Assembly: GCF_015529805.1 (NCBI RefSeq)
Contig: NZ_CP064654.1
Coordinates: 434,001-498,000, forward strand
Length of the DNA stretch: 64,000 nt
Direction of reading: 5' to 3'
Source: Qipengyuania soli
GTDB lineage: Bacteria; Pseudomonadota; Alphaproteobacteria; Sphingomonadales; Sphingomonadaceae
Each line of letters begins with the position of its first letter. Positions within the stretch are counted from its first letter, which is position 1. Under the pieces are notes generated by a model. It saw nothing but the letters and a program-made list of their open reading frames with translations, was not told the DNA's origin and did not search any database. The position numbers and the translations under genes were made by a program. Shown one piece after another: positions 1-64,000 of the stretch.

Positions 1-440
1 GCCATGGCATCGACGTTCCGGGCGGCAAGGCGCTGCTGATCGACGAGAGTTACAACGCCAATCCCGCCAGCATGCGTGCCACGCTCGCGCAACTGGGTGC
101 GACGCCATCGGGCCGCCGTATTGCCGTTCTCGGCGCCATGAAGGAACTGGGCGACTTCGGTCCGCAGTTCCACGCCGCACTGGCCGAACCGGTCGTCGCA
201 GCCGATGTGGACTATGCTCTGCTTGTCGGCGACGAGATGGGCGCCCTCGCGCGCGAACTGGGGAAAGCCCAGAGCAGCGTGCTTGGCAAGCCCATTGCCT
301 GGGCGCATTGCCGTAACACAGACGAGGCGATCGAATTGCTCGAGGATTTCGGCATCGTCGCTGGCGATGCCGTGCTGGTTAAGGGCTCGAATTCGGTGGG
401 CCTCGGACGGCTCGTGGAACACTTCACTCGCGTCCGCTGA
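1..440 (+). CDS. murF: MurF, UDP-MurNAc-tripeptide--D-Ala-D-Ala ligase (C-terminal part)
   Basis: This is the last 145 or so residues of MurF, the cytoplasmic ligase that adds D-Ala-D-Ala to finish the UDP-MurNAc-pentapeptide. The gene starts before the window, and its frame enters at base 3. The segment LIDESYNANPASM and the closing VKGSNSVGLGRLV are typical of the C-terminal domain shared by Mur ligases and are most MurF-like. The stop lies 15 bases before the mraY start, which is the usual dcw order, so both are probably in one transcript. The N-terminal substrate-binding domain and the ATP loop cannot be seen here. Confidence 0.95.
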   Translation, partial: HGIDVPGGKALLIDESYNANPASMRATLAQLGATPSGRRIAVLGAMKELGDFGPQFHAALAEPVVAADVDYALLVGDEMGALARELGKAQSSVLGKPIAWAHCRNTDEAIELLEDFGIVAGDAVLVKGSNSVGLGRLVEHFTRVR

Positions 441-455
441 CGCAAAGAGGCTCGA

Positions 456-1526
456 TTGCTTTACCTCCTCGCCGAATGGTTGAATTTCGAAGGGATATTC
501 AACCTCGTGCGCTATCAGACATTCCGCGCCGGGGCGACGCTGATGACGGCGCTGATCATCGGCCTGCTTATCGGACCGCGCTTCATCGACATGCTGCGCG
601 TACGCCAGGGCAAGGGCCAGCCGATCCGTGAAGACGGACCGCAGACCCACCTCGCCAAGCGCGGCACGCCGACCATGGGCGGCCTGATGATCCTCATCAG
701 CCTGACGGTTTCGGTCCTCATCTGGATGGACCTCAGGAACCCGTTCATCTGGGCCTGCCTTGCGGTGACGCTGGGCTTCGGGATCATCGGCTTCCTCGAC
801 GATTACGACAAGGTCACCAAGGCCAGCCACAAGGGCGTGTCGGCGCGCATCCGCCTGCTGCTGGAATTCACCGTGGCTGGCATTGCCAGCTACATCACGG
901 TCAGCCAGATCAATACCTTCCTTTACGTGCCCTTCGTCAACGACTTCGGGATCGAGCTAGGTTTCCTCTATTTCGTCTTCGCCGCCGTGGTCATTGTCGG
1001 TGCAGGCAATGCGGTGAACCTGACCGACGGGCTCGATGGCCTTGCGACGATGCCGGTGATCATCGCGGCGGGTACTTTCGCAATCATCGCCTACCTCGTC
1101 GGTCGTGTGGACTATTCGGGCTATCTCGGCATTCCCTATGTCGAGGGCGCGGGCGAACTGGCCATCTTCTGCGCCGCCATCATGGGTGCAGGCCTTGCCT
1201 TCCTGTGGTTCAATGCCCCTCCGGCGGCGGTGTTCATGGGTGACACGGGCTCTCTCGCGCTTGGCGGCGCTCTCGGCGCCATCGCCGTGGCGACGCACCA
1301 CGAAGTCGTCCTCGCCATCGTCGGCGGGCTGTTCGTGTTCGAGGCGCTTTCGGTCATCATCCAGGTGTTCTGGTTCAAGCGTACCGGCAAGCGCGTGTTC
1401 CGCATGGCCCCGATACACCACCATTTCGAACAACTCGGCTGGTCGGAAAGCAAGGTCGTGATCCGGTTCTGGATCGTGGCCATCATCCTCGCACTCATGG
1501 GGCTGGCGACGCTCAAGCTGCGATGA
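456..1526 (+). CDS. mraY: MraY, phospho-N-acetylmuramoyl-pentapeptide-transferase
   Basis: MraY transfers phospho-MurNAc-pentapeptide from UDP to undecaprenyl phosphate in the inner membrane, making lipid I. The 356-residue protein has about ten hydrophobic segments and the family signatures: PTMGGL near residue 72, the catalytic Asp pair in FLDDYDK near 113-119, [10 protein letters not shown] near 188, and the HHH motif near residue 325. The start is TTG, with an AAAGAGG ribosome site six bases upstream; no better ATG exists nearby. The stop overlaps the murD start (ATGA), which indicates translational coupling. Confidence 0.97.
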
Positions 1527-2818
1527 TCACCTCGTCCGCCTGGTCTGGAAAGAAATACGCCGCCCTCGGGCTGGCGCGCTCCGGCCGGGCGACGGTCGAG
1601 GCGTTGCTGGCGAGCGGGGCTCAAGTGCTCGCATGGGACAGCCGCGAGGAAGCTCGCGCCGAGTTTGCCGGGCGGGTCGAGCTGGCCGATCCGGTCGAAG
1701 CGAACCTGACCGGTTTCGCCGGCGTGGTGGTCAGCCCCGGCGTCCCGCTCAATACACACCCGATCAAGCCGCATGCCGACAAGTTCGGCGTGCCCGTGAT
1801 CGGCGATATCGAGCTCTTCGCGCAGGCGCGCGGCGGTCTGCCGAAGCACAAGGTCGTCGGCATCACCGGCACCAATGGCAAGTCCACGACTACTGCGCTG
1901 GTCCACCACATCCTTAAGACCGCGGGCGTGCCGACCACCATGGGCGGCAATATCGGCCTGCCGATCCTCGAGCAGGACCCGCTGCCCAAGGGCGGGGTCT
2001 ATGTGCTGGAACTGTCGAGCTACCAGATCGACCTGACATATTCGCTCGACTGCGATGTGGCGGTGTTGCTCAACGTGACGCCCGACCATCTCGACCGATA
2101 CGAGAGCTTCGAGGCTTATCGTGCCTCCAAGCTGCGCCTCTTCGCGATGCAATCCGCTGGCCACACCGGTGTTGATGCCAGCTGTGACCCGGCGATCCGC
2201 GAAGCATTGGAGGGTGTCGATGGGCCGGGCGAGATGACCACGCTCAATCCCGACGCAAAGGACAGCGGTTTTCTCGACCTCGCCGCTGCGCCTTCGCTGC
2301 AGGGACCGCACAATGCCCAGAACGCCTATGCCGCCTGGGCGGTCGCTTTCGACCTCGGACTGGACCGCCCCACCGTCAACGCGGCACTGGCGAGCTATCG
2401 TGGACTGCCGCATCGCATGGAGCGGGTTCGCGAACTGCGCGGCGTTGCCTATGTCAACGACAGCAAGGGCACCAACACCGCTGCCTCAGCCCCTGCGCTG
2501 GCGGCGTTCGACAACATCCACTGGATCCTCGGCGGGCTGGCCAAGGAGCCGGGTCTGGGCGAGTGCGAGGCCGAACTGGGCCACGTGAAGGCCGCCTACA
2601 CCATCGGCAGGGCCGGGCCGGACTTCGCCGCGCTGCTCGAGGGCCGAGTGCCGGTGGAGCAGTGCGAAACGCTCGACCGAGCCGTCACTTCGGCTGCAGC
2701 GAAGGCTGCGTCGGGAGACACTGTCCTCCTCTCGCCTGCCTGCGCCAGCTTCGACCAGTATCGCGACTTCGAACAGCGCGGGGACCACTTCCGCGAGCTG
2801 GTGGAGGCGCTCAAGTGA
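1523..2818 (+). CDS. murD: MurD, UDP-MurNAc-L-alanine--D-glutamate ligase
   Basis: MurD is the cytoplasmic ATP-dependent ligase that adds D-glutamate to UDP-MurNAc-L-Ala. The 431-residue protein shows an N-terminal Rossmann-like start ([11 protein letters not shown]) and the ATP loop GTNGKST at residues 116-122. It also has the central ELSSYQ and TPDHLDRY motifs and, in the C-terminal domain, VNDSKGTN and [10 protein letters not shown]. Length matches the family. It overlaps mraY by 4 bases upstream and ftsW by 4 bases (GTGA) downstream, so it sits inside a tightly coupled operon. Confidence 0.97.
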
Positions 2819-4080
2819 ACACCGTCCGGCCCTACGTCCCCGGCAAGCGCCAGCCCGCCCACATCCCCAAGGGCAAGATCTCGCGCTGGACCGAGCTGAA
2901 GATATGGTGGCGCGAGATCGACCGCGTCCTGCTGCTGCTTGTGCTGCTGCTGATGAGCCTGGGTACCATCGCCGTCGCTGCGGCCAGCCCGGCCAGCGCC
3001 GCACGCCTCTCGACCGTGAGCGAGAAGCTCGATCCGCTCTACTTTTTCTACCGCCACATCGCCTGGCAGGTGCTCGGCCTCGGCACCATGATTGGCGTGT
3101 CCATGCTCAGTCGCGAGAACGCGCGGCGGCTTGGCATACTGATTTCCGGCGCGATGCTGGGCCTGCTGTTCCTCGTCCCGGTCATCGGGCCGGAGATCAA
3201 CGGCGCCCGGCGCTGGATCAACGTGGGCATGCAGTTCCAGCCGTCAGAGTTCCTCAAGCCGGCCTTCGCGATCGCGCTGGCATGGATCCTCTCGTGGCGC
3301 ATCCGCGATCCCAACCTGCCGGTCCAGGGCATCGCGACCGGCCTGATGGGCCTCATCGCCGCCCTGCTGATGATGCAGCCGAACTTCGGCGACACGCTGC
3401 TGTTCGCAGGCGTGTGGTTTGTCCTGATCATCCTGTCGGGCATCGACGTGAAGCGGCTCGGTGGGGTCATCGGCGGGGGCATCGTCGGCCTGACCGCAAC
3501 GTACTTCCTCTACGACAATGCGCGCCACCGTATCGACAGCTTCCTTGGTGGCGGCACCGCATTCGACCAGGTCGATCTTGCCAGCCGCACGCTGCTTGCG
3601 GGTGGCTGGACCGGCGCGGGCTATGGCCTCGGCATCCGCAAGATGAGCCTGCCCGAAGCGCACACCGACTATATCTTCAGCGTCATCGGCGAGGAGTTCG
3701 GCCTTCTCGCCTGTGCAGTGATCGTGCTGCTCTACCTTGCCATCGTCACCCGCGTACTCATGCGGCTGGTGGACGAGGAGGATCTCTTCGCCCTGCTGGC
3801 AGGCGCGGGCCTTACCGCGCTGCTCGGCGGACAGGCCTTCATCAACATGCTGGTCAACCTTCAGCTGTTCCCGTCCAAGGGCATGACGTTGCCGCTGGTC
3901 AGCTATGGCGGTTCATCGACCATCGCCGTATGCCTTGGCGTCGGCCTGCTGATCGCGGTGACTCGGCGCAATCCCTTCCTGAAAAGCCGGACCCGCGGGC
4001 TTGGCGATCTGCTCGGATTAGGGCAGGGCGGCCCGATGAACGAGACCACTTCGCGGCCCAAGCGCGAGATCCATCCATGA
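2815..4080 (+). CDS. ftsW: FtsW, SEDS peptidoglycan glycosyltransferase of the divisome
   Basis: FtsW is the septal SEDS-family glycan polymerase acting with the class-B PBP FtsI. The GTG start at 2815 overlaps the murD stop by 4 bases and gives 421 residues. The open frame extends further upstream but only inside murD. About ten membrane segments follow a roughly 30-residue basic cytoplasmic N-terminus. SEDS hallmarks are visible: INGARRWI, FQPSEFLKPAFAIALAW, HTDYIFSVIGEEFG, and the late PLVSYGGSS motif. Its place between murD and murG is the standard dcw arrangement. Confidence 0.96.
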   Translation: MNTVRPYVPGKRQPAHIPKGKISRWTELKIWWREIDRVLLLLVLLLMSLGTIAVAAASPASAARLSTVSEKLDPLYFFYRHIAWQVLGLGTMIGVSMLSRENARRLGILISGAMLGLLFLVPVIGPEINGARRWINVGMQFQPSEFLKPAFAIALAWILSWRIRDPNLPVQGIATGLMGLIAALLMMQPNFGDTLLFAGVWFVLIILSGIDVKRLGGVIGGGIVGLTATYFLYDNARHRIDSFLGGGTAFDQVDLASRTLLAGGWTGAGYGLGIRKMSLPEAHTDYIFSVIGEEFGLLACAVIVLLYLAIVTRVLMRLVDEEDLFALLAGAGLTALLGGQAFINMLVNLQLFPSKGMTLPLVSYGGSSTIAVCLGVGLLIAVTRRNPFLKSRTRGLGDLLGLGQGGPMNETTSRPKREIHP

Positions 4081-5273
4081 CCGGTGCGACGCGACATTAT
4101 GTCCTCGCGGCGGGCGGCACCGGCGGGCACCTGCTGCCTGCCTTCGCGCTTGCGACCGAGCTCGACCGGCGTGGCCACCATGTCGCCCTGATCACCGACG
4201 CGCGCGGAGCCGAAATTCCCGGCAAGCCCGACTTCATGCCCGCGCACGTCCTGCCCGCGGGCCGGTTCGGCAAGAACCCGCTCAACTGGTTCAAGGGCGT
4301 CTCCGCGGTGATGGAGGGGCGCCGCATGGCGCTGCGCCTGTTCGACAGTTTCGAGCCGAGCGCGGTGGTCGGTTTCGGCGGCTATCCCTCGCTGCCCTCG
4401 ATCCTCGCCTCGACTTCGGCCGGCATCCCGACGCTGGTTCACGAACAGAACGCCGTGCTGGGCCGGGTCAATCGCCTGCTGGCGAGCCGCGTCGATGCCA
4501 TCGCCACCGCCTATCCCGAGGTCGAGCGGCTGGCTCCCAAGTTTCTCGAGAAGACCCACCTCGTCGGCAATCCCGTGCGCTCTGGGGTTCTCAGCCTGCG
4601 CGACGACCCATATCCCGCCTATGGCGAGGACGGTCTGCTGCGCGTCCTCGTGACCGGCGGTAGCCAGGGTGCGCGCGTCCTGTCCGAAGTCGTGCCCGAC
4701 GGCCTTGCGATGCTGCCGCCCGCAGTTCGCCAGCGCCTGCAGGTTACCCAGCAGTGCCGCGCCGAAGACCTCGACAAGGTTCGCGAGCGCTATCGCACCC
4801 ACGGCATCCCGGCCGAACTTGGCACCTATTTCGAGGACATGGCCGCACGGCTGGCCGACGCACACCTGTTCATCGGCCGCGCGGGCGCATCAACCATTGC
4901 CGAACTTACGGCGGTCGGCCGGCCCGCGATTCTCGTGCCGCTGCCCATCGCGACCGACGATCACCAGGCCGCCAATGCGCGCGAACTGGCGAAGGCCGGC
5001 GGTGCACGGATGATCCGGCAGGACAAGTTCAACGGCAAGGAACTCGCCAAGCAGATCATGGCGCTGGCCGACAATCCCAAGGGTCTGGCTGCCGCAGCGC
5101 ACGCGGCGTGGAACTGCGGTCGCCCCAAGGCGGTCGAGGATCTCGCCGACCTTGTCGAGAGCTTCGGCGGGGCAGAGATGATGGATGTCATCCGCGTCGG
5201 CGGAAACAACGCCCGCGGCGCCTCGCAGGGCGTGCCGGCAGGACAGGGCGCAGCGCGGGAGATGGCCAAGTGA
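4077..5273 (+). CDS. murG: MurG, lipid II synthase (UDP-GlcNAc transferase)
   Basis: MurG adds GlcNAc to lipid I at the cytoplasmic face of the inner membrane to give lipid II. The 398-residue protein begins with the GT-B glycine loop GGTGGHL at residues 13-19. It continues with [20 protein letters not shown] and the second-domain motif [11 protein letters not shown], then the nucleotide-sugar site [15 protein letters not shown] and [10 protein letters not shown]. The C-terminus is some 30 residues longer than E. coli MurG, and the tail looks low in complexity. It is coupled by ATGA to ftsW and by GTGA to murC. Confidence 0.97.
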
Positions 5274-6694
5274 GAGGCGTTCCGACAGATATCGGCGTCG
5301 TGCATTTCGTCGGCATCGGCGGCATCGGCATGTCGGGCATTGCCGAGGTGATGAACAACCTCGGCTATACCGTGCAGGGCTCCGACATGAAGGAAAGCGC
5401 CACGGTCGAGCGGCTGCGCAAGCAGGGTATCGCCGTGAAGATCGGGCACGAGAAGGAAAACGTCGAGGGCGCCGCTGTCGTCGTCACCTCCACTGCCGTG
5501 AAGCGCACCAATCCCGAAGTCGCCCACGCGCTCGAGAACCGCATTCCCGTGGTGCGTCGGGCGGAAATGCTGGCCGAACTGATGCGCCTCAAGTCGACCA
5601 TCGCCGTCGCGGGGACGCACGGCAAGACGACGACGACCAGCATGATCGCCGCGCTGCTTGATGCGGGCAATGTCGATCCGACGGTCATCAATGGCGGGAT
5701 CATCGAGCAGTATGGTTCGAACGCCCGCCTCGGCGACAGCGACTGGATGGTGGTCGAGGCCGACGAGAGCGACGGCAGCTTCCTGCGCCTCGACGGGACG
5801 ATTGCGGTCGTCACCAACATCGATCCCGAACATCTCGACCATTACGGCGATTTCGAGGGCGTCAAGGACGCCTTCGTCGAGTTCATCCACAATGTCCCCT
5901 TCTACGGCGCGGCGGTGCTGTGCATCGACCATCCCGAAGTCCAGGCGGTGATCGGCAAGGTCCGCGACCGCCGCGTGGTGACCTACGGCTTCTCGCTCCA
6001 GGCCGACATCTGCGGGGTCAACGTCCAGCCCGATGCAGGCGGCAACAAGTTCGACGTGATTGTCCGCCAACGGGGCGAGGAGGATCGCCGGATCGAGGGC
6101 GTTCGCCTCCCTATGCCGGGCCGTCACAACGTCCAGAACGCGCTCGCCGCGATTGCCGTGGCGATCGAGATGGGCTGTGCGGACGAAGTCATCGTCAACG
6201 GCTTTTCCAGCTTCGGCGGCGTGCGTCGCCGCTTCACCCGCGTGGGCGAGGTCAAGACGCGGACCGGCTCCGCAACGATCATCGACGACTATGGCCACCA
6301 CCCGGTGGAGATCAAAGCCGTGCTCGCCGCCGCGCGTGAGAGCGCAGGCGCTGGCCGCGTCATCGCCGTGGTCCAGCCGCACCGCTATACCCGCCTGCGC
6401 GACCTGATGGATGACTTCCAGTCGTGCTTCAACGATGCCGACAAGGTTTTCGTCACCCCGGTCTATGCCGCGGGCGAGGAGCCCATCGAAGGTGTCGATG
6501 CCGAGGCGCTGGCGGCCGGCCTCAAGTCGCGCGGACATCGCTCGGCCGCGACCGTCGCAAACGAGGACGAACTGGCAAAGGCCCTCGCAGAAGATATCGT
6601 GGCGGGTGACCTCATCGTCTGCCTCGGCGCGGGCGACATCACCCGCTGGGCCGCCGAACTCGCCGGACGTATCGAGCGGGAGCGGTCTGCATGA
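5270..6694 (+). CDS. murC: MurC, UDP-MurNAc--L-alanine ligase
   Basis: MurC adds L-alanine to UDP-MurNAc, the first amino-acid step of the stem peptide. The GTG start overlaps the murG stop and gives 474 residues. Motifs are [16 protein letters not shown] near the N-terminus, the ATP loop GTHGKTTTT from residue 115, [11 protein letters not shown] in the middle, and [10 protein letters not shown] plus QPHRYTRL in the C-terminal domain. All family catalytic blocks are present. It overlaps murB by 4 bases (ATGA). Confidence 0.97.
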
Positions 6695-7662
6695 CCATGG
6701 AGCAGCCCGACGACGTCTGGAACCTGGACAACGGCATGGCGCCCGACTGCGAAGTCGATGGCGCTGTGGCGGCGCCCATCTCGACCGTCGGGATCCGCGG
6801 CAAGCTTACGCATGATGCGCCACTGGCGAAGCTCGTCTGGTTCAAGAGCGGCGGCAATGCCGACTGGCTGTTCGAGCCTGCCGACCTCGACGACCTCGTG
6901 TTGTTCCTCGAACGACTCGACGGTTCGCTGCCGGTCATGGCGCTCGGCCTCGGGTCGAACCTGATCGTGCGCGACGGCGGGGTTCCGGGCGTGGTCATCA
7001 AGCTCGGCAAGGCCTTCGCCAAGATCGAGGTGCTGGAGGACAATGTTCTCGTCTGCGGTGCGGGCGCGCATGGCATTCTCGTCGCCTCGACCGCGCGCGA
7101 CGCAGGGATAGCGGGCATGGAATTCATGCGCGGCATTCCCGGGACCGTCGGCGGCTTCGTCCGCATGAACGGGGGCGCCTATGGCCGCGAGGTCAGCGAT
7201 GTGCTGGTCGATTGCGACGTCATCCTGCCCGACGGATCGCTGGTGACGTTGCCCGCCGTCGACCTGCAATACACCTATCGCCACTCGGTCCTGCCCGAAG
7301 GTGCCGTGGTCGTCGGCGCCCGCTTCAAGGGCGTGCCGGGCGATCCAGCGGTGATCGGCGCGGAGATGGACCGCATCGCCGAAGCGCGCGAGGCGAGCCA
7401 GCCGCTGCGCACCAAGACCGGCGGATCGACCTTCAAGAACCCGCCGGGAAAGAAGGCGTGGGAGCTCGTCGATGCCGCCGGATGTCGCGGACTCCAGATG
7501 GGCGGCGCGCAGGTAAGCGAGAAGCACACCAACTTCCTCATCAACATGGGGCACGCGACCAGCGCCGATATCGAAGGGCTGGGCGAGGAAGTGAAACGAC
7601 GGGTCTACGCCAATTCGGGCGTCGAGCTGGAATGGGAAATTCAACGCGTGGGGCGACCGTAG
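6691..7662 (+). CDS. murB: MurB, UDP-N-acetylenolpyruvoylglucosamine reductase
   Basis: MurB is an FAD enzyme that reduces UDP-GlcNAc-enolpyruvate to UDP-MurNAc with NADPH. The 323-residue protein shows the FAD-binding sequence [13 protein letters not shown], the GIPGTVGG loop, and the late [10 protein letters not shown] block. The [10 protein letters not shown] motif holds the active-site serine. ATG at 6691 overlaps the murC stop; a second ATG two codons later is equally possible. Twelve bases separate it from ddl. Confidence 0.96.
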
Positions 7663-7674
7663 GAAGCAAGTGAA

Positions 7675-8652
7675 ATGACCGATCTCCCCAAACTCCACAT
7701 CGCCGTCCTCATGGGCGGCTGGGCGAACGAGCGGCCTGTCAGCCTGATGTCGGGCGAGGGCGTTGCCAAGGCGCTGGAAGAGCGCGGCCATAGCGTGACG
7801 CGGATCGACATGGACCGGCAGGTCGCGGCGCGGATTGCCGAGGTCGCTCCCGACGTCGTTTTCAACGCGCTCCACGGCGTTCCGGGCGAGGACGGGACGG
7901 TGCAGGGCATGCTCGACCTGATGGGGGTGCCCTATACGCACTCGGGGCTCGTCACCTCGGTCATCGCGATCGACAAGCAGCTGACCAAGCAGGCGCTGGT
8001 GCCCGCAGGCATTCCCATGCCCGGCGGCCGCATCGTCAAGAGTGCAGACCTGCACGACCGCGACCCGATGCCGCGCCCTTATGTGCTGAAGCCGGTCAAC
8101 GAGGGCAGTTCGGTCGGCGTCGCCATCGTCACCGACGAAGGCAATTACGGCAACCCGATCGCGCGCGATGCCAAGGGCCCGTGGCAGGAGTTCAGGGAAC
8201 TGCTGGCCGAGCCCTATATCAAGGGCCGCGAGATGACCTCTGCCGTCGTGGATTTCCCCGAGGGACCGCGCGCGCTGGCCGTTACCGAACTGAAGCCCAA
8301 GAGCGGCTTCTACGATTTCGATGCCAAGTACACCGACGGCATGACCGACCATGTCTGCCCCGCCGACCTTCCCGACAACATCCGCGACCTGTGCCTCGAA
8401 TATGCATTGAAGGCGCACAAGGTGTTGGGTTGCAAGGGCACCAGCCGGACCGACTTCCGCTGGGACGAGGAACAGGGCGAGGACGGGCTCTTCGTGCTCG
8501 AAACCAATACCCAACCGGGGATGACCGCGCTTAGCCTGGTCCCCGAACAGGCGCGCTATGCGGGCTATGAATATGGCGAGCTGTGCGAGATGATCGTCGC
8601 CGCCGCGCTGCGCGATCACGCCGCGAAATCGGGCGGGGGCGGCGATGGCTAA
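7675..8652 (+). CDS. ddl: D-alanine--D-alanine ligase
   Basis: Ddl makes the D-Ala-D-Ala dipeptide that MurF consumes, using an ATP-grasp fold. The 325-residue length is of the DdlB class usual in dcw clusters. Visible blocks are the N-terminal VLMGGWANERPVSLMSG, the ATP-grasp segment PYVLKPVNEGSSVGV, the EPYIKGREMTSAV strand, and the Mg-binding FVLETNTQPGMT near the C-terminus. An AAGTGAAATG context gives a weak ribosome site at the ATG. The end overlaps ftsQ by 8 bases. Confidence 0.97.
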   Translation: MTDLPKLHIAVLMGGWANERPVSLMSGEGVAKALEERGHSVTRIDMDRQVAARIAEVAPDVVFNALHGVPGEDGTVQGMLDLMGVPYTHSGLVTSVIAIDKQLTKQALVPAGIPMPGGRIVKSADLHDRDPMPRPYVLKPVNEGSSVGVAIVTDEGNYGNPIARDAKGPWQEFRELLAEPYIKGREMTSAVVDFPEGPRALAVTELKPKSGFYDFDAKYTDGMTDHVCPADLPDNIRDLCLEYALKAHKVLGCKGTSRTDFRWDEEQGEDGLFVLETNTQPGMTALSLVPEQARYAGYEYGELCEMIVAAALRDHAAKSGGGGDG

Positions 8653-9553
8653 GGTCAGCCGCAAGCCGCAGGGTGTCCGTCGCTCTGCCGCCGCCCGCAG
8701 CCGCAACCAGAAGGTGCGTGCTGCGCGCAAGCATACCGGCGGCCTGCTCGACCGGACCATGGCGGCGCTGCCGTTCACCGACGAGCAGTGGCACAAGTTC
8801 TTCCTGACCGTGATCGTGCTGGCGGGGCTGGGAGTCGTCGCCACAATCGCGAATTATGCCGGCGTTCCCGAGCTTGCCCGCGAGGAGCTGGCCAAGTCCG
8901 CCTCGCGCGCCGGGTTCGAGGTCAGCAAGGTCCGGGTTTCCGGCGTCGACCGGATGAACGAGGAACTCGTCTACGAACGCGTGCTGGCGGAGCAGGACCG
9001 GCCCATGCCGCTGGTCGAACTTGGCGAGGTGCGCCAGCGCCTCCTTGCGCTGCCATGGGTCGCCGACGCGCGCGTCTCGCGCCAGCTTCCCGACACGTTG
9101 AAGGTCGATATCGTCGAGCGAATTCCACATGCCGTCCTGCGCAAGCCGGGGCGGCTGGTCCTCATCGATCCGGAAGGCAATGAACTCGAACCGATTAGCG
9201 CTGCTGCCGCCAAGGGCAAGCTGCTGATCGGAGGGCCGGGCGCGCAGAAGCAGGTAGTCGAACTCGGCAAGCTGCTCGATGCCGCGCCAGCTTTGAAACC
9301 CCAGATCGCCGAGGCCGAATGGGTCGGCAACCGCCGCTGGAACCTGACCTTCAAGACCGGCCAGCTGCTGGCCTTGCCGGAGGGCGAATTGGGAGCGCCC
9401 GCGCTGGTCAAGTTTGCCCGACTTGACGGCATGCACCGCCTGATCGGCGGCAGGCCCATCGCCATCGACATGCGCGTGCCCGACCGCGCCTACCTGCGCT
9501 GCAAGGATGGCCCTTGCCCGCACGGCCTTGCGGCCAACGGAAGTGCCAACTGA
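8645..9553 (+). CDS. ftsQ: FtsQ, divisome membrane protein
   Basis: FtsQ is a bitopic inner-membrane protein that links early and late divisome proteins. The 302-residue protein has a basic cytoplasmic N-terminus of about 50 residues and one membrane span near residues 55-75. A periplasmic POTRA domain follows (FEVSKVRVSGVDRMNEE, then LPWVADARVSRQLPDTL), and then the FtsQ beta domain. The start lies inside the ddl end and its stop overlaps the ftsA start by one base, so translation is coupled in the ddl-ftsQ-ftsA set. Confidence 0.94.
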   Translation: MAKVSRKPQGVRRSAAARSRNQKVRAARKHTGGLLDRTMAALPFTDEQWHKFFLTVIVLAGLGVVATIANYAGVPELAREELAKSASRAGFEVSKVRVSGVDRMNEELVYERVLAEQDRPMPLVELGEVRQRLLALPWVADARVSRQLPDTLKVDIVERIPHAVLRKPGRLVLIDPEGNELEPISAAAAKGKLLIGGPGAQKQVVELGKLLDAAPALKPQIAEAEWVGNRRWNLTFKTGQLLALPEGELGAPALVKFARLDGMHRLIGGRPIAIDMRVPDRAYLRCKDGPCPHGLAANGSAN

Positions 9554-10842
9554 TGGCCGCACCCACCACACCCCGCATCACCAGCGTCTATGCGGCAGTG
9601 AACATCGGTTCGTTCCGTATTTCGGCCATGATCATGGGTCGGGCGGAGAATGGCGAGATGATCGTGCTGGGTTCGAGCCACCGTGCCAGCGACGGCATCA
9701 AGCGCGGCTACGTCACCGATATGCGCGCCGCCAGCCATGCCATCCGCACCGCGGTCGAAAAGGCGGAGGCAAACGCCAACACCTCGGTCTCCAGCGTGTG
9801 GATCGGATGTGCAGGTGCCGGGCTTTCGAGCAAGATTTCGAGCGTCGAGATCGCGATTGGCGGACGGCGGATCGAGGAAGACGATATCGAACACCTGCTC
9901 TATGCCGCGCGCGACCATATCGCGCCCGACGGCCGCATGGTGCTGCATGCCCAGCCGGCGCACTACACGCTCGACGGGGCGCATGGGGTCGCCAATCCCA
10001 AGGGCCTTCATGCCGAGGCGCTGGGCGTCGATGTCCACGTCACCCTCGCCGAAGGTGCACCGGTACGTAACCTGATCGAGGCGGTGCAGAGCGCGCATCT
10101 CGATGTCGAAGGTGTCGTCGCCAGCCCGCTCGCCGCTGCCTATGCCTGCCTGTCGGCGGAAGAGCGCGACCTTGGCGTCGCGCTGGTCGAGATCGGTGCG
10201 CAGGTCACCAATGTCTCCGTCCACGCGGCGGGCATGTTGCTGGGCCTGCGTTCCATTCCGGTTGGATCGAACGACATCACCGACGCCATCGCGTCCTCGC
10301 TCGGCATTCGCCGCAGCCAGGCGGAGCGACTGAAATGCGTTTCCGGCTCTGCCATCGCCACACCCACCGATCACCGAGAGATGGTTGCCGTCAACGCGCC
10401 CGGTGAAGAACCGGGAGGGCGCCTTGCGCGCGGGGCAGACGAACAGAACCGCATCCCGCGTGCCGAACTTGTCTCGATCGTCACCGACCGGCTTGGCGTC
10501 ATGAGCGCGGAGATCGGCAAGGCGCTGAAGACGCTCGGCTTCGGCGGGGCGCAGGGCGGGCAGGTCGTGCTGACCGGCGGAGGAGCGGAACTCCACGGAA
10601 TCGCCGAATTCATGCAGGGTGCGCTCGGCCAGCCGGTCCGCATCGGCAAGCCGCCGGCACTGCAGGGACTGCCCGAAGCCCATGCCACGCCCGGTTTCGC
10701 GACGCTGGCAGGTCTCTGCCTCTATGCGGCCGACGACCCTGTCGACATCCGCTCCGTTGGCTCTAGTTACCAGCCGACACGCCGTTATTCGGGCCTTGGT
10801 CTGGTGAACCGTGTCGTACAGGCGGTGCGTGACTATTTTTGA
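9553..10842 (+). CDS. ftsA: FtsA, actin-like membrane anchor for FtsZ
   Basis: FtsA is an actin-fold ATPase that tethers FtsZ filaments to the inner membrane through a C-terminal amphipathic helix. The ATG at 9553 shares one base with the ftsQ stop and gives 429 residues. Visible features are the phosphate-1-like start SVYAAVNIGSFRISAMI, the 1C domain around residues 90-165, LVEIGAQVTNVSV as the second phosphate loop, and QVVLTGGGAELHG. The tail VNRVVQAVRDYF fits the membrane-targeting helix. Confidence 0.96.
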   Translation: MAAPTTPRITSVYAAVNIGSFRISAMIMGRAENGEMIVLGSSHRASDGIKRGYVTDMRAASHAIRTAVEKAEANANTSVSSVWIGCAGAGLSSKISSVEIAIGGRRIEEDDIEHLLYAARDHIAPDGRMVLHAQPAHYTLDGAHGVANPKGLHAEALGVDVHVTLAEGAPVRNLIEAVQSAHLDVEGVVASPLAAAYACLSAEERDLGVALVEIGAQVTNVSVHAAGMLLGLRSIPVGSNDITDAIASSLGIRRSQAERLKCVSGSAIATPTDHREMVAVNAPGEEPGGRLARGADEQNRIPRAELVSIVTDRLGVMSAEIGKALKTLGFGGAQGGQVVLTGGGAELHGIAEFMQGALGQPVRIGKPPALQGLPEAHATPGFATLAGLCLYAADDPVDIRSVGSSYQPTRRYSGLGLVNRVVQAVRDYF

Positions 10843-10855
10843 CGCTTGTTTGCAC

Positions 10856-10876
10856 GGGCTAACCGGTCATTAGCCC
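10856..10876 (+). other. Stem-loop between ftsA and ftsZ
   Basis: A perfect 7-bp stem (GGGCTAA and TTAGCCC) closes a 7-base loop, 13 bases after the ftsA stop. No T-run follows, so it is not a classical terminator. It may attenuate read-through or stabilise the upstream mRNA end, while the remaining 100 bases provide a separate promoter region for ftsZ. In many bacteria ftsZ needs more expression than ftsA, which would fit. The role is inference only. Confidence 0.35.
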
Positions 10877-10976
10877 TTGTGGATAAGGATGTTTCTATGT
10901 GCCTCTCGCGATTCGCTTTGCGCTAGATGTGTGACATAGTGATCCGAACGAATTTCGACTTCCCGGGGGATACCCA

Positions 10977-12665
10977 ATGAGCATCAATATCGGTCCGGCT
11001 TCCAGCGACGACCTGCGTCCCAAGATCATGGTCATCGGCGTGGGCGGTGCAGGCGGCAACGCCATCGCCAACATGATGGAGGCCGGCATCGAAGGCGTGG
11101 ACTTCATCGTCAGCAACACCGATGCGCAGGCGCTCAGCACTTCGCCTGCCGCCAAGCGCATCCAGCTGGGTCCTGATATCACCGGTGGCCTCGGCGCTGG
11201 CGCCCGTCCCGAAGTGGGCAAGGCTGCAGCCGAAGAGACGGTCGACGAAATCGAGGACGCGCTCGACGGCTGCAACATGGTCTTCATCGCAGCCGGCATG
11301 GGCGGGGGGACCGGCACCGGCGCTGCCCCGGTCATCGCCGAAGCCGCGCGCAAGAAGGGCGTCCTGACCGTCGGCGTCGTGACCAAGCCGTTCCTGTTCG
11401 AAGGGACGCGCCGCATGCGCGCTGCCGAAGCGGGCATCGAGGAACTGCAGAAGCACGTCGATACGCTGATTGTCATTCCCAACCAGAACCTGTTCCTGGT
11501 CGCCAAGGCGGAAACTACCTTCAAGGAGGCCTTCATGCTCGCCGACGAGGTGCTGCAGCAGGGCGTCCGCTCGATCACTGACCTCATGGTCATGCCTGGC
11601 CTCATCAACCTCGACTTCGCCGACGTGCGTTCGGTGATGAGCGAGATGGGCAAGGCGATGATGGGCACGGGCGAGGGCGAGGGCGACAACCGCGCGCTCG
11701 ACGCCGCCGAACGCGCCATCGCCAACCCGCTGCTCGACGGCGTGTCGATGGCCGGTGCCAAGGGCGTCATCATCTCGATCATCGGCGGCGAGGACATGAA
11801 GCTCCTCGAAGTCGACGAAGCCGCCAACCACATCCGCGAGCTGGTGGACGAGGACGCGAACATCATTTGGGGTTCGGCCTTCAATCCCGACCTCGAAGGC
11901 AAGATCCGCGTTTCGGTCGTCGCCACGGGTATCGACGGAAGCGGTTCGGTAATGAATTCGGCGCCGCGCAGCTTTTCGATGAGCGAGAGCCGCGCGCCCA
12001 AGCGGCCCGTGCTCGACCTGCCCAGCGACGATATGGTCGAGGAAGAGCCGTTCGAACTCAATGAAGGCCTTTCCGCCGAGCCCGAGGTCGAGGAAGACGG
12101 CGCATACGGCCTCGCAACCGAAGCAGGAGCGGCTGACGATTCCGTCCTCTCGGACGATCTCGGTTATTCGGAAGAGGATGACGAGGATTTCGACGACGTC
12201 GACGAAATCGTCGACCCCCTCGCCGGGCTGCGCAACGAGGAAACCGACGAGTACGACGGTGGTCACGGCGCCGTTCCGCCTCCGGCAGATGCCGGCAACT
12301 ACGGTGCGGGCGACGGTTGGAACGAAGACGAGGGCGACGGATCGATGCTCGACCTGTCGGAGACCATGGAAGAAGGCGGGCAGGATGAACTCCAGCTCGG
12401 TTCGGACCAGTATGCCGACGGCGAAAGCCCGCTCGCCAGCAAGCCGATGCGCAAGCGCCCCATCCTGGGTGGCGGCGGCGACTATGGTTCGGGCGGCGGC
12501 GACGAAGGCGCTTCCGGTGGCAGCACGCTGTTCGAGCGCATGGCCAACCTTTCGCGCGGGGCCAACAAGCCCGCCGATGACGAAGATGACGACGAGGATG
12601 ACGATGAAGGCGGCAGCGGTTCGCTTAACATTCCCCGTTTCCTCGGGCGCCAGAACAACCAGTAA
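10977..12665 (+). CDS. ftsZ: FtsZ, tubulin-like cell-division GTPase
   Basis: FtsZ polymerises into the Z-ring that scaffolds division. The 562-residue protein has the GTP-binding [13 protein letters not shown] at residues 21-33, the tubulin signature GGGTGTG at 109-115, and the T7-loop region NLDFADVRS. The globular core ends near residue 325. A long acidic linker of about 225 residues follows, ending with the conserved peptide IPRFLGRQ that binds FtsA. E. coli FtsZ is about 383 residues, so the extra length is all linker. A ribosome site (CGGGGGA) precedes the ATG, and 134 bases upstream are free for a promoter. Confidence 0.98.
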
Positions 12666-12725
12666 CTCGTAACCCGGTGGCCCGCGTCAGCGCAGGTTAA
12701 AGCGCGCGCGGGCAGGGACAGGATC

Positions 12726-14474
12726 ATGCGACGAAATATCCGATTTGCGGGCGCCGCAGCGTTCCTTGCCATCGGCCTGGGGCACGGGCCGGCTTTTGCC
12801 CAGCGTGAGATTGTCCAGCCGCTCCCGCCGGAAGGTTCGGCCAAGCTCAACGACGCGCTGACGCGGCTTGCCCGCAATTCGCAGGACGTGTCGGCACTGG
12901 TCGACGCCGGCGAGGCGGCCATGACATTGGGCGATATCGACGCGGCGATCGGCTTCTTCGGCCGCGCCAAGGAGCTCTCGCCGTCGGACAGCCGCGTGAT
13001 GCTGGGCCTCGCATCGGCCTATTCGCGCTCGCGCCGTCCCGTGGAAGCGCTTCGGCTCTTTGCCGAGGCGGAGAAGGCGGGCGTGGCGCCGGAGCGCATG
13101 GCCGAAGATCGTGCGCTGGCCTTCGACCTTGTCGGAGACAGCCGGAGCGCGCAGGCACTGTACCGCCTTTCGCTGTCGAAAAGGCCGGATGCGGAGACGA
13201 GCCGTCGCCTGGCGTTGAGCTATGCTATTTCCGGCGACCGCAAGCAGTTCGAGGCGACGCTTCTCCCGCTCCTCAACGAACAGGACCTTGCATCCTTCCG
13301 TACCCGGGCTTTCGGACTTGCGATCCTCGGTGACACGAAGGAGGCGGTGAAGATCGCCAATGCCATGTTGCCGCCTGCCATGGCGCGCAAGATGGAGCCC
13401 TATCTCGAATTCATGCCGCGCCTGACCGAAGCGCAGCAGGCCGCCGCAGGCACGCTTGGCATCTTCCCGCGCGCCTCGACGATCGGCACCGACGATGCGA
13501 AGATCGCTGCATATGCGGGCGCGCCCGCCGAACTGCCCCCGGTGGCGGCTCCTTCGTCCCCCGCACCGACCCCGAGCGCTCCGGCGGTTCGCGTGGCGCA
13601 GGCGGATCCCGCGCCGAAGCCGGCCGCATCCGATCCGCGCAACCGCGAACAACGTCGCCGCCCTGACCGCACCGGCAGCACGCAGTGGCGCGATCCCTTC
13701 GCTCCCGCTGTCCAGCAGTCGGCTGCCAAGCCGACGCAGCCGTCCGCGCAGCCGGTAAAGCAAGCACCGCCGCCGCCTCCTCCGCCGCCACCTCCGGCTG
13801 TGTCCACCGCGCCCGTGCCGTCAGTCGGCGTCGAACTGCCCCCGCGCGAACTCCCGCCGCGCGAGCAGCCGCCGGTCGTGATCGCGCAACAGGGACCGCC
13901 GATCGATTTGCTGACCAAGGAGGAGCGCGAAGCCGCATCGCAGACCCCTGCGTATTCTCCTCCGCCGCCGCCGCCGAGCGCGCCGCCGGTTACGATCATT
14001 GCCCAGCCGGTGCCTGCGCCGGTCCAGCAGTCCGCTCCGGAACCCGAGCCCGAGCCGACCATCGAGGAAGCCTTCGCGGCATTCACGCTCGAACCGGCCC
14101 CGCAGGTCGTGCGTGCCCCGGGAGCGGTCGACATCACTCGGATCGAGATCAAGCGCGAGAAGCCCGCACCGCCGCCGCCTCCGCCACCTCCCCCTCCGCC
14201 GCCCATACCTTCGCGCAACTGGGTGCAGGTGGCGACGGGCAAGGACCTCAAGGCACTCGCCTTCGACTGGCGTCGGATCGCCAAGAAGGCCGAGGGAAAA
14301 CTCGATGGGAAGGGGCCCTTCACAACCAAGTGGGTGGAGGCCAACCGGCTGCTCGCAGGGCCGTTCCGCAATGCCACCGAAGCCCGCAACTTCATGAACG
14401 ATCTCAAGAAGATGGGCATCGACAGCTTTACCTTCACCAGTGCCGAGGGCGAGAAGGTCGACCCTCTGAAATAG
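12726..14474 (+). CDS. SPOR-domain and TPR-like periplasmic protein
   Basis: This is an exported protein of 582 residues that probably acts at the division septum. Residues 1-26 are a signal peptide ending AFAQ. Residues 40-230 look like helical repeats of the TPR type (GDIDAAIGFFGRAKELSP, then SRRPVEALRLFAEAEKAG). Residues 260-490 are a proline-rich spacer with several runs of 8-11 prolines. The last 85 residues, starting NWVQVATGKDLKAL, form a SPOR domain, a fold known to bind denuded glycan at septa. Its position directly after ftsZ supports a role in division. Its exact function is not known. Confidence 0.82.
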   Translation: MRRNIRFAGAAAFLAIGLGHGPAFAQREIVQPLPPEGSAKLNDALTRLARNSQDVSALVDAGEAAMTLGDIDAAIGFFGRAKELSPSDSRVMLGLASAYSRSRRPVEALRLFAEAEKAGVAPERMAEDRALAFDLVGDSRSAQALYRLSLSKRPDAETSRRLALSYAISGDRKQFEATLLPLLNEQDLASFRTRAFGLAILGDTKEAVKIANAMLPPAMARKMEPYLEFMPRLTEAQQAAAGTLGIFPRASTIGTDDAKIAAYAGAPAELPPVAAPSSPAPTPSAPAVRVAQADPAPKPAASDPRNREQRRRPDRTGSTQWRDPFAPAVQQSAAKPTQPSAQPVKQAPPPPPPPPPPAVSTAPVPSVGVELPPRELPPREQPPVVIAQQGPPIDLLTKEEREAASQTPAYSPPPPPPSAPPVTIIAQPVPAPVQQSAPEPEPEPTIEEAFAAFTLEPAPQVVRAPGAVDITRIEIKREKPAPPPPPPPPPPPPIPSRNWVQVATGKDLKALAFDWRRIAKKAEGKLDGKGPFTTKWVEANRLLAGPFRNATEARNFMNDLKKMGIDSFTFTSAEGEKVDPLK

Positions 14475-14609
14475 GGTTCGTGCGATTGGTTTGTGCACAG
14501 GCTTTGCACAGCCGAAATCGGTTCTCCCCAGCGCCGCGCGCATCACGGATTGCCAAATCACCCCCCCGTTCTGCATCCCCATTCGCATGACGCGCACGGA
14601 AAAGGGTCG

Positions 14610-15113
14610 ATGAGAGCAGTCGGCGAAAACTACGAAGCCGAAGAGGACGCGGCGCCTCTCGAAATGCTCGTGGCGCTGTTCGAAGCGCGCGGCTGGCCGT
14701 GCGAAAGTGCCCATGGCGAGATGAGCGGGGAAATCCAGGGAAGCTGGACCACCTACCAGGTCAAGGGCATCTGGCGTCCGGACGACATGGTGCTGCAGAT
14801 CCTCTGCCTGCCCGAGATCCGCGTCCCCGATGCCAAGCGCAAGCAGGCGCAGGAGCTGGTGGCCCGCGTCAACGAGCAGATGTGGCTCGGCCATTTCGAC
14901 ATCTGGTCGAACGGCGGCGTCGTGCTCTATCGCAACGGCACGATGCTGGGCGACGACGGTCTCCTCAGCCTCAGCCAAGCGCAGGCACTGGTGGAGATCG
15001 CAGTCGACGAATGCGACCGCTTCTACCCTGCCTTCCAGTTCGTCCTGTGGGGCGACAAGACGCCGGTCGAGGCACTCGATGCCGCCATGGTCGACGCGGC
15101 AGGCGAAGCCTGA
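14610..15113 (+). CDS. YbjN domain-containing protein
   Basis: This is a 167-residue protein of the YbjN family (DUF1790-like), which is widespread in Alphaproteobacteria and related in fold to type III secretion chaperones; its biochemical role is unsettled. Family-like features are the acidic N-terminus, PLEMLVALFEARGW, the central GSWTTYQVKGIWR strand pair, and the closing VDECDRFYPAFQFVLW. No signal peptide or membrane span is seen. The ATG at 14610 was chosen over an earlier TTG because the family starts near here and an AAGGG lies just upstream. Confidence 0.8.
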   Translation: MRAVGENYEAEEDAAPLEMLVALFEARGWPCESAHGEMSGEIQGSWTTYQVKGIWRPDDMVLQILCLPEIRVPDAKRKQAQELVARVNEQMWLGHFDIWSNGGVVLYRNGTMLGDDGLLSLSQAQALVEIAVDECDRFYPAFQFVLWGDKTPVEALDAAMVDAAGEA

Positions 15114-15174
15114 TCTTGCTGAACTTTTCCGGTTAGCTCCGGTTAACTCGTTTCGGTCCGGTTTCGCTTGAAAA

Positions 15175-15250
15175 TCGGGCCATTCCACCCGATATTCCAT
15201 CCCTGAGGAGCGGAGGCTCGTACCCTCTCCGCAACGAGGAGTTTGGAATA
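15175..15250 (+). ncRNA. Structured 5' leader of the Bax-inhibitor gene (ybhL-type RNA candidate)
   Basis: The 76 bases before the start codon can fold almost completely. There is a hairpin TCGGG/CCCGA (15175-15179 with 15188-15192). A long-range stem TATTCCA/TGGAATA (15193-15199 with 15244-15250) has its 3' arm abutting the ATG. Inside it is a hairpin GCGGAG/CTCCGC (15210-15215 with 15227-15232). A cis-regulatory motif named ybhL has been reported in Alphaproteobacteria upstream of genes of this same family; identity with that motif is from memory and unverified. Closing of the long stem would hide the ribosome site. Confidence 0.45.
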
Positions 15251-15994
15251 ATGGCCAATTGGAACGACACCGACCAGAGGCAGGGCTTCGGCACCGTGCC
15301 GCGCGCTGGCGACGCCGTTGCCAGGCAGGACACTTTCGACGCGGGCCTGCGCAAGCACATGCTGTCGATCTACAACTACATGGCTTCAGGCGTGCTGCTG
15401 ACCGGCATCGTCGCGCTGCTGACCGCGCGTAGCGGCCTTGCGATGACCTTCATGGGCGGCGGCCCGCTGACCTGGATCATCATGCTTTCGCCGCTCGCGT
15501 TCGTCTTCGCGATGAGCTTCGGCATCAACAAGTTCAGCAAAGCGACGCTCAACATCATGTTCTGGGCCTTCGCCACGGTGATGGGTCTGTCGCTTTCGAC
15601 GATCTTCCTTGTCTACACGGGTGAAAGCATTGCTGCGACGTTCTTCGCAACGGCGGGCGCCTTCGCTGGCCTCAGTCTGTTCGGCTACACCACCAAGAAG
15701 GACCTGTCGGGCTTCGGCACCTTCCTCACCATGGGCGTGATCGGACTGTTCATCGCAATGCTGATCAACCTGTGGCTGCAGTCGAGCACTCTGGCGCTGG
15801 CCGTCAGCTTCATCGGCGTGCTGATCTTCGCGGGCCTCACCGCCTGGGATACGCAGCGCCTGAAGCAGGAATACCAGTATCTGCGCGGTACCGAGTTCGC
15901 GGGCAAGGCCATCATCATGGGTGCGCTCAGCCTGTACCTCGACTTCATCAATATGTTCCTGTTCCTCCTGCGCTTCATGGGCAGCCGCGACTGA
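15251..15994 (+). CDS. Bax inhibitor-1/YccA family membrane protein
   Basis: This is a 247-residue inner-membrane protein of the BI-1 (TMBIM, YbhL/YccA) family, whose eukaryotic members are calcium-leak channels and whose bacterial role is still debated. Seven hydrophobic segments follow a 35-residue soluble N-terminus that holds the family start DAGLRKHMLSIYNYMASGV. The paired TAWDTQRLK and ALSLYLDFINMFLFLLR blocks at the end carry the conserved acidic residues of the family. It is preceded by a structured leader and followed by a strong terminator, so it is likely transcribed alone. Confidence 0.94.
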   Translation: MANWNDTDQRQGFGTVPRAGDAVARQDTFDAGLRKHMLSIYNYMASGVLLTGIVALLTARSGLAMTFMGGGPLTWIIMLSPLAFVFAMSFGINKFSKATLNIMFWAFATVMGLSLSTIFLVYTGESIAATFFATAGAFAGLSLFGYTTKKDLSGFGTFLTMGVIGLFIAMLINLWLQSSTLALAVSFIGVLIFAGLTAWDTQRLKQEYQYLRGTEFAGKAIIMGALSLYLDFINMFLFLLRFMGSRD

Positions 15995-16033
15995 TCGCGC
16001 TCCATTCGTCGCAGGCGTGAATCGCCTCATCGT

Positions 16034-16069
16034 GCCCGGGGTGTTATCCGCACCCCGGGCATTTTCTTT
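16034..16069 (+). terminator. Rho-independent terminator after the Bax-inhibitor gene
   Basis: A perfect 10-bp GC-rich stem (GCCCGGGGTG with CACCCCGGGC) closes a 7-base loop and is followed by ATTTTCTTT. It lies 39 bases past the stop codon. Confidence 0.88.
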
Positions 16070-16165
16070 GTCGATTAGGCGGTCTACCCCCTGTTGCTTC
16101 ATCCCCCGTCAATGGACGGCGGGTCAGGATGGACAAGGGTCAAATATCAGGAGGGTCCGCGCGCC

Positions 16166-17068
16166 ATGAGCCGCGTTTCAACGCAATCCGTCCGCCTTGC
16201 GGCTACTGCCGCCGGGCTTGCTGCCATCGCCGCGTGTACGCCGCCTGCTCCGCCGCCACCTCCCCCTCCGCCGCCGCCGCCGCCTGCGGTCGTCATTCCG
16301 CCGAAGCCGCTGCCGCCGGGCGGCGCAACTGCAAGCATGACCATCCCGCTCATGGGAGCCAACGGCATTCGCCAGACGGTCAATGCCAATCTCACGCCCT
16401 CGCAGACGACATGGAACCTGCGTTCAGCCCTGAACGTGGCGGCGCTTAACTGCCTCAAGCCGCAGTATGCGGGCATCCTGCCAGCCTACAAGGGCTTCCT
16501 CGAAACGCACGCGCGCAAGCTCTCCGCCACCAATCGGGCACTGCAGAGCGAATTCCGCCAGAAGTACGGACCGACCTACCGTGACGTGCAGGATGCCTAC
16601 ATGACGCAGGTCTACAACTACTTCGCCCTGCCGCCTGCGCTTGACGATTTCTGCGCCGCGTCGCTGGCCGTGGCGACGGAACTGCCGAAGACCTCGAAGG
16701 AGGATATCGACCTCTACGCGTCGACCGCGCTGCCGCGGATCGAGGGTGTGTTCGAGAACTTCTTCCGCGCCTACGAGCAGTATCGCGTGAACTTGACCGC
16801 ATGGAACGCGCAGTACGGTCCGCCGACGGTGACCACGACGGTGCAGGGTTATACCAACCCGCTCGATCCCAACACGCCGGTCGCGCCGGGCACATCGCCC
16901 GTGGGCACAATGCCCGCAACGCAGCCGGTCGTCGTCGCGGGCCAGAGCCAGGCGCCCGTCGACCTGCCGCCAGCGGCGGCCGCCAGCGGGAGCCTGCCGA
17001 CCAGCGGCCCGATCTTCCGCTCGGGCGAGATTGTCCAGAAGACCGACGACGCGTCCAAGCCCAAGTAA
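16166..17068 (+). CDS. Proline-rich putative lipoprotein
   Basis: This is a 300-residue protein of unknown function. The N-terminus MSRVSTQSVR is followed by an Ala-rich hydrophobic stretch and a lipobox-like IAAC, with Cys24 as the probable lipidated residue, then a run of about a dozen prolines. The middle part (residues 90-215) is mostly helical with a conserved-looking DAYMTQVYNYFALPPALDDFC. The C-terminus is Pro/Ala-rich. A GGAGGG ribosome site stands 12 bases before the ATG; an upstream in-frame ATG at 16094 lacks one and is less likely. It is probably attached to the outer membrane. Confidence 0.65.
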   Translation: MSRVSTQSVRLAATAAGLAAIAACTPPAPPPPPPPPPPPPAVVIPPKPLPPGGATASMTIPLMGANGIRQTVNANLTPSQTTWNLRSALNVAALNCLKPQYAGILPAYKGFLETHARKLSATNRALQSEFRQKYGPTYRDVQDAYMTQVYNYFALPPALDDFCAASLAVATELPKTSKEDIDLYASTALPRIEGVFENFFRAYEQYRVNLTAWNAQYGPPTVTTTVQGYTNPLDPNTPVAPGTSPVGTMPATQPVVVAGQSQAPVDLPPAAAASGSLPTSGPIFRSGEIVQKTDDASKPK

Positions 17069-17082
17069 GGGAAGGGCAGGAC

Positions 17083-17100
17083 GGGGGAATTACCCCCTTT
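17083..17100 (+). terminator. Short terminator after the proline-rich lipoprotein gene
   Basis: A stem of five G and five C residues around an AATTA loop ends in TTT, 14 bases past the stop codon. The stem is short, so termination may be partial. It separates the lipoprotein gene from the tRNA-Ala gene. Confidence 0.45.
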
Positions 17101-17173
17101 GCAGGCGCTTGACCCGTTGCTAACGGTCGCGCCTGCTTTTGCCCTGCCATACGGCGGCAATCAGACCTGGAAC

Positions 17174-17249
<76 letters not shown>

Positions 17250-17265
17250 GGATCCCGGCTCCAGC

Positions 17266-18060
17266 CTATTTTGCCAGACGCGCCTCGATCGCCTTTGCGA
17301 GCTTGCGCACGCGCGCCGCGTTGTAGCCGAGGTCGGATACGCCGACACGGCTGACCGAACGCAGGTCGATCCGGCCCTCGGTGACGCGGGCGACGACGTC
17401 GTCCTTGAAACCGAAGGCAAAGGTTTCCGCCGTACCTTCGACCGTCCCGGCCGCATCGTCGCGGCGAACGTCGGCGAGGCCGATGTCCTCCATCGCCCCG
17501 GCGACCGCGGCCATGGCCTCGGCATCGCTGCCTTCGTAGGGCACGGGAACGAGATCGGCGTAGCTTTCGGCGATGATGTCGGCGTGGCTTTTCGCCGCGA
17601 TAGGCTGCCCCTTCACCCGGTCGGCCCACAGGGCGGTCTGGCCGATAGGCGTGGTGTAGTCGTCGACCGGGTTGGCACCAAACTTCTCGCGCATGGCCAT
17701 GGTTTCGGGCGAGAACTGCGGCGGGTTGGCCGTGTCGGTGGCCACGTCGTGGATCGGCGGCACGCTATCGCCCTGCGCGCGGACCGACATCAGGCCTGCG
17801 AACAGGGTGACGGGGATCGCAAGCGCTGCGGCTGCCTTCCACCATTCGCTACGCGGACCTTTCACGAAGGCCATGACAAGCGCGATGATTGCGACCAACC
17901 CGACGATACCCATTAGGATCGGGCCGATGGCCACGACCATCGTGAGGAAGCCGATCTTCCAGTCGATCAGGCCGAACTTCGGACCGAACACCGCGACGAG
18001 GAACCAGAGGACCAGCGCAACCGCCAGCCAGAGTGAAATCCTGGGCAGCTTTGCAATCAT
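17266..18060 (-). CDS. DUF1499 family membrane protein
   Basis: This is a 264-residue protein with three hydrophobic segments in the first 110 residues (one near 8-26, two between 40 and 105). A soluble C-terminal DUF1499 domain of about 130 residues follows, recognised from [16 protein letters not shown] and the ending [17 protein letters not shown]. The family has no established function. ATG at 18060 was chosen because earlier in-frame codons fall inside queF and the new start begins directly with a membrane anchor. It converges on tRNA-Ala and follows queF in the same direction with a 22-base gap. Confidence 0.8.
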
Positions 18061-18082
18061 CCCCGTTCCCCTTCCCGTTATG

Positions 18083-18541
18083 TCATCCGCGTCCACGATA
18101 GGACGCCACGCCCTGATCGGGAAGCCATAGTCCTTCCGGCGGCGCACCGCTCTGCCAGAAAACGTCGATCGGAATCCCGCCGCGCGGGTACCAATAGCCG
18201 CCGATACGCAACCAGCGGGGTGCCATTTCATCGAACAGGCGCTTGCCGATGCCGACCGTCACATCCTCGTGGAAGCCGCAATGGTTGCGGAACGATCCGA
18301 GGAAGAGCTTGAGGCTCTTCGATTCGACGATGGTTTCGCCGGGCGCATAGTCGATGACGAGATGCGCAAAATCGGGCTGTCCGGTGACCGGGCACAGCGA
18401 GGTGAACTCGGGCGCGGCGAAGCGGACCATGTAGAGTTCGCCCTTGCGCGGGTTGGGCACGTAGTCGAGCTCGGCCTCCTCGGGTGAGGTCGGCAGCGGG
18501 CTGTTGGCGCCAAGGAACCTGGGGCTGGGTGTGTCGCTCAT
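18083..18541 (-). CDS. queF: QueF, NADPH-dependent 7-cyano-7-deazaguanine reductase
   Basis: QueF reduces preQ0 to preQ1 in queuosine biosynthesis. The 152-residue protein is the short, unimodular form. It holds the active-site cysteine in [13 protein letters not shown], the specificity motif [13 protein letters not shown], and the NHCGFHED block with the catalytic His and Glu. Two ATG codons, three residues apart, could both start it; the second (18541) was taken as nearer the family start, with low certainty. It is divergent from the proline-rich membrane protein gene. Confidence 0.93.
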
Positions 18542-18657
18542 GCCGCGCATCTGCCGCGATTGTCGCTTCCACGCAAGGCAAGGCTTGGAAGCGGGCGCTT
18601 CAGTACCTATTCAGCCCGCCGCAGCGCATATGCGCGCCTCCCACCAGATTGCTGCCG

Positions 18658-19764
18658 ATGAAAACGCGTTTCCGCCTTCCCCTGACCGCCCTTGCCGTGA
18701 CCCTTTCGGCGCCCGTTATGGCGCAGCAGGCCGAGGATTTCTCGCTTCCGCCCGCGCCCGCGCCGAGTGCGACGCAGCGTGCGCAAGGACCGGTGGACAC
18801 GGAGAGCGGAGCGTTGCCGGTTCGCCCACGGGTGATCAGCACCGCGGCTCCGGCGCCCACGCCGACTCCCACCCCTGCTGCCGCGACACCGCAGGAGGGC
18901 AGGGTTGAACGTCCCGTTCCGACCACGGCGGCACCACTCCAGACTGCACCGCAGCAATCCCGCCAGGCTCCGGCGAACCCGCAACCTACGCCGATCGAAC
19001 GCCAGCCGGTGGTCCCGCAGGAATTTCCCGCCGCGCCCTCGGCCGGTCCGACCCAGCCGTCGACCGCACCGTCGCCTAGAATCGATACCGGCATAGCCCC
19101 GGCTCCCGTCACGCAGGATGCGAGTGAAGCATTGCCGTTCGACTGGCGGCTTCTGGCTGGAGTCGGTGGCGCGCTGGTCCTGCTGCTTGGCGGCTTCCTC
19201 TTCTGGCGCCGCCGCAAGGCCGCCGAGGTCCCGCCCGAGATCGAACGTCCGGTGGTCGCATCCGCCGCGCCGCGTGCCGCGGTCCCGGCGGCCCAGGCGC
19301 TGACCATTCGGTGCGAGGCCGAAAAGCTGACCCGCAGTGCGGTCTATGCGACGCTCAAGTACCGCCTCACGCTGGTCAATCGCACCGATGCGGCGATGAC
19401 CGATGTCGCGATCGGCATCGACCTTGTCTCAGCCCATGCGGCCGCGCCGATGGAAGAGCAGGTTGCGACGCTGGCCACTCCGCTCGAGACGCGTCACACC
19501 CTGCCGCGCATCGCACCGCGGCAGAACGTCAGCGTCGAGGGTCAGGTCCAGCTGCCGCTGGCGAGCGCGCAGGTGATCTTCCAGGGCCAGCACCCGCTGC
19601 TCGTCCCGCTGATGCGCGTGCGTATCGACGGCGCAGGCGAAGGCGTGCTGCTCAAGACCTTCGTGGTCGGCCAGGGCGAACCCGATGGCGGACGTGTCCA
19701 GCCCTTCCGCCTCGACGAGGCGCCGCGCAGCTATTCGCCCATCGCGCAGCGCGAACTCGCCTGA
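18658..19764 (+). CDS. Proline-rich exported protein with one membrane anchor
   Basis: This is a 368-residue protein that I do not recognise. It has a signal peptide (MKTRFRLPLTALAVTL to APVMAQ). A Pro/Ala/Thr-rich region of about 130 residues resembles a wall-spanning spacer, and a hydrophobic span lies near residues 164-182 followed by RRRK. The C-terminal domain of about 170 residues (from LTIRCEAEKLTRSAVYATL) has a beta-rich, immunoglobulin-like look. The basic stretch after the span suggests a cytoplasmic C-terminus, with the spacer in the periplasm. The start is fixed by the signal peptide; an earlier frame opening has none. Confidence 0.65.
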   Translation: MKTRFRLPLTALAVTLSAPVMAQQAEDFSLPPAPAPSATQRAQGPVDTESGALPVRPRVISTAAPAPTPTPTPAAATPQEGRVERPVPTTAAPLQTAPQQSRQAPANPQPTPIERQPVVPQEFPAAPSAGPTQPSTAPSPRIDTGIAPAPVTQDASEALPFDWRLLAGVGGALVLLLGGFLFWRRRKAAEVPPEIERPVVASAAPRAAVPAAQALTIRCEAEKLTRSAVYATLKYRLTLVNRTDAAMTDVAIGIDLVSAHAAAPMEEQVATLATPLETRHTLPRIAPRQNVSVEGQVQLPLASAQVIFQGQHPLLVPLMRVRIDGAGEGVLLKTFVVGQGEPDGGRVQPFRLDEAPRSYSPIAQRELA

Positions 19765-19802
19765 GTCGACTTGGCCAGCGCCGCCCGCTAACCGAAGGGG
19801 CG

Positions 19803-20648
19803 ATGGACAGACTCGTTTCCACCGAATGGCTTGCCGGCGAACTGGGTGCCGACGATCTCGTCGTGCTCGACGCGACGCAGCACCTGGGCGGGTCCGATCG
19901 CGATGCTGCGGCGGAATATCTCGCAGGCCATATTCCCGGTGCGCGTTTCCTCGATCTCGCCAGCTGGACGGACCCTGCTTCCGCCACGCCCAAGGCCGTG
20001 CCCGACAGCGCGCAATTCGCCGAACGACTGGGGCGCATGGGCATCCGGCCGGACACGCGCGTGGTCCTCTATGACGACAGCGCCATCCGCAGTTCGGCCC
20101 GCGCGTGGTTCATCTTCGACCTCCACCACTTCGACAACGTCGCCGTACTCGATGGCGGACTGGGCAAGTGGAAGGCGGAAGGAAGCCCGCTCGCCTCCGG
20201 TGAGGAAAGCTGGTCTGCGACCGAGTTTCCGGCGGGCCCGCAGCCGCGCCGCGAAGTGCTCGACAAGGCCGCCGTCCTGGGGATTGCGGTATCGCAGTCG
20301 TGCCAGATTGTCGACGCCCGCGATGCGGAGCGGTTCGAGGGCACGAGCGAGGATCACGTCCACGGCCTCGCCGGTGGCCACATTCCCGGTGCGCGCAACG
20401 TCCATTTCCGCGACTTGCTCAATGACGACGGGACCTACCGCACTCCGCAGGAGATCGACCGCCTGTTCCGCGATGCCGGTATCGCCGATGACAAGCCGCT
20501 CGTCGCCAGTTGCGGCAGCGGGATGACCGCCTGCGTGCTGCTGTTCGCCCGCGAACTGGCGGGCAGGGGCGGGGCGCTCTACGACGGGAGCTGGATGGAA
20601 TGGGGCGCAGACCCCGAAACGCCGAAGGAAAAGGGGGCCGCGCGCTGA
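19803..20648 (+). CDS. sseA: 3-mercaptopyruvate/thiosulfate sulfurtransferase
   Basis: This is a two-domain rhodanese of 281 residues. Domain one covers residues 1-140 (DDLVVLDATQHL, then [10 protein letters not shown]) and is the inactive copy. Domain two carries the persulfide cysteine at residue 237 in the loop CGSGMTA. The GSGMTA type of loop favours mercaptopyruvate over thiosulfate as donor. It ends two bases before the cystathionine beta-lyase gene, so the pair probably forms a small sulfur amino-acid operon. Confidence 0.9.
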   Translation: MDRLVSTEWLAGELGADDLVVLDATQHLGGSDRDAAAEYLAGHIPGARFLDLASWTDPASATPKAVPDSAQFAERLGRMGIRPDTRVVLYDDSAIRSSARAWFIFDLHHFDNVAVLDGGLGKWKAEGSPLASGEESWSATEFPAGPQPRREVLDKAAVLGIAVSQSCQIVDARDAERFEGTSEDHVHGLAGGHIPGARNVHFRDLLNDDGTYRTPQEIDRLFRDAGIADDKPLVASCGSGMTACVLLFARELAGRGGALYDGSWMEWGADPETPKEKGAAR

Positions 20649-20650
20649 TT

Positions 20651-21859
20651 ATGGCGGGCAAGGACGACAAGCTTTCTCCAGCCACCAGGCTGGTCACCGG
20701 CGGCAGGTCGGGCGATTTCGCCGACCATGTCGTCAACCCACCCGTCTGGCGTGCGAGCACTCATCTCTATGCCGACTGCGCTGCGCTGCGCGAGGGAGTT
20801 AAGACGAATGAGGATGGCCGTTTCTTCTACGGCCGCCGTGGCGCCCCGACGCAGTGGGCCCTGTGCGAGGCGCTGACCGAGCTCGAGCCCGGCGCCTACG
20901 GTACCGTCCTTTATCCCAGTGGCGTCGCGGCCATCGTCGGTTCGCTGATGGCGGTGCTCAAGGCGGGCGACGTCCTGCTGGTGACCGACAATGCCTACGA
21001 CCCGACGCGCAGCGCGGCGATGGGCATCCTGAAGCGTTTCGGGGTCGAACACCGCTTCTTCGACCCGCTCGACCATGCGGCCTACGAAGCGGCATTCTGC
21101 GAGCGTACCAAGGCGATCATGCTGGAAGTGCCGGGCAGCCTGACCTTCGAGGTATGCGACATTCCAGCGCTGGCAAGAATTGCCCGCGACAAGGGTGCGA
21201 CGAGCATTCTCGACAATACCTGGGCAACCGCGCTGGGCTTTGCCGGGCTGTCGCACGGCTGCGATATCGTCGTCACCGCGCTGACCAAGCATGTCGGCGG
21301 GCATTCGGACCTGATGATGGGTGCCGCGAGCGCAGGCGAACGCTGGTATCGCCGCATGCGCCAGACGAGCCAGCAATTGGGCCATGTCGTCTCGCCCGAC
21401 GATGCTGCACTGGCTCTGCGCGGTCTCAGGACCATGGGTATCCGGCTGGAGCGCGAGAGCGCGACGGCATTGGCACTGGCGCAGTGGCTGGAGGCTCGCG
21501 AGGATGTGGCCCATGTCCTGTGTCCCATGCTGCCCGGCGCGCCCGGCCACGAGACCTGGCGTCGCGACTTCACCGGCGGCTGCGGCCTTTTCAGTTTCGT
21601 CCTCAAGGGCCGCGACGATGCCGCACGCTGTCGCCTCGTCGATGCGCTGCAACTCTTCGGTATCGGCTACAGCTGGGGCGGGTTCGAAAGTCTCGCGCTC
21701 CCCTTCCATGTCGAACCCATCCGCAGCCGCATGGCCTGGCCGAAACCGGGCTGGGGGGTTGAGGACCGCTACGCGATCCGTCTATCGATCGGTCTCGAAG
21801 ACCCGCAGGACCTTATCGCCGACCTCGAACGCGGCTTTGCGGCGATGAACGAAGGATAG
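20651..21859 (+). CDS. metC: Cystathionine beta-lyase (Cys/Met metabolism PLP enzyme)
   Basis: This PLP-dependent enzyme splits cystathionine to homocysteine, pyruvate and ammonia in methionine synthesis. The 402-residue protein has the fold type I landmarks: YGRRGAPTQWALCEAL early, LLVTDNAYDPTR, SILDNTWATALGF, and the Schiff-base lysine in VTALTKHVGGHSDLMMG. The SLALPFHVEPIR region near the C-terminus is typical of the MetC branch, although gamma-lyase activity cannot be excluded from sequence alone. It lies between the sulfurtransferase and the MscS gene with only 2-base gaps. Confidence 0.9.
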   Translation: MAGKDDKLSPATRLVTGGRSGDFADHVVNPPVWRASTHLYADCAALREGVKTNEDGRFFYGRRGAPTQWALCEALTELEPGAYGTVLYPSGVAAIVGSLMAVLKAGDVLLVTDNAYDPTRSAAMGILKRFGVEHRFFDPLDHAAYEAAFCERTKAIMLEVPGSLTFEVCDIPALARIARDKGATSILDNTWATALGFAGLSHGCDIVVTALTKHVGGHSDLMMGAASAGERWYRRMRQTSQQLGHVVSPDDAALALRGLRTMGIRLERESATALALAQWLEAREDVAHVLCPMLPGAPGHETWRRDFTGGCGLFSFVLKGRDDAARCRLVDALQLFGIGYSWGGFESLALPFHVEPIRSRMAWPKPGWGVEDRYAIRLSIGLEDPQDLIADLERGFAAMNEG

Positions 21860-21861
21860 AC

Positions 21862-22908
21862 GTGCAAGCCGAAGCGACCCCGACTCCTACCGCAACTCCT
21901 GTCGAGCAGGCCTGGAGCCTTGCCGAAACCGCGCCCGAACAGGGGCCGGTCGCGGCAGCCGAGGGGATCAAGGAGGCGGTCAGTTCCAAGAGCGAGACGG
22001 TGGGGTCGATCGTCGACACGCTCGACGGCCTCGCCCTGAGCCTCGGCGACTTCCGCATATCGCTGTTCGACGTCCTCGTGGTCGGCTCGATCATCGTCGG
22101 GGTCATTGCCTTCGCCTGGTTCGCCAGTAAGCTTGCGCGGCGGCTGGTCAGGCGGGTCACAAGGCTCGACGGGACGCAGCAACTGCTGGCCGAGAAGATC
22201 GTCTCGATCGTCGTCTGGGCGGCAGCCTTCTTCCTCGGCATCGACCTGCTCGGGATCGACCTGACCGCGCTGGCCGTGTTCTCGGGCGCTTTCGGCCTCG
22301 CCATAGGTTTCGGCCTCCAGAAGACCTTCGGCAACCTCATTGCCGGGATCATCCTGCTGATGGACCGCTCGATCAAGCCGGGCGATGTCATCGCCATCGC
22401 CGACCAGGCTGGCAACGAGACCTTCGGCCAGATCCGCAAGATCGGCATTCGCGCAGTCTCGGTCACCACGCGCGACCAGCGCGAGTACCTGATCCCGAAC
22501 GAAAACCTGATGATCAACCAGGTCGAGAACTGGTCCTATTCGTCGAAGAACGTGCGCATCCAGGTGCCGGTCGGGATCAGTTACGAGGCGGATATCGACC
22601 TTGCCGAGAAGCTGATGCTTCAGGCAGCCAAGGACTGCGACCGCGTTCTCAGTGCGCCACCGCCGACCGTGTGGATGAGCGACTACGGTGACAATTCGGT
22701 CAATTTCATCATCCACTGCTGGATCCAGGACCCCGAGGAAGGGGTCGGCAATGTCCGTTCCGCCGTGCTCAAGAAGCTGTGGTGGCTGTTCAAGGAAAAC
22801 GGCGTCGAAATCCCGTTTCCGCAGCGCGACCTGCATATCCGCTCGAGCGACCAGCTCGATCGATTGCTCGAAATCATGGACCGCAAGGACGCCGCCAAGT
22901 CCAAGTAA
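21862..22908 (+). CDS. Small mechanosensitive ion channel (MscS family)
   Basis: This inner-membrane channel opens on osmotic downshock. It has 348 residues with a GTG start two bases after the metC stop, where GGA and GAAGG give a modest ribosome site. Three membrane spans lie between residues 70 and 165. The pore helix shows FGLAIGFGLQKTFGNLIAGIILL, shorter parts of which match the MscS Gly/Ala pattern. The cytoplasmic beta domain has GQIRKIGIRAVSVTTRDQ and IPNENLM. No extra domains are seen. Confidence 0.9.
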   Translation: MQAEATPTPTATPVEQAWSLAETAPEQGPVAAAEGIKEAVSSKSETVGSIVDTLDGLALSLGDFRISLFDVLVVGSIIVGVIAFAWFASKLARRLVRRVTRLDGTQQLLAEKIVSIVVWAAAFFLGIDLLGIDLTALAVFSGAFGLAIGFGLQKTFGNLIAGIILLMDRSIKPGDVIAIADQAGNETFGQIRKIGIRAVSVTTRDQREYLIPNENLMINQVENWSYSSKNVRIQVPVGISYEADIDLAEKLMLQAAKDCDRVLSAPPPTVWMSDYGDNSVNFIIHCWIQDPEEGVGNVRSAVLKKLWWLFKENGVEIPFPQRDLHIRSSDQLDRLLEIMDRKDAAKSK

Positions 22909-22965
22909 CCGCGTCCGGCATATTAGGATTTGCCGAACAAGTAACGCTTCCAGTCCAAGCAGCGG

Positions 22966-23013
22966 GATTTTGAAATTTCGGCTTTCACGCCGGACATCTG
23001 CAATTTCAAAATC
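22966..23013. promoter_or_regulatory. 12-bp inverted repeat upstream of the sulfate-assimilation operon
   Basis: GATTTTGAAATT (22966-22977) and its exact complement AATTTCAAAATC (23002-23013) are separated by 24 bases, 40 bases before the cobA start. The spacer holds a further small hairpin (CGGC/GCCG). The arms are AT-rich in a GC-rich genome. It could be an operator for a sulfur regulator or an mRNA leader stem. No T-run follows, so it is not a standard terminator for the mscS gene. Confidence 0.5.
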
Positions 23014-23052
23014 AAAGCTTCGCGGTCTCGCACGCATTCTGATTGGCGTGAA

Positions 23053-23838
23053 ATGGCTGCCATCCGCATCTTTGCGGACATGGCACAGACCGGAACAATT
23101 CATCTCGTCGGCGCAGGCCCGGGCGATCCCGAGCTCCTGACGATCCGCGCCGCGCGGCTGATCGAGCGCGCAGGCATTATCGTGCATGACGGGCTGGTCG
23201 ATCCGGCCATCCTTGCGCTGGCCCGCCCCGACGCCGAACTGATCTCGGTTGCCAAGCAGCGGTCGAAGCACACGATGCAGCAGGAGGACATCAATGCCCT
23301 GCTCGTCAGCATTGCGCGCTCGGGCGAAGACGTGGTCCGGTTGAAGGGCGGCGATCCCTTCGTTTTCGGGCGCGGCGGCGAGGAAGCGGAAGCTGCCCGC
23401 GCGGCCGGCGTCCCGGTCGAGGTCGTCCCCGGCATCAGCGCTGCCAATGGCGCGGCAGCGGCCGCCCAGATCGCGCTGACCCACCGCGATGCCTCGAGCA
23501 TCGTCAGCTTCGTCGCCGGCCAGTGCAAGGGCCTCAAGGACCAGGATTGGGCCGGCCTTGCCGGCAAGGGCCGGACGCTGGTGATCTACATGGGCGTCAA
23601 GACCGCACCGCAGATCGCCGAGAAGCTGATGGAGGACGGGCTTGCGCCCGACATGCCGGTGGCGGTGATCGAGAACGGCACGCGGCCCGAAATGCGCGTC
23701 CTGCGCGGCCTGCTCGCCGGTCTTCCCGAACTGGTGGAGAATGAAAAGGTCGTCAGCCCGGCGTTGATCGTGATCGGCGAAGTGACCGCGCGCGACGACA
23801 TGACCCTCGCAATGACAGCACAGGAGGTGGCCCGATGA
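23053..23838 (+). CDS. cobA: Uroporphyrinogen-III C-methyltransferase
   Basis: This SAM-dependent enzyme methylates uroporphyrinogen III twice to precorrin-2, the entry to siroheme, the cofactor of the sulfite reductase encoded two genes downstream. The 261-residue protein has the family blocks HLVGAGPGDPELLTIRA, VVRLKGGDPFVFGRGGEE, VEVVPGISAANGAAAAAQI and GRTLVIYMGV. It lacks the precorrin-2 dehydrogenase/ferrochelatase half of CysG, which must be elsewhere. A later ATG at 23080 is an alternative start. It overlaps the next gene by 4 bases. Confidence 0.93.
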   Translation: MAAIRIFADMAQTGTIHLVGAGPGDPELLTIRAARLIERAGIIVHDGLVDPAILALARPDAELISVAKQRSKHTMQQEDINALLVSIARSGEDVVRLKGGDPFVFGRGGEEAEAARAAGVPVEVVPGISAANGAAAAAQIALTHRDASSIVSFVAGQCKGLKDQDWAGLAGKGRTLVIYMGVKTAPQIAEKLMEDGLAPDMPVAVIENGTRPEMRVLRGLLAGLPELVENEKVVSPALIVIGEVTARDDMTLAMTAQEVAR

Positions 23839-24131
23839 GGCTTCTGACCGGAAACGACCTCAAGACCGGCGCGGTGGTCTGGTGGACCGGCGTCGACTGG
23901 TCGATCCACGTCGAGGACGCGGTGAATGTCGCCGCGAACGAGGACGAGATCGCCCGGCGCGAGGAAGCGACGCGCCGCGTCAATGCACCCTATGCGATCG
24001 ATGCCGAGATGCGCAACGGCCACCCGCGCCCGCTTCATATCAAGGACCGCGTCCGGGCATTGGGCCCGACAGTGCGGCCCGACCTGACCCTCAAGCCCGC
24101 CGAACCCGATATCGGCAACTGGGTGATCTGA
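23835..24131 (+). CDS. DUF2849 domain protein of the sulfite-reductase operon
   Basis: This small soluble protein of 98 residues belongs to a family (DUF2849) found in alphaproteobacterial sulfate-assimilation operons next to sulfite reductase. Features are LLTGNDLKTGAVVWW at the start and the end block GPTVRPDLTL. No cofactor motif or Cys residue is seen. It overlaps cobA by 4 bases and the reductase gene by 3 bases, so it is made with them and may assist assembly or electron delivery; that role is inference. Confidence 0.85.
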   Translation: MRLLTGNDLKTGAVVWWTGVDWSIHVEDAVNVAANEDEIARREEATRRVNAPYAIDAEMRNGHPRPLHIKDRVRALGPTVRPDLTLKPAEPDIGNWVI

Positions 24132-25765
24132 TGTACAAGTACGACCAATACGACCAGGCGATGGTCGATGCGCGCGTGGAGGAATTCCGCGACCAGGTGC
24201 GTCGCCGCCTCGATGGCAAGATAACCGAGGACCAGTTCAAGCCGCTGCGGCTCATGAACGGGCTTTACCTCCAGCTCCACGCCTACATGCTGCGCGTCGC
24301 CATTCCCTATGGCACCCTCGACAGCCGCCAGATGCATGCCCTGGCGGACATCGCGGACAAGTACGACCGCGGATATGGCCACTTCACCACGCGCCAGAAC
24401 ATTCAGTACAACTGGATCAAGCTGGAGGACGCTGGCGACATCCTCGCCGATCTCGCCAAGGTCGAGATGCACGCCATCCAGACCAGCGGCAACTGCATCC
24501 GCAACATCTCTTCGGACCATTTCGCCGGAGCCGCCGCCGACGAGGTCGTCGATCCGCGCCCCTATGCCGAACTTCTGCGCCAGTGGTCGAGCTTCCATCC
24601 GGAATTCAGCTACCTGCCGCGCAAGTTCAAGATCGCGGTCATCGCCAGCGAGCGCGACCGTGCAGCCATGCGGCTGCACGATATCGGCATCAACATCGTC
24701 AGGAATGACGCGGAGGAACTGGGTGCGGCCTTCTATGTCGGGGGTGGCATGGGCCGCACGCCGATGGTGGCGCCGTGCATCAACCCCTTCGTTCCGCTCG
24801 ACCAGCTCGTGACCTATGCCGAGGCGTGCCTCAGGGTCTACAACCGCTACGGCAGGCGCGACAACAAGTACAAGGCGCGCATCAAGATCCTCGTCCACGA
24901 ACTGGGCGCGGAGGAATATACCCGCCAGGTCGAGGAAGAATTCGCGCACCTGCTGACGCAGGGTGTCGAGCCGCCTCTGGCTGAACTCGAACGCATCAGG
25001 GGCTATTTCGAGGACCCGTTGTTTGCCGATGCGAGCGGCGACGCGATCGACCGTTCTGACCCCGATTTCGCCCTCTGGGTGGATCGCAACACCGTGCCGC
25101 ACAAGGCCGCCGGATACGTCTCCGCCGTAATCAGCCTGAAGCCGGTGGGCGGCATTCCGGGCGATGCGAGCGCCCAGCAGATGCACCTGATGGCCGACCT
25201 CGCCCGCGACTACAGCTTCGACGAAATGCGCGTCATGCATACGCAGAACATCGTCCTCCCGCACGTCCGCAAGGCCGATCTCCACGCGCTGTGGACCGCG
25301 CTCGACGAAGCGGGGCTGGGCAGTCCAAACCTCGACACGGTCGAAGACATTATCGCCTGCCCGGGTCTCGATTATTGCAGTCTCGCCAACGCCCGCTCGA
25401 TCCCCGTGGCGCAGAAAATATCGGAGCGCTTTGCCGCGAACGGCAAGACCCGGACCCTGGGCGAACTCAAGCTGAAGATTTCCGGCTGCATCAATGCCTG
25501 CGGGCACCATCACGCGGGCCACATCGGCATCCTCGGCGTCGACCGCAAGGGGGTGGAGAACTACCAGCTCCTCCTCGGCGGCAGCGAGGCGGAAGATACC
25601 AGTCTCGCCAAGATCACCGGACCCGGTTTCGACGAGAACGGCATCGTCGATGCGGTCGAAACCGTCACCACCGTCTACGAACGCGAGCGTCATGATGGCG
25701 AGCGCTTCCTCGACACCTATCGCCGGATCGGAATGGATCCCTTCAAGGAGGCGCTCTATGGCTGA
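24131..25765 (+). CDS. cysI: Nitrite/sulfite reductase, siroheme and 4Fe-4S hemoprotein
   Basis: This enzyme makes the six-electron reduction of sulfite to sulfide. The 544-residue protein shows the two-fold repeated ferredoxin-like halves, siroheme-contacting GYGHFTTRQNIQYNW, and the cluster ligands in CPGLDYC and CINACGHHHAGH. No flavoprotein subunit (CysJ) is encoded nearby, so the electron donor is probably ferredoxin or a separate flavoprotein. By sequence alone nitrite reduction is possible, but the APS reductase and siroheme methylase neighbours point to sulfite. ATG overlaps the DUF2849 stop. Confidence 0.93.
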   Translation: MYKYDQYDQAMVDARVEEFRDQVRRRLDGKITEDQFKPLRLMNGLYLQLHAYMLRVAIPYGTLDSRQMHALADIADKYDRGYGHFTTRQNIQYNWIKLEDAGDILADLAKVEMHAIQTSGNCIRNISSDHFAGAAADEVVDPRPYAELLRQWSSFHPEFSYLPRKFKIAVIASERDRAAMRLHDIGINIVRNDAEELGAAFYVGGGMGRTPMVAPCINPFVPLDQLVTYAEACLRVYNRYGRRDNKYKARIKILVHELGAEEYTRQVEEEFAHLLTQGVEPPLAELERIRGYFEDPLFADASGDAIDRSDPDFALWVDRNTVPHKAAGYVSAVISLKPVGGIPGDASAQQMHLMADLARDYSFDEMRVMHTQNIVLPHVRKADLHALWTALDEAGLGSPNLDTVEDIIACPGLDYCSLANARSIPVAQKISERFAANGKTRTLGELKLKISGCINACGHHHAGHIGILGVDRKGVENYQLLLGGSEAEDTSLAKITGPGFDENGIVDAVETVTTVYERERHDGERFLDTYRRIGMDPFKEALYG

Positions 25766-26183
25766 GCCGCTGCGTTATCGCGACGACGAGCCCGTCGACC
25801 ACCCGGCGGTTACCGTCGATTCCTTCCTCGAGCAGACCAATGCCAATGCGGTGCGGATCGAACCGGGCGACGATGCCCGCGATCTTCTCCCGCATCTCGA
25901 CAGGCTGGCACTGGTCGAGGTCAATTTCCCCGCCTTCGGAGACGGACGCGGCTATTCTTCGGCCCGGATCCTGCGCGAGGCCGGCTTCACGGGCGAACTG
26001 CGCGCCGTGGGTGACGTGCTGGTCGACCAGATCGCCTATATGCGCCGCTGCGGCTTCGATGCCTTCGAGCCCGACAAGCAGCTGGACATGGGCGATGTCG
26101 AGGCTGCCTTCGCGCGCTGGCCGGAAGTCTATCAGCCGACGGTCGACGGCCGGACGCCGATCTGGGCGAAACGCCACGCATGA
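25758..26183 (+). CDS. DUF934 domain protein of the sulfate-assimilation operon
   Basis: This is a 141-residue soluble protein of the DUF934 family, almost always encoded between sulfite reductase and CysH in Alphaproteobacteria. Visible blocks are LALVEVNFPAFGDGRGYSSA, ELRAVGDVLVDQI and CGFDAFE. It overlaps the reductase gene by 8 bases and cysH by 4. Its molecular role is not established; the constant neighbourhood suggests an oxidoreductase accessory function. Confidence 0.87.
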   Translation: MAEPLRYRDDEPVDHPAVTVDSFLEQTNANAVRIEPGDDARDLLPHLDRLALVEVNFPAFGDGRGYSSARILREAGFTGELRAVGDVLVDQIAYMRRCGFDAFEPDKQLDMGDVEAAFARWPEVYQPTVDGRTPIWAKRHA

Positions 26184-26935
26184 ACGAAATCCGCGCCATC
26201 GACCGGATCGACACGGGACCGCGCTTCAGCGAGCACGACGCCGTGCGCCTGAACCGCATGTTTCGTGGCACGGAAACGGAAGACTGGCTGCGTGCGGTTA
26301 TCGAAGGGTCGCTCGTCGGAGACATGGCGATCGTTTCGAGTTTCGGCGCGGAAAGCGCCGTGCTGTTGCATCTCCTCTCCGAGATCGATCCGAACATCCC
26401 GGTGCTCTTCCTCGAGACCGGCAAGCACTTCCCAGAAACGCTCGCCTATCGTGACGAACTGGCCGAGCGGCTGGGGCTGAACATCGTCAACCTCTACCCC
26501 GAGATCGCCGACCTGCAGGCGCGCGACGAAAGCGGGCTGCGCTGGTCCTACGATCCCGACGGCTGCTGCGAATTGCGCAAGGTGAAGCCGCTCGAAAAGG
26601 CGCTGGCGCGCTTCGATGCTAGCTTTACGGGTCGCAAGGCCTTCCAGTCATCTACCCGCGCGAACCTGCCCCGCTTCGAGATCGATACTTCCGACGCGCA
26701 GGGAAGGCTCAAGATCAATCCGTTGATCGACTGGTCGGCCGACGATATTGCCGCCTATTTCTCGGCCCATGACCTGCCGCGCCACCCGCTGGTCGAACAG
26801 GGCTTCCCCTCGATCGGCTGCTCGCCCTGCACGCGTCCCGTGGCCGAGGGCGAAGACCCGCGTGCCGGACGCTGGGCCGGCTGGGACAAGGTCGAATGCG
26901 GCATTCACAAGCCGGGCGAGGAACCGTTCCTCTAG
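26180..26935 (+). CDS. cysH: Adenylyl-sulfate (APS) reductase of the CysH family
   Basis: This enzyme reduces activated sulfate to sulfite using thioredoxin. The 251-residue protein has the PP-loop-like SFGAESAVLLHLL and the catalytic ECGIH motif with Cys240. It has two cysteine pairs, CC at 129-130 and CxxC at 214-217, that bind a 4Fe-4S cluster. The cluster-binding pairs mark APS rather than PAPS specificity, so no CysC kinase step is needed. It is the last gene of the operon, overlapping DUF934 by 4 bases. Confidence 0.93.
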   Translation: MNEIRAIDRIDTGPRFSEHDAVRLNRMFRGTETEDWLRAVIEGSLVGDMAIVSSFGAESAVLLHLLSEIDPNIPVLFLETGKHFPETLAYRDELAERLGLNIVNLYPEIADLQARDESGLRWSYDPDGCCELRKVKPLEKALARFDASFTGRKAFQSSTRANLPRFEIDTSDAQGRLKINPLIDWSADDIAAYFSAHDLPRHPLVEQGFPSIGCSPCTRPVAEGEDPRAGRWAGWDKVECGIHKPGEEPFL

Positions 26936-26979
26936 GTTAGCTAGGAGGACGCGATGTGCGCCCTCCCGCCATGCAAGCC

Positions 26980-27390
26980 CTATTCGGGCAAGCGTTCCAC
27001 GGTGACCGATTTGCCGGTCTTCGGATTGCTGGACACCCAGACCCCGTTCTCGTCGATCTTCTCCGGATAGCACTCCTCGACAGCGCCTTCTTCGCTCTTG
27101 GTCGCGCAGTATTCGCCCGGCTTCTGCACCCAGGTACCTGTCTCGACGACCTTTCCGTCGGCATCGGTGGTCGAATAGGTACCATCGGCCTTCACGTCGT
27201 CGGTGAGGACTGTCCCGTCCTCCTGCGTGATCTTGAACTTGCCGTAACCCGGGCCGCCATCTGCAGCCATCGCCTCCGCAGGCGTCGCTTCAGCTGCCGG
27301 TTCGGCGGTTGCCGCCTCGTCGGGCGCTTCGGCCGGCTGCGAGCAGGCGGAAATGGCCGCAAGTGCAGCTACGAGTACAATTTTCTTCAT
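26980..27390 (-). CDS. Small acidic lipoprotein
   Basis: This is a 136-residue exported protein. MKKIVLVAALAAISAC is a lipoprotein signal with Cys16 as the lipid site, followed by a Glu/Ala/Pro-rich spacer to about residue 45. The mature domain contains a Gly-Tyr-Gly start, EDGTVLTDDVKADGTYSTTD and two cysteines (GEYCA and EECYP) that could form a disulfide. A GAGGGGA ribosome site precedes the ATG. The function is unknown. It converges on the sulfate operon. Confidence 0.78.
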   Translation of the reverse strand: MKKIVLVAALAAISACSQPAEAPDEAATAEPAAEATPAEAMAADGGPGYGKFKITQEDGTVLTDDVKADGTYSTTDADGKVVETGTWVQKPGEYCATKSEEGAVEECYPEKIDENGVWVSSNPKTGKSVTVERLPE

Positions 27391-27497
27391 GGTTTATCCC
27401 CTCGATCGTGAACGAACGGGCGGCTGTTACCGCCATTGCGACTCGCGATCCCGGCGGGGACAATACGCCCGTTCGCCAGATCACCAAATCGGGGGAC

Positions 27498-28409
27498 TCA
27501 GAGCAGGCCTTGCGAACGGTACCACTGGGCCGTGCGGGCCAGTCCCTCTTCACCCTCTATGTGCGGTTCCCAAACCGCTGCGGGGACCTTTTTCGAGGAT
27601 CGCGCGACCCAGTTGGGGTGCGCCATGTAGCCCACGCGGTCGGGCGTCAGCCGGGCCTTGTCTCCGCGCAACAGGCGGTCGATCCGTGCTCCGGCCATCA
27701 TCAACCCCTTGGGCAGGTGCGGCGCGAACACATTGCGGCCGACGGCCCTGCCGATCGCGTCGGCCAGTTCCTTGTGCGACCAGCCTCCCTCGCGCCCGTC
27801 GTCGGGCTCGAACATGTGGCGGCGGACAAGGGCAGGGGTGGCATCGACGAGGTCGAGCAGCAGGCGCGCCAGATCCTCGACATGGATGATCGAACTCGCT
27901 CCGCGCGGCGGCAGGGGAACGATGCCCAGTTTCGCGGTGCGGAACATCTCGAGATAGTCGACGTCTCGCGGGCCGTAGACGCCCGGAGGGCGGACGATCG
28001 TCCAGTCGAGACCGCTCGCCTCCACCAGTTCCTCGGCCCTGGCCTTTGATGCGCCATAGGCCGACAGGCCGGGCTCGCGTGCTGAAAGCGAGGAAACGAA
28101 AACGAACCGGCGGGTCTTCGTGGCCTTCGCAGCCTCGATCATGCGCGCGGTCCCGGCAACATTGGCTTCCTCGAACTCGGCGGGATCGGGGGTATTGGTG
28201 AGGCCGGCAACGTGAATCACCGCATCGGCGCCTTCGCACAATCCGGCGAGCGCATCGGCGTCGCCGAGGCCGCCTTCGACCCATGCGACATTCTCGCGAG
28301 CGGGTTGGGCACGGCGGGTCAGCGCACGGAGCGCGGCTTCACGCTGCCCGGCAGCATCGAGTACGGCCTGCCCGACGAAGCCGGTCGCGCCGGTCATCGC
28401 GATGGTCAC
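27498..28409 (-). CDS. NAD(P)-dependent epimerase/dehydratase (short-chain dehydrogenase family)
   Basis: This is a 303-residue Rossmann-fold protein of the extended SDR (NmrA/epimerase) type. The nucleotide loop TGATGFVG is at residues 6-13, and later come VFVSSLSA, the YGASKARAEE block with the Tyr-x3-Lys pair, and RPPGVYGPRD. Substrate is unknown; such proteins act on nucleotide sugars or quinone-linked subunits. The GTG start overlaps the proB stop by 4 bases (GTGA), which decides it over an upstream ATG inside proB. Confidence 0.85.
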   Translation of the reverse strand: MTIAMTGATGFVGQAVLDAAGQREAALRALTRRAQPARENVAWVEGGLGDADALAGLCEGADAVIHVAGLTNTPDPAEFEEANVAGTARMIEAAKATKTRRFVFVSSLSAREPGLSAYGASKARAEELVEASGLDWTIVRPPGVYGPRDVDYLEMFRTAKLGIVPLPPRGASSIIHVEDLARLLLDLVDATPALVRRHMFEPDDGREGGWSHKELADAIGRAVGRNVFAPHLPKGLMMAGARIDRLLRGDKARLTPDRVGYMAHPNWVARSSKKVPAAVWEPHIEGEEGLARTAQWYRSQGLL

Positions 28410-29527
28410 GTATGCACCATGTGGTCGCGATGGACGACCGCGGCGCGGGGGGCGTAACCGAGCTTCTGAGCCTGCTGGTCCTGCTTGAGGCCGAGGATGC
28501 TGCGGCACTCGGCAGAGGTATATTCGACCAGGCCCTGGCCCAGCCTTTCGCCCTTGGGACCATGGATCGCGACGAGATCCCCGCGTGCGAACTCGCCCTC
28601 GATTTCAGTCATGCCGGCGGCGAGCAGGCTTGCGCCCTTTTCGAGCGCAGCGACACAGCCTGCGTCGACGGTCACGACACCGGAAGGGGCAAGGCGGCCG
28701 CCCAACCATGCCTTGCGTGCGCTGGCATCGGCCTGCGGCACGAACAGCGTGCCGACGGGCGTGTCTAGCGCCCGCGAAACCGGTGAGGGGTAGGTGCCGT
28801 TGACTATGGCGAGAGCGATCCCGGCGCGCTCGGCAATGCGCGCGGCCTGCAGCTTGGCCAGCATCCCGCCCGATCCGAGGCCGGACGAGGATTCCTCGCT
28901 GGCCATCGCGATGACTTCGGGTGTGACGCCCTCGACCCGCTCGATCAGTTCGGCTCCGGGCTGGCGTGGATCGCGATCGTAGAGGCCATCGACGTCGCTA
29001 AGCAGCATGACCGCATCGGCGCCTGCCGCCTGCGCAACGCGGGCGGCAAGACGGTCGTTGTCGCCGAAACGGATCTCCTCGGTCGCGACGCTGTCGTTTT
29101 CGTTGACCACGGGTATCGCACCCGCCTCGATCAGTCGCGCCAGCGTGGCCGAGGCGTTGAGATAGCGGCGGCGGTCCTCGAGGTCGCCGATGGTCACCAG
29201 CATCTGCGCGGCGGTGATGTCATGATGTCCCAGCGCATCGGACCACAGGCGCGCCAGTTCGACCTGTCCGACCGATGCTGCCGCCTGCGCGTCGGCAAGG
29301 CTCCCGCGCCCGCCCTTGGGCAGCTTCAGCTTCGCCGCGCCGAGCGCAATCGCGCCCGAGGATACGACAATCACTTCGGATGTCTTGCGCAATTCCGCGA
29401 TTTCCGCAGCCAGCGTCGCCAGCCATTCCGTGCGCGGCTTTCCCTGTTCGACAAGCAGTGCCGAGCCGACCTTGACGACAAGGCGGCGCGCGTGGCGCAG
29501 GTCGGGCAGGGCGGCAATGGCTTTCAC
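28406..29527 (-). CDS. proB: Glutamate 5-kinase
   Basis: ProB phosphorylates glutamate in the first step of proline synthesis. The 373-residue protein has the amino-acid kinase domain (LVVKVGSALLV, VSSGAIALG, PVVNENDSVA, FGDNDRLAARVA) and a C-terminal PUA domain of about 90 residues (from SGVVTVDAGCVAALEKG). GTG at 29527 with AGGG upstream is preferred; a TTG six codons earlier is also possible. It follows obg in the same direction with a gap of about 75 bases. Confidence 0.95.
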   Translation of the reverse strand: MKAIAALPDLRHARRLVVKVGSALLVEQGKPRTEWLATLAAEIAELRKTSEVIVVSSGAIALGAAKLKLPKGGRGSLADAQAAASVGQVELARLWSDALGHHDITAAQMLVTIGDLEDRRRYLNASATLARLIEAGAIPVVNENDSVATEEIRFGDNDRLAARVAQAAGADAVMLLSDVDGLYDRDPRQPGAELIERVEGVTPEVIAMASEESSSGLGSGGMLAKLQAARIAERAGIALAIVNGTYPSPVSRALDTPVGTLFVPQADASARKAWLGGRLAPSGVVTVDAGCVAALEKGASLLAAGMTEIEGEFARGDLVAIHGPKGERLGQGLVEYTSAECRSILGLKQDQQAQKLGYAPRAAVVHRDHMVHT

Positions 29528-29602
29528 GCTGCCAGCCCTAACCAAAGCAGTGGCTTGGCGAAAGTCGCCTTCGCTTGGGGAACGCCAAGCGCCGGTATCG
29601 GC

Positions 29603-30658
29603 TCAGATCGGCGACCAGTCGGGCGCCTCGCCCTCGTCCTCGACCTCGGCTTCCTGCGTTTCGGTCGCGGTGCGGTCGGGGAGGTAGCCGAGCACGGCAT
29701 CGAGAAGGTCCTCGATCCCCTCACCGGTGGCGCCGGAAACGCGGAACACCTTGGTCGCGCCTGCCGCGATCAGTTCCTCGGCGAAGCCTTCGCCCAGTTC
29801 CTTGTCGGCGAGGTCCATCTTGTTGAGCGCGACGAGCCGCGGCTTGTCGTCGAGGCCTGCGCCGTAGGCCTCGAGCTCGCCTTCGACGATCTGCATAGCC
29901 TCGACCGGATCGACGCCCGAAATGTCGATGAGGTGGATCAGCACGCGGCAGCGTTCGATATGGCCGAGGAACCGGTCACCGATGCCTGCGCCCTCGGCAG
30001 CGCCTTCGATCAGGCCGGGAATGTCGGCGAGGACGAACTCGCGTCCCTTGTGCGTCACCACGCCCAGCTTGGGCACGAGGGTGGTAAAGGCGTAAGCGCC
30101 GACCTTGGCCTTGGCGTTCGAAACCTGGTTTATGAAGGTCGACTTGCCCGCATTGGGCAGGCCCAGCAGGCCCACGTCGGCAAGCAGCTTCAGTCGCAGC
30201 CAGACCCACATCTCCTCGCCCGGCATGCCCGGCTGGTGCTGGCGCGGTGCGCGGTTGGTGCTGGTCTTGTAGCTGGCATTGCCGCGACCGCCCATGCCCC
30301 CTTCGAGGAAGACGATGCGCTGGCCTACCTCGGTGAAGTCCGCCAGCACCTCTTCCTTGTCTTCGGACAGGATTTGCGTGCCGACCGGGACCGGGATCAC
30401 CAGGTCGGGGGCGCCTGCGCCATAGCGGTCCTTGCCCATGCCATGGCCGCCGCGCTGCGCCTTGAAATGCTGTGAATAGCGAAAGTCGATGAGCGTGTTG
30501 AGGCCCTGGACAGCTTCGAACACGATATCGCCGCCCTTGCCGCCGTTGCCGCCGTCGGGTCCGCCGTATTCGACATACTTTTCGCGCCGGAAACTGACGG
30601 CGCCCGGGCCGCCTGCGCCCGATTTGAGATAGATCTTGGCCTGGTCGAGAAAATGCAT
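29603..30658 (-). CDS. obgE: ObgE/CgtA, ribosome-associated GTPase
   Basis: This essential GTPase acts in 50S ribosome maturation and stress control. The 351-residue protein shows the glycine-rich Obg fold (residues 1-158, with GGPDGGNGGKGGDIVF and GAPDLVIPVPVGT). The G domain follows, with G1 GLPNAGKST, G3 DIPG and G4 NKMD. The acidic C-terminal tail is as usual for proteobacteria. It is head-to-head with a small exported-protein gene controlled by an ECF-like promoter. Confidence 0.97.
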   Translation of the reverse strand: MHFLDQAKIYLKSGAGGPGAVSFRREKYVEYGGPDGGNGGKGGDIVFEAVQGLNTLIDFRYSQHFKAQRGGHGMGKDRYGAGAPDLVIPVPVGTQILSEDKEEVLADFTEVGQRIVFLEGGMGGRGNASYKTSTNRAPRQHQPGMPGEEMWVWLRLKLLADVGLLGLPNAGKSTFINQVSNAKAKVGAYAFTTLVPKLGVVTHKGREFVLADIPGLIEGAAEGAGIGDRFLGHIERCRVLIHLIDISGVDPVEAMQIVEGELEAYGAGLDDKPRLVALNKMDLADKELGEGFAEELIAAGATKVFRVSGATGEGIEDLLDAVLGYLPDRTATETQEAEVEDEGEAPDWSPI

Positions 30659-30718
30659 CGCGCGCCCCTAGTCGTTTTTGCCCGCAAAGGCGAGCGCGAG
30701 AAAAAATCCGCCTCGCAT

Positions 30719-30744
30719 GGATTAAATGCGCAGCGCCTTCCGTT
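30719..30744 (+). promoter_or_regulatory. ECF-type promoter, copy A
   Basis: GGATTAA at 30719-30725 and CCGTT at 30740-30744 are separated by 14 bases, 46 bases before the start of the small exported protein. The -35/-10 architecture (GGATT-N17-CGTT) is like that of group IV sigma factors. The CAT before GGATTAA is shared with copy C. The same element precedes two further genes within 3 kb, which is the main evidence that it is real. Confidence 0.6.
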
Positions 30745-30790
30745 CTCTTCCCAAGCCGGTCGCCAAGGGGCCTGGCGCAAGGAGGAACAC

Positions 30791-31135
30791 ATGAAATCCA
30801 ATGCAATCTGTATCGTTCTCGCACTCGTCTCGGCAGGTGCCGCAAGTGCTGCCGTCCCTATGCTGCTTGAAGAGCGTGTTGCGCGCGAGGAGGAAAAGCT
30901 GATCCTCGACCATCCCATCGCGGGGATCGAGAACAGCCTGTGGTTCGATTATCGCGTCGACGTGATCGAAGCGCAGAAGGAGCTGTCGAGCGACCTGCGC
31001 CGCGCGAGCGACATCGAGGACAAGCGCGACGCGTGGGAAGAATACGCCGTCGAACTCAAGAATGAACGTGAAGACTACATTCACGACATGGCGAAGCGCG
31101 GCTTCCGCCAGGGCAGTGTCACCATCATCGACTGA
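30791..31135 (+). CDS. Small exported helical protein, candidate ECF target
   Basis: This is a 114-residue protein of unknown function. A signal peptide (residues 1-20, ending ASA) is followed by an almost fully helical, highly charged mature part rich in Glu, Asp, Arg and Lys, with coiled-coil-like pattern (EERVAREEEKLILD, then IEAQKELSSDLRRASDIEDK). An AGGAGGA ribosome site lies 5 bases before the ATG. It has an ECF-type promoter and its own terminator. It sits next to the anti-sigma and sigma genes, which are in the opposite direction. Confidence 0.7.
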   Translation: MKSNAICIVLALVSAGAASAAVPMLLEERVAREEEKLILDHPIAGIENSLWFDYRVDVIEAQKELSSDLRRASDIEDKRDAWEEYAVELKNEREDYIHDMAKRGFRQGSVTIID

Positions 31136-31189
31136 CGATCCCGACCTCGATGCCGCCCAGCGTCCCTCATCGGGCGGCCGACACTGCCA

Positions 31190-31227
31190 GAAGGGCCGGA
31201 GAACTCCCCTCCGGCCCTTCCTTTTTT
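31190..31227 (+). terminator. Rho-independent terminator after the small exported-protein gene
   Basis: An 11-bp stem (GAAGGGCCGGA with TCCGGCCCTTC) around a 9-base loop is followed by CTTTTTT. It lies between two genes that point towards each other and, on the other strand, could also end the anti-sigma transcript less efficiently. Confidence 0.88.
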
Positions 31228-31247
31228 GCTGCGCTTCGAGTGCGACG

Positions 31248-31928
31248 TTAGCGCCAGCCTGAACTGCGCGCGGAGGCTTCCTGTTCTGCGTCGAGAGCGG
31301 GTCCTGTCGCCATTTCCTGCACCTGCTCGAAGATCGGATTAGTGCTGGCCTGGCGGTAGTCCGTGGAGCTGCCGGGGGAATATTCGACCTCGGCGCGATC
31401 CTGCCATCCATCGGTCGTCCGGCATGCGATCGCTGAGCGGCCCGGGACGCTGTAGGCGCGGCAGAACTCGTCCTCCCGATTGCGGAAGGAAAGAAGGATG
31501 CGTGTCTCGGCATCGCTCGGCTGTTCCGAAACCAGCTGGTCGTCGAGCGCGGCCAGGAGCTGCGGATCGAGCTCGTCCGACCCACCGCGCGGCAGGAACA
31601 GGGCCAAGGCCAGCGATGCGGCAAGCGCGGGCCCCGCATAGATCGCCCAGCGCGGCAGGCGGCGCCTGGCCTCCACCCGTTCGCGTGCAGCCGCGAAATC
31701 GACGACCTCCGCCTCTTTCGGCCTGAGCATTGCGGCGAGATGATCGGGCACCGGCTGCTCGGCAATAGGCGCGAAATGCGCCGCTAGCTGCGCCTTCAGC
31801 GCACGATGCGCCTCGACCTGTGCGGCGAGGTCCGGATCGGCTGCCACCGCAGCCGCCACCACTGCCTGCCGCTCGGGCGAAAGCTCGCCATCGGCGAAGG
31901 CGGCAATCTCTTCGCGGGAAATAGTCAT
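31248..31928 (-). CDS. Membrane anti-sigma factor
   Basis: This is a 226-residue single-span inner-membrane protein. The N-terminal cytoplasmic part (residues 1-85) resembles an anti-sigma domain (MTISREEIAAFADGELSPER). A span near 93-111 (AIYAGPALAASLALALFL) leads to a periplasmic domain with two cysteines (EFCRAY and AIACRT) that could sense redox or envelope state. It overlaps the sigma gene by 4 bases (ATGA), the usual arrangement for ECF sigma/anti-sigma pairs. No protease site is evident. Confidence 0.85.
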   Translation of the reverse strand: MTISREEIAAFADGELSPERQAVVAAAVAADPDLAAQVEAHRALKAQLAAHFAPIAEQPVPDHLAAMLRPKEAEVVDFAAARERVEARRRLPRWAIYAGPALAASLALALFLPRGGSDELDPQLLAALDDQLVSEQPSDAETRILLSFRNREDEFCRAYSVPGRSAIACRTTDGWQDRAEVEYSPGSSTDYRQASTNPIFEQVQEMATGPALDAEQEASARSSGWR

Positions 31929-32464
31929 TGGGCCTCTCCCAGCAATTCGAGCAGGGCATCGCGTCCGCGCACCAGGCGCGAGTTGAGCGTGCCCACCGGG
32001 CAGCCGACGATTTCCGCCGCTTCCTTGTAGGCATAGCCTTCGACCATGACGAGCAGCACGGCCTCGCGCTGGTCATCGGGCAGCTTCTGCATCGCCCGAT
32101 CGACCATCGAAAGCTCCACGGCATGCTCCTGCGCACCGTCACCTCCAACCGAGAGGCCTGCGTCCTCGTGCACGAAGGTCTCGCGGCGGCGGGTCGTCGC
32201 CCGGCCTTCGTCGATCCAGATATTGCGCATCACGCGGTACATCCAACTGTCGAGCCGCGTGCCTTCCTGCCACTTGGACCGGTTGGCGAGCGCGCGCTCG
32301 AGGCTCATCTGGCAAAGATCGTCACCGTCGGCAGGATTGCCGCACAGCCCGACCGCGAAACGTCGCAGCCGGGGCAAGAGTGCCAGCAGGTCCTGCTCGA
32401 ACGATGTGCTCAGCGTCTTTGCCTTCCGAGGGATTAAACGGATGACCCCGCCCGTTTCATCCAT
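31925..32464 (-). CDS. ECF (group IV) RNA polymerase sigma factor
   Basis: This is a 179-residue sigma factor with regions 2 and 4 only. Region 2 runs from FEQDLLALLPRLRRFAVG to the DDLCQMSLERAL and WMYRVMRNIWIDE blocks. Region 4 starts at LPDDQREAVLLVMVEGYAY and ends GTLNSRLVRGRDALL. It is co-transcribed with the membrane anti-sigma factor. Its 5' coding end overlaps, on the other strand, the promoter element in front of the S8 protease gene. No copy of that element reads towards the sigma gene, so autoregulation is not supported by the visible motif. Confidence 0.93.
   Translation of the reverse strand: MDETGGVIRLIPRKAKTLSTSFEQDLLALLPRLRRFAVGLCGNPADGDDLCQMSLERALANRSKWQEGTRLDSWMYRVMRNIWIDEGRATTRRRETFVHEDAGLSVGGDGAQEHAVELSMVDRAMQKLPDDQREAVLLVMVEGYAYKEAAEIVGCPVGTLNSRLVRGRDALLELLGEAQ
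32431..32456 (+). promoter_or_regulatory. ECF-type promoter, copy B (upstream of the S8 protease)
   Basis: GGATTAA at 32431-32437 and CCGTT at 32452-32456 have the same 14-base spacing as copies A and C, 40 bases before the protease ATG. The element lies inside the first codons of the divergent sigma factor gene, so both promoters and the sigma N-terminus share DNA. Confidence 0.6.
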
Positions 32465-32496
32465 GCTTAATCGCAGTTAGGTGAAAGGTCGAAGCG

Positions 32497-33702
32497 ATGA
32501 ACCGCATTATCCTCATCCCCGCGCTGGCCGCGAGCCTCGCCGCGCCGCTGGCCGCACAGGTCGCGCTGCCCGGAGTGTCGCTGCCGCGCGTGGGGGATGT
32601 GCTGCGTCCCGTTACCGATACGCTCGAGGACACGACGCGCGTTGCAACCGACCTCGCACGCGACCGCCTGCGGATGATCGACCGGCTGGTGCGCGCCAAT
32701 CGCGACATTATCGAACGCGACGCGGCGGGCGAACCCGCACGCAAGGGCGAATTGCTGGTGATGGATGCCGCAGCGGATCGACTGGTCGAGGCGGAGAAGC
32801 TTGGTTTTATCGTGATCGAGCGCGACGACATCGACGATCTTGGGATCAGTGTAACGCGTATGCGGACGCCGCGGGGCATGTCGCTCGCCAAGGCGCAGGC
32901 CTTGCTCTCCGCAACATTGCCCGATGCGATCATAAGCGCGGACAATCTTCACTTCCAGTCGGGTCGCGGCTCGGGCGTGGCGACGCAATTTGCGGCAGCC
33001 GCCGGCGGCACCGCCTCCTCTGCCGAAGTCGGGATGATCGACGGGGCTAGCGGGGCATCTGTCCCGGTGATCGCGACCAGGGGTTTTGCATCCGGTGCGC
33101 CTTATCCGAGCCACCATGGCAGCGCGATCGCATCGCTGCTGCGCTCGGCAGGCGTCGCAAGGGTTCGCGTGGCCGATGTCTACGGGACCGACAAGGCGGG
33201 CGGCAATGCACTGGCTATCGCGCGCGGCCTCGGCTGGCTGGTCGGGCAGGGCAGCGATGTCGTCACCATCAGCCTGGTCGGACCGCGCAATCCGGTGCTC
33301 GAACGCGCCATTGCCGCCGCTCGGCGCAAGGGCGTGGTGGTAGTCGCTGCGGTGGGCAATGACGGCCCTGCAGCGCCTCCGGCCTACCCGGCGAGCTACG
33401 ACGGCGTGGTTGCGGTCACGGCGGTCGACGGCAAGCGCCGCGCGCTGATCGAGGCGGGCAAGGCGCTGCATCTGGACTATGCCGCCCCGGGCGCGGATAT
33501 CTCCGGGCTCAATGCAAAGGGCAAGCGCATCACCTTGCGCGGAACGTCCTTTGCAACCCCTCTCGTGGCAGCGCGGATCGCCCGTGCGGGTACAGGCAAC
33601 TGGCGAGATGCCCTGGACAAGGAGGCGATCGACCTCGGCCGCAAGGGGGTGGACGACACCTATGGGCGCGGCCTCGTCTGCGCCCCCTGCAAGGGTCGCT
33701 AG
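32497..33702 (+). CDS. Exported subtilisin-like (S8) serine protease, candidate ECF target
   Basis: This is a 401-residue secreted protease. The signal peptide covers residues 1-20. A prodomain-like segment of about 140 residues follows, with the motif G-x3-R-x2-TDTL-x2-TTR-x-A at 33-50 that is also found in the exported protein at 33808. The catalytic domain shows Asp182 in GMIDG, His207 in HGSAIASLL, the oxyanion Asn288 in GND, and Ser351 in GTSFATPLVA. It is smaller than many S8 enzymes and ends with CAPCKGR. The divergent sigma/anti-sigma pair suggests stress-induced envelope proteolysis. Confidence 0.88.
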   Translation: MNRIILIPALAASLAAPLAAQVALPGVSLPRVGDVLRPVTDTLEDTTRVATDLARDRLRMIDRLVRANRDIIERDAAGEPARKGELLVMDAAADRLVEAEKLGFIVIERDDIDDLGISVTRMRTPRGMSLAKAQALLSATLPDAIISADNLHFQSGRGSGVATQFAAAAGGTASSAEVGMIDGASGASVPVIATRGFASGAPYPSHHGSAIASLLRSAGVARVRVADVYGTDKAGGNALAIARGLGWLVGQGSDVVTISLVGPRNPVLERAIAAARRKGVVVVAAVGNDGPAAPPAYPASYDGVVAVTAVDGKRRALIEAGKALHLDYAAPGADISGLNAKGKRITLRGTSFATPLVAARIARAGTGNWRDALDKEAIDLGRKGVDDTYGRGLVCAPCKGR

Positions 33703-33720
33703 AAAAATTTCGCCGGTCAT

Positions 33721-33746
33721 GGATTAAGCGTTAGGCGGCATCCGTT
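33721..33746 (+). promoter_or_regulatory. ECF-type promoter, copy C
   Basis: GGATTAA at 33721-33727 and CCGTT at 33742-33746 are separated by 14 bases, 61 bases before the next gene and 18 bases after the protease stop. The upstream CAT and the downstream TTCC/TTCGAAGC context resemble copy A. It allows the exported-protein gene to be expressed with or without the protease gene. Confidence 0.6.
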
Positions 33747-33807
33747 TTCCTTTCGAAGCGAGCGACAAACCCCCTTCCGGCGCTCGCGGACAAGAAAGGA
33801 TAAACAC

Positions 33808-34671
33808 ATGAAAAAGCTTCTTCTTGCCGCTTCGGCTCTCACTCTCTTCGCCGCCCCGCAGGCGCACGCCCAGCTGCTTTCGGGCTCGGGCCTTGGCTCG
33901 ATCACCGGCAGCGCAGCCGGCGCCATCGGCCCCATGGCGCGCATGCCGACTGACACGCTGCGTTCGACCACGCGCGGTGCCGTGCGCGGCGATGCGAAGA
34001 CCCGCGGCAGCCAGAAGGTCGACCGCAAGTCGGGTTCGATTGCAGTCGACCGCAGCATCGACACCGGTCTTGAGGCCACCACCAGTCAGCTTCTCGATAC
34101 GCCTGCAGGTTCGGCCGGCGGCTCGGCCTCGGGGAGCGGCAGCGCCTCGGGTTCGGGCAGCGCGGATGCGCAGTTGATCGGCACCGACGCGGTGCGCGGC
34201 GCGGCGCAGGATGTCGTCGGTCGCGGCCGTGACACGGCCAGCAATGTGCGCAACCTTGCCACTCCCGCCGTTGGCGCGGCGCGTGACCGTGCGACTGGCG
34301 CAGTCGGCCAGGCAGGTTCGCTGACCGGCGCGGCCCAGGGCGCAGGCTCCGCCGCAGGTTCGGCCTCGGGCATGCTCGGCAATGATTTCCTGGCTGTTGC
34401 CGGTAGCGGTGCCGCCGAGGGCGAGGGTGCCTTCGCGGTCGCTCCGGGCATGCCGGTGATGCTGCCGAGCGGCGAGAAGCTGGGCGAAGTGCGCCAGATT
34501 GTCGCCGACAAGCGCGGCCAGGTGCAGGAGGTTCTCGTCGAGGCGCGCGATCGTACCATGACGCTTCCTGCCGCCAATCTTACCGGCTCGGCCAACGCGC
34601 TGGTGATGGGCGAGGGGACGCTGACCGCGGAGCAGCCCGCCGAAGAGCCGGCGGAGGAATCTGCCGAGTAA
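33808..34671 (+). CDS. Exported Gly/Ala/Ser-rich protein with PRC-barrel-like end, candidate ECF target
   Basis: This is a 287-residue protein of unknown function. The signal peptide ends AHA at residue 21. Residues 41-58 carry G-x3-R-x2-TDTL-x2-TTR-x-A, matched in the S8 protease. Residues 85-200 are low-complexity Gly/Ser/Ala with a GSASGSGSASGSGSA tract. The C-terminal part (GMPVMLPSGEKLGEV, then VLVEARDRTMTLPA) looks like a PRC-barrel-type beta domain, and the end is acidic. It has its own ECF-type promoter and a terminator. It may be a structural or anchoring envelope protein. Confidence 0.7.
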   Translation: MKKLLLAASALTLFAAPQAHAQLLSGSGLGSITGSAAGAIGPMARMPTDTLRSTTRGAVRGDAKTRGSQKVDRKSGSIAVDRSIDTGLEATTSQLLDTPAGSAGGSASGSGSASGSGSADAQLIGTDAVRGAAQDVVGRGRDTASNVRNLATPAVGAARDRATGAVGQAGSLTGAAQGAGSAAGSASGMLGNDFLAVAGSGAAEGEGAFAVAPGMPVMLPSGEKLGEVRQIVADKRGQVQEVLVEARDRTMTLPAANLTGSANALVMGEGTLTAEQPAEEPAEESAE

Positions 34672-34689
34672 GCGCAATCGTCGCGAGGA

Positions 34690-34726
34690 AAGGGCGGTCG
34701 GACTTTGGCTCGGCCGCCCTTTTCTT
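34690..34726 (+). terminator. Rho-independent terminator after the Gly/Ala-rich protein gene
   Basis: An 11-bp stem (AAGGGCGGTCG with CGGCCGCCCTT, one G-U pair) around a 10-base loop leads into TTTTCTT. Confidence 0.85.
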
Positions 34727-34754
34727 GTGCGGGTGGCGGGCGTATCTGGCCGGA

Positions 34755-35030
34755 ATGCAACTCGACGACCTGCTCCGCCGCTATTTCGCCACCGACGACC
34801 CGCACTCGATTGGACCTGCGGCGCTATCGGCAGGGATCGAACACTGCCTCGTCGACCTCGGACTGGAGAAGGACCCCGGCAAGCGCTTCGCCCTGTGGTC
34901 GTTGCTCTTCATGCTTGGGGCGGCACCCGATCTCGACGTCGCGTTCGAGAACGAGGAAGAACGCGAGGCCGCGCGGAACTTCATGGAACTGCTGGAAGCC
35001 GGCGAGAGCAACCTTCGCGAAGGAGGTTAG
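34755..35030 (+). CDS. Small conserved cytoplasmic protein
   Basis: This is a 91-residue soluble protein of unknown function. It starts MQLDDLLRRYFATDDP and shows an FALWSLLFMLGAAPDLDVAF block; the composition is acidic and helical. No signal peptide or membrane segment is seen. The ATG at 34755 was chosen over an earlier ATG in the same frame because the terminator stem would otherwise sit close to the coding start. It converges on the ExeM-type nuclease gene. Confidence 0.6.
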   Translation: MQLDDLLRRYFATDDPHSIGPAALSAGIEHCLVDLGLEKDPGKRFALWSLLFMLGAAPDLDVAFENEEEREAARNFMELLEAGESNLREGG

Positions 35031-35057
35031 GGCGGCTGCGTCAATCGCAACCGCCCT
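35029..35057. terminator. Bidirectional hairpin between converging genes
   Basis: AGGGCGG (35029-35035) pairs with CCGCCCT (35051-35057), with an additional GCG/CGC pair inside. It sits in the 34-base gap between the small protein gene and the nuclease gene. T-runs are weak, so efficiency is uncertain. Confidence 0.5.
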
Positions 35058-35064
35058 GACACCG

Positions 35065-38000
35065 TCAGGCGAAATCGAAGCCGTTCACCGGGTATAGGGC
35101 GTCCCAGTTGGCATGCGGGACGTGAATTCCCACATCGGCAGCACCCGGACCGACGAGCGCCTCGTCAGAGAAGGCAAGTGCTTCCATCCCGACGCTCGCT
35201 GCAGGCTGTGCGAACTGGACCGCGGCAGCAACTGCGGTTGTCGTAGCGCCTAGCACGGTGCCGATCAGCTGCCCGTCGGCATAGATTTCGGTGTCGGCAC
35301 CCGACTGGAAGTAGGAGATCGTCCTCATGCCGATCCCGGCAATGAGGATGGTATCCGGACCGTTGCCGAAGTCTGCGATCATGTCATCATCCCCGATCTC
35401 GCTATCGGCGTGAAGGACGAAGGTATCGGGTCCAAGACCGCCGATAAGAAGGTCACTGCCCGCTCCGCCATCAAGGACGTCGGGGCCCTTGCCACCGTCG
35501 AGGATATCGTTGCCCGCGCCACCGAACAGCTCGTCTGCGCCGTTGCCGCCGAACAGCTGGTCATTACCGCCAAGGCCGAAGATGACGTCCGCACCATTGC
35601 CGCCGTCGATGCGATCGTTGCCGTCATTGCCGGACAAGTGATCCACTCCGTTACCGCCGGTAATCACCTGGATGCCGATGTTGAAACGGCCGAGGACAGG
35701 ATCGTGATCGGACACGGCCATGCCCGTGGTCGAATTGCGGTGCACGATATCGAGGATCGCCCCGTCCATCATCCCGCCGGTGGCGAAGATGTGGTCGATC
35801 TGCTGCGCATTGCCCTCGAAGATGGTCGAATAGCGCTCCTCGGCTTCCAGCAGGAACGACAGGTTGTTGAGGATGACGTCCGAACCGTCGCTGATGGTGC
35901 CACCGGCGTAGTTCAGCTGTCCGGTAAGGATCTGCAGCGGCTCCTCGAACTGGAAGTCGTTGAAGTCCCCTGCGACGACCACATTGGCGAGCGGGTCGGC
36001 TGCCAGCAAGGCATCGACATAGGCATTGACCGCCGCCGCCTGTGCCGCGCGGGTTAGAGAGCCCGCCTGGATCGGCGGTTGGTCGGCGGTGTAGCTAGTG
36101 TCCGAGCCGATCATCGAAGTGAAGTGGTTGCCGATGACCGTCACTTCCTCCCCGTTGAAGCTGAACGTTGCACCAAGCGGAGCACGCGCGAATGCTTCGT
36201 CATCGATGGTGAAGACCGACGCCGGGTCGAGATCGACAGTGTCGGCGCGATAAAGGAACGCCACGCGGATGTTGCCGCCCGGCTGACCGCCGGTCTGCCC
36301 GTCTTCGATGAAGGGATTGTCGAGGACGTAGTACTGAACTCCGGTCTCGGCATAGATCAGGTCTGCGAGCATCTGCAGGGTCAGCGCTGCACTCACCGTG
36401 CCGTCATTGGCCGAGCCGCTGTCGTCCTGCACCTCTTCGAGCACGACGATATCGGGTGCGTTCATGGCAACGCCGATGTCGAATGCAATCGCGTCGAAAC
36501 GACCGTCGGCAACGTCGGTGTCGCCATCGGCATCGTTTATGTCGAGGTTGAGGACGTTGTAGGTGGCAATCGTCAGCTGGTTTGCAGCGCCGGTCAGAAC
36601 GGAAGTTTCGCCGATGTTGGTGGTGACGAGAGCGACGCTGACTTCTTCCGTCGGCCGGATCTCGAAATTGCCGAAGGCATAGTCGACGATCCCCGTCACG
36701 CTCGACAATACGGTGCCCGGGCCCACTTGCGGAGTGTCAAAGGTCACGCCGTTGAGGGTATAGCCGCCGTCGATCTGGATACGCTCTGGATTGAAGTCGG
36801 AACCCGCGCCGGTGTCGAAATAGCCCAGATCGCCTTCACCGCCCTGGATGACCACCAGGCCGCTGTCAGCCACGCTCGTCGCGGACAGGTTACCTGCGCC
36901 ATCGCTGGCTACGGTCCACAATTCGCCGAAGTTGTTGGTGCTGTCGACTGCGACAGGGTTCTGGACCGTGACCAGCATGCCTTCGAGGCTTTCCCAGAAG
37001 TCGATGCCGTCATTGGCAGAGTCGTAGGTGCCGAGCAGGTCGTCATCGATGATTTCGGTCGGCGGCGTGATGCCGTCCGGTCCTATCAACACTGCAGTGG
37101 GCAGGCTATTGCCCGTGCTGTCGACCGTAACTGTCGGGCTGGTCAGTTCGGTGATGGTGAGGTTGCTTTCATCCCCGCCGGGCAGGAATTCCGTGACCGT
37201 GCCACTGACAGTGACGCCATCGCCCGCAACCACCGTGGGGGTGGAACCGGTGAAGACAAAGATTGCGTCCGACGTTGCGGAATTGCCGTCACCGTCCGCG
37301 TCCTGCAGGTAGAAGCCGGTCGCGGAAACGGCGGTTACGATGCCGGTCGTGGTGACTGAATTGCCCACGAAAATCGACTGGTGGCCTTCCCCCTGGATCT
37401 CGCCGATCTGGAGGTTGAGCGCCTCGTCGTTGACGATAGTGCCAGTGGCCGAACCGTCGCGGATGTCGGACCCGCCGGTCGGATTGGTGAGTTCCACGGT
37501 GAAGAACTCGCTCGGTTCGGGAAGGATGTCCCCGGTTACGCTGACGGTAATCGTCGCCGTTGTCTGACCGGCTGCGAAAGTGACCGTTCCGCTGAGCGGC
37601 CCGGACAAGTCGCTGGTGCCGGCAGATTGCGCGCCATTGCCGAGCATGACCTGGTAGTCGACCGATACGGCGCCTTCGCTGCCCCCGGTACGACGGACGG
37701 TGAACGTCATGTCCGTGGTCCCGGTGTCACCTTCGACAACACTGCTGTCGCCAATGTAGAAGCTGCCGTTGGGATTGGGGGGTATGAAATCCTGTCCGCC
37801 ATTGGGCGCACCGAAACTGTCGCCGACGGGGCCGGTCCAGCTGAAGTCTTCGTAGCTCGAGCCCGCACCCACCAGCTGGATGGAAAGCCCTGCCGGACCG
37901 CCGGTTTCTTCGACGCCGACGTCAATGCTGGTCATGCCCGCCGCCGGACCGGAAGTTGCCAGCATCGTGCCTTCATAGGAAAGGAACTGGATGACGTTGC

Positions 38001-39282
38001 CGCCCGCATCGACCAGTGCGAAACCGTCGGGCGCGCCGTTCTGGATATTGGTCGCATCGACCGATACCGTGCCGAAGCCATCGTCCTGATCGGCGATGAC
38101 GCCACTCAAAGCGATGGTCTGGTAAGGCACCCCGCCGTTACCGTTGTAGAGCACGATGCTCCAGCCGGTCAGGTCGGTTCCCGCTGCACCGGCAATCTCG
38201 ATCCGTTCGCCCACGTCGGCGCCGGAGTTGTCATAGTGGAACTCGTTGAAGAACACATTCGCGGCTGCGGGCGGCGGAGGCGGAGGCGGAGGTGGCGGGG
38301 GAGGAGCATCGCCGAAGGTCTGCCCGGTATTGATGGAGCCGCGCGTTTCGGCTGCGGGTCCGGACCAGGTGAAGTCAACCGGAGCGGTTCCGTTGCCCGT
38401 AAGTTGCAGTGAATATCCGACCGGCGTTACCCCGTCCTCGGCAATGCCGATGTCGGTACTGGTCATCCCGGCTGCAGGACCGTCGATAGCGACGAATTCG
38501 CCTTCATAGCTGAGGAACTGGAGCACCGTGCCATCGGGAGCCACGAGCGCAATGGCATCGGGCGCACCGTTCTGGAGGCCGTTCGCAGGCAGGTTGAACG
38601 CGACCGCGCCGTACCCATTGCCCTCGTCGTCGACCGTGCCCGTCAGGGAGATGGTGTTGTAAACCATACCGTTGCCGCCGTTGTAGAGCACCAGCGAGTA
38701 ATTGGTCAGGTCGAGCCCTGCCGTGCCTGCCACTTCGATGAACTCGCCGGTATCGGCACCAGCGTTGTCGTAATGGAATTCGTTGATGAACAGCACGTCC
38801 TCGACGATTTCCTGACCGGTGTTGGCAGCCCCCGAAGTGTTCGCCTGGGCGGCAGACCAGGTGAAGTCGCCGTAAGTCGATCCGCTGCCGGTGAGCTGGA
38901 GCGAATGTCCGGCAGGGACGCCGCTGAGTTCGGCGACGCCGATGTCGGTGCTGGTCAATCCGTCGGCAGCGCCGCCGATGGCAGTAAAGCTGCCCTCGTA
39001 GCTCAGGAACATGACTACCGAGCCGCCCGCGTCGACCAGGGCGATGCCATCGGGTGCACCGTTCTGAAGGCCGGTAGCAGCCACCGAAACGAAAGTGTCG
39101 GATCCACTCAACGCGATCGTGCCATACGGCGCACCGTTCGAACCGTTGTAGAGAACGACCGTCCAGCCGGTCAGGTCGGCACCGTCGAGGTTGGCGATTT
39201 CAATGAACTCGCCCGTATCCGCCCCGTCGTTGTCGTAGTGGAATTCGTTGATGAAGATGCGCGATGCCGGATTGGCGACCAT
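35065..39282 (-). CDS. Large secreted ExeM/NucH-type endonuclease with lamin-tail, Calx-beta and RTX repeats
   Basis: This is a 1405-residue mosaic protein. Three lamin-tail-like domains (each starting FINEFHYDN or FFNEFHYDN) cover about residues 6-155, 165-315 and 342-490, with a run of 12 prolines near 327-338. A Calx-beta domain lies near 503-615 and an OB-like nuclease domain from about 622. The endonuclease/exonuclease/phosphatase domain spans about 904-1200 (IATYNVLNLD, VVVAGDFNDF, SDHDPVLGRF). RTX repeats GGxGxDxLxGG occupy 1207-1287, then a C-terminal 120 residues. There is no N-terminal signal peptide, so type I secretion via the C-terminus is expected. It probably degrades extracellular DNA. 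Confidence 0.85.
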   Translation of the reverse strand: MVANPASRIFINEFHYDNDGADTGEFIEIANLDGADLTGWTVVLYNGSNGAPYGTIALSGSDTFVSVAATGLQNGAPDGIALVDAGGSVVMFLSYEGSFTAIGGAADGLTSTDIGVAELSGVPAGHSLQLTGSGSTYGDFTWSAAQANTSGAANTGQEIVEDVLFINEFHYDNAGADTGEFIEVAGTAGLDLTNYSLVLYNGGNGMVYNTISLTGTVDDEGNGYGAVAFNLPANGLQNGAPDAIALVAPDGTVLQFLSYEGEFVAIDGPAAGMTSTDIGIAEDGVTPVGYSLQLTGNGTAPVDFTWSGPAAETRGSINTGQTFGDAPPPPPPPPPPPPAAANVFFNEFHYDNSGADVGERIEIAGAAGTDLTGWSIVLYNGNGGVPYQTIALSGVIADQDDGFGTVSVDATNIQNGAPDGFALVDAGGNVIQFLSYEGTMLATSGPAAGMTSIDVGVEETGGPAGLSIQLVGAGSSYEDFSWTGPVGDSFGAPNGGQDFIPPNPNGSFYIGDSSVVEGDTGTTDMTFTVRRTGGSEGAVSVDYQVMLGNGAQSAGTSDLSGPLSGTVTFAAGQTTATITVSVTGDILPEPSEFFTVELTNPTGGSDIRDGSATGTIVNDEALNLQIGEIQGEGHQSIFVGNSVTTTGIVTAVSATGFYLQDADGDGNSATSDAIFVFTGSTPTVVAGDGVTVSGTVTEFLPGGDESNLTITELTSPTVTVDSTGNSLPTAVLIGPDGITPPTEIIDDDLLGTYDSANDGIDFWESLEGMLVTVQNPVAVDSTNNFGELWTVASDGAGNLSATSVADSGLVVIQGGEGDLGYFDTGAGSDFNPERIQIDGGYTLNGVTFDTPQVGPGTVLSSVTGIVDYAFGNFEIRPTEEVSVALVTTNIGETSVLTGAANQLTIATYNVLNLDINDADGDTDVADGRFDAIAFDIGVAMNAPDIVVLEEVQDDSGSANDGTVSAALTLQMLADLIYAETGVQYYVLDNPFIEDGQTGGQPGGNIRVAFLYRADTVDLDPASVFTIDDEAFARAPLGATFSFNGEEVTVIGNHFTSMIGSDTSYTADQPPIQAGSLTRAAQAAAVNAYVDALLAADPLANVVVAGDFNDFQFEEPLQILTGQLNYAGGTISDGSDVILNNLSFLLEAEERYSTIFEGNAQQIDHIFATGGMMDGAILDIVHRNSTTGMAVSDHDPVLGRFNIGIQVITGGNGVDHLSGNDGNDRIDGGNGADVIFGLGGNDQLFGGNGADELFGGAGNDILDGGKGPDVLDGGAGSDLLIGGLGPDTFVLHADSEIGDDDMIADFGNGPDTILIAGIGMRTISYFQSGADTEIYADGQLIGTVLGATTTAVAAAVQFAQPAASVGMEALAFSDEALVGPGAADVGIHVPHANWDALYPVNGFDFA

Positions 39283-39389
39283 ACCTGACCCCTTAACCTG
39301 AATGCCGTGACAGAACCGCTCGCCGTAGCCGCGATTCGAATGGGGGCTGTGCTAGGTCAGGTCCGCGTCAGTTCGGTTACCCCCGAGTT

Positions 39390-39413
39390 AAAATCCTGTG
39401 GACAGGGGATTTT
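39390..39413 (-). terminator. Possible terminator of the acid-CoA ligase gene
   Basis: AAAATCC pairs with GGATTTT around a 10-base loop, which itself can form an alternative inner stem (CCTGT/ACAGG). Because the arms carry A and T runs the hairpin could act on either strand; it lies 25 bases past the ligase stop and before the nuclease gene. The rest of the 155-base gap shows no clear element and must contain the nuclease promoter. Confidence 0.4.
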
Positions 39414-39437
39414 GTCTCAAATCGGGACTCTGTCGGA

Positions 39438-41276
39438 TCAGGGAATTTCTTCCAACAGTGCGCGTTTCTCGCCCGAGTAGATCGCCCGTACATCGGCGTC
39501 CCTGCGCGCCAGCGAGGTCGCCTGGTTCACATATCCCTTGTCGGTGATTTCGCCCGCATCGAGCGAAGGGGGATCGGTCAGCAGCAACATCTTTCCGATC
39601 CGGCGCGAGCTTCCGCCCGCTGTCCGGTTGAACTCCGCGAGCTTGGCCGCGATGTCCCTTGCCAGGATGGCGAGGCCCGCGCTCCCGTTCTTGGCGGTAT
39701 ATTTCTGGACCGCAGCGGGGCTGGGCCATGCAAGAACGCCTATGAACTCGCGGTCCTGGCCGGTGATCACGCAATCTTGGATCAACGGGCTGCAGGCGGT
39801 GACGACTTCGGGCCTCAGGGTCCCGACGGAAACCCACGTGCCGGTCGACAGCTTGAAGTCCTCTGTCACGCGTCCGTCGAAGACGAGGCCTTGCAGCGGA
39901 TCGTCCTCGTCGAGGAAACGCGCGGCATCGCCGAGCTTGTAGAAGCCCTCTTCATCGAAAGCCTCCGCATTCTTGGCCGGATCGTCCTTGTAGCCGCTGG
40001 TTACCGAAGAGCCCTTGACCCGCACTTCCATCTTCTGGCCGTTGGGGACCAGCTTCAGGGTCACGCCGGGCATGGGCAGGCCGATCAGCCCGACGCGGTC
40101 GATCTCCCAGTGGACCATGGTGATGCCCTGCGTTTCAGTGGCACCGTACATGGTGGTGATCGGGATGCGCTTGCCCGTCTCGGCAATGGCGAGTGCCTGG
40201 ATGCGGGCGTAGAGATCGTCCGACAGCGTGGCGCCGCCGTACCCGAGCGAAATGACCCGCGCGAAGAACGAGGACCTGAGCTTCTCGTCCTGCTCCATCG
40301 CGTCGGCCAGCATGGCGAAGGCGACCGGGGCAGAACCGAAGCCCGTCGGCGATACCTCGTAGAGGTTGCGGATGGTAGTCTCGAACATGCCGGGAATGGG
40401 CTTGCCCTCATCGAGATAGAGTGTGCCGCCCGACCAGGTGACGCCGTTGAAGGAGATGTTCCCCGCGCTGATATGGCTCCACGGCATCCATTCGAGGATC
40501 ACCGGCGGTTCGCGGCTGTCGCGTGGCTGTTCGGCAAGCCCCTCCTGCCCGGCGATGACAGTGGACATCATGTCATGCGTCTGGGGGACGCATTTGGGCA
40601 TGCCGGTCGAGCCGGAGGTGAAGAGATACTTGCCCACCGTATCGGCCGTGATCGCCTCGCGCCGTTTCTCGACGGCAGGGGTGGGGACCTGCCGGCAAAG
40701 CTCCACGAAATCGACCGCACCTTCGGGTGAGCCGTCGCAAGTAATGACGGTAAGTCCGGGCAATTCCTCGCGCAGGCGGGCGAGCGCGGCAGCATGCAGG
40801 GCGCCTTCCTTCGCGAACACCGCCTTGGCGCCGATCTTGCGGAAACAGTGCAGCAACTTGGCATGGTCCTGCGACATCAGCGAATAGGCCGCGCTGACCG
40901 GGGCAATCGGGACGCCCGCAGTATAGCAGCCGAGCATCAGCAGCGCGTGCTCCAGCGAATTGCCGGAAATGACCATGACCGGATCATCCTGGCCGTGCCC
41001 GTGATCGATCAGCCATTGCGCGATCGAATCCGCTGCAGCGCGCGCCTCGCCCCAGGTCACGCCGCGCCAAGGGCCATGTCCGGGTTGGCGCTGGAGAATG
41101 AAGGACCGATCGGGATGCGCTTCGCTCCGGTCCCGGAAGATTTCCGCAAGGTTCGCCGGCACCTGTGCTGGCGGATGCGAGCTGCTGATGAGCACAGTCC
41201 CGTCCTCGCGCTTCTCCACCACAGCTGCAGGCGGCTTTTGCGGAAGGCGGGTGAACGGTGGAGGGCTGCTTGCCAT
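39438..41276 (-). CDS. AMP-forming acid-CoA ligase, feruloyl-CoA synthase-like
   Basis: This 612-residue member of the ANL superfamily activates a carboxylic acid to its CoA thioester. The ATP motif YLFTSGSTGMPKCV is near residue 230, the core motif TTMYGATETQG near 375, and the ribose-binding GLVFDGRVTEDFK near 465. The length and the TGTWVSVGTLRPEV segment are typical of the feruloyl-CoA synthase group, but the substrate (aromatic or fatty) is not determined. ATG at 41276 (MASSPPPF) was taken over an ATG 40 codons upstream. It is divergent from a TetR regulator and near acyl-CoA dehydrogenases. Confidence 0.87.
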   Translation of the reverse strand: MASSPPPFTRLPQKPPAAVVEKREDGTVLISSSHPPAQVPANLAEIFRDRSEAHPDRSFILQRQPGHGPWRGVTWGEARAAADSIAQWLIDHGHGQDDPVMVISGNSLEHALLMLGCYTAGVPIAPVSAAYSLMSQDHAKLLHCFRKIGAKAVFAKEGALHAAALARLREELPGLTVITCDGSPEGAVDFVELCRQVPTPAVEKRREAITADTVGKYLFTSGSTGMPKCVPQTHDMMSTVIAGQEGLAEQPRDSREPPVILEWMPWSHISAGNISFNGVTWSGGTLYLDEGKPIPGMFETTIRNLYEVSPTGFGSAPVAFAMLADAMEQDEKLRSSFFARVISLGYGGATLSDDLYARIQALAIAETGKRIPITTMYGATETQGITMVHWEIDRVGLIGLPMPGVTLKLVPNGQKMEVRVKGSSVTSGYKDDPAKNAEAFDEEGFYKLGDAARFLDEDDPLQGLVFDGRVTEDFKLSTGTWVSVGTLRPEVVTACSPLIQDCVITGQDREFIGVLAWPSPAAVQKYTAKNGSAGLAILARDIAAKLAEFNRTAGGSSRRIGKMLLLTDPPSLDAGEITDKGYVNQATSLARRDADVRAIYSGEKRALLEEIP

Positions 41277-41363
41277 ATCAGGGTCTCTCCCGGCGCTGAC
41301 CAAGGAATCGTCGATGCCAAGCGGTATCCCATTTCCACAGCTGATGCGAACGCTGGAGTTCCT

Positions 41364-41383
41364 GTCCCGGCAGCAAACGGGAC
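41364..41383. promoter_or_regulatory. Weak inverted repeat between ligase and tetR
   Basis: GTCCCG (41364-41369) and CGGGAC (41378-41383) are separated by 8 bases in the 149-base divergent region. Short GC-rich arms are common by chance in this genome. The site differs from the TTATCA-N4-TGATAA element found nearby. Confidence 0.2.
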
Positions 41384-41425
41384 CGCGCAATTGCAATGCG
41401 TCCTCTGCACGGGCATTGGAGGGCG

Positions 41426-42067
41426 ATGGGGAAAAGGACCGCCAGCTCAGTCGCGCGCAGCCAGGGCAAAGCCAGCATCCGCGACTCCCTTCTCGAAGCG
41501 GCCAGCGCCTTGATGCGCGAGCAGGACACGGTCGAGATCGGAATTCTCGACATCGCCTCGCGGGCCGAGGTCAATCACGGGATGATCCGGTACTATTTCG
41601 GCAGCAAGGAAGGGATGATGCTCGCCCTGCTGGACCGCGACGTCCAGATGCGCATCCGCCAGCTCGCCGCTCTGTTCCGCCTCGACGTGACGCCGACCGA
41701 GCGCATGCGCATCCACCTCGAGGGCATTCTCGATACTTATTACCAGATCCCCTACCTCAACCGCCTGATCCACGCGATGGTCCGCGATGCCTCGCCCGAG
41801 CGGGTGCATCATATTGCCGAGGAACTGCTCAAGCCCATCGCGCGGGCGCAGCACCGGATCATCGAAGCGGGGATCGAGAGCGGGGAATTCCGCAAGGTCG
41901 ATCCCAAGCTGTTCTATTTCAACACGATCGGTTCGGCGGACGGACTCTACGCCAACCGGTTCACCCTGTCGGCGGTGTTCGGCGGGATTCCCGCAGCCGA
42001 TGATGCGCTGCACGAACGGTACAAGAAGCAGACGGTGGAAACGCTGATGGCCGGTCTGCTGGCGTAG
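41426..42067 (+). CDS. TetR-family transcriptional regulator
   Basis: This is a 213-residue repressor-type protein. The DNA-binding helix-turn-helix is at residues 36-62 (IGILDIASRAEVNHGMIR then YYFGSKEGM). The C-terminal ligand domain includes YLNRLIHAMVRDAS. A GGAGGG ribosome site supports ATG at 41426; an upstream ATG 10 codons earlier has none. It is divergent from the acid-CoA ligase and directly upstream of an acyl-CoA dehydrogenase. An acyl-CoA or aromatic-CoA ligand is inferred from the context. Confidence 0.88.
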   Translation: MGKRTASSVARSQGKASIRDSLLEAASALMREQDTVEIGILDIASRAEVNHGMIRYYFGSKEGMMLALLDRDVQMRIRQLAALFRLDVTPTERMRIHLEGILDTYYQIPYLNRLIHAMVRDASPERVHHIAEELLKPIARAQHRIIEAGIESGEFRKVDPKLFYFNTIGSADGLYANRFTLSAVFGGIPAADDALHERYKKQTVETLMAGLLA

Positions 42068-42083
42068 TTATCAGGCTTGATAA
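42068..42083. promoter_or_regulatory. Palindromic operator candidate 1 (TTATCA-N4-TGATAA)
   Basis: TTATCA at 42068-42073 and TGATAA at 42078-42083 form a 16-base palindrome. It starts with the base after the tetR stop codon and lies 28 bases before the acyl-CoA dehydrogenase start. A matching site is found 2.4 kb downstream. Length and symmetry fit a TetR dimer. Confidence 0.6.
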
Positions 42084-42111
42084 TCGACGCCACGGATGCA
42101 TAAGGGCATCT

Positions 42112-43206
42112 ATGGATCTGCAACTCGACGACCAGCAGAAGCTGCTCCAGCAATCGCTCGCCCGCTTCCTCGAAAAGCGGCTGCCGTTCGACGTCCGCCA
42201 GCGGCAGCGCAGCGCGTCGGACTTCCTCGAATTCTGGCGCGCACTCGATAGCGAACTGGGCGTGGGTGCAGCGGGTATCGGTGAGGATCTCGGAGGTTTT
42301 GGCGGCGGACGCGAGGCAGAGATGATCGTCGCGACCGCACTGGGCAGTGCGCTGGCCGTGACGCCCTATGTGGCATCGAATGTCCTGTCGTCGACGCTGC
42401 TCTCGGCAGTGGGCCAGAACGAGCTTGCTGGTGCGATCGGTTCGGGCAACGCGATCGTCACGACAGCCGTGGAGGAAGCCCAGACGCGTGGCGACGTGGC
42501 CCTGATCGAAGCGCGGGCAGAGCCGGTAGAGAAGGGCTGGCGATTGACCGGCAAGAAGCTGGCAGTCGACTTCGCATCGGTGGCAGACGTGGTGCTGGTG
42601 CCTGCGCGTCTTGCCGACGGCAATCTGGCTCTCTTCGCTTCCACACCCGCCGAGCTCGGCGCGGCACTGAAGCCTTACCATCTCGTCGACGGGACTCCGG
42701 CCGCCGACATCCTTCTCGATGGCCTGGTCCTGCCCGGGAGTGCCTGCCTCGCGAAAGGTGAAGCGGTCCTGGCGGCGCTGAGCCTCGCAGTCGATGCCGC
42801 CATTGCCGCATACTGCGGGGAAGCGGCAGGGATCGCCTCGGTCATGGTCGAGGACACTGTCGCCTACACCAAGGAGCGACAGCAGTTCGGCGTCGCTATC
42901 GCCTCTTTCCAGGCGCTGCAGCACCGCATGGTCGACATGTGGGCCAAGGCTCGCGAGATCGAGGCAGCTTCATTGCTCGCGACGCTCAAATCGGATCGTC
43001 CGGACGCCGTCTCCGCTGCCAAGGCCACGGTTTCGGACGGGCTTCGGCTGATCGGGCAGGAGGCGGTGCAATTGCACGGCGCGATGGGGCTGACGGAGGA
43101 ATTGCGCGTCGGCCACTACTTCAAGCGCGCAACCGTTCTCGAACATCGCCTCGGCAGCGCGGCCGACCACGTCGAACGCTATCGGGCGCTACGGTCCCAC
43201 GCCTAG
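42112..43206 (+). CDS. Acyl-CoA dehydrogenase family protein (C-type, small)
   Basis: This FAD flavoprotein of 364 residues lies on an acyl-CoA degradation path. The N-terminal helical domain (LDDQQKLLQQSLARFLEKRL) and GEDLGGFGGG are family-like. The C-terminal four-helix domain has YTKERQQFGVAIASFQALQHRMVDM and QLHGAMGLTEELRVGHYFKR in shorter recognised blocks. The protein is shorter than typical dehydrogenases and the catalytic base is not obvious, as in subunits of two-part steroid-type dehydrogenases. It converges with the larger dehydrogenase gene with a 6-base gap, so the two may form a heteromer. Confidence 0.87.
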   Translation: MDLQLDDQQKLLQQSLARFLEKRLPFDVRQRQRSASDFLEFWRALDSELGVGAAGIGEDLGGFGGGREAEMIVATALGSALAVTPYVASNVLSSTLLSAVGQNELAGAIGSGNAIVTTAVEEAQTRGDVALIEARAEPVEKGWRLTGKKLAVDFASVADVVLVPARLADGNLALFASTPAELGAALKPYHLVDGTPAADILLDGLVLPGSACLAKGEAVLAALSLAVDAAIAAYCGEAAGIASVMVEDTVAYTKERQQFGVAIASFQALQHRMVDMWAKAREIEAASLLATLKSDRPDAVSAAKATVSDGLRLIGQEAVQLHGAMGLTEELRVGHYFKRATVLEHRLGSAADHVERYRALRSHA

Positions 43207-43212
43207 GGCAGG

Positions 43213-44442
43213 CTACAGGCCGAGGACGTGCCGCGCGAGGATATTGCGCTGGATCTCGTTCGAACCGGCGTAGATCGAACCCGCCCTTTCGTTGAGATAC
43301 TTGAGCGGCGCGATCGCCTGCCACTTCTCGCCCGAAACATACCCGTCTTCGGGTGCCTCGTATTCAGGGACATCGGCGCCCGGACGGGCTGCGTGCGGCT
43401 GGAACACCGTCCCGCTCGTCCCCGCAGCCTCCAGCGCCAGTTCGGTCAGGTGCTGCGCCAGTTCGGTGCCCATGATCTTCATCAGCGAGGACATTGCGCC
43501 GACGCTTTCTCCGCGCCCGGCTGAAGAAAGCAGCTTCAGTTCGAGCACCTCGAGCACGTCAATGCGGATCATCGCGCGGGCGAGGCGGTGCGCGAAGTCG
43601 CCGTGTTCGAGCAGGCTCTTGCCGCCCACGCGCACCTTCGCGGCGCGCGCCTCGATATTGCGGGCGCGAATCTTCAGGCCTGCCGAATAGGCCGAGCCGC
43701 CGCGCTCGAACTCGAGCAGGAACTTGGCGACCTGCCAGCCCCGGTCCACTTCGCCGATGACGTTCGCGCGCGAGACGCGGACATCATCGAAGAACACCTG
43801 GTTCTGCACGGTCTCGCCCGACAGCATGACGATCGGCCTGACGCTCACGCCGCCCTGATCCATGGGCACGAGGATGAAGGTGATGCCTTCCTGCTTGCGG
43901 CCTTCCGCGTGCGTCCTGACGAGGCAGAAGATCCAGTTTGCCTCCTGCGCATGCGTGGTCCAGATTTTCGATCCGTTGAGGATGAAATCGTCGCCATCGG
44001 GAACCGCGCTCATCTGCAGGGCGGCAAGGTCGGAGCCCGCATTGGGTTCCGAATAGCCCTGGCAGAAGAAAACCTCCCCGGTCAGGATCCGCGGCAGGAA
44101 GAAGGCCTTCTGCTCGGGCGTCCCGAATGCGGCGATGACATGGGCAACCATGTGGATGCCCATCGGCGAGAGCGAGGGTGCGGATGCCTTCGCCTTCTCG
44201 TTGGCGAAGAGATAATGCTGGGCGACGGTCCAGTCCTTGCCGCCATGTTCTTCCGGCCAGTGCGGGGCGGCAAGACCTGCTGCATGCAGCTTCAGCTGCC
44301 ACGCCATCGACGCATCGTGATCGGGATAAACGCTGGTCGCGTGCATACCGGCATCGCGGATGTCATCGGTCAGTTCGCGGGCACAGAATTCCGCGATCTC
44401 GGCGGCGAACGCCTTTTCGTCAGGAGACCAGTCGAGGTTCAT
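43213..44442 (-). CDS. Acyl-CoA dehydrogenase family protein (large)
   Basis: This is a 409-residue FAD enzyme. Recognised blocks are FCQGYSEPNAGSDLAAL for the flavin and acyl-CoA contacts, LNGSKIWTTHAQEANW in the beta domain, and the C-terminal AGSIYAGSNEIQRNILARHVLGL as shorter family strings. The length is typical of the family, and similar enzymes work with a small partner subunit in sterol side-chain oxidation. A TTATCA-N4-TGATAA element stands 22 bases upstream of its start, shared with the oxygenase gene on the other side. Confidence 0.91.
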   Translation of the reverse strand: MNLDWSPDEKAFAAEIAEFCARELTDDIRDAGMHATSVYPDHDASMAWQLKLHAAGLAAPHWPEEHGGKDWTVAQHYLFANEKAKASAPSLSPMGIHMVAHVIAAFGTPEQKAFFLPRILTGEVFFCQGYSEPNAGSDLAALQMSAVPDGDDFILNGSKIWTTHAQEANWIFCLVRTHAEGRKQEGITFILVPMDQGGVSVRPIVMLSGETVQNQVFFDDVRVSRANVIGEVDRGWQVAKFLLEFERGGSAYSAGLKIRARNIEARAAKVRVGGKSLLEHGDFAHRLARAMIRIDVLEVLELKLLSSAGRGESVGAMSSLMKIMGTELAQHLTELALEAAGTSGTVFQPHAARPGADVPEYEAPEDGYVSGEKWQAIAPLKYLNERAGSIYAGSNEIQRNILARHVLGL

Positions 44443-44463
44443 GCCATATCCGTTTGCCGTAGA

Positions 44464-44479
44464 TTATCAGTTCTGATAA
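44464..44479. promoter_or_regulatory. Palindromic operator candidate 2 (TTATCA-N4-TGATAA)
   Basis: TTATCAG and CTGATAA around TT form a perfect 16-base palindrome in the 80-base gap between the divergent dehydrogenase and oxygenase genes. It shares the outer six bases of both arms with candidate 1. Its central place suits control of both genes by the TetR protein encoded at 41426. Confidence 0.65.
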
Positions 44480-44522
44480 CTCATTTGCATTCCCGGTCAA
44501 TCGTCTTGGATGCCCATACGCC

Positions 44523-45416
44523 ATGAACCAGCACGCCGCCGTCGAACCCGCGCCCGCCAAAACCTACCAGAAGAGTTCGACCCCGAACCAGGTCGATTTC
44601 ACCAAGCCGGCGGGTGAGGAGGCGTTCTACGCACCCGATTCGATCCAGTGGCGGATCTTCAAGAACAACGTCGCGCTTGCGATCGGCGGCGTTGCCGCAG
44701 TGCTCCTCGAATTTGCCGACGCACGCATTCGTTCGGGGGTGTGGGATCATTCCATCTATCCCGTCGATCCGATCGGCCGTTCGCAGCGCACCGGCATGGC
44801 CGCCATGCTGGGCGTCTATGGGCCGCGCAGCGTGGCAAGGCAGGTCATCGCGGGCGTGGGCCGCATGCATGCCAAGGTGTCCGGTACGACTCCGAAGGGC
44901 GAGGCATACAGGGCGCTCGATCCCGAATTGCTGGACTGGGTATCGGCCACCGCGCAATACGGCTTCAGCACGGCCTATGATCGCTATGTCCACCGGCTGA
45001 GCGATGCCGAAAAGCATGCCTTCTGGAACAATGGCGACGAGGTGGCGCGGCTCTACGGCGTGACCGAAATCCCCCACTCCGAAGCCGAGTTCCTGACCAT
45101 GATGGAACGGCTGGTGCCGCGTTTCGAGGCCCACCAGATCAACATCGACTTCCTCGAGATCGTCGCCTCGGGCAAGGCGCGTCCGGAAATTCCCAGCTTC
45201 ATCCACCGCGCCATGGCGCGTGCTGCGGTCAGCATTCTTCCGCCTATCGTGAGGCAGAAACTGGAACTCGGGCGCGAATGGGATATCTCCCTGCCCGAGA
45301 AGATGCTGGTCAGGTTCTTCGGCAGGGTGGCCGACCGCAAAATCGATCCGGAGTCGCCCGCCTACCAGGCCGCGCTGCGGCTCGGCCTGCCGGGGGATAC
45401 GGCGTGGAGGAAATAA
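44523..45416 (+). CDS. Oxygenase of the MpaB (DUF2236) family
   Basis: This is a 297-residue protein of the family that includes the mycophenolic-acid oxygenase MpaB and latex-clearing proteins, thought to bind heme. Features are the VALAIGGVAAVLLEFADARI helix near the N-terminus and DHSIYPVDPIGRSQRT, with later HAFWNNGDEVARLYG. The C-terminus reads LPEKMLVRFFGRVADRK. The substrate is unknown; the neighbouring acyl-CoA dehydrogenases suggest a lipid or terpenoid chain. The start is downstream of operator candidate 2. Confidence 0.85.
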   Translation: MNQHAAVEPAPAKTYQKSSTPNQVDFTKPAGEEAFYAPDSIQWRIFKNNVALAIGGVAAVLLEFADARIRSGVWDHSIYPVDPIGRSQRTGMAAMLGVYGPRSVARQVIAGVGRMHAKVSGTTPKGEAYRALDPELLDWVSATAQYGFSTAYDRYVHRLSDAEKHAFWNNGDEVARLYGVTEIPHSEAEFLTMMERLVPRFEAHQINIDFLEIVASGKARPEIPSFIHRAMARAAVSILPPIVRQKLELGREWDISLPEKMLVRFFGRVADRKIDPESPAYQAALRLGLPGDTAWRK

Positions 45417-45453
45417 GGCGCAACGAAGCAGCCGGTGACACCGGCGAACCTAA

Positions 45454-46437
<984 letters not shown>

Positions 46438-46451
46438 GGGACGCGCCTGAC

Positions 46452-46547
46452 ATGGAACAGGTCGCCGGCACGGTCGAAGGCGGGCTGGAGATCGTCGCGG
46501 ACGGGCTGCCAAGCGACAACATCTGCTTCACACCACCGCCTGCCTGA
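46452..46547 (+). other. 137-base gap with a 31-codon open frame
   Basis: Between the nitronate monooxygenase and GST genes there is an ATG-started frame of 31 codons (MEQVAGTVEGGLEIVADGLP, then 11 more residues to a TGA). No ribosome site is convincing. It may be a remnant of a larger gene or chance; I see no other element in this gap apart from the AGGAGAAAG ribosome site of the next gene. Confidence 0.2.
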
Positions 46548-46574
46548 TCGGCGAGGCCACAGGAGAAAGCCCAC

Positions 46575-47501
46575 GTGCCGGACATTATCCTCCACCACTA
46601 CGATGCGTCGCCTTTCTCCAACAAGGTGCGGCTGCTGCTTGGCCTGAAAGGGCTGGCGTGGAAATCGGTGGTCACGCCCAACATGATGCCCAAGCCGGAC
46701 CTCGTCCCGCTCACCGGGGGCTATCGCCGCGCGCCGGTGATGCAGATCGGCGCGGACATCTATTGCGACAGCCAGGTCATCATGGCGGAGATCGAGCGGC
46801 GGTTCCCGGAGCCGAAGGCGGATTTCGGGGCGGGCTGGCCGATCAACCTGTGGGCGGATCGGCAGTGGTTCCAGCATTCAGTCGCAATCATTTTCGGCCT
46901 TCTGGGCGACAAAGTGGATCCGGCCTTCATCGCCGACCGCGAGAAACTGTCGGGGCGCCCGTTCGACGTGAAGGCGATGGCCGCCTTCGCCGGTCCGGCA
47001 AGGGGCCAGTGGCGTGCGCAGGCAGGCTGGATCGAGCGTGCGCTCGGGACGGGTGGCGAGGACTTCCTGTTCGGGTCGCTGCCCGCCATCGGCGACCTCG
47101 CCGCGCATATGAACATCTGGTTCCTGAAGTCTGCCTTCCCCGATCTCGCGGATGAATTGCTCGACGGGTTCGACAGGGTGAAATCCTGGTACCCGCGCAT
47201 CGAGGCACTCGGTCAGGGCTCGCGCGCGGAAATCGCGGGGGTGGAGGCGCTGCACATCGCGAGCGAGGCCGACCCGGCCGTTGCACCTTTCGTCCATGAC
47301 ACGGCTGCAACCGGCGGGTTGCAGGTCGGCAGCGATGTCGTGGTCGCGGCCGACGACTATGGCCGCGATCCGATATCAGGAAAGCTGGTCTCGGCCAGCG
47401 TCGATCGTATCGTCATCAGCCGCAGCGATAGCGACCTGGGAACGTGCAACCTACACTTCCCGCGGGTGGGCTTCGTCGTGACGGGAACTGGTGCCGGTTA
47501 G
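46575..47501 (+). CDS. Glutathione S-transferase family protein
   Basis: This is a 308-residue GST-like protein with a GTG start preceded by AGGAGAAAG. The N-terminal thioredoxin fold shows HHYDASPFSNKVRLLLGLKG, the usual GST opening, and IYCDSQVIMAEIERRFPEP. A helical C-terminal domain follows, and then an extra segment of about 80 residues (AAGGLQVGSDVV-like beta part) not found in classical GSTs. The last five codons, with the stop, run into the 3' end of the oppositely oriented tRNA-Thr gene. The role is probably in detoxification linked to the neighbouring catabolic genes. Confidence 0.85.
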   Translation: MPDIILHHYDASPFSNKVRLLLGLKGLAWKSVVTPNMMPKPDLVPLTGGYRRAPVMQIGADIYCDSQVIMAEIERRFPEPKADFGAGWPINLWADRQWFQHSVAIIFGLLGDKVDPAFIADREKLSGRPFDVKAMAAFAGPARGQWRAQAGWIERALGTGGEDFLFGSLPAIGDLAAHMNIWFLKSAFPDLADELLDGFDRVKSWYPRIEALGQGSRAEIAGVEALHIASEADPAVAPFVHDTAATGGLQVGSDVVVAADDYGRDPISGKLVSASVDRIVISRSDSDLGTCNLHFPRVGFVVTGTGAG

Positions 47502-47564
47502 AGGATTCGAACCCCTGGCCTGATGATTACAAATCAACTGCTCTACCAACTGAGCTAAACCGGC
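47489..47564 (-). tRNA. tRNA-Thr(UGU)
   Basis: A 76-base cloverleaf with an encoded CCA end. The anticodon loop TTTGTAA gives anticodon TGT, reading ACA and other threonine codons. The acceptor GCCGGTT/AACCGGC is fully paired. The anticodon stem has one U-U mismatch (position 28 with 42), and the T-arm has one G-U pair. Its 3' end overlaps the last 13 bases of the GST gene on the other strand. Confidence 0.93.
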
Positions 47565-47587
47565 GCTCCAGAGGCGGGGCCTTTCGT

Positions 47588-48466
47588 TCAAAGCGCCCCG
47601 AAAGTCCAGCCCTCCGTTGCCGCGATTTCGGGAGTGAGGCCTGCGGGCGTCCAACGCGCGTCATCGTGGGCGACGGCGCGCAGCCATGCCGCGGTGAGGA
47701 GCGCGTCGGAAGAATGATCGTCGATCGGTCCCTCTCCTGCGACGCCCGGAGAGCCCAGGGTGGCAAGTGCGGCATTGAGGTCCTCGTAATTGCGCATCTT
47801 GGCCTTGGCCGCGCTGCGACCGGCCTCGCGCGCGGCGAGGCTGGTGTAGATTTCCACCACCACCGAGCCGCGTGGCGGCAGAGGATCGACAGGCCAGACA
47901 GGCAGGTGGCCGCGCAGATGGTGGAGCATCCGCATTCCTGTAAGGCTCGACTTGCCGACCTGGGCCGCGCCGACGAGGTTGAAGTTTGAGTAGGGCTTGC
48001 ACCCCATCGCCGCCTGCGCGTGCTCGGTGACGCGGAATCGCCCCCGGCCGTGCGCTGCCCCGTCGCAGCCGAAATGCGCGCCGGTATCCATTCCGTCGCG
48101 AAAGAACGGACGCAGGTCTGGATGGGCAACGAAGCTGTTGGCCCCGAGATGGTCCTCGTCCGCAGCGATCCTGTCGATCAGGTCCCATAGCGCGGGCGCG
48201 TCGGGCGGCGTGTCGGGAAGGCCGGGAAAGTAGGCTCCGCAATCGGCGAAGGGCAGTCCGATGCCGAGGTCGAGCCCGACCAGCGTATCCGCGGGTAATT
48301 CGTCGCGCAGGATCGCCAGCACGTCTGCGCGGCCCCAGCGATGCTCGATCAGGACCGGCGCCCCGCCGTCGCCATGTGCCAGCGCCAGCGCGATGCCCTT
48401 CTGCCTCTCGCCCTTCGCGCCCGACCAGTCGATGGCGAGGAAATGAGTGAACCTATTGGCGTTCAC
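47588..48466 (-). CDS. Predicted RNase H-like protein (DUF429-like)
   Basis: This is a 292-residue soluble protein. The first strand FLAIDWSGAKGE and the second VGLDLGIGLPF place acidic residues like those of RNase H-fold nucleases, and the end block DDHSSDALLTAAWLRA carries the third acidic position. This pattern matches the DUF429 family of putative nucleases, but it is longer than typical. Substrate and role are unknown. It overlaps rarA by 14 bases, so they are co-transcribed, which suggests DNA or RNA metabolism. Confidence 0.7.
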   Translation of the reverse strand: MNANRFTHFLAIDWSGAKGERQKGIALALAHGDGGAPVLIEHRWGRADVLAILRDELPADTLVGLDLGIGLPFADCGAYFPGLPDTPPDAPALWDLIDRIAADEDHLGANSFVAHPDLRPFFRDGMDTGAHFGCDGAAHGRGRFRVTEHAQAAMGCKPYSNFNLVGAAQVGKSSLTGMRMLHHLRGHLPVWPVDPLPPRGSVVVEIYTSLAAREAGRSAAKAKMRNYEDLNAALATLGSPGVAGEGPIDDHSSDALLTAAWLRAVAHDDARWTPAGLTPEIAATEGWTFGAL

Positions 48467-49769
48467 GCCGCAACTTGTCCCAGTAGTCGAGCCGCTTCCT
48501 TACCTCGCGCTCGAAACCGCGTTCGACCGGCTGGTAATAGGCTTGCGGCTCCATCTCCTCGGGCCAGTAATTGTCGCCCGAAAAGCCGTCCTCGGCGTCG
48601 TGGTCGTAGCTGTAGCCCGAGCCGTAACCGATGTCCTTCATCAGCTTGGTCGGGGCGTTGAGGATGTTCTGCGGCGGCATCAGGCTGCCGGTCTCGCGCG
48701 CCGACTTGAAGCTCGATTTCATCGCCATGTAGGCGGCATTCGATTTGGGTGCGGTGGCGAGGTAGATGCAGGCTTGCACCAGCGCCAGCTCGCCTTCCGG
48801 GCTGCCGAGGAACTCATAGGCGTCCTTGGCTGCCATGCACTGCACCAGCGCCTGCGGGTCAGCCATGCCGATATCCTCCACCGCCATGCGGATCAGGCGA
48901 CGGGCGAGGAAGCGTGGTTCCTCGCCTGCGGTGAGCATCCGGGCGAGGTAGTAGAGGCTGGCCTGCACGTCGGACCCGCGCACAGCCTTGTGGAGCGCGG
49001 AAATGAGGTTGTAGTGACCCTCGCGATCCTTGTCGTAGACCGCGACGCGACGCTGGAGGAAGGCGCCGAGCGCCGCCGGGTCGAGCGGTTCTTCGATCTT
49101 CGCATTGTAGAGCGTTTCGGCCTGGTTGAGCAGGAAGCGGCCATCGCCATCGGCTGTCGCCACCAGTGCCTCGCGCGCGGCAGGAGTGAGGGGCAGCGCA
49201 CCTTCAAGGTGTTCGGCGCGTTCGAGCAGCTGGTCGAGCGCTTCGTTCGCAAGTCTCTGCAGGATCAGTACCTGCGCGCGGCTGAGCAGCGCGGCGTTGA
49301 GCGCGAAGCTCGGGTTCTCCGTCGTCGCGCCGACCAGGGTCACCGTTCCGCGTTCGACGAAAGGCAAGAAGCCGTCCTGCTGCGCGCGGTTGAACCGGTG
49401 GATCTCGTCCACGAAGAGCAGCGTGCGCTGCCCGGCTTCCGCGGCCTTGTCGGCCTCGGCAAAGGCTTTCTTGAGATCGGCTACCCCGCTGAAAACCGCC
49501 GAAACGCTGGCGAAACGCATCCCCACGCTGTCGGCCAGCAGGCGCGCGATGGTCGTCTTGCCGGTACCGGGCGGTCCCCAGAGGATCATGCTCGAGAGGC
49601 GTCCCGCCGCGACCATCCGCCCGATTGCGCCCTCGGGCCCGGTCAGGTGGTCCTGCCCGACGACTTCCGACAGGTCGCGCGGGCGCAGCCGGTCGGCGAG
49701 CGGGGCATCTTCGCGCAAGGCATCGGGATCGGGTGCCGCAGGTAGGCTGTCGGGGAAGAGATCGGACAT
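48453..49769 (-). CDS. rarA: RarA/MgsA, replication-associated AAA+ ATPase
   Basis: RarA acts at stalled replication forks and is related to clamp-loader subunits. The 438-residue protein has VVGQDHLTGPEG, Walker A GPPGTGKTT, Walker B LFVDEIHRF, sensor 1 GATTENPSF, and the C-terminal tetramer region ending YWPEEMEPQAYYQPVERGFE in parts. The ATG is 98 bases from the PadR promoter region on the other strand. Confidence 0.95.
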   Translation of the reverse strand: MSDLFPDSLPAAPDPDALREDAPLADRLRPRDLSEVVGQDHLTGPEGAIGRMVAAGRLSSMILWGPPGTGKTTIARLLADSVGMRFASVSAVFSGVADLKKAFAEADKAAEAGQRTLLFVDEIHRFNRAQQDGFLPFVERGTVTLVGATTENPSFALNAALLSRAQVLILQRLANEALDQLLERAEHLEGALPLTPAAREALVATADGDGRFLLNQAETLYNAKIEEPLDPAALGAFLQRRVAVYDKDREGHYNLISALHKAVRGSDVQASLYYLARMLTAGEEPRFLARRLIRMAVEDIGMADPQALVQCMAAKDAYEFLGSPEGELALVQACIYLATAPKSNAAYMAMKSSFKSARETGSLMPPQNILNAPTKLMKDIGYGSGYSYDHDAEDGFSGDNYWPEEMEPQAYYQPVERGFEREVRKRLDYWDKLRRERQ

Positions 49770-49829
49770 TGTTCGGCTGACATAGGACGTTCGCAGAGGA
49801 TTTGCAGGCCCATCTTGTCATCGCCTCAT

Positions 49830-49843
49830 TAAGATATATCTTA
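49830..49843. promoter_or_regulatory. 14-bp palindrome, PadR operator candidate
   Basis: TAAGATATATCTTA is a perfect 14-base palindrome 32 bases before the PadR start. A further half-similar dyad (TATC-GAA-GATA at 49848-49858) follows. AT-rich palindromes of this kind are typical PadR sites and are rare in this GC-rich DNA, so autoregulation is likely. Confidence 0.55.
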
Positions 49844-49875
49844 GAGCTATCGAAGATAACTCAAGGATGATTCCC

Positions 49876-50490
49876 ATGCACAGGGCACACAAGTGGCACA
49901 AGATGGCGCGGATGGGCGGTTGGCCCTTCGCCGCCGCGATGATGTCGGGCGCCGATTTCGGCAGCGGCTTCGGTCGCGGTTTTTCGCCCGAGAACTTCTC
50001 GTTCGAATTCGGACCGCGCGGGGGCCGTCGCCGTCGCATGTTCGGCTCGGGCGAATTGCGGCTGGTGCTGCTGCACCTGCTCGCGCAGGAGCCGCGCCAC
50101 GGTTACGAGCTGATCAAGGCGGTCGAGGAGCTTACCGAGGGTAGCTATTCGCCGAGCCCGGGTACGGTCTATCCGACGCTCTCGCTGCTCGAGGACGAAG
50201 GCGCGATCGCACAGGCGCAAGGCGACGAGACGCGCAAAGCCTACGAAGCGACCGAAGCTGGACGCCGCGAGCTCGAGGAGCGCGCCGGCGAGGTCGAGGC
50301 GCTGCTCGAACGGCTCGAAGGCCATGGCGAACGCCGCCGCGCCTATGCGACGCCGGAGATGTTCCGCGCGGTCGGCAACCTCGCCAACGTGCTCAAGCAC
50401 CGCGCCCGGTCAGGCAAGCTCGACGAGGAAACGATCAACGAGATCGTCGACCTGGTCGATGAACTGGCGAAAAAGATCGAGCGTCTCTGA
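49876..50490 (+). CDS. PadR-family transcriptional regulator
   Basis: This is a 204-residue regulator. A Gly/Phe/Met-rich N-terminal extension of about 55 residues precedes the winged helix (LRLVLLHLLAQEPRHGYELI and GTVYPTLSLLEDEGAI). The C-terminal part has the helical dimerisation arm (GRRELEERAGEVEALLERLEG) in pieces. ATG at 49876 has AAGGAT seven bases upstream; an ATG three codons earlier sits directly on that site and is less likely. The ligand is unknown. It is followed by a hairpin and a small membrane protein gene. Confidence 0.88.
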   Translation: MHRAHKWHKMARMGGWPFAAAMMSGADFGSGFGRGFSPENFSFEFGPRGGRRRRMFGSGELRLVLLHLLAQEPRHGYELIKAVEELTEGSYSPSPGTVYPTLSLLEDEGAIAQAQGDETRKAYEATEAGRRELEERAGEVEALLERLEGHGERRRAYATPEMFRAVGNLANVLKHRARSGKLDEETINEIVDLVDELAKKIERL

Positions 50491-50507
50491 AACCTCTCTC
50501 ACTTGCA

Positions 50508-50543
50508 CCCTCGACGCGATGGTCTAGGCTCTCGCGTCGAGGG
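50508..50543 (+). other. 12-bp perfect stem-loop before a membrane-protein gene
   Basis: CCCTCGACGCGA (50508-50519) pairs exactly with TCGCGTCGAGGG (50532-50543) around a 12-base loop. It starts 17 bases after the PadR stop and ends 23 bases before the next ATG. No T-run follows. It may be an RNA element, a factor-dependent terminator or an operator. Confidence 0.45.
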
Positions 50544-50566
50544 ACGCATTTGGGGGAGGTTGCAAC

Positions 50567-50989
50567 ATGAGCACCGCCGTGAAATCGCCGTGGCATCTGT
50601 GGGCCGTCGGCATCATCACCCTGCTGTGGAACGCAGTGGGGATCACCAGCTACCTGATGACCGAACTGGGCAAGCTCGAAGCCCTTGGCATGACGCCGGA
50701 GCAGATTGCCTATTTCGACACGTTCCCGGCCTGGGCCATCGCCGTCTGGGCGCTCGGCGTCTGGGGTGCCTTCTTCGGATCGCTGCTGTTGCTGTTCCGC
50801 TCGCGCCATGCGGTGACTTCGCTGATCGTCTCGGTCGTCGGGCTGGTCGGAACGACGATCTTCCAGCGCGTGGTGACCGACCTGCCGGCCGACATGGAGA
50901 ACCCCGGGCTCGACATCGCCATCTGGGTCATCACCCTCGGCACGCTGTGGTACGCGATGAAGATGCGCCGCGAAGGCGTGCTGCGCTGA
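50567..50989 (+). CDS. Small four-helix membrane protein
   Basis: This is a 140-residue inner-membrane protein with four hydrophobic segments (about 12-32, 55-77, 83-103 and 115-132). The first helix carries WHLWAVGIITLLWNAVG, and the loop TELGKLEALGMTPEQIAYFD is characteristic of a family of unnamed sphingomonad proteins. A GGGGGAGG ribosome site precedes the ATG. The function is unknown. The PadR regulator upstream could control it. Confidence 0.75.
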   Translation: MSTAVKSPWHLWAVGIITLLWNAVGITSYLMTELGKLEALGMTPEQIAYFDTFPAWAIAVWALGVWGAFFGSLLLLFRSRHAVTSLIVSVVGLVGTTIFQRVVTDLPADMENPGLDIAIWVITLGTLWYAMKMRREGVLR

Positions 50990-50990
50990 C

Positions 50991-52169
50991 CTACTTGCCG
51001 CGCTGCGCCATCAGCCTGAGGTAGGTGTCGAGCACCGCCTGGTTGATGGCGTCCCAGCTGTAAGCACGGGCGGCCTTCTCGCCTGCCGCGCCATGCGCGC
51101 GGCGCAGCGCATCGTCGGTGCAGTACCGGGCCAGCGCATCGGCACAGCCCTTGGCGAAAGCTTCGTCCTTGCTCGGGGAGATGAGGAAACCGGTCTCGCC
51201 TTCGGTGACGATGCTGGCCGCGCCGGTGGCTCCGGCGGCTACGACGGGCAGGCCCGACGCCAGCGCCTCGAGCGTGACATTGCCGAAAGTCTCGGTGATC
51301 GAGGGATTGAAGAATATATCCCCGCTCGCCAGCGCACGGCCGAGGTCTGCACCCGTCTGGAAACCGACAAAGCTGCCGCCCGGAAGGGCCTTCTCGAACC
51401 ACCCGCGCGCAGGGCCGTCGCCGATCACCAGAACCTTGTGCGGGACCTGCCGCTTGCGCAGTTCGACCACCGTGTCGGCGAAGACGTCGAGGCCCTTTTC
51501 CATCACCAGCCGGCCGAGGAAGACGATGGCCACGTCGTCATCCGCCAGCCCGTGCGCGCGGCGCCATTCGAGGTCGCGCTTCGAAGGATCGAACACCGTC
51601 CGGTCGACCCCGCGCGACCAGATGGTGATATCCTCGTGCATCCCCTGCGCCTTGAGCTCCTCGATCTGGCTCTGCGAGGGCGCGACGAGGGCGTCGCAGC
51701 GGTTGTAGAAGCGGCGCAGGATGCCTTCTACCGCTGGCTCCAGGAAACCGAGGCCGTAGTAGCGCGGATAGGTCTCGAAGCGCGTGTGGACGCTGGCGAG
51801 GATGGGAAGCTTGTGCTGCTCGGCCCACTTCAGCGCCGCGTGCCCGGTCGGGTCGGGCGAGGACAGGTGGACGATGTTCGGCGCGAATGTCTCGAGGTCC
51901 TCGCGATTGGCCGCGGAAAGCCCCAGCGGCAGGCGATATTCGCCACGGTTCTTCACCGGCATACGGATGTTGGGAACGCCGACGAGATCGCCTGTCGGCT
52001 CGAAATCGGGCCGGTCGACCACGGGCGCGTAGACGCGCAGCGCCGCACCCTGGCGCAGCAGGTATTCGGCGAGCCGGTTGAGCGCCTGGTTGGCGCCGTC
52101 ACGCGTGTAATTGTAGTTCCCGCTGAACAGCGCGATCCGGAGGTCCTTGGCTTCCATCGCGCGGGCCAT
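50991..52169 (-). CDS. Glycosyltransferase family 4 (GT-B) protein
   Basis: This is a 392-residue retaining glycosyltransferase, cytoplasmic or membrane-associated. The start is near MARAMEAKDLRIALFSGNYN; a second ATG four codons on is equally possible. Features are HLSSPDPTGHAALKWAEQH and, in the second domain, VFLGRLVMEKGLDVF, the nucleotide-sugar contacts in SITETFGNVTLEALASGLPV and VAAGATGAASIV. It resembles the MgtA/SqdX group that adds sugars to diacylglycerol or phosphatidylinositol-like lipids; the acceptor is not determined. It is divergent from serC. Confidence 0.86.
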   Translation of the reverse strand: MARAMEAKDLRIALFSGNYNYTRDGANQALNRLAEYLLRQGAALRVYAPVVDRPDFEPTGDLVGVPNIRMPVKNRGEYRLPLGLSAANREDLETFAPNIVHLSSPDPTGHAALKWAEQHKLPILASVHTRFETYPRYYGLGFLEPAVEGILRRFYNRCDALVAPSQSQIEELKAQGMHEDITIWSRGVDRTVFDPSKRDLEWRRAHGLADDDVAIVFLGRLVMEKGLDVFADTVVELRKRQVPHKVLVIGDGPARGWFEKALPGGSFVGFQTGADLGRALASGDIFFNPSITETFGNVTLEALASGLPVVAAGATGAASIVTEGETGFLISPSKDEAFAKGCADALARYCTDDALRRAHGAAGEKAARAYSWDAINQAVLDTYLRLMAQRGK

Positions 52170-52281
52170 AGTCGGGCGGAACCAATTTGGCGAGAGCGCG
52201 CTTGTCCCGAACAACCCACGCTTTGCAGACGCATGGCTATTTCCGATTGACTTGTTGCGCCGCAACATTATTGCCGCCGAC

Positions 52282-52325
52282 GGGCCACGCGGTCCCAACG
52301 CCGCGCGTGCTCTCTGCAAGGAGAG
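52282..52325 (+). ncRNA. Structured serC leader, possible serC RNA motif
   Basis: Two short hairpins lie in the last 50 bases before serC. GGGCC/GGTCC (52282-52286 with 52291-52295, one G-U pair) has a 4-base loop. CTCTC/GAGAG (52310-52314 with 52321-52325) has a 6-base loop that holds most of the AAGGAG ribosome site. A cis-regulatory motif called serC has been described upstream of this gene in Alphaproteobacteria; the match is from memory and unverified. Hiding the ribosome site would allow translational control. Confidence 0.45.
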
Positions 52326-52331
52326 ACTTAC

Positions 52332-53456
52332 ATGACTGACTTGATCCGCCCGGGCAGCAAGCCCGCGCGTCCGTACTTTTCCTCCGGTCCCTGCGCCAAG
52401 GCGCCGGGCTGGGCTCCCGAAAAACTCGCCACCGATTCGCTCGGCCGTTCGCATCGCTCCAAGTTGGGCAAGGCGCGGCTGCAGTACTGCATCGACCTGA
52501 TCCGCGAAGTGCTGGAGGTGCCGGATACGCACCGCATCGGCATCGTTCCAGGTTCGGATACCGGCGCGGTCGAGATGGCGATGTGGACCATGCTCGGCGC
52601 CCGCCCCGTAACGACGCTGGCATGGGAGAGCTTCGGCGAGGGCTGGGTCACCGACGCGGTCAAGCAGCTCAAGATCGATCCCACGGTTATCCGCGCCGAC
52701 TACGGCGAGCTGCCCGACCTCACTCAGGTCGACTGGTCGAACGACGTGATCTTCACCTGGAACGGCACCACTTCGGGCGTGCGCGTGCCCAACGGCGACT
52801 GGATTGCCGCCGACCGCGAGGGCCTGACCATCGCCGATGCGACCAGTGCAGTGTTCGCGCAGGACATCGCCTGGGACAAGGTCGATGTGCTGACCTTCAG
52901 CTGGCAGAAGGTGCTCGGCGGGGAGGGCGCGCATGGCGTGCTGATCCTCGGCCCCCGCGCCGTCGAAAGGCTCGAAACCTACACCCCCGCATGGCCGCTG
53001 CCCAAGGTCTTCCGCCTGATGAGCAAGGGCGCGCTGGCAGAGGGCGTGTTCAAGGGCGAGACGATCAACACCCCGTCGATGCTCGCGGTCGAGGATGCGA
53101 TCTTCGCGCTCGAATGGGGCAAGTCGCTTGGTGGCCTCTCCGCGATGAAGGCGCGCGCCAATGCCAATGCCGCGGCGCTCGATGCCATCGTGCAGGAGCG
53201 CGAGTGGCTCGGCCACCTCGCCTCCGACCCGGCAAGCCGATCCAACACCAGCGTCTGCCTGACGGTAGAGGGTGCCGACGAAGCGCGCATCAAGGCCATG
53301 GCCAAGCTCCTCGAGGACGAGGACGCCGCCTACGACGTGGCGGGTTACCGCGACGCCCCGGCAGGCCTGCGCATCTGGTGCGGCGCCACGGTCGAGACTG
53401 CCGATATCGAGGCACTCGGTCCCTGGCTCGACTGGGCCTACGCCGCCACCGCGTAA
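52332..53456 (+). CDS. serC: Phosphoserine aminotransferase
   Basis: SerC converts 3-phosphohydroxypyruvate to phosphoserine with PLP. The 374-residue protein has FSSGPCAKAPGW near the N-terminus, PGSDTGAVEMAMWTML, ADATSAVFAQDI, and the Schiff-base lysine in TFSWQKVLGGEGAHG. The length and the SGPCAK opening match the alphaproteobacterial form rather than the shorter E. coli type. It precedes serA, the preceding step of the same pathway. Confidence 0.95.
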   Translation: MTDLIRPGSKPARPYFSSGPCAKAPGWAPEKLATDSLGRSHRSKLGKARLQYCIDLIREVLEVPDTHRIGIVPGSDTGAVEMAMWTMLGARPVTTLAWESFGEGWVTDAVKQLKIDPTVIRADYGELPDLTQVDWSNDVIFTWNGTTSGVRVPNGDWIAADREGLTIADATSAVFAQDIAWDKVDVLTFSWQKVLGGEGAHGVLILGPRAVERLETYTPAWPLPKVFRLMSKGALAEGVFKGETINTPSMLAVEDAIFALEWGKSLGGLSAMKARANANAAALDAIVQEREWLGHLASDPASRSNTSVCLTVEGADEARIKAMAKLLEDEDAAYDVAGYRDAPAGLRIWCGATVETADIEALGPWLDWAYAATA

Positions 53457-53465
53457 CCTTTCTGC

Positions 53466-53486
53466 GCCCCGGCCGAGTGCCGGGGC
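53466..53486 (+). other. GC-rich hairpin between serC and serA
   Basis: GCCCCGGC pairs with GCCGGGGC around a 5-base loop, 10 bases past the serC stop. No T-run follows, and serA starts 33 bases later. It may adjust the relative amounts of the two enzymes by partial termination or mRNA processing. Confidence 0.45.
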
Positions 53487-53518
53487 CGCTTCCCCAATTT
53501 CTCCGCAAGGAAACTGAC

Positions 53519-55102
53519 ATGACCAAGCCCAAAGTCCTCATTTCGGACAAGATGGACCCCAACGCCGCCAAGATATTCGAAGAGCGCGGCTGCGACGTCG
53601 ATGTGATCACCGGCGAAACCCCCGAACAGCTGATCGCCCGCATCGGCGAATACGACGGCCTTGCGATCCGTTCGTCGACCAAGGTGACCAAGGCGGTGCT
53701 CGACGCCGCGACCAATCTCAAGGTCATCGGGCGCGCAGGTATCGGGGTCGACAACGTCGATATCCCCGCCGCCAGCGCGCAAGGCGTCGTGGTGATGAAC
53801 ACCCCATTCGGCAACTCGATCACCACTGCCGAGCACGCCATCGCGCTGATGTTTGCACTTGCCCGCCAGATTCCGGAAGCGAACGCGCAGACGCAGGAAG
53901 GCAAGTGGCCCAAGAACGACTTCATGGGCGTCGAAGTCACCGGCAAGACGCTCGGCCTGATCGGCGCGGGTAACATCGGTTCGATCGTCGCCAGCCGCGC
54001 GCTCGGCCTCAAGATGAAGGTCGTCGCCTACGATCCCTTCCTGACCGAGGAACGCGCGATCGAAATGGGGGTCGAGAAGGCCGACCTCGAAACGCTGCTG
54101 GCCAAGGCGGATTTCATCACGCTGCACACCCCGCTGACCGACGAGACGCGCAACATCCTCAGCCGCGAAAACCTCGCCAAGACCAAGAAGGGCGTGCGCA
54201 TCATCAACTGCGCGCGTGGCGGGCTGATCGACGAGGCGGCGCTGGCCGATGCACTCGACAGCGGCCAGGTCGCGGGCGCGGCACTCGACGTGTTCCAGAC
54301 CGAGCCGGCCAAGGAATCGCCGTTGTTCGGCAAGCCCAATTTCATCTGCACCCCGCACCTGGGGGCGAGCACCAATGAAGCGCAGGTCAATGTCGCGCTG
54401 CAGGTGGCCGAGCAGATGGCCGACTACCTCGTCAACGGCGGCGTCACCAATGCGCTCAACATGCCCTCGCTGAGCGCCGAGGAAGCCCCCAAGCTCAAGC
54501 CCTACATGAAGCTGGCCGAAAACCTCGGCAGCCTCGTCGGCCAGCTGGCCCACGGGAACCTGACCAAGATTTCGATCGAGCGCGAAGGTGCTGCGGCCGA
54601 ACTGTCGGGCAAGCCGATCGAAGGTGCGGTCCTCGCCGGCCTGATGCGCCAGTATTCTGACACGGTGAACATGGTCAACGCACCCTTCCTTGCCAAGGAA
54701 CGCGGGCTCGATGTGCGTTCGGTGCGCCATGAGAAGGAAGGTGCCTACAACACCCTCATTCGCGTGACCGTCGGCACCGAAGCGGGCGACCGCTCGGTCG
54801 CCGGAACGCTGTTCGGAGCGGACGCGCCGCGCCTCGTCGAGATCTTCGGCGTCGGCATCGAAGCGGAACTCGCGGGCGATATGCTCTACATCGTCAACGA
54901 AGACGCGCCGGGCTTCATCGGTCGCATCGGTACCCTGCTGGGCGAAAACGGCATCAACATCGGCACCTTCCACCTCGGCCGTCGCCAGGCGGGCGGCGAG
55001 GCGGTGCTGCTGCTGAGCGTCGACCAGCCCATCCCGCAAGACGTGGTCAAGGCCGCTTGCGCGCTCGAGGGCGTGAAGGTGGTCATGCCGCTGGCATTCT
55101 GA
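53519..55102 (+). CDS. serA: D-3-phosphoglycerate dehydrogenase, long type
   Basis: SerA oxidises 3-phosphoglycerate to 3-phosphohydroxypyruvate, the first committed step of serine synthesis. The 527-residue protein is the long form: catalytic and NAD domain to about residue 315 (GRAGIGVDNVD, LGLIGAGNIGSIVASRAL, the INCARGGLIDE loop, HLGASTNEAQ). An intervening ASB domain and a C-terminal ACT domain (YIVNEDAPGFIGRIGTLLG) that may bind serine follow. An AAGGAAACTGAC context precedes the ATG. Confidence 0.97.
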   Translation: MTKPKVLISDKMDPNAAKIFEERGCDVDVITGETPEQLIARIGEYDGLAIRSSTKVTKAVLDAATNLKVIGRAGIGVDNVDIPAASAQGVVVMNTPFGNSITTAEHAIALMFALARQIPEANAQTQEGKWPKNDFMGVEVTGKTLGLIGAGNIGSIVASRALGLKMKVVAYDPFLTEERAIEMGVEKADLETLLAKADFITLHTPLTDETRNILSRENLAKTKKGVRIINCARGGLIDEAALADALDSGQVAGAALDVFQTEPAKESPLFGKPNFICTPHLGASTNEAQVNVALQVAEQMADYLVNGGVTNALNMPSLSAEEAPKLKPYMKLAENLGSLVGQLAHGNLTKISIEREGAAAELSGKPIEGAVLAGLMRQYSDTVNMVNAPFLAKERGLDVRSVRHEKEGAYNTLIRVTVGTEAGDRSVAGTLFGADAPRLVEIFGVGIEAELAGDMLYIVNEDAPGFIGRIGTLLGENGINIGTFHLGRRQAGGEAVLLLSVDQPIPQDVVKAACALEGVKVVMPLAF

Positions 55103-55129
55103 CCGGCATTGGGGCAGGGGGCGGCTGCT

Positions 55130-56245
55130 GTGACTGACCAAGACGACCTCCTGCCCGTCGGGCTCGAAGACGCGCTGCCTGCGCGGGCGCGAGCCATTAC
55201 CGAAGCCATGCGTGCCGTACTCGATGCGATGGACGGCCACGGGTACGACCGCGTGCGTCCTCCGCTGGTGGAATTCGAGAAGTCGCTTGCCGGGCGCATG
55301 GAAGGCGTCGCGACGCGGCGCATGATCCGCTTCACCGACCCTGAGTCCCTGCGCACCCTTGCGCTGCGCAGCGACATGACGGTGCAGGTCGGGCGCATCG
55401 CGGCGACCGTCATGGCATCGGCGCCGCGTCCGCTGCGCCTGTGCTACGCAGGCGATGTCGCCATGCTCAAGGCCGACCAGCTCGACCCGGCAAGGCAGCG
55501 GCTGCAGCTTGGCGCGGAGCTCATCGGCAGCGACAGCGTCGCGGCGGCAAGCGAGATCGTTGGTGTGGCCATCGACGCGCTGAAGGGCGCGGGCCTGGGC
55601 AACATCTCGGTCGACTTCACGCTCCCCGACCTCGTCGACACACTGGCGGAAAAGGCACTCCCGCTCGACGTCGACAAGCGCGAGGCGGTGCGCCGCGAAC
55701 TGGACACCAAGGATGCAGGCGGGCTGACTGCAGCGGGCGGCGAGGCCTATCTCCCGCTGCTCTACGCGACCGGACCCTTCGACGAGGCTATCGCCAAGCT
55801 AGCCGAAATCGACGCGGGCGGGGCGCTCGCCAGCCGCATCGCCGGCCTGCGCGATATTGCCGCGAGCATCGGCAAGCGTGCCCGCATCACGCTCGACCCG
55901 ACCGAACGCCACGGTTTCGAATATCAGAGCTGGTTCGGCTTCACGCTCTATGCTGAGGGAGCACGCGGCACGCTGGGGCGCGGCGGAACCTACACGATCC
56001 GCGGCAGCGAAGAGGCGGCGACGGGCTTCACCATCTACATGGACCCGCTTCTCGAAGCACTCGGCACGCGGGCGGATGAAGCACGCAAGACGCTTTTCCT
56101 TCCGCTCGGACATGACCGCGATGCCGCTGCCCGCCTGCGCGCCATCGGCTGGCGCACGGTAGCGGCGATCTCGGGCAGTGAAGACGCGAAAGCGCTAGGC
56201 TGCACGCATCGACTTGAAGACGGTGAAACTATCGCGCTCGGGTGA
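55130..56245 (+). CDS. hisZ: HisZ, ATP phosphoribosyltransferase regulatory subunit
   Basis: HisZ is a class II synthetase-like protein without aminoacylation activity that activates the short HisG in histidine synthesis. The 371-residue protein begins LLPVGLEDALPARARAI and has the motif-2-like MIRFTDPESLRTLALRSDMT and motif-3-like GRGGTYTIRG, plus LDPTERHGFEY. HisG itself is not in the window. GTG at 55130 has GGGGCAGGGGG upstream; an in-frame TTG seven codons earlier is less likely. Confidence 0.9.
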   Translation: MTDQDDLLPVGLEDALPARARAITEAMRAVLDAMDGHGYDRVRPPLVEFEKSLAGRMEGVATRRMIRFTDPESLRTLALRSDMTVQVGRIAATVMASAPRPLRLCYAGDVAMLKADQLDPARQRLQLGAELIGSDSVAAASEIVGVAIDALKGAGLGNISVDFTLPDLVDTLAEKALPLDVDKREAVRRELDTKDAGGLTAAGGEAYLPLLYATGPFDEAIAKLAEIDAGGALASRIAGLRDIAASIGKRARITLDPTERHGFEYQSWFGFTLYAEGARGTLGRGGTYTIRGSEEAATGFTIYMDPLLEALGTRADEARKTLFLPLGHDRDAAARLRAIGWRTVAAISGSEDAKALGCTHRLEDGETIALG

Positions 56246-56254
56246 GCCAACCGT

Positions 56255-57346
56255 TCAGTCGCCCAGGACCGCCCCGACATCGCCGATCTCGATGTCGCTC
56301 GTCATGCCCAGGTAGCGCTCGTAATACGGCTTGTGTGACGCACCGACGAGGGCGAGGACCCTTCGCCCTAGCCCGACGACCTCGCGGATGTTGGCTGCCA
56401 TGCGCAAATTGCGCGTCTCCCAGTAGGCGAGATAGGCGCGGCCAGAGTTGCCCGGCAATTTCGAGCCCGCTGCCGCGGCGAAATCGCTCGTCACAGCGGC
56501 CCGTTGGCTCTCCAGCGAATTGAGCGCACGGTACCAGTCGATCAGCGGGCCGCCGTCCGCGATCGACTTCTCCCAATGCTCATGTTCCGCGGCGCGCTCC
56601 TTGACCGCCGGATTGTCCCAGATCTTGCCCATTTCCTCGCCATAGACCTGGTTGTCGACCGGGCCCGATGCAGCTTCGCCGGTGTGGTCGTCGACCGGAA
56701 ACACCCGCTCCAGCCCGAGCCGGACGGCGAGCGGGGCCGCGATGGTGGCGTTCTCGTTGCGCGAAGCCATGCGTTTGCTCAGCAGGTCCACCAAGACTTG
56801 CGGCAGGGAGGCATCCTCGTGACGTTCGACCGGGGGCAGCCGCAGCCACTGGACCAGCGCCGAATCCGCTTCGCCCGCGGCGAGGAACAGGCCGGCGAGG
56901 CGCCTGCGGACCTCGGGCGCGCGATCCTGTGCCGGTTGCGCGAGTATCTCGGAATAGGCCTTTTCAGCCTCCGGCCCGGTCAGCCCCAGCGCCTCGCGCG
57001 CCGGTGCCGGGTCGAAGCAATAGTTCGCGGCGACCTCGGGATATGCAAATTCGTAGGTCCGCAGGTAATCGCATTGGGCGCCCGACATTGCCTCCACCGC
57101 TATTGCCTGCGGAGCCCAGGCAGCGAGCCGCGCCAGCAGGGGGTCGAAGCGTGTGCGGTTGAAATCCGCGGGCAGGTACGAAAGATGGGCGGTGCCGAGA
57201 ACCAGCACCTCGCTGCGGTCGCCGCGTTCCCTGGCTGCCTTATCGGCAATTTCGACGGGCGAAGGGTCCGGAGCCGCGAGGCAAGCTTGCGAAAACAGGG
57301 ACGCGACGATCGCAACGGCTTGAAAGGTCAGGCGGAAATGGGACAT
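56255..57346 (-). CDS. Exported DUF5694 protein, TraB/GumN-like
   Basis: This is a 363-residue protein with a signal peptide (MSHFRLTFQAVAIVA to CLAAP). The first and last motifs, VLVLGTAHLSYLP and LALVGASHKPYYERYLG, place histidines as in the TraB/PrgY/GumN family, and the whole matches the DUF5694 type. Between them are helical parts with ERHEDASLPQVLVDLLSKR. It may be a periplasmic metalloprotease-like enzyme, but no activity is shown. It converges on hisZ with only 9 bases between stops. Confidence 0.75.
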   Translation of the reverse strand: MSHFRLTFQAVAIVASLFSQACLAAPDPSPVEIADKAARERGDRSEVLVLGTAHLSYLPADFNRTRFDPLLARLAAWAPQAIAVEAMSGAQCDYLRTYEFAYPEVAANYCFDPAPAREALGLTGPEAEKAYSEILAQPAQDRAPEVRRRLAGLFLAAGEADSALVQWLRLPPVERHEDASLPQVLVDLLSKRMASRNENATIAAPLAVRLGLERVFPVDDHTGEAASGPVDNQVYGEEMGKIWDNPAVKERAAEHEHWEKSIADGGPLIDWYRALNSLESQRAAVTSDFAAAAGSKLPGNSGRAYLAYWETRNLRMAANIREVVGLGRRVLALVGASHKPYYERYLGMTSDIEIGDVGAVLGD

Positions 57347-57497
57347 CGGGGAACTCCGTGACTGTATTGCGCGAATAAGACGCCACTGCCGGTCCCTGTC
57401 AACAGCGCAGGCCTTTGCCGATCCCGAGAAAAGGCCAAATAAGTGGTGCTGGCCTCGTCGGTGGGCGGGGATCGAAAGCTTGTGGCGATGGAGTGCG

Positions 57498-58109
57498 CTA
57501 GGCGGGAGCGGCAACCCACTTCGGGTGCTTTTCCATGATCGCGGCAAACAGCTCCGACCCGTTCAGCCGGTCGAGCCATGAGCGGACACGGGGAATATCC
57601 TGCGTCGCGAACCAGCCCTTGTCGTGATGCGCGAACTGGCGGACGAAGGGGAAGGTGGCGATGTCGGCGAGGCCACGGGTGTCGCCACAAAGGTAGGCTT
57701 GGTGTCCGAGCCTTTCATCGATCTCGACGAGGTGCGCGAGGCATGCCGCACGATGGCCGAGCGGGTCCGCATCTTCGTACCGCGTGTGGTACTTGTAGCG
57801 ATCCAGGTGGTGCTTGAAGGACCCGTCATTGGCCGCGAGCAGGTCCGGATCGTCGCGTTCCAGCCAGCCTTCTGGGTCGTTCTGCCCGAGCGCCCAGCGC
57901 ATGATGTCGATACTTTCTTCGAGTACCTTGCCATCGGCGCTGACCAGGACCGGAACGGTGCCCTTGGGCGATGCTTCGAGCATCTGCGCAGGTTTGTCGC
58001 GCAGGACGACCTCGCGGTGTTCGTATCCGATGCCGCTCGCATGCAGCGCCATCCGTGCCCGCATCGCATAGGGGCAGCGGCGGAAACTGTAGAGTATCGC
58101 CTCAGCCAT
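57498..58109 (-). CDS. Glutathione S-transferase-like protein
   Basis: This is a 203-residue protein with an N-terminal thioredoxin fold having [11 protein letters not shown], so a cysteine rather than a serine or tyrosine is at the active position. The cis-Pro block [12 protein letters not shown] and the [11 protein letters not shown] block follow, then a helical C-terminal domain ([15 protein letters not shown]). This is the style of the omega/YfcG-like or glutaredoxin-2-like group. It overlaps trhO by 8 bases, so the two are co-translated. The 150-base gap downstream shows no clear element. Confidence 0.85.
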
Positions 58110-59055
58110 CGGCCTTCTTGTCGTGCCGCGCCCCGACATGCTCCTCGCCACGCGCTGCGGCGAGGGCCTCCTGCCGCTGGCGCTCGGCATAGCGGGCGCG
58201 CTGTTCGTCGGTGCGGCTGTCTATGCAGTGGGGGCAGCTGACCCCCTCGACAAAGCTCTCCTGCGCCATGTCCTCGGGCGACAGCGGCATGCGACAGGCG
58301 CGGCACAGCGAATGGTCGCCCACGGCGAGGCCATGGCCCACGCTGACGCGCTCGTCGAAGACGAAGCACTCGCCTTCCCACATACTTTCTTCGGCGGGGA
58401 CGTGTTCGAGGTAATTCAGGATTCCGCCCTTGAGGTGGTAGACCTCGTCCAGCCCCTCCGCCCTGGCAAAAGCGGTCGATTTCTCGCAGCGAATGCCGCC
58501 GGTGCAGAACATCGCGACCTTGGGCGACTTCCCTTCCGCCTCCAGCTCCGCACGGCGGGCGCGGAACCACTCGGGAAATTCGCGGAAGCTCTTGGTCTTC
58601 GGGTCCTCGGCTCCGCGGAAAGTGCCGATCGCGACCTCGTAGTCATTGCGCGTGTCGATCACGATGGTGTCCGGGTCCGAGATCAGCGCGTTCCAGTCCT
58701 CCGGCGCGACATAGGTCCCGACCCCCGCCAGCGGATCGAGGTCCGGTTCACCCATGGTGACGATCTCCTTCTTCAGCCGCACCTTCATGCGGTGGAAGGG
58801 CTGGTGCCCGGCGCGCGATTCCTTGACCTCGATCGCTGCGCAACCGGGCAATTGGCGTATGTGAGCCAGTGCAAGCTCTATGCCATGGTCTACACCGGCT
58901 ATGGTCCCGTTGATCCCTTCGCGCGCAAGCAGCAGCGTGCCGCGCACGCCGTTTTCCTCGCACAGCGCGAGCAGTGCCGGCCTCAGCGCGGCGGGATCGT
59001 CGAACCGCGTGAACTGGTATAGCGCGGCTATCCGGAAGGGAGCATTGTCGGACAC
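58102..59055 (-). CDS. trhO: TrhO, oxygen-dependent tRNA uridine-34 hydroxylase
   Basis: TrhO (YceA) hydroxylates U34 of certain tRNAs using oxygen. The 317-residue protein shows an N-terminal ferredoxin-like domain ([28 protein letters not shown]), a rhodanese domain with the active cysteine in [13 protein letters not shown], and a C-terminal zinc-finger-like region ([10 protein letters not shown] and SCPHC). All hallmark residues are present. The C-terminal tail is Ala/Arg-rich. Confidence 0.93.
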
Positions 59056-59088
59056 GGCGGCGCCGTTAGCACCGCCGTCGCCCTTCCG

Positions 59089-59952
59089 CTAGTTTGCGAA
59101 CCGCGCTGCCAGCCAGGCATCGACCACCGGCGTCGCAGGATAATCTGCTTCGCCCAGCCTGCGGTTGATCTCTGCATGGCCCTTGAGCCCGCGGCCGTCG
59201 AAACCCTGCACCTTCGCGCTGGTGCCCGCCTTGCGCAAGGCGGCCCCCAGCTGTCGCGACTGCTCTGTGCCGTCGCGACGCTGGACGTGGAGGATGAGAA
59301 AGTCGGGGGCATTGGGCGCGGCTGAGTGCACGGTCGGGGAAAGCGCCTTCTGCCGCTCGGGATCGGTGCCGAAGGCCTGCTTATATGTCTCGCCCATCAG
59401 GCGCGCATTCTCGTCCATCTGCGCGGGCACATCATAGGCCGCCCCGTCGAGCGGCAGGACACCGTCGATATCGCGATACGAAAGGCCGGCCTTGCGCAGG
59501 TAGGTGGGGTCGGTCCCCACCAGCGCCACGAGATGTGCGCCTGCGCTGTGGCCGACTAGGACGAGCCTTTCGGCATCATAGCCCAGCCGCTTCGCGTCGC
59601 GCTTGAGCAGCGCAACCGCATCGGCCACGTCCTGCGCCTGCTGTTCGACCGTTGCATCGGGCACGAGACGGTAGTTGACCGAGGCGACCGCATATCCGAG
59701 CCCCTGCCAGTGCGAGAGCTTGGCCGATCCCTTCATCATCGACTTGTCGCCGCGCTTCCACCCGCCGCCGTGGACGAAGACTACCAAGGGCGCGCCCCTG
59801 ACCGTGCCGGGCCAGACATCTACCTTCTGCAACCTGTCAGTTCCGTAAGCGAGTTCGGCGGGCGCGGGCGAGCGCTTGTCTGCGGCAGATGCGACTACAC
59901 TGCCGCCGATGAGGCCCAGGACCAACAGGGAAGCAATCACGGGTCTTTTCAT
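59089..59952 (-). CDS. Exported alpha/beta hydrolase
   Basis: This is a 287-residue esterase/lipase-like protein. The signal peptide is residues 1-24 (MKRPVIASLLVLGLIGG to ASA). The catalytic fold has the oxyanion HGGGWKRGDKS and the nucleophile serine in VGHSAGAHLVAL, with the family-typical later Asp and His in the C-terminal third (HVQRRDGTE and GLKGHAEI). It belongs to the hormone-sensitive lipase/BD-FAE group. The substrate is unknown. It is divergent from purA, with a 166-base gap that shows no clear motif. Confidence 0.87.
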   Translation of the reverse strand: MKRPVIASLLVLGLIGGSVVASAADKRSPAPAELAYGTDRLQKVDVWPGTVRGAPLVVFVHGGGWKRGDKSMMKGSAKLSHWQGLGYAVASVNYRLVPDATVEQQAQDVADAVALLKRDAKRLGYDAERLVLVGHSAGAHLVALVGTDPTYLRKAGLSYRDIDGVLPLDGAAYDVPAQMDENARLMGETYKQAFGTDPERQKALSPTVHSAAPNAPDFLILHVQRRDGTEQSRQLGAALRKAGTSAKVQGFDGRGLKGHAEINRRLGEADYPATPVVDAWLAARFAN

Positions 59953-60118
59953 GGCGAAATACTCACGCAAGCGGCTCGATACAGCCATGCCATTTTCGGG
60001 TATAGGAATTCCAGTCGCGGATTGTCCCGGTTTGTCGCGACAGTTCGCTTGCCCTCGCGGGCCTGAAAGCCTAGGCGCGCACGCGTTTGTGTCAGTCTGA
60101 CAGGCAGGTTTCCCGCAT

Positions 60119-61408
60119 ATGGCCAATGTTACCGTGATCGGCGCCCAGTGGGGCGATGAGGGCAAGGGCAAGATCGTAGACTGGCTCGCCAGCCGCGCCG
60201 ATGCCGTGGTCCGCTTCCAGGGCGGCCATAACGCGGGCCACACGCTGGTGGTCGGCAACACCACCTACAAGCTGTCCCTGCTGCCCTCAGGCATCGTCAC
60301 CGGCACGCTCAGCATCATCGGCAACGGCGTCGTGCTTGATCCTTGGCACCTCAAGAGCGAAATCGAAAAGCTCGAAGGGCAGGGCGTCGAAATCAACGCC
60401 GACAATTTCGCCATCGCGGACAATTGCCCGCTGATCCTCCCGATCCACCGCGATCTCGATGGTTTGCGTGAGACGGCAGCAGGATCGGGCAAGATCGGCA
60501 CCACCGGTCGCGGGATCGGCCCGGCTTACGAGGACAAGGTCGGCCGCCGCGCGATCCGGGTGTGCGACCTGGCCCATCTCGACCAGCTGGAACCGCAGCT
60601 CAACCGCCTTTGCGCCCACCACGATGCGCTGCGCGCCGGTTTCGACCAGCCGCCGGTCGACCGCGAGGCGCTGCTCGCCGAACTGCGCGAAATCGCGCCC
60701 TTCGTGCTGCAATACGCGCAGCCGGTTTGGAAGCGCCTCAAGAAGGTCCGCAAGGCCGGCGCCAAGGTCCTGTTCGAGGGGGCACAGGGCGTGCTGCTCG
60801 ACGTCGATCACGGCACCTATCCCTTTGTGACCAGTTCGAACACGGTGAGTGGCACCGCAGCTAGCGGGTCGGGCCTGGGGCCGAATTCGACCGGCTTCGT
60901 GCTCGGCATCGTGAAGGCCTATACCACCCGCGTCGGCAGCGGTCCGTTCCCGACCGAACTCGACGACGACACTGGCCAGCGCCTCGGTGAGCGCGGCCAC
61001 GAATTCGGCACCGTCACTGGGCGCAAACGTCGCTGCGGCTGGTTCGACGCCGTGCTGGTGCGCCAGAGCTGCGCCATCAGCGGCGTGACCGGCATCGCGC
61101 TGACCAAGCTCGACGTGCTCGACGGGTTCGAGAAGGTGAAGATCTGCACCGGCTATCGCCTCAATGGCAAGATCATGGACTATTTCCCTTCGCACGCCGC
61201 CGATCAGGCGAATGTGGAGCCGATCTACGAGGAAATGGACGGCTGGCAGGAAACCACTGCCGGTGCGCGTTCGTGGGCCGATCTCCCGGCGCAGGCGATC
61301 AAGTATATCCAGCGCGTGCAGGAACTGATCGAAACGCCCGTGGCGCTGGTTTCGACCAGCCCCGAGCGCGAGGACACCATCCTCGTGCGCGATCCGTTCA
61401 TGGACTGA
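60119..61408 (+). CDS. purA: Adenylosuccinate synthetase
   Basis: PurA joins IMP and aspartate with GTP to give adenylosuccinate, the first step to AMP. The 429-residue protein opens with [19 protein letters not shown], then [43 protein letters not shown], and [12 protein letters not shown]. All GTP and IMP contacts expected of the family are visible. It is in the same direction as hisZ, with the minus-strand block between them. Confidence 0.97.
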
Positions 61409-61434
61409 GGCGAATTTCGCGATAGGATGGCGGG

Positions 61435-61947
61435 GTGAGGCATCTCGTCGCAATCCTCCTCTGTGCAATCATCGGCTGTTCGCAGCCTTTGCCGCAGGCG
61501 CGTGCCCAGCAGGCGCAAGCCGGGGAACAGGCTGAGCTGTTGCTGGTCGACAAGTCGGAGCGGACGCTGTGGGTCTATCAAGACGGAAAGCCCATCCGCA
61601 CGTACCGTTCGCTCCAGTTCGGCGATGCGCCGGTGGGTCACAAGCAGTTCCACGGTGACGAGCGCACGCCGGAGGGACGCTACACGATCGACTACGGTAA
61701 TCCGCAATCGAGCTATTACCTGTCGCTCCACATAGACTACCCCAATGCGGCGGACCGTGCCTTTGCGCAGCGGAGAGGGCGCTCGCCCGGGGGACTGATC
61801 TTCATCCACGGGCAGCCCAACGGCGTCCCGGATGGCGTTCGCATACCGGGCGACTGGACCGACGGTTGCATTGCTCTCTCCAATGCCCAGATCGCGGAGC
61901 TCTGGAGCTTGGTGCCCGACGGCACGCCGATCGAGATTAGGCCCTAG
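61435..61947 (+). CDS. L,D-transpeptidase (YkuD) family protein
   Basis: This is a 170-residue exported enzyme that cross-links peptidoglycan or attaches lipoproteins to it. The start is GTG, and the N-terminus has a signal with a lipobox-like IIGC (Cys15). The YkuD core has LLLVDKSERTLWVYQDGKPI, the IFIHGQPNG block with the His, and the catalytic cysteine in GDWTDGCIALSN. The last four bases overlap the oppositely oriented DUF6768 gene. It lies 27 bases after purA and may share its transcript. Confidence 0.88.
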   Translation: MRHLVAILLCAIIGCSQPLPQARAQQAQAGEQAELLLVDKSERTLWVYQDGKPIRTYRSLQFGDAPVGHKQFHGDERTPEGRYTIDYGNPQSSYYLSLHIDYPNAADRAFAQRRGRSPGGLIFIHGQPNGVPDGVRIPGDWTDGCIALSNAQIAELWSLVPDGTPIEIRP

Positions 61948-62318
61948 TCGCGCCCTTCTTCTAGCATCGCGACCTGAAGCTGGAGGCGCTTAACCTCGCG
62001 CAGGACGGTTAACATATTCATCCGGCTGAACAGCCAGTCCTTGAGGAAGCCGGTCGACATCACCAGCACCACTGTTCCTGTCGCCCAGAGGATCGTCTCG
62101 CGCGTGTCGGTCGCTTCGAACATCTGCCAGATGCAATAGAACATCAGCCCTGCCATCACGAAGGTCATGGCGAAGACGAACTTTGCCCAGCCGCCCAGAG
62201 GGCCACCGAGGCTGTCGCCCAGCTGCGTGAAGAGGCCGCGCGAATTGTCGAGGCTGGCGAGGAATGCCTTGTCGTCCTCGTCGAGGGCCGCGTGGATGCG
62301 TTCGTCTATGGTCGTCAT
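61944..62318 (-). CDS. DUF6768-type two-span membrane protein, possible anti-sigma partner
   Basis: This is a 124-residue protein. A soluble acidic N-terminus (MTTIDERIHAALDEDDKAFL) is followed by two membrane spans (near 47-66 and 74-92) and a C-terminal helix ending LREVKRLQLQVAMLEEGRD. It overlaps the sigma gene by 4 bases (ATGA), which suggests it may act as the membrane-bound controller of that sigma factor. The family has no proven function. The stop overlaps the L,D-transpeptidase gene by 4 bases on the opposite strand. Confidence 0.75.
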   Translation of the reverse strand: MTTIDERIHAALDEDDKAFLASLDNSRGLFTQLGDSLGGPLGGWAKFVFAMTFVMAGLMFYCIWQMFEATDTRETILWATGTVVLVMSTGFLKDWLFSRMNMLTVLREVKRLQLQVAMLEEGRD

Positions 62319-62881
62319 GTGACGTCTCCTTGGGGATTTTCGGCCAACACCTGCTTCAGTCGGCGCCGGGCGTGGAACAATCGGGTCTTGGCAGTGCCGA
62401 GCGGCACCTGTTGGACCTCTGCGATCTCGGCGAGAGTCAGCCCCTCGACGAAGAATAGTTGTGCCGCCAGGCGCTGGTTCGCCGGCAGAAGTGCGAATGC
62501 CTGGCGGATCGCGATGCCGTCGTCGGTCTGTGAAACTGACCCGGGTTCGGTCGTCATCTCGCCGGACGAGGATCGAATTGCCTGCCGGGCACGGATGCGA
62601 TCGACGCACTTCCGGTGGAGGATGCCGAAAGCCCACGGGGCGAACCGTGCCGGGTCGCGCAGCGTGCCAATTCCGCGCAGGATTGCGAGCCAGCATTCCT
62701 GCACGGCAACGCGGGCAAGTTCATCGTCGGCGAGAAGCCTTCGCGCAGTCCGGGCGAGGCGGGGCTGCCATCGCGCCGCCAAACGCTCCGCGGCAGATCT
62801 GTCGCCGGCTTGTACGAGCGTCACCAGAAGCTCATCGAATAGCCTCGCAGCATCATTGGCATGGCGACCTTGACCGATCAT
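62315..62881 (-). CDS. ECF-type RNA polymerase sigma factor
   Basis: This is a 188-residue sigma factor with regions 2 and 4. Region 2 shows ELARVAVQECWLAILRGIGT and FAPWAFGILHRKCVDRIRA. Region 4 has LPANQRLAAQLFFVEGLTLAEIA and PLGTAKTRLFHARRRLKQVL. It differs clearly from the ECF factor at 31925 in region 2. ATG at 62881 fits; the open frame before it runs under the divergent regulator. It is paired with the DUF6768 membrane protein. Confidence 0.88.
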   Translation of the reverse strand: MIGQGRHANDAARLFDELLVTLVQAGDRSAAERLAARWQPRLARTARRLLADDELARVAVQECWLAILRGIGTLRDPARFAPWAFGILHRKCVDRIRARQAIRSSSGEMTTEPGSVSQTDDGIAIRQAFALLPANQRLAAQLFFVEGLTLAEIAEVQQVPLGTAKTRLFHARRRLKQVLAENPQGDVT

Positions 62882-63005
62882 GCGCAAATAGTCGCAGGGA
62901 CCCGGCCGAAGGTTCAATCGTGTCAGCAGATTTTGCACGATTTCTTGACACGATCCGTATTTGTTCTCATCCTGTTCGCAACTTTCTGGTGAGGAGCGCG
63001 AATCG

Positions 63006-63983
63006 ATGCAGGCCGATTTTCTGTATGATGCGGCTGAGGACGGGGCTGGTTGCCAGCTTGGAGTCACGGTCCTGGCGGATCGTGCGCATATCCGTGGCGA
63101 GTTGCGTGACGACGCCGAAGCCGCAGGCTTCCGCATCCTCCATTCTTGCTCTCTGGAGGAATACGCGCGCGGTGCGATCACTGCACTTGGTGATGTCGTC
63201 CTCATCGATTGCGCGGAGGATTCGGCCCAGTCGATGGCAATGCTGGCGCGACTGGACATGCGCGCGGGCAAGGCGGGGGCACAGATGGTCGTGTCGACCA
63301 CGATGGGCGCTCTTGATGCCGTGTTCGGCTGCTTTTCCTTTTCCGCTCCGCAGATACTTGTCGATCCGTGCCGTTCGGAACGTGTGATCGCGATCGGGCG
63401 CGTGCTCGCCCATGTTCCGAACCTGCGGCTGCGCGAATTGGGAGAAGAAGACCGGCTGATGCTGCTGCGTCTGACCGAACAGGTCGGCAGGATCGCGGAA
63501 CGGCTTGAGAAACTGCCGGCCGGCCAGCGCGCCGGGGGCGGTGCGTTCAGGTTCGAGTCTCCCTCGCAGGGCTGGCATGCCGAAGGCGATGAGTACACGA
63601 TCGCGCCCGCGCAGTCGCAGCGCCCGCGACTTCCCGAAGCATCGTTTATCCGGCGCATTATCCGTCAACGACAGGCAAGGGCACGGTTCTTCGATGGCGA
63701 GCTGTTCGCCGATCCCGCATGGGACATTTTGCTTGATCTTTCGGCTGCTCGAGCGGAACGCTGCCAGGTGTCGGTGACCTCACTTTGCATTGCTGCAGGC
63801 GTCCCGGCGACCACCGCGTTGCGCTGGATCAGCCAGATGGTCGATGCGGGATTACTGATGAGAGTGTCCGATCCACATGACCGTCGTCGGGCCTATATCG
63901 CCCTTGCCGATGCCAGCGCAGACGCGATGGCGCGATACTTTGCGGAAGTCGGCGCGGATGGAAGCGTACCGGTCCTCGCCTAG
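63006..63983 (+). CDS. Winged-helix (MarR-like) regulator with N-terminal receiver-like domain
   Basis: This is a 325-residue protein. Residues 15-120 resemble an alpha/beta receiver fold (VTVLADRAHIRGELRDDAEA, then GDVVLIDCAED with an Asp in the phosphate position). The middle is a helical linker, and the last 110 residues are a winged helix (SVTSLCIAAGVPATTALRWI, MRVSDPHDRRRAYIALAD). A GGTGAGGAG ribosome site stands before the ATG, with a perfect TTGACA about 60 bases upstream (62945). It is divergent from the sigma gene and may regulate it. Confidence 0.78.
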   Translation: MQADFLYDAAEDGAGCQLGVTVLADRAHIRGELRDDAEAAGFRILHSCSLEEYARGAITALGDVVLIDCAEDSAQSMAMLARLDMRAGKAGAQMVVSTTMGALDAVFGCFSFSAPQILVDPCRSERVIAIGRVLAHVPNLRLRELGEEDRLMLLRLTEQVGRIAERLEKLPAGQRAGGGAFRFESPSQGWHAEGDEYTIAPAQSQRPRLPEASFIRRIIRQRQARARFFDGELFADPAWDILLDLSAARAERCQVSVTSLCIAAGVPATTALRWISQMVDAGLLMRVSDPHDRRRAYIALADASADAMARYFAEVGADGSVPVLA

Positions 63984-64000
63984 TTCCTCGACCAGGTAAC

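Follow-up and report, generated by a model that had tools for sequence, protein, structure and literature searches.

When the genes of an ECF sigma factor and a membrane anti-sigma factor lie amid three genes encoding exported proteins, as in one part of the 64,000-nucleotide stretch of DNA analysed here (hereafter, the window), does the sigma factor serve these neighbours, and from which promoters? As argued below, the locus, comprising five genes and four promoters in ~4 kb of the genome of a marine alphaproteobacterium (Table 1), is very probably a self-contained, autoregulated RpoE6-like ECF cassette with four promoters of its own, two of them superposed in mirror orientation.

Table 1. 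Features of the cassette (positions are those of the window).
Feature	Position	Strand	Details
ECF promoter of 114-aa gene, GGATTAA-N15-CGTT	30719..30744	+	A/T tract at 30701-30707
114-aa exported helical-hairpin protein	30791..31135	+	ORF
Terminator-like stem	31190..31220	.	12 pairs followed by CTTTTTT; separates the converging 114-aa and anti-sigma genes
Anti-sigma factor	31248..31928	-	Cytoplasmic domain and periplasmic domain (sheet) joined by one TM helix (by eye)
ECF sigma factor	31925..32413	-	Sigma70_r2/r4; 4-nt overlap with anti-sigma gene; probable start CTG 32413
Mirror promoter, GGATTAAACG-N12-CGTTTCATCC	32431..32462	.	S8 promoter 32431-32456 (+) over sigma promoter 32437-32462 (-)
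S8 (subtilisin-type) protease, secreted	32497..33702	+	PF00082, 5.4e-15; PDB subtilisins matched
AAAAATTT tract, UP-element-like	33703..33710	+	Shortly upstream of PRC-like promoter
ECF promoter of PRC-like gene	33721..33746	+	18 bp past S8 stop
5'-leader hairpin of PRC-like gene	33758..33787	+	8 pairs, 4 with compensatory changes
Gly/Ala-rich exported protein (PRC-like)	33808..34671	+	Weak C-terminal PRC-barrel match

Profile matches and structure models bore out the identities originally proposed for the five products, namely, a 114-aa helical protein, an anti-sigma factor, an ECF sigma factor, an S8 protease and a Gly/Ala-rich protein, with signal peptides and the transmembrane (TM) helix being read by eye, predictor-free. 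The sigma factor consists of sigma2 and sigma4 domains only (PF04542, 7.3e-11; PF08281, 2.5e-16; 179-aa frame), as in the ECF (group IV sigma-70) class. ATG 32464, considered as its start, sits on the edge of a promoter, and comparison of the start region in 15 genus loci and 47 loci points to CTG 32413 as the most likely start. The predicted overlap of the sigma and anti-sigma genes on the minus strand was confirmed. For the anti-sigma factor, alignment and an AF2 model concur on an N-terminal domain, one TM helix and a periplasmic C-terminal domain, the helix being placed by eye where the model is of low confidence (72-78 and 88-118). Its profile matches are of the ChrR/RseA type and fall below cut-off, while Foldseek returned nothing for the model at E ≤ 0.001. 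The HxxxCxxC zinc motif of class I zinc-binding anti-sigma factors is absent from the N-terminal domain in 15 aligned sequences; zinc-less members are common within class I (PMC7406223). Two periplasmic cysteines, C156 and C169, are invariant (86/86 sequences) and lie on neighbouring strands of the model.

The protease presents the catalytic triad and oxyanion Asn (D182/H207/N288/S351), as well as a C-terminal CxxC. In an alignment of 86 sequences, D182, H207 and N288 are found in all, S351 in 85 (with one gap) and each CxxC cysteine in 82. The PRC-barrel match of the Gly/Ala-rich protein recurs in 16/16 members at E values up to 0.1, the best being 5.6e-5 and that of the window's own protein 0.009, under the curated cut-off. 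The 114-aa protein has no Pfam match above cut-off; its AF2 model (pLDDT 76.7) contains helices at 26-40, 48-71 and 75-102, and drew no Foldseek match at E ≤ 0.001. A likeness to the helical hairpins of CnrX or ZraP was dropped, with E values above 2 throughout. No Rfam match at the gathering threshold was obtained for 29500-35500, nor did PADLOC return any match. Four terminator-like sites were counted in 30600-34800, as compared to 2.6 expected from shuffles, with the stem listed in Table 1 being the longest.

The original prediction rested on three plus-strand elements of identical spacing, and these were indeed recovered as exact copies of GGATTAA-N14-CCGTT upstream of the 114-aa, S8 and PRC-like genes. 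The distance from the last CCGTT base to the ATG is 46, 40 and 61 bases, respectively, close to the 41-62 bases first given. The element was absent from 100 shuffled versions of the window in which dinucleotides were preserved, and across the 2.91-Mb genome it occurs three times, always in the cassette (reversed control, 0), such that it is not common at random positions, the case that would have counted against the original prediction. When up to two mismatches were allowed, 77 matches were obtained in the whole genome as opposed to 78 for the reversed control; only near-exact copies are therefore informative. Further regulon members in this genome were sought and discarded, since two-mismatch matches are at the control level and the one-mismatch sites not belonging to the cassette all fall inside long frames. 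There are four one-mismatch sites in all. Three lie within stop-to-stop frames of 437, 608 and 574 codons and look like chance occurrences, whereas the fourth is the promoter on the sigma side of the S8 element.

Examination of this fourth site revealed the S8 element to be one half of a near-palindrome, GGATNNAACG-N12-CGTTNNATCC, the opposite strand of which reads as a promoter of the same kind facing the sigma and anti-sigma genes. Within these 32 bp, each of the two promoters has its -10 box overlapping the -35 end of the opposing one. The mirror geometry was encountered in 47 of the 48 loci compared, with the offset being 6 bp in all 47 and 11 of the 12 spacer positions carrying under 1 bit; in the remaining locus (L201), the S8 half is missing. 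Strict GGATKAA is present on both sides in 41/48 loci, and three Croceicoccus loci match exactly on both strands. The sigma side reads GGATKAA-N15-CGTT on the minus strand in 45/48 loci and has GGATGGA in the other three. Because the sigma gene's own promoter thus resembles its presumed target promoters, the sigma factor would be autoregulated.

It could be that only the S8 direction is active and that the sigma and anti-sigma genes are constitutively transcribed from another, housekeeping-driven start. Indeed, in 29 of the 47 mirror loci, including the window, position 5 of the -35 box is G on the sigma side but the consensus T on the S8 side, suggestive of a weaker promoter, and RpoE3, a group ECF26 sigma factor of Sinorhizobium meliloti, appears not to activate itself (PMC6180224). 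Such one-way use is nonetheless unlikely, given that GGAT..AACG and CGTT are kept on the sigma side in 47/48 loci, that the T/G polarity is reversed in three loci and T found on both sides in three, and that a scan of 30600-34800 for the E. coli-type sigma-70 promoter detected no such site.

Searched for as a bare DNA pattern, the mirror turned up in 80 of the 396 genomes from the order, against 1 for the reversed control. At each of the 34 pattern-hit loci inspected, it lies between sigma/anti-sigma genes and an S8 gene; three of these loci come from outside the order, in two other alphaproteobacterial families. Likewise, protease, sigma and anti-sigma genes occur together in 47/47 named loci as in the 34/34 pattern loci, these sets having been selected through S8 or through the mirror, while the 114-aa gene is present in 20/47 named loci. 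Whole modules also reside on plasmids, with the mirror being present in all five plasmid loci fetched, one of which was typed as conjugative.

With inverted 10-bp arms set 12 bp apart, the palindrome has a shape that dimeric regulators bind and might hence be an operator, its likeness to ECF promoters being secondary. This is very unlikely, as the same two boxes recur at the same spacing in the palindrome-free 114-aa and PRC-like promoters, as the only regulator genes within the cassette are those of the sigma and anti-sigma factors, and as no regulator is common to the genes annotated around the five plasmid copies fetched. The extra bases that create the palindrome are rare in single promoters, ACG following GGATTAA in 5/60 and ATCC following CGTT in 0/60. 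Two superposed ECF promoters remain the preferred reading of the mirror. No description of a superposed palindromic or two-way ECF promoter was found in the literature titles and abstract openings searched. Symmetric bidirectional promoters of the housekeeping sigma factor are known, in which one stretch of DNA fires both ways from a symmetric -10 box common to both directions; in the cassette, by contrast, the -10 box overlaps the opposite -35 box, under an ECF sigma factor.

The one-way promoters are likewise conserved, their spacing being exact across relatives while the spacer sequence drifts. That of the 114-aa gene is exact in 11 of the 15 genomes of the genus containing the cassette and has one mismatch in the other four. 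That of the PRC-like gene is exact in 15/15 genus loci and in 26 of 48 wider loci, and is found with up to two mismatches in 45 (including L182 and L200, with one and none, respectively); in L185, L190 and L199, no promoter with up to two mismatches precedes the gene. In many loci, an A/T tract lies near the position of the AAAAATTT tract (by eye, uncounted). In the PRC-like leader hairpin, 95.4% of cells are paired as compared to 86.6% in shuffles, with 21 compensatory cells versus 5.2, and its four compensatory pairs were reached by 26 of 500 shuffles. The leader of the 114-aa gene appears by eye to contain hairpin-like repeats, yet RNAalifold consensus folding paired none.

As to whether the sigma and anti-sigma factors control their neighbours, the five genes occur on an all-or-none basis: among 61 related genomes, close relatives of each are found in an identical set of 15, in line with the co-occurrence looked for. 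GGATTAA-N15-CGTT occurs 44 times in these 15 genomes and only twice in 22 cassette-free congeners. Fifteen copies precede S8 genes, 15 precede PRC-like genes, 11 precede 114-aa genes and two precede PRC-like duplicates; the last (G030:C6:38202-38227, minus strand) lies upstream of a response-regulator-like frame in one genome only. The exact spacing, the near-confinement of the motif, within the genus, to genomes with the sigma gene and its presence before the PRC-like duplicates favour the predicted control of neighbours; the fourth, sigma-facing promoter had been missed. Beyond the genus, matches to the one-way motif are no more frequent than expected by chance (16 in 24 genomes; 17 in the reversed control), so that it is the mirror that has diagnostic value there.

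The best-scoring solved sigma factor by sequence is 5uxx, presumably of the EcfG type, which raises the prospect that the general stress sigma factor EcfG (ECF15), rather than the local one, uses these promoters. EcfG promoters of the canonical type combine AAC in the -35 box with CGTT in the -10 box (PMC8103513), and the RpoE6 and RpoE2 regulons of S. meliloti overlap (PMC6180224). The cassette and the EcfG response share the CGTT box and alphaproteobacterial hosts, but EcfG works with a NepR/PhyR partner-switch and an AAC -35 box, unlike the membrane anti-sigma factor and GGATKAA of the cassette. As the -35 box GGATTAA lacks AAC and as the motif nearly disappears where the local sigma factor is missing (the two copies in 22 congeners, sorted by presence of the cassette alone), use by EcfG is highly improbable.

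The closest described system is RpoE6-EcfR6 of S. meliloti, of group ECF26, encoded divergently from the serine protease gene SMa0142 (PMC6180224), such that a described relative does exist where the original prediction knew of none with this composition, even if the relative lacks the mirror and, in the 8.4 kb fetched, detectable 114-aa or PRC-like counterparts. Expression of SMa0142 and of the RpoE6 anti-sigma gene rises when RpoE6 is overexpressed; autogenous control has been argued and the activation mechanism termed hypothetical (PMC6180224). The cassette sigma factor is about 45% identical (44.6% over 89%) to that encoded at 79.0 kb of pSymA (NC_003037.1), taken to be RpoE6 because the published rpoE6 and SMa0142 promoter strings occur in the stretch fetched. 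In the RpoE6-like ECF26 group, wide conservation of a divergent serine protease gene has been stated; such a gene is present in 47/47 named loci (themselves found through S8) and 34/34 pattern loci, and the membrane anti-sigma factors have a cysteine pair at the same place (by eye). The systems differ in that the sigma and protease promoters of S. meliloti are adjacent to one another instead of superposed, with no mirror, and have -35 boxes of the GGAATA type. The ECF26 target promoter has GGAATA at -35 and GT at -10, as opposed to GGATKAA and CGTT here; GGAATAA-type sites precede the sigma gene in more distant S8/sigma sets (G038 and G050). Moreover, PRC-like and 114-aa relatives were undetected within the 8.4 kb fetched, SMa0142 is without the C-terminal CxxC, and RpoE6 overexpression raised 40 genes. 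Judged by likeness, the cassette would be of the RpoE6-like (ECF26) kind with an added mirror promoter. The gene pairing is thus already known from a relative, and the mirror promoter is the new part, as far as the titles and abstract openings searched reveal.

Sequence comparison gives good support to a private, self-driven regulon. In the proposed scheme, the membrane anti-sigma factor would hold the sigma factor until inactivated by a periplasmic signal; the freed sigma factor would guide RNA polymerase to four GGATKAA-N15-CGTT promoters within ~3 kb, presumably its actual start sites, serving the 114-aa, S8 and PRC-like proteins and the sigma factor itself. In view of the overlapping -10 and -35 boxes, polymerase would be able to bind the mirror in both orientations, though never in both at once, so that each initiation would yield either sigma/anti-sigma or protease transcripts, coupling both outputs. 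As to use, signal and purpose, we infer that protection or remodelling of the envelope is what the outputs serve, and that it is the periplasmic domain on which the signal acts. The stimulus may be envelope stress and the protease the effector, as originally proposed. In its working, the envelope stress system of E. coli, RpoE/RseA with DegS/RseP, is similar (membrane anti-sigma factor, periplasmic signal, stress output); unlike that of E. coli RpoE, the regulon here appears limited to its own cassette.

The protease may instead, or also, belong to the signalling, cutting the anti-sigma factor in a positive loop. It looks secreted, the anti-sigma factor has a periplasmic domain, and the linkage of the three genes in every named and pattern locus (sets chosen by S8 or mirror) fits such a role; in RpoE6, the one characterised relative, however, the protease gene figures among the targets, the mode of activation is considered hypothetical (PMC6180224), and a signalling role is rather unlikely. 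With the protease taken as effector, a tentative joint reading, possible though doubtful, would have the mirror act as a single-site splitter and the anti-sigma Cys pair and protease CxxC as an envelope thiol-disulfide checkpoint. One holoenzyme site would then offer two exclusive directions, the ratio of switch to effector would be set by DNA sequence and stay constant at any sigma level, and T or G at -35 position 5 would set the directional bias.

Since the mirror pattern alone led to the module in 34/34 inspected loci, it is usable for annotation. RpoE6-type systems, the role of which was undefined in PMC6180224, would gain a minimal form of four promoters and five genes in ~4 kb, related modules being found on plasmids as well. 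Should the mirror fire both ways, it would be a natural two-way ECF switch, its geometry kept in sphingomonads and in three genomes belonging to two further alphaproteobacterial families, and would offer a compact system in which to study the choice of direction by polymerase.

The cassette comprises five genes, and the original prediction that a shared element, GGATTAA-N14-CCGTT, precedes the three on the plus strand was borne out, with each of the three carrying it. Indeed, a scan of the whole genome (2,910,044 bp) returned three copies, all accounted for by the three in the window, and none of the reversed pattern. Overlooked in that prediction was a fourth promoter. At 32437-32462, the minus strand carries GGATGAA-N15-CGTT, which overlies the S8 promoter at an offset of 6 bp, the two together forming a near-palindrome, GGATTAAACG-N12-CGTTTCATCC, referred to here as the mirror. 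The cassette is flanked by a gene reading by eye as obg and by a large protein gene. At 35065-39282 (minus strand), a 1405-aa protein is encoded; by eye, segments at its N-terminus are repeated, its middle is nuclease-like, and it contains Gly/Asp-rich repeats of the calcium-binding type.

Genes of the cassette and the frame that follows them
Feature	Position in window	Strand
114-aa exported protein	30791-31135	+
Anti-sigma	31248-31928	-
ECF sigma	31925 to ~32413	-
S8 protease	32497-33702	+
Gly/Ala-rich exported protein (PRC-like)	33808-34671	+
Short frame, 90 codons	after the five cassette genes	

Co-occurrence of the five genes, a check proposed alongside the original prediction, was considered in 61 genomes, namely 37 of the genus (counting Q. 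soli) and 24 from elsewhere in the order. All five proteins had close relatives in the same 15 genomes (E <1e-150 for the S8 protease, identity of at least 81% for sigma and E <1e-59 for the anti-sigma), with gene order and strands being identical in the other 14. The obg gene fell inside the fetched flank in four of the 15, the window included, some flanks being short. The 61 genomes also contained remoter matches to S8, sigma and anti-sigma, such as a second set in genome G027 (locus L126, G027:C2), where the three genes are co-oriented rather than divergent; genome G024 holds one partial additional anti-sigma match.

In the same 61 genomes, exact GGATTAA-N15-CGTT was counted 44 times in the 15 cassette genomes versus twice in the 22 cassette-free congeners, with the reversed pattern matching once across the 37 genus genomes. 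Across the 24 genomes from outside the genus, the motif occurred at chance level (16 matches versus 17 reversed). Of the 44 copies, 15 each preceded the S8 and PRC-like genes and 11 the 114-aa gene, whose promoter carries one mismatch in the other four cassette genomes; two more stood before PRC-like duplicates (in G032, 3.7 kb away, and in G027, on the same contig some 90 kb away), and one lay elsewhere. By eye, many single promoters are preceded by an A/T tract. In one species, an extra minus-strand copy (L063:6703-6728; G030:C6:38202-38227) lies beside the cassette, upstream of a response-regulator-like frame.

A wider search by S8 alignment yielded 47 named loci (48 with the window) from Qipengyuania, Erythrobacter, Pelagerythrobacter, Croceicoccus, Altererythrobacter, Tsuneonella, Novosphingobium, Sphingobium and others. 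In this set, itself found through S8, the S8 gene was divergent from sigma and anti-sigma in all 47. A PRC-like gene was detected in 45 of them (E up to 0.01) and a 114-aa gene in 20, contig ends shortening several loci. Of the 48 loci, 47 had the mirror, as GGATNNAACG-N12-CGTTNNATCC, always with an offset of 6; the sole exception, L201, kept only the sigma half. Stricter GGATKAA on both sides was seen in 41 of 48, and three Croceicoccus loci present the exact consensus on both strands. At -35 position 5 in the 47 mirror loci, the S8 side/sigma side read T/G (29 loci), G/G (11), T/T (3), G/T (3) or A/T (1). Across the 48 loci, the PRC-like promoter was exact in 26 and within two mismatches in 45; L185 and L190 each showed three mismatches, and no promoter was found before this gene in L199. 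When information content was calculated for 37 contexts differing by >12%, 11 of the 12 mirror centre positions fell below 1 bit, as did most of the flanks beyond roughly -9 to +40. As the mirror letters were constant by selection in this set, the information lies in the count of 47 of 48 and in the contrast with the low-bit centre and flanks. First-order-model resampling of a 170-bp region of the window generated the mirror pattern in 0 of 200,000 cases. At the level of sequence, these comparisons establish that the predicted promoters are conserved and confined.

A palindrome might also be read as an operator. The extra letters of the palindrome, however, sit where the second putative promoter must be read back, and are rare in the 60 exact single promoters of the same loci, with ACG following the -35 in five and ATCC following the -10 in none. 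As such, the mirror is read as a promoter.

Sought as a DNA pattern alone, GGATNNAACG-N12-CGTTNNATCC matched 80 of 396 genomes of the order (reversed control, 1) and five of 385 of the class, three of these outside the order. In all 34 loci inspected (30 from the order, three from other orders of the class and our own), an S8 gene lay opposite sigma and anti-sigma with the mirror between. Eight plasmid records contained an S8 protease relative (E up to 1e-30), with module and mirror present in all five plasmids fetched, one being typed conjugative. These loci (L254-L258) are Novosphingobium and Sphingomonas plasmids with complete sigma/anti-sigma/S8 modules. One genome of the family, G386, holds four mirror copies on four contigs, of the same sequence and in either orientation. 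In Q. huizhouensis, a second cassette copy (L200) retains sigma, anti-sigma and promoters; the best single-frame match to its S8 protein spans only residues 1-296.

The gene pairing is already known rather than new, since S. meliloti and Aminobacter share the arrangement. According to passages of PMC6180224, S. meliloti rpoE6 is divergent from the serine protease gene SMa0142, an organization said to be widely conserved within group ECF26, and SMa0142 and ecfR6 are raised upon RpoE6 overexpression; those passages define no role for the system. The pSymA relatives are 46% (sigma), 33% (S8) and 31% (anti-sigma) identical to the best queries, and by eye the anti-sigma keeps a Cys pair. The two S. 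meliloti promoters printed in the same passages stand side by side and facing, whereas those of the cassette are superposed. Aminobacter shows the gene order of the pSymA stretch, with a GGAATAA-type site before S8. The cassette is thus distinguished by its mirror promoter, GGATKAA box, added exported proteins and private regulon.

Sigma appears to start at CTG (32411-32413, minus strand). By eye, GAAGG followed by CTG is kept across 15 genus genomes, and indels upstream disrupt the frame. The apparent CTG start is shared by the genus loci and by many more, with single species using TTG or a nearby ATG; by eye, L187 has TTG in this position, and L172 has CTA in it with ATG two codons upstream. 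More distant loci differ in arrangement. Such a weak start codon could hold sigma levels under those of the anti-sigma. The PRC-like leader contains an 8-bp hairpin in which four of eight pairs are compensated (reached by 26 of 500 shuffles), with 21 compensatory cells versus 5.2 in shuffles (0 of 500).

Residues were counted in 86 sequences from overlapping sets, some genomes being in more than one collection. In the S8 protease, D, H and N were present in all 86 and Ser in 85, the remaining sequence having a gap. The two cysteines of its C-terminal CxxC were each present in 82, and the two periplasmic anti-sigma Cys in all 86. In an AF2 model of the anti-sigma (15 sequences; pLDDT 73.7, pTM 0.46), the latter lie on adjacent strands (155-161 and 164-171) and, by strand register, would about face each other. 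A wider reading of the cassette as a splitter plus thiol checkpoint is considered less likely than not. The 114-aa protein is predicted to form a helical hairpin, the model of which returned no significant match in the PDB.

The regulatory reading of the cassette is held with considerable confidence. Most likely, a periplasmic signal would cause the anti-sigma to lose its grip on sigma, and the released sigma would bind four promoter sites, with the signal, start-site use, exclusive occupancy and benefit all presumed. The protease and two exported proteins would then be made, while sigma and anti-sigma would be replenished from the same mirror site.
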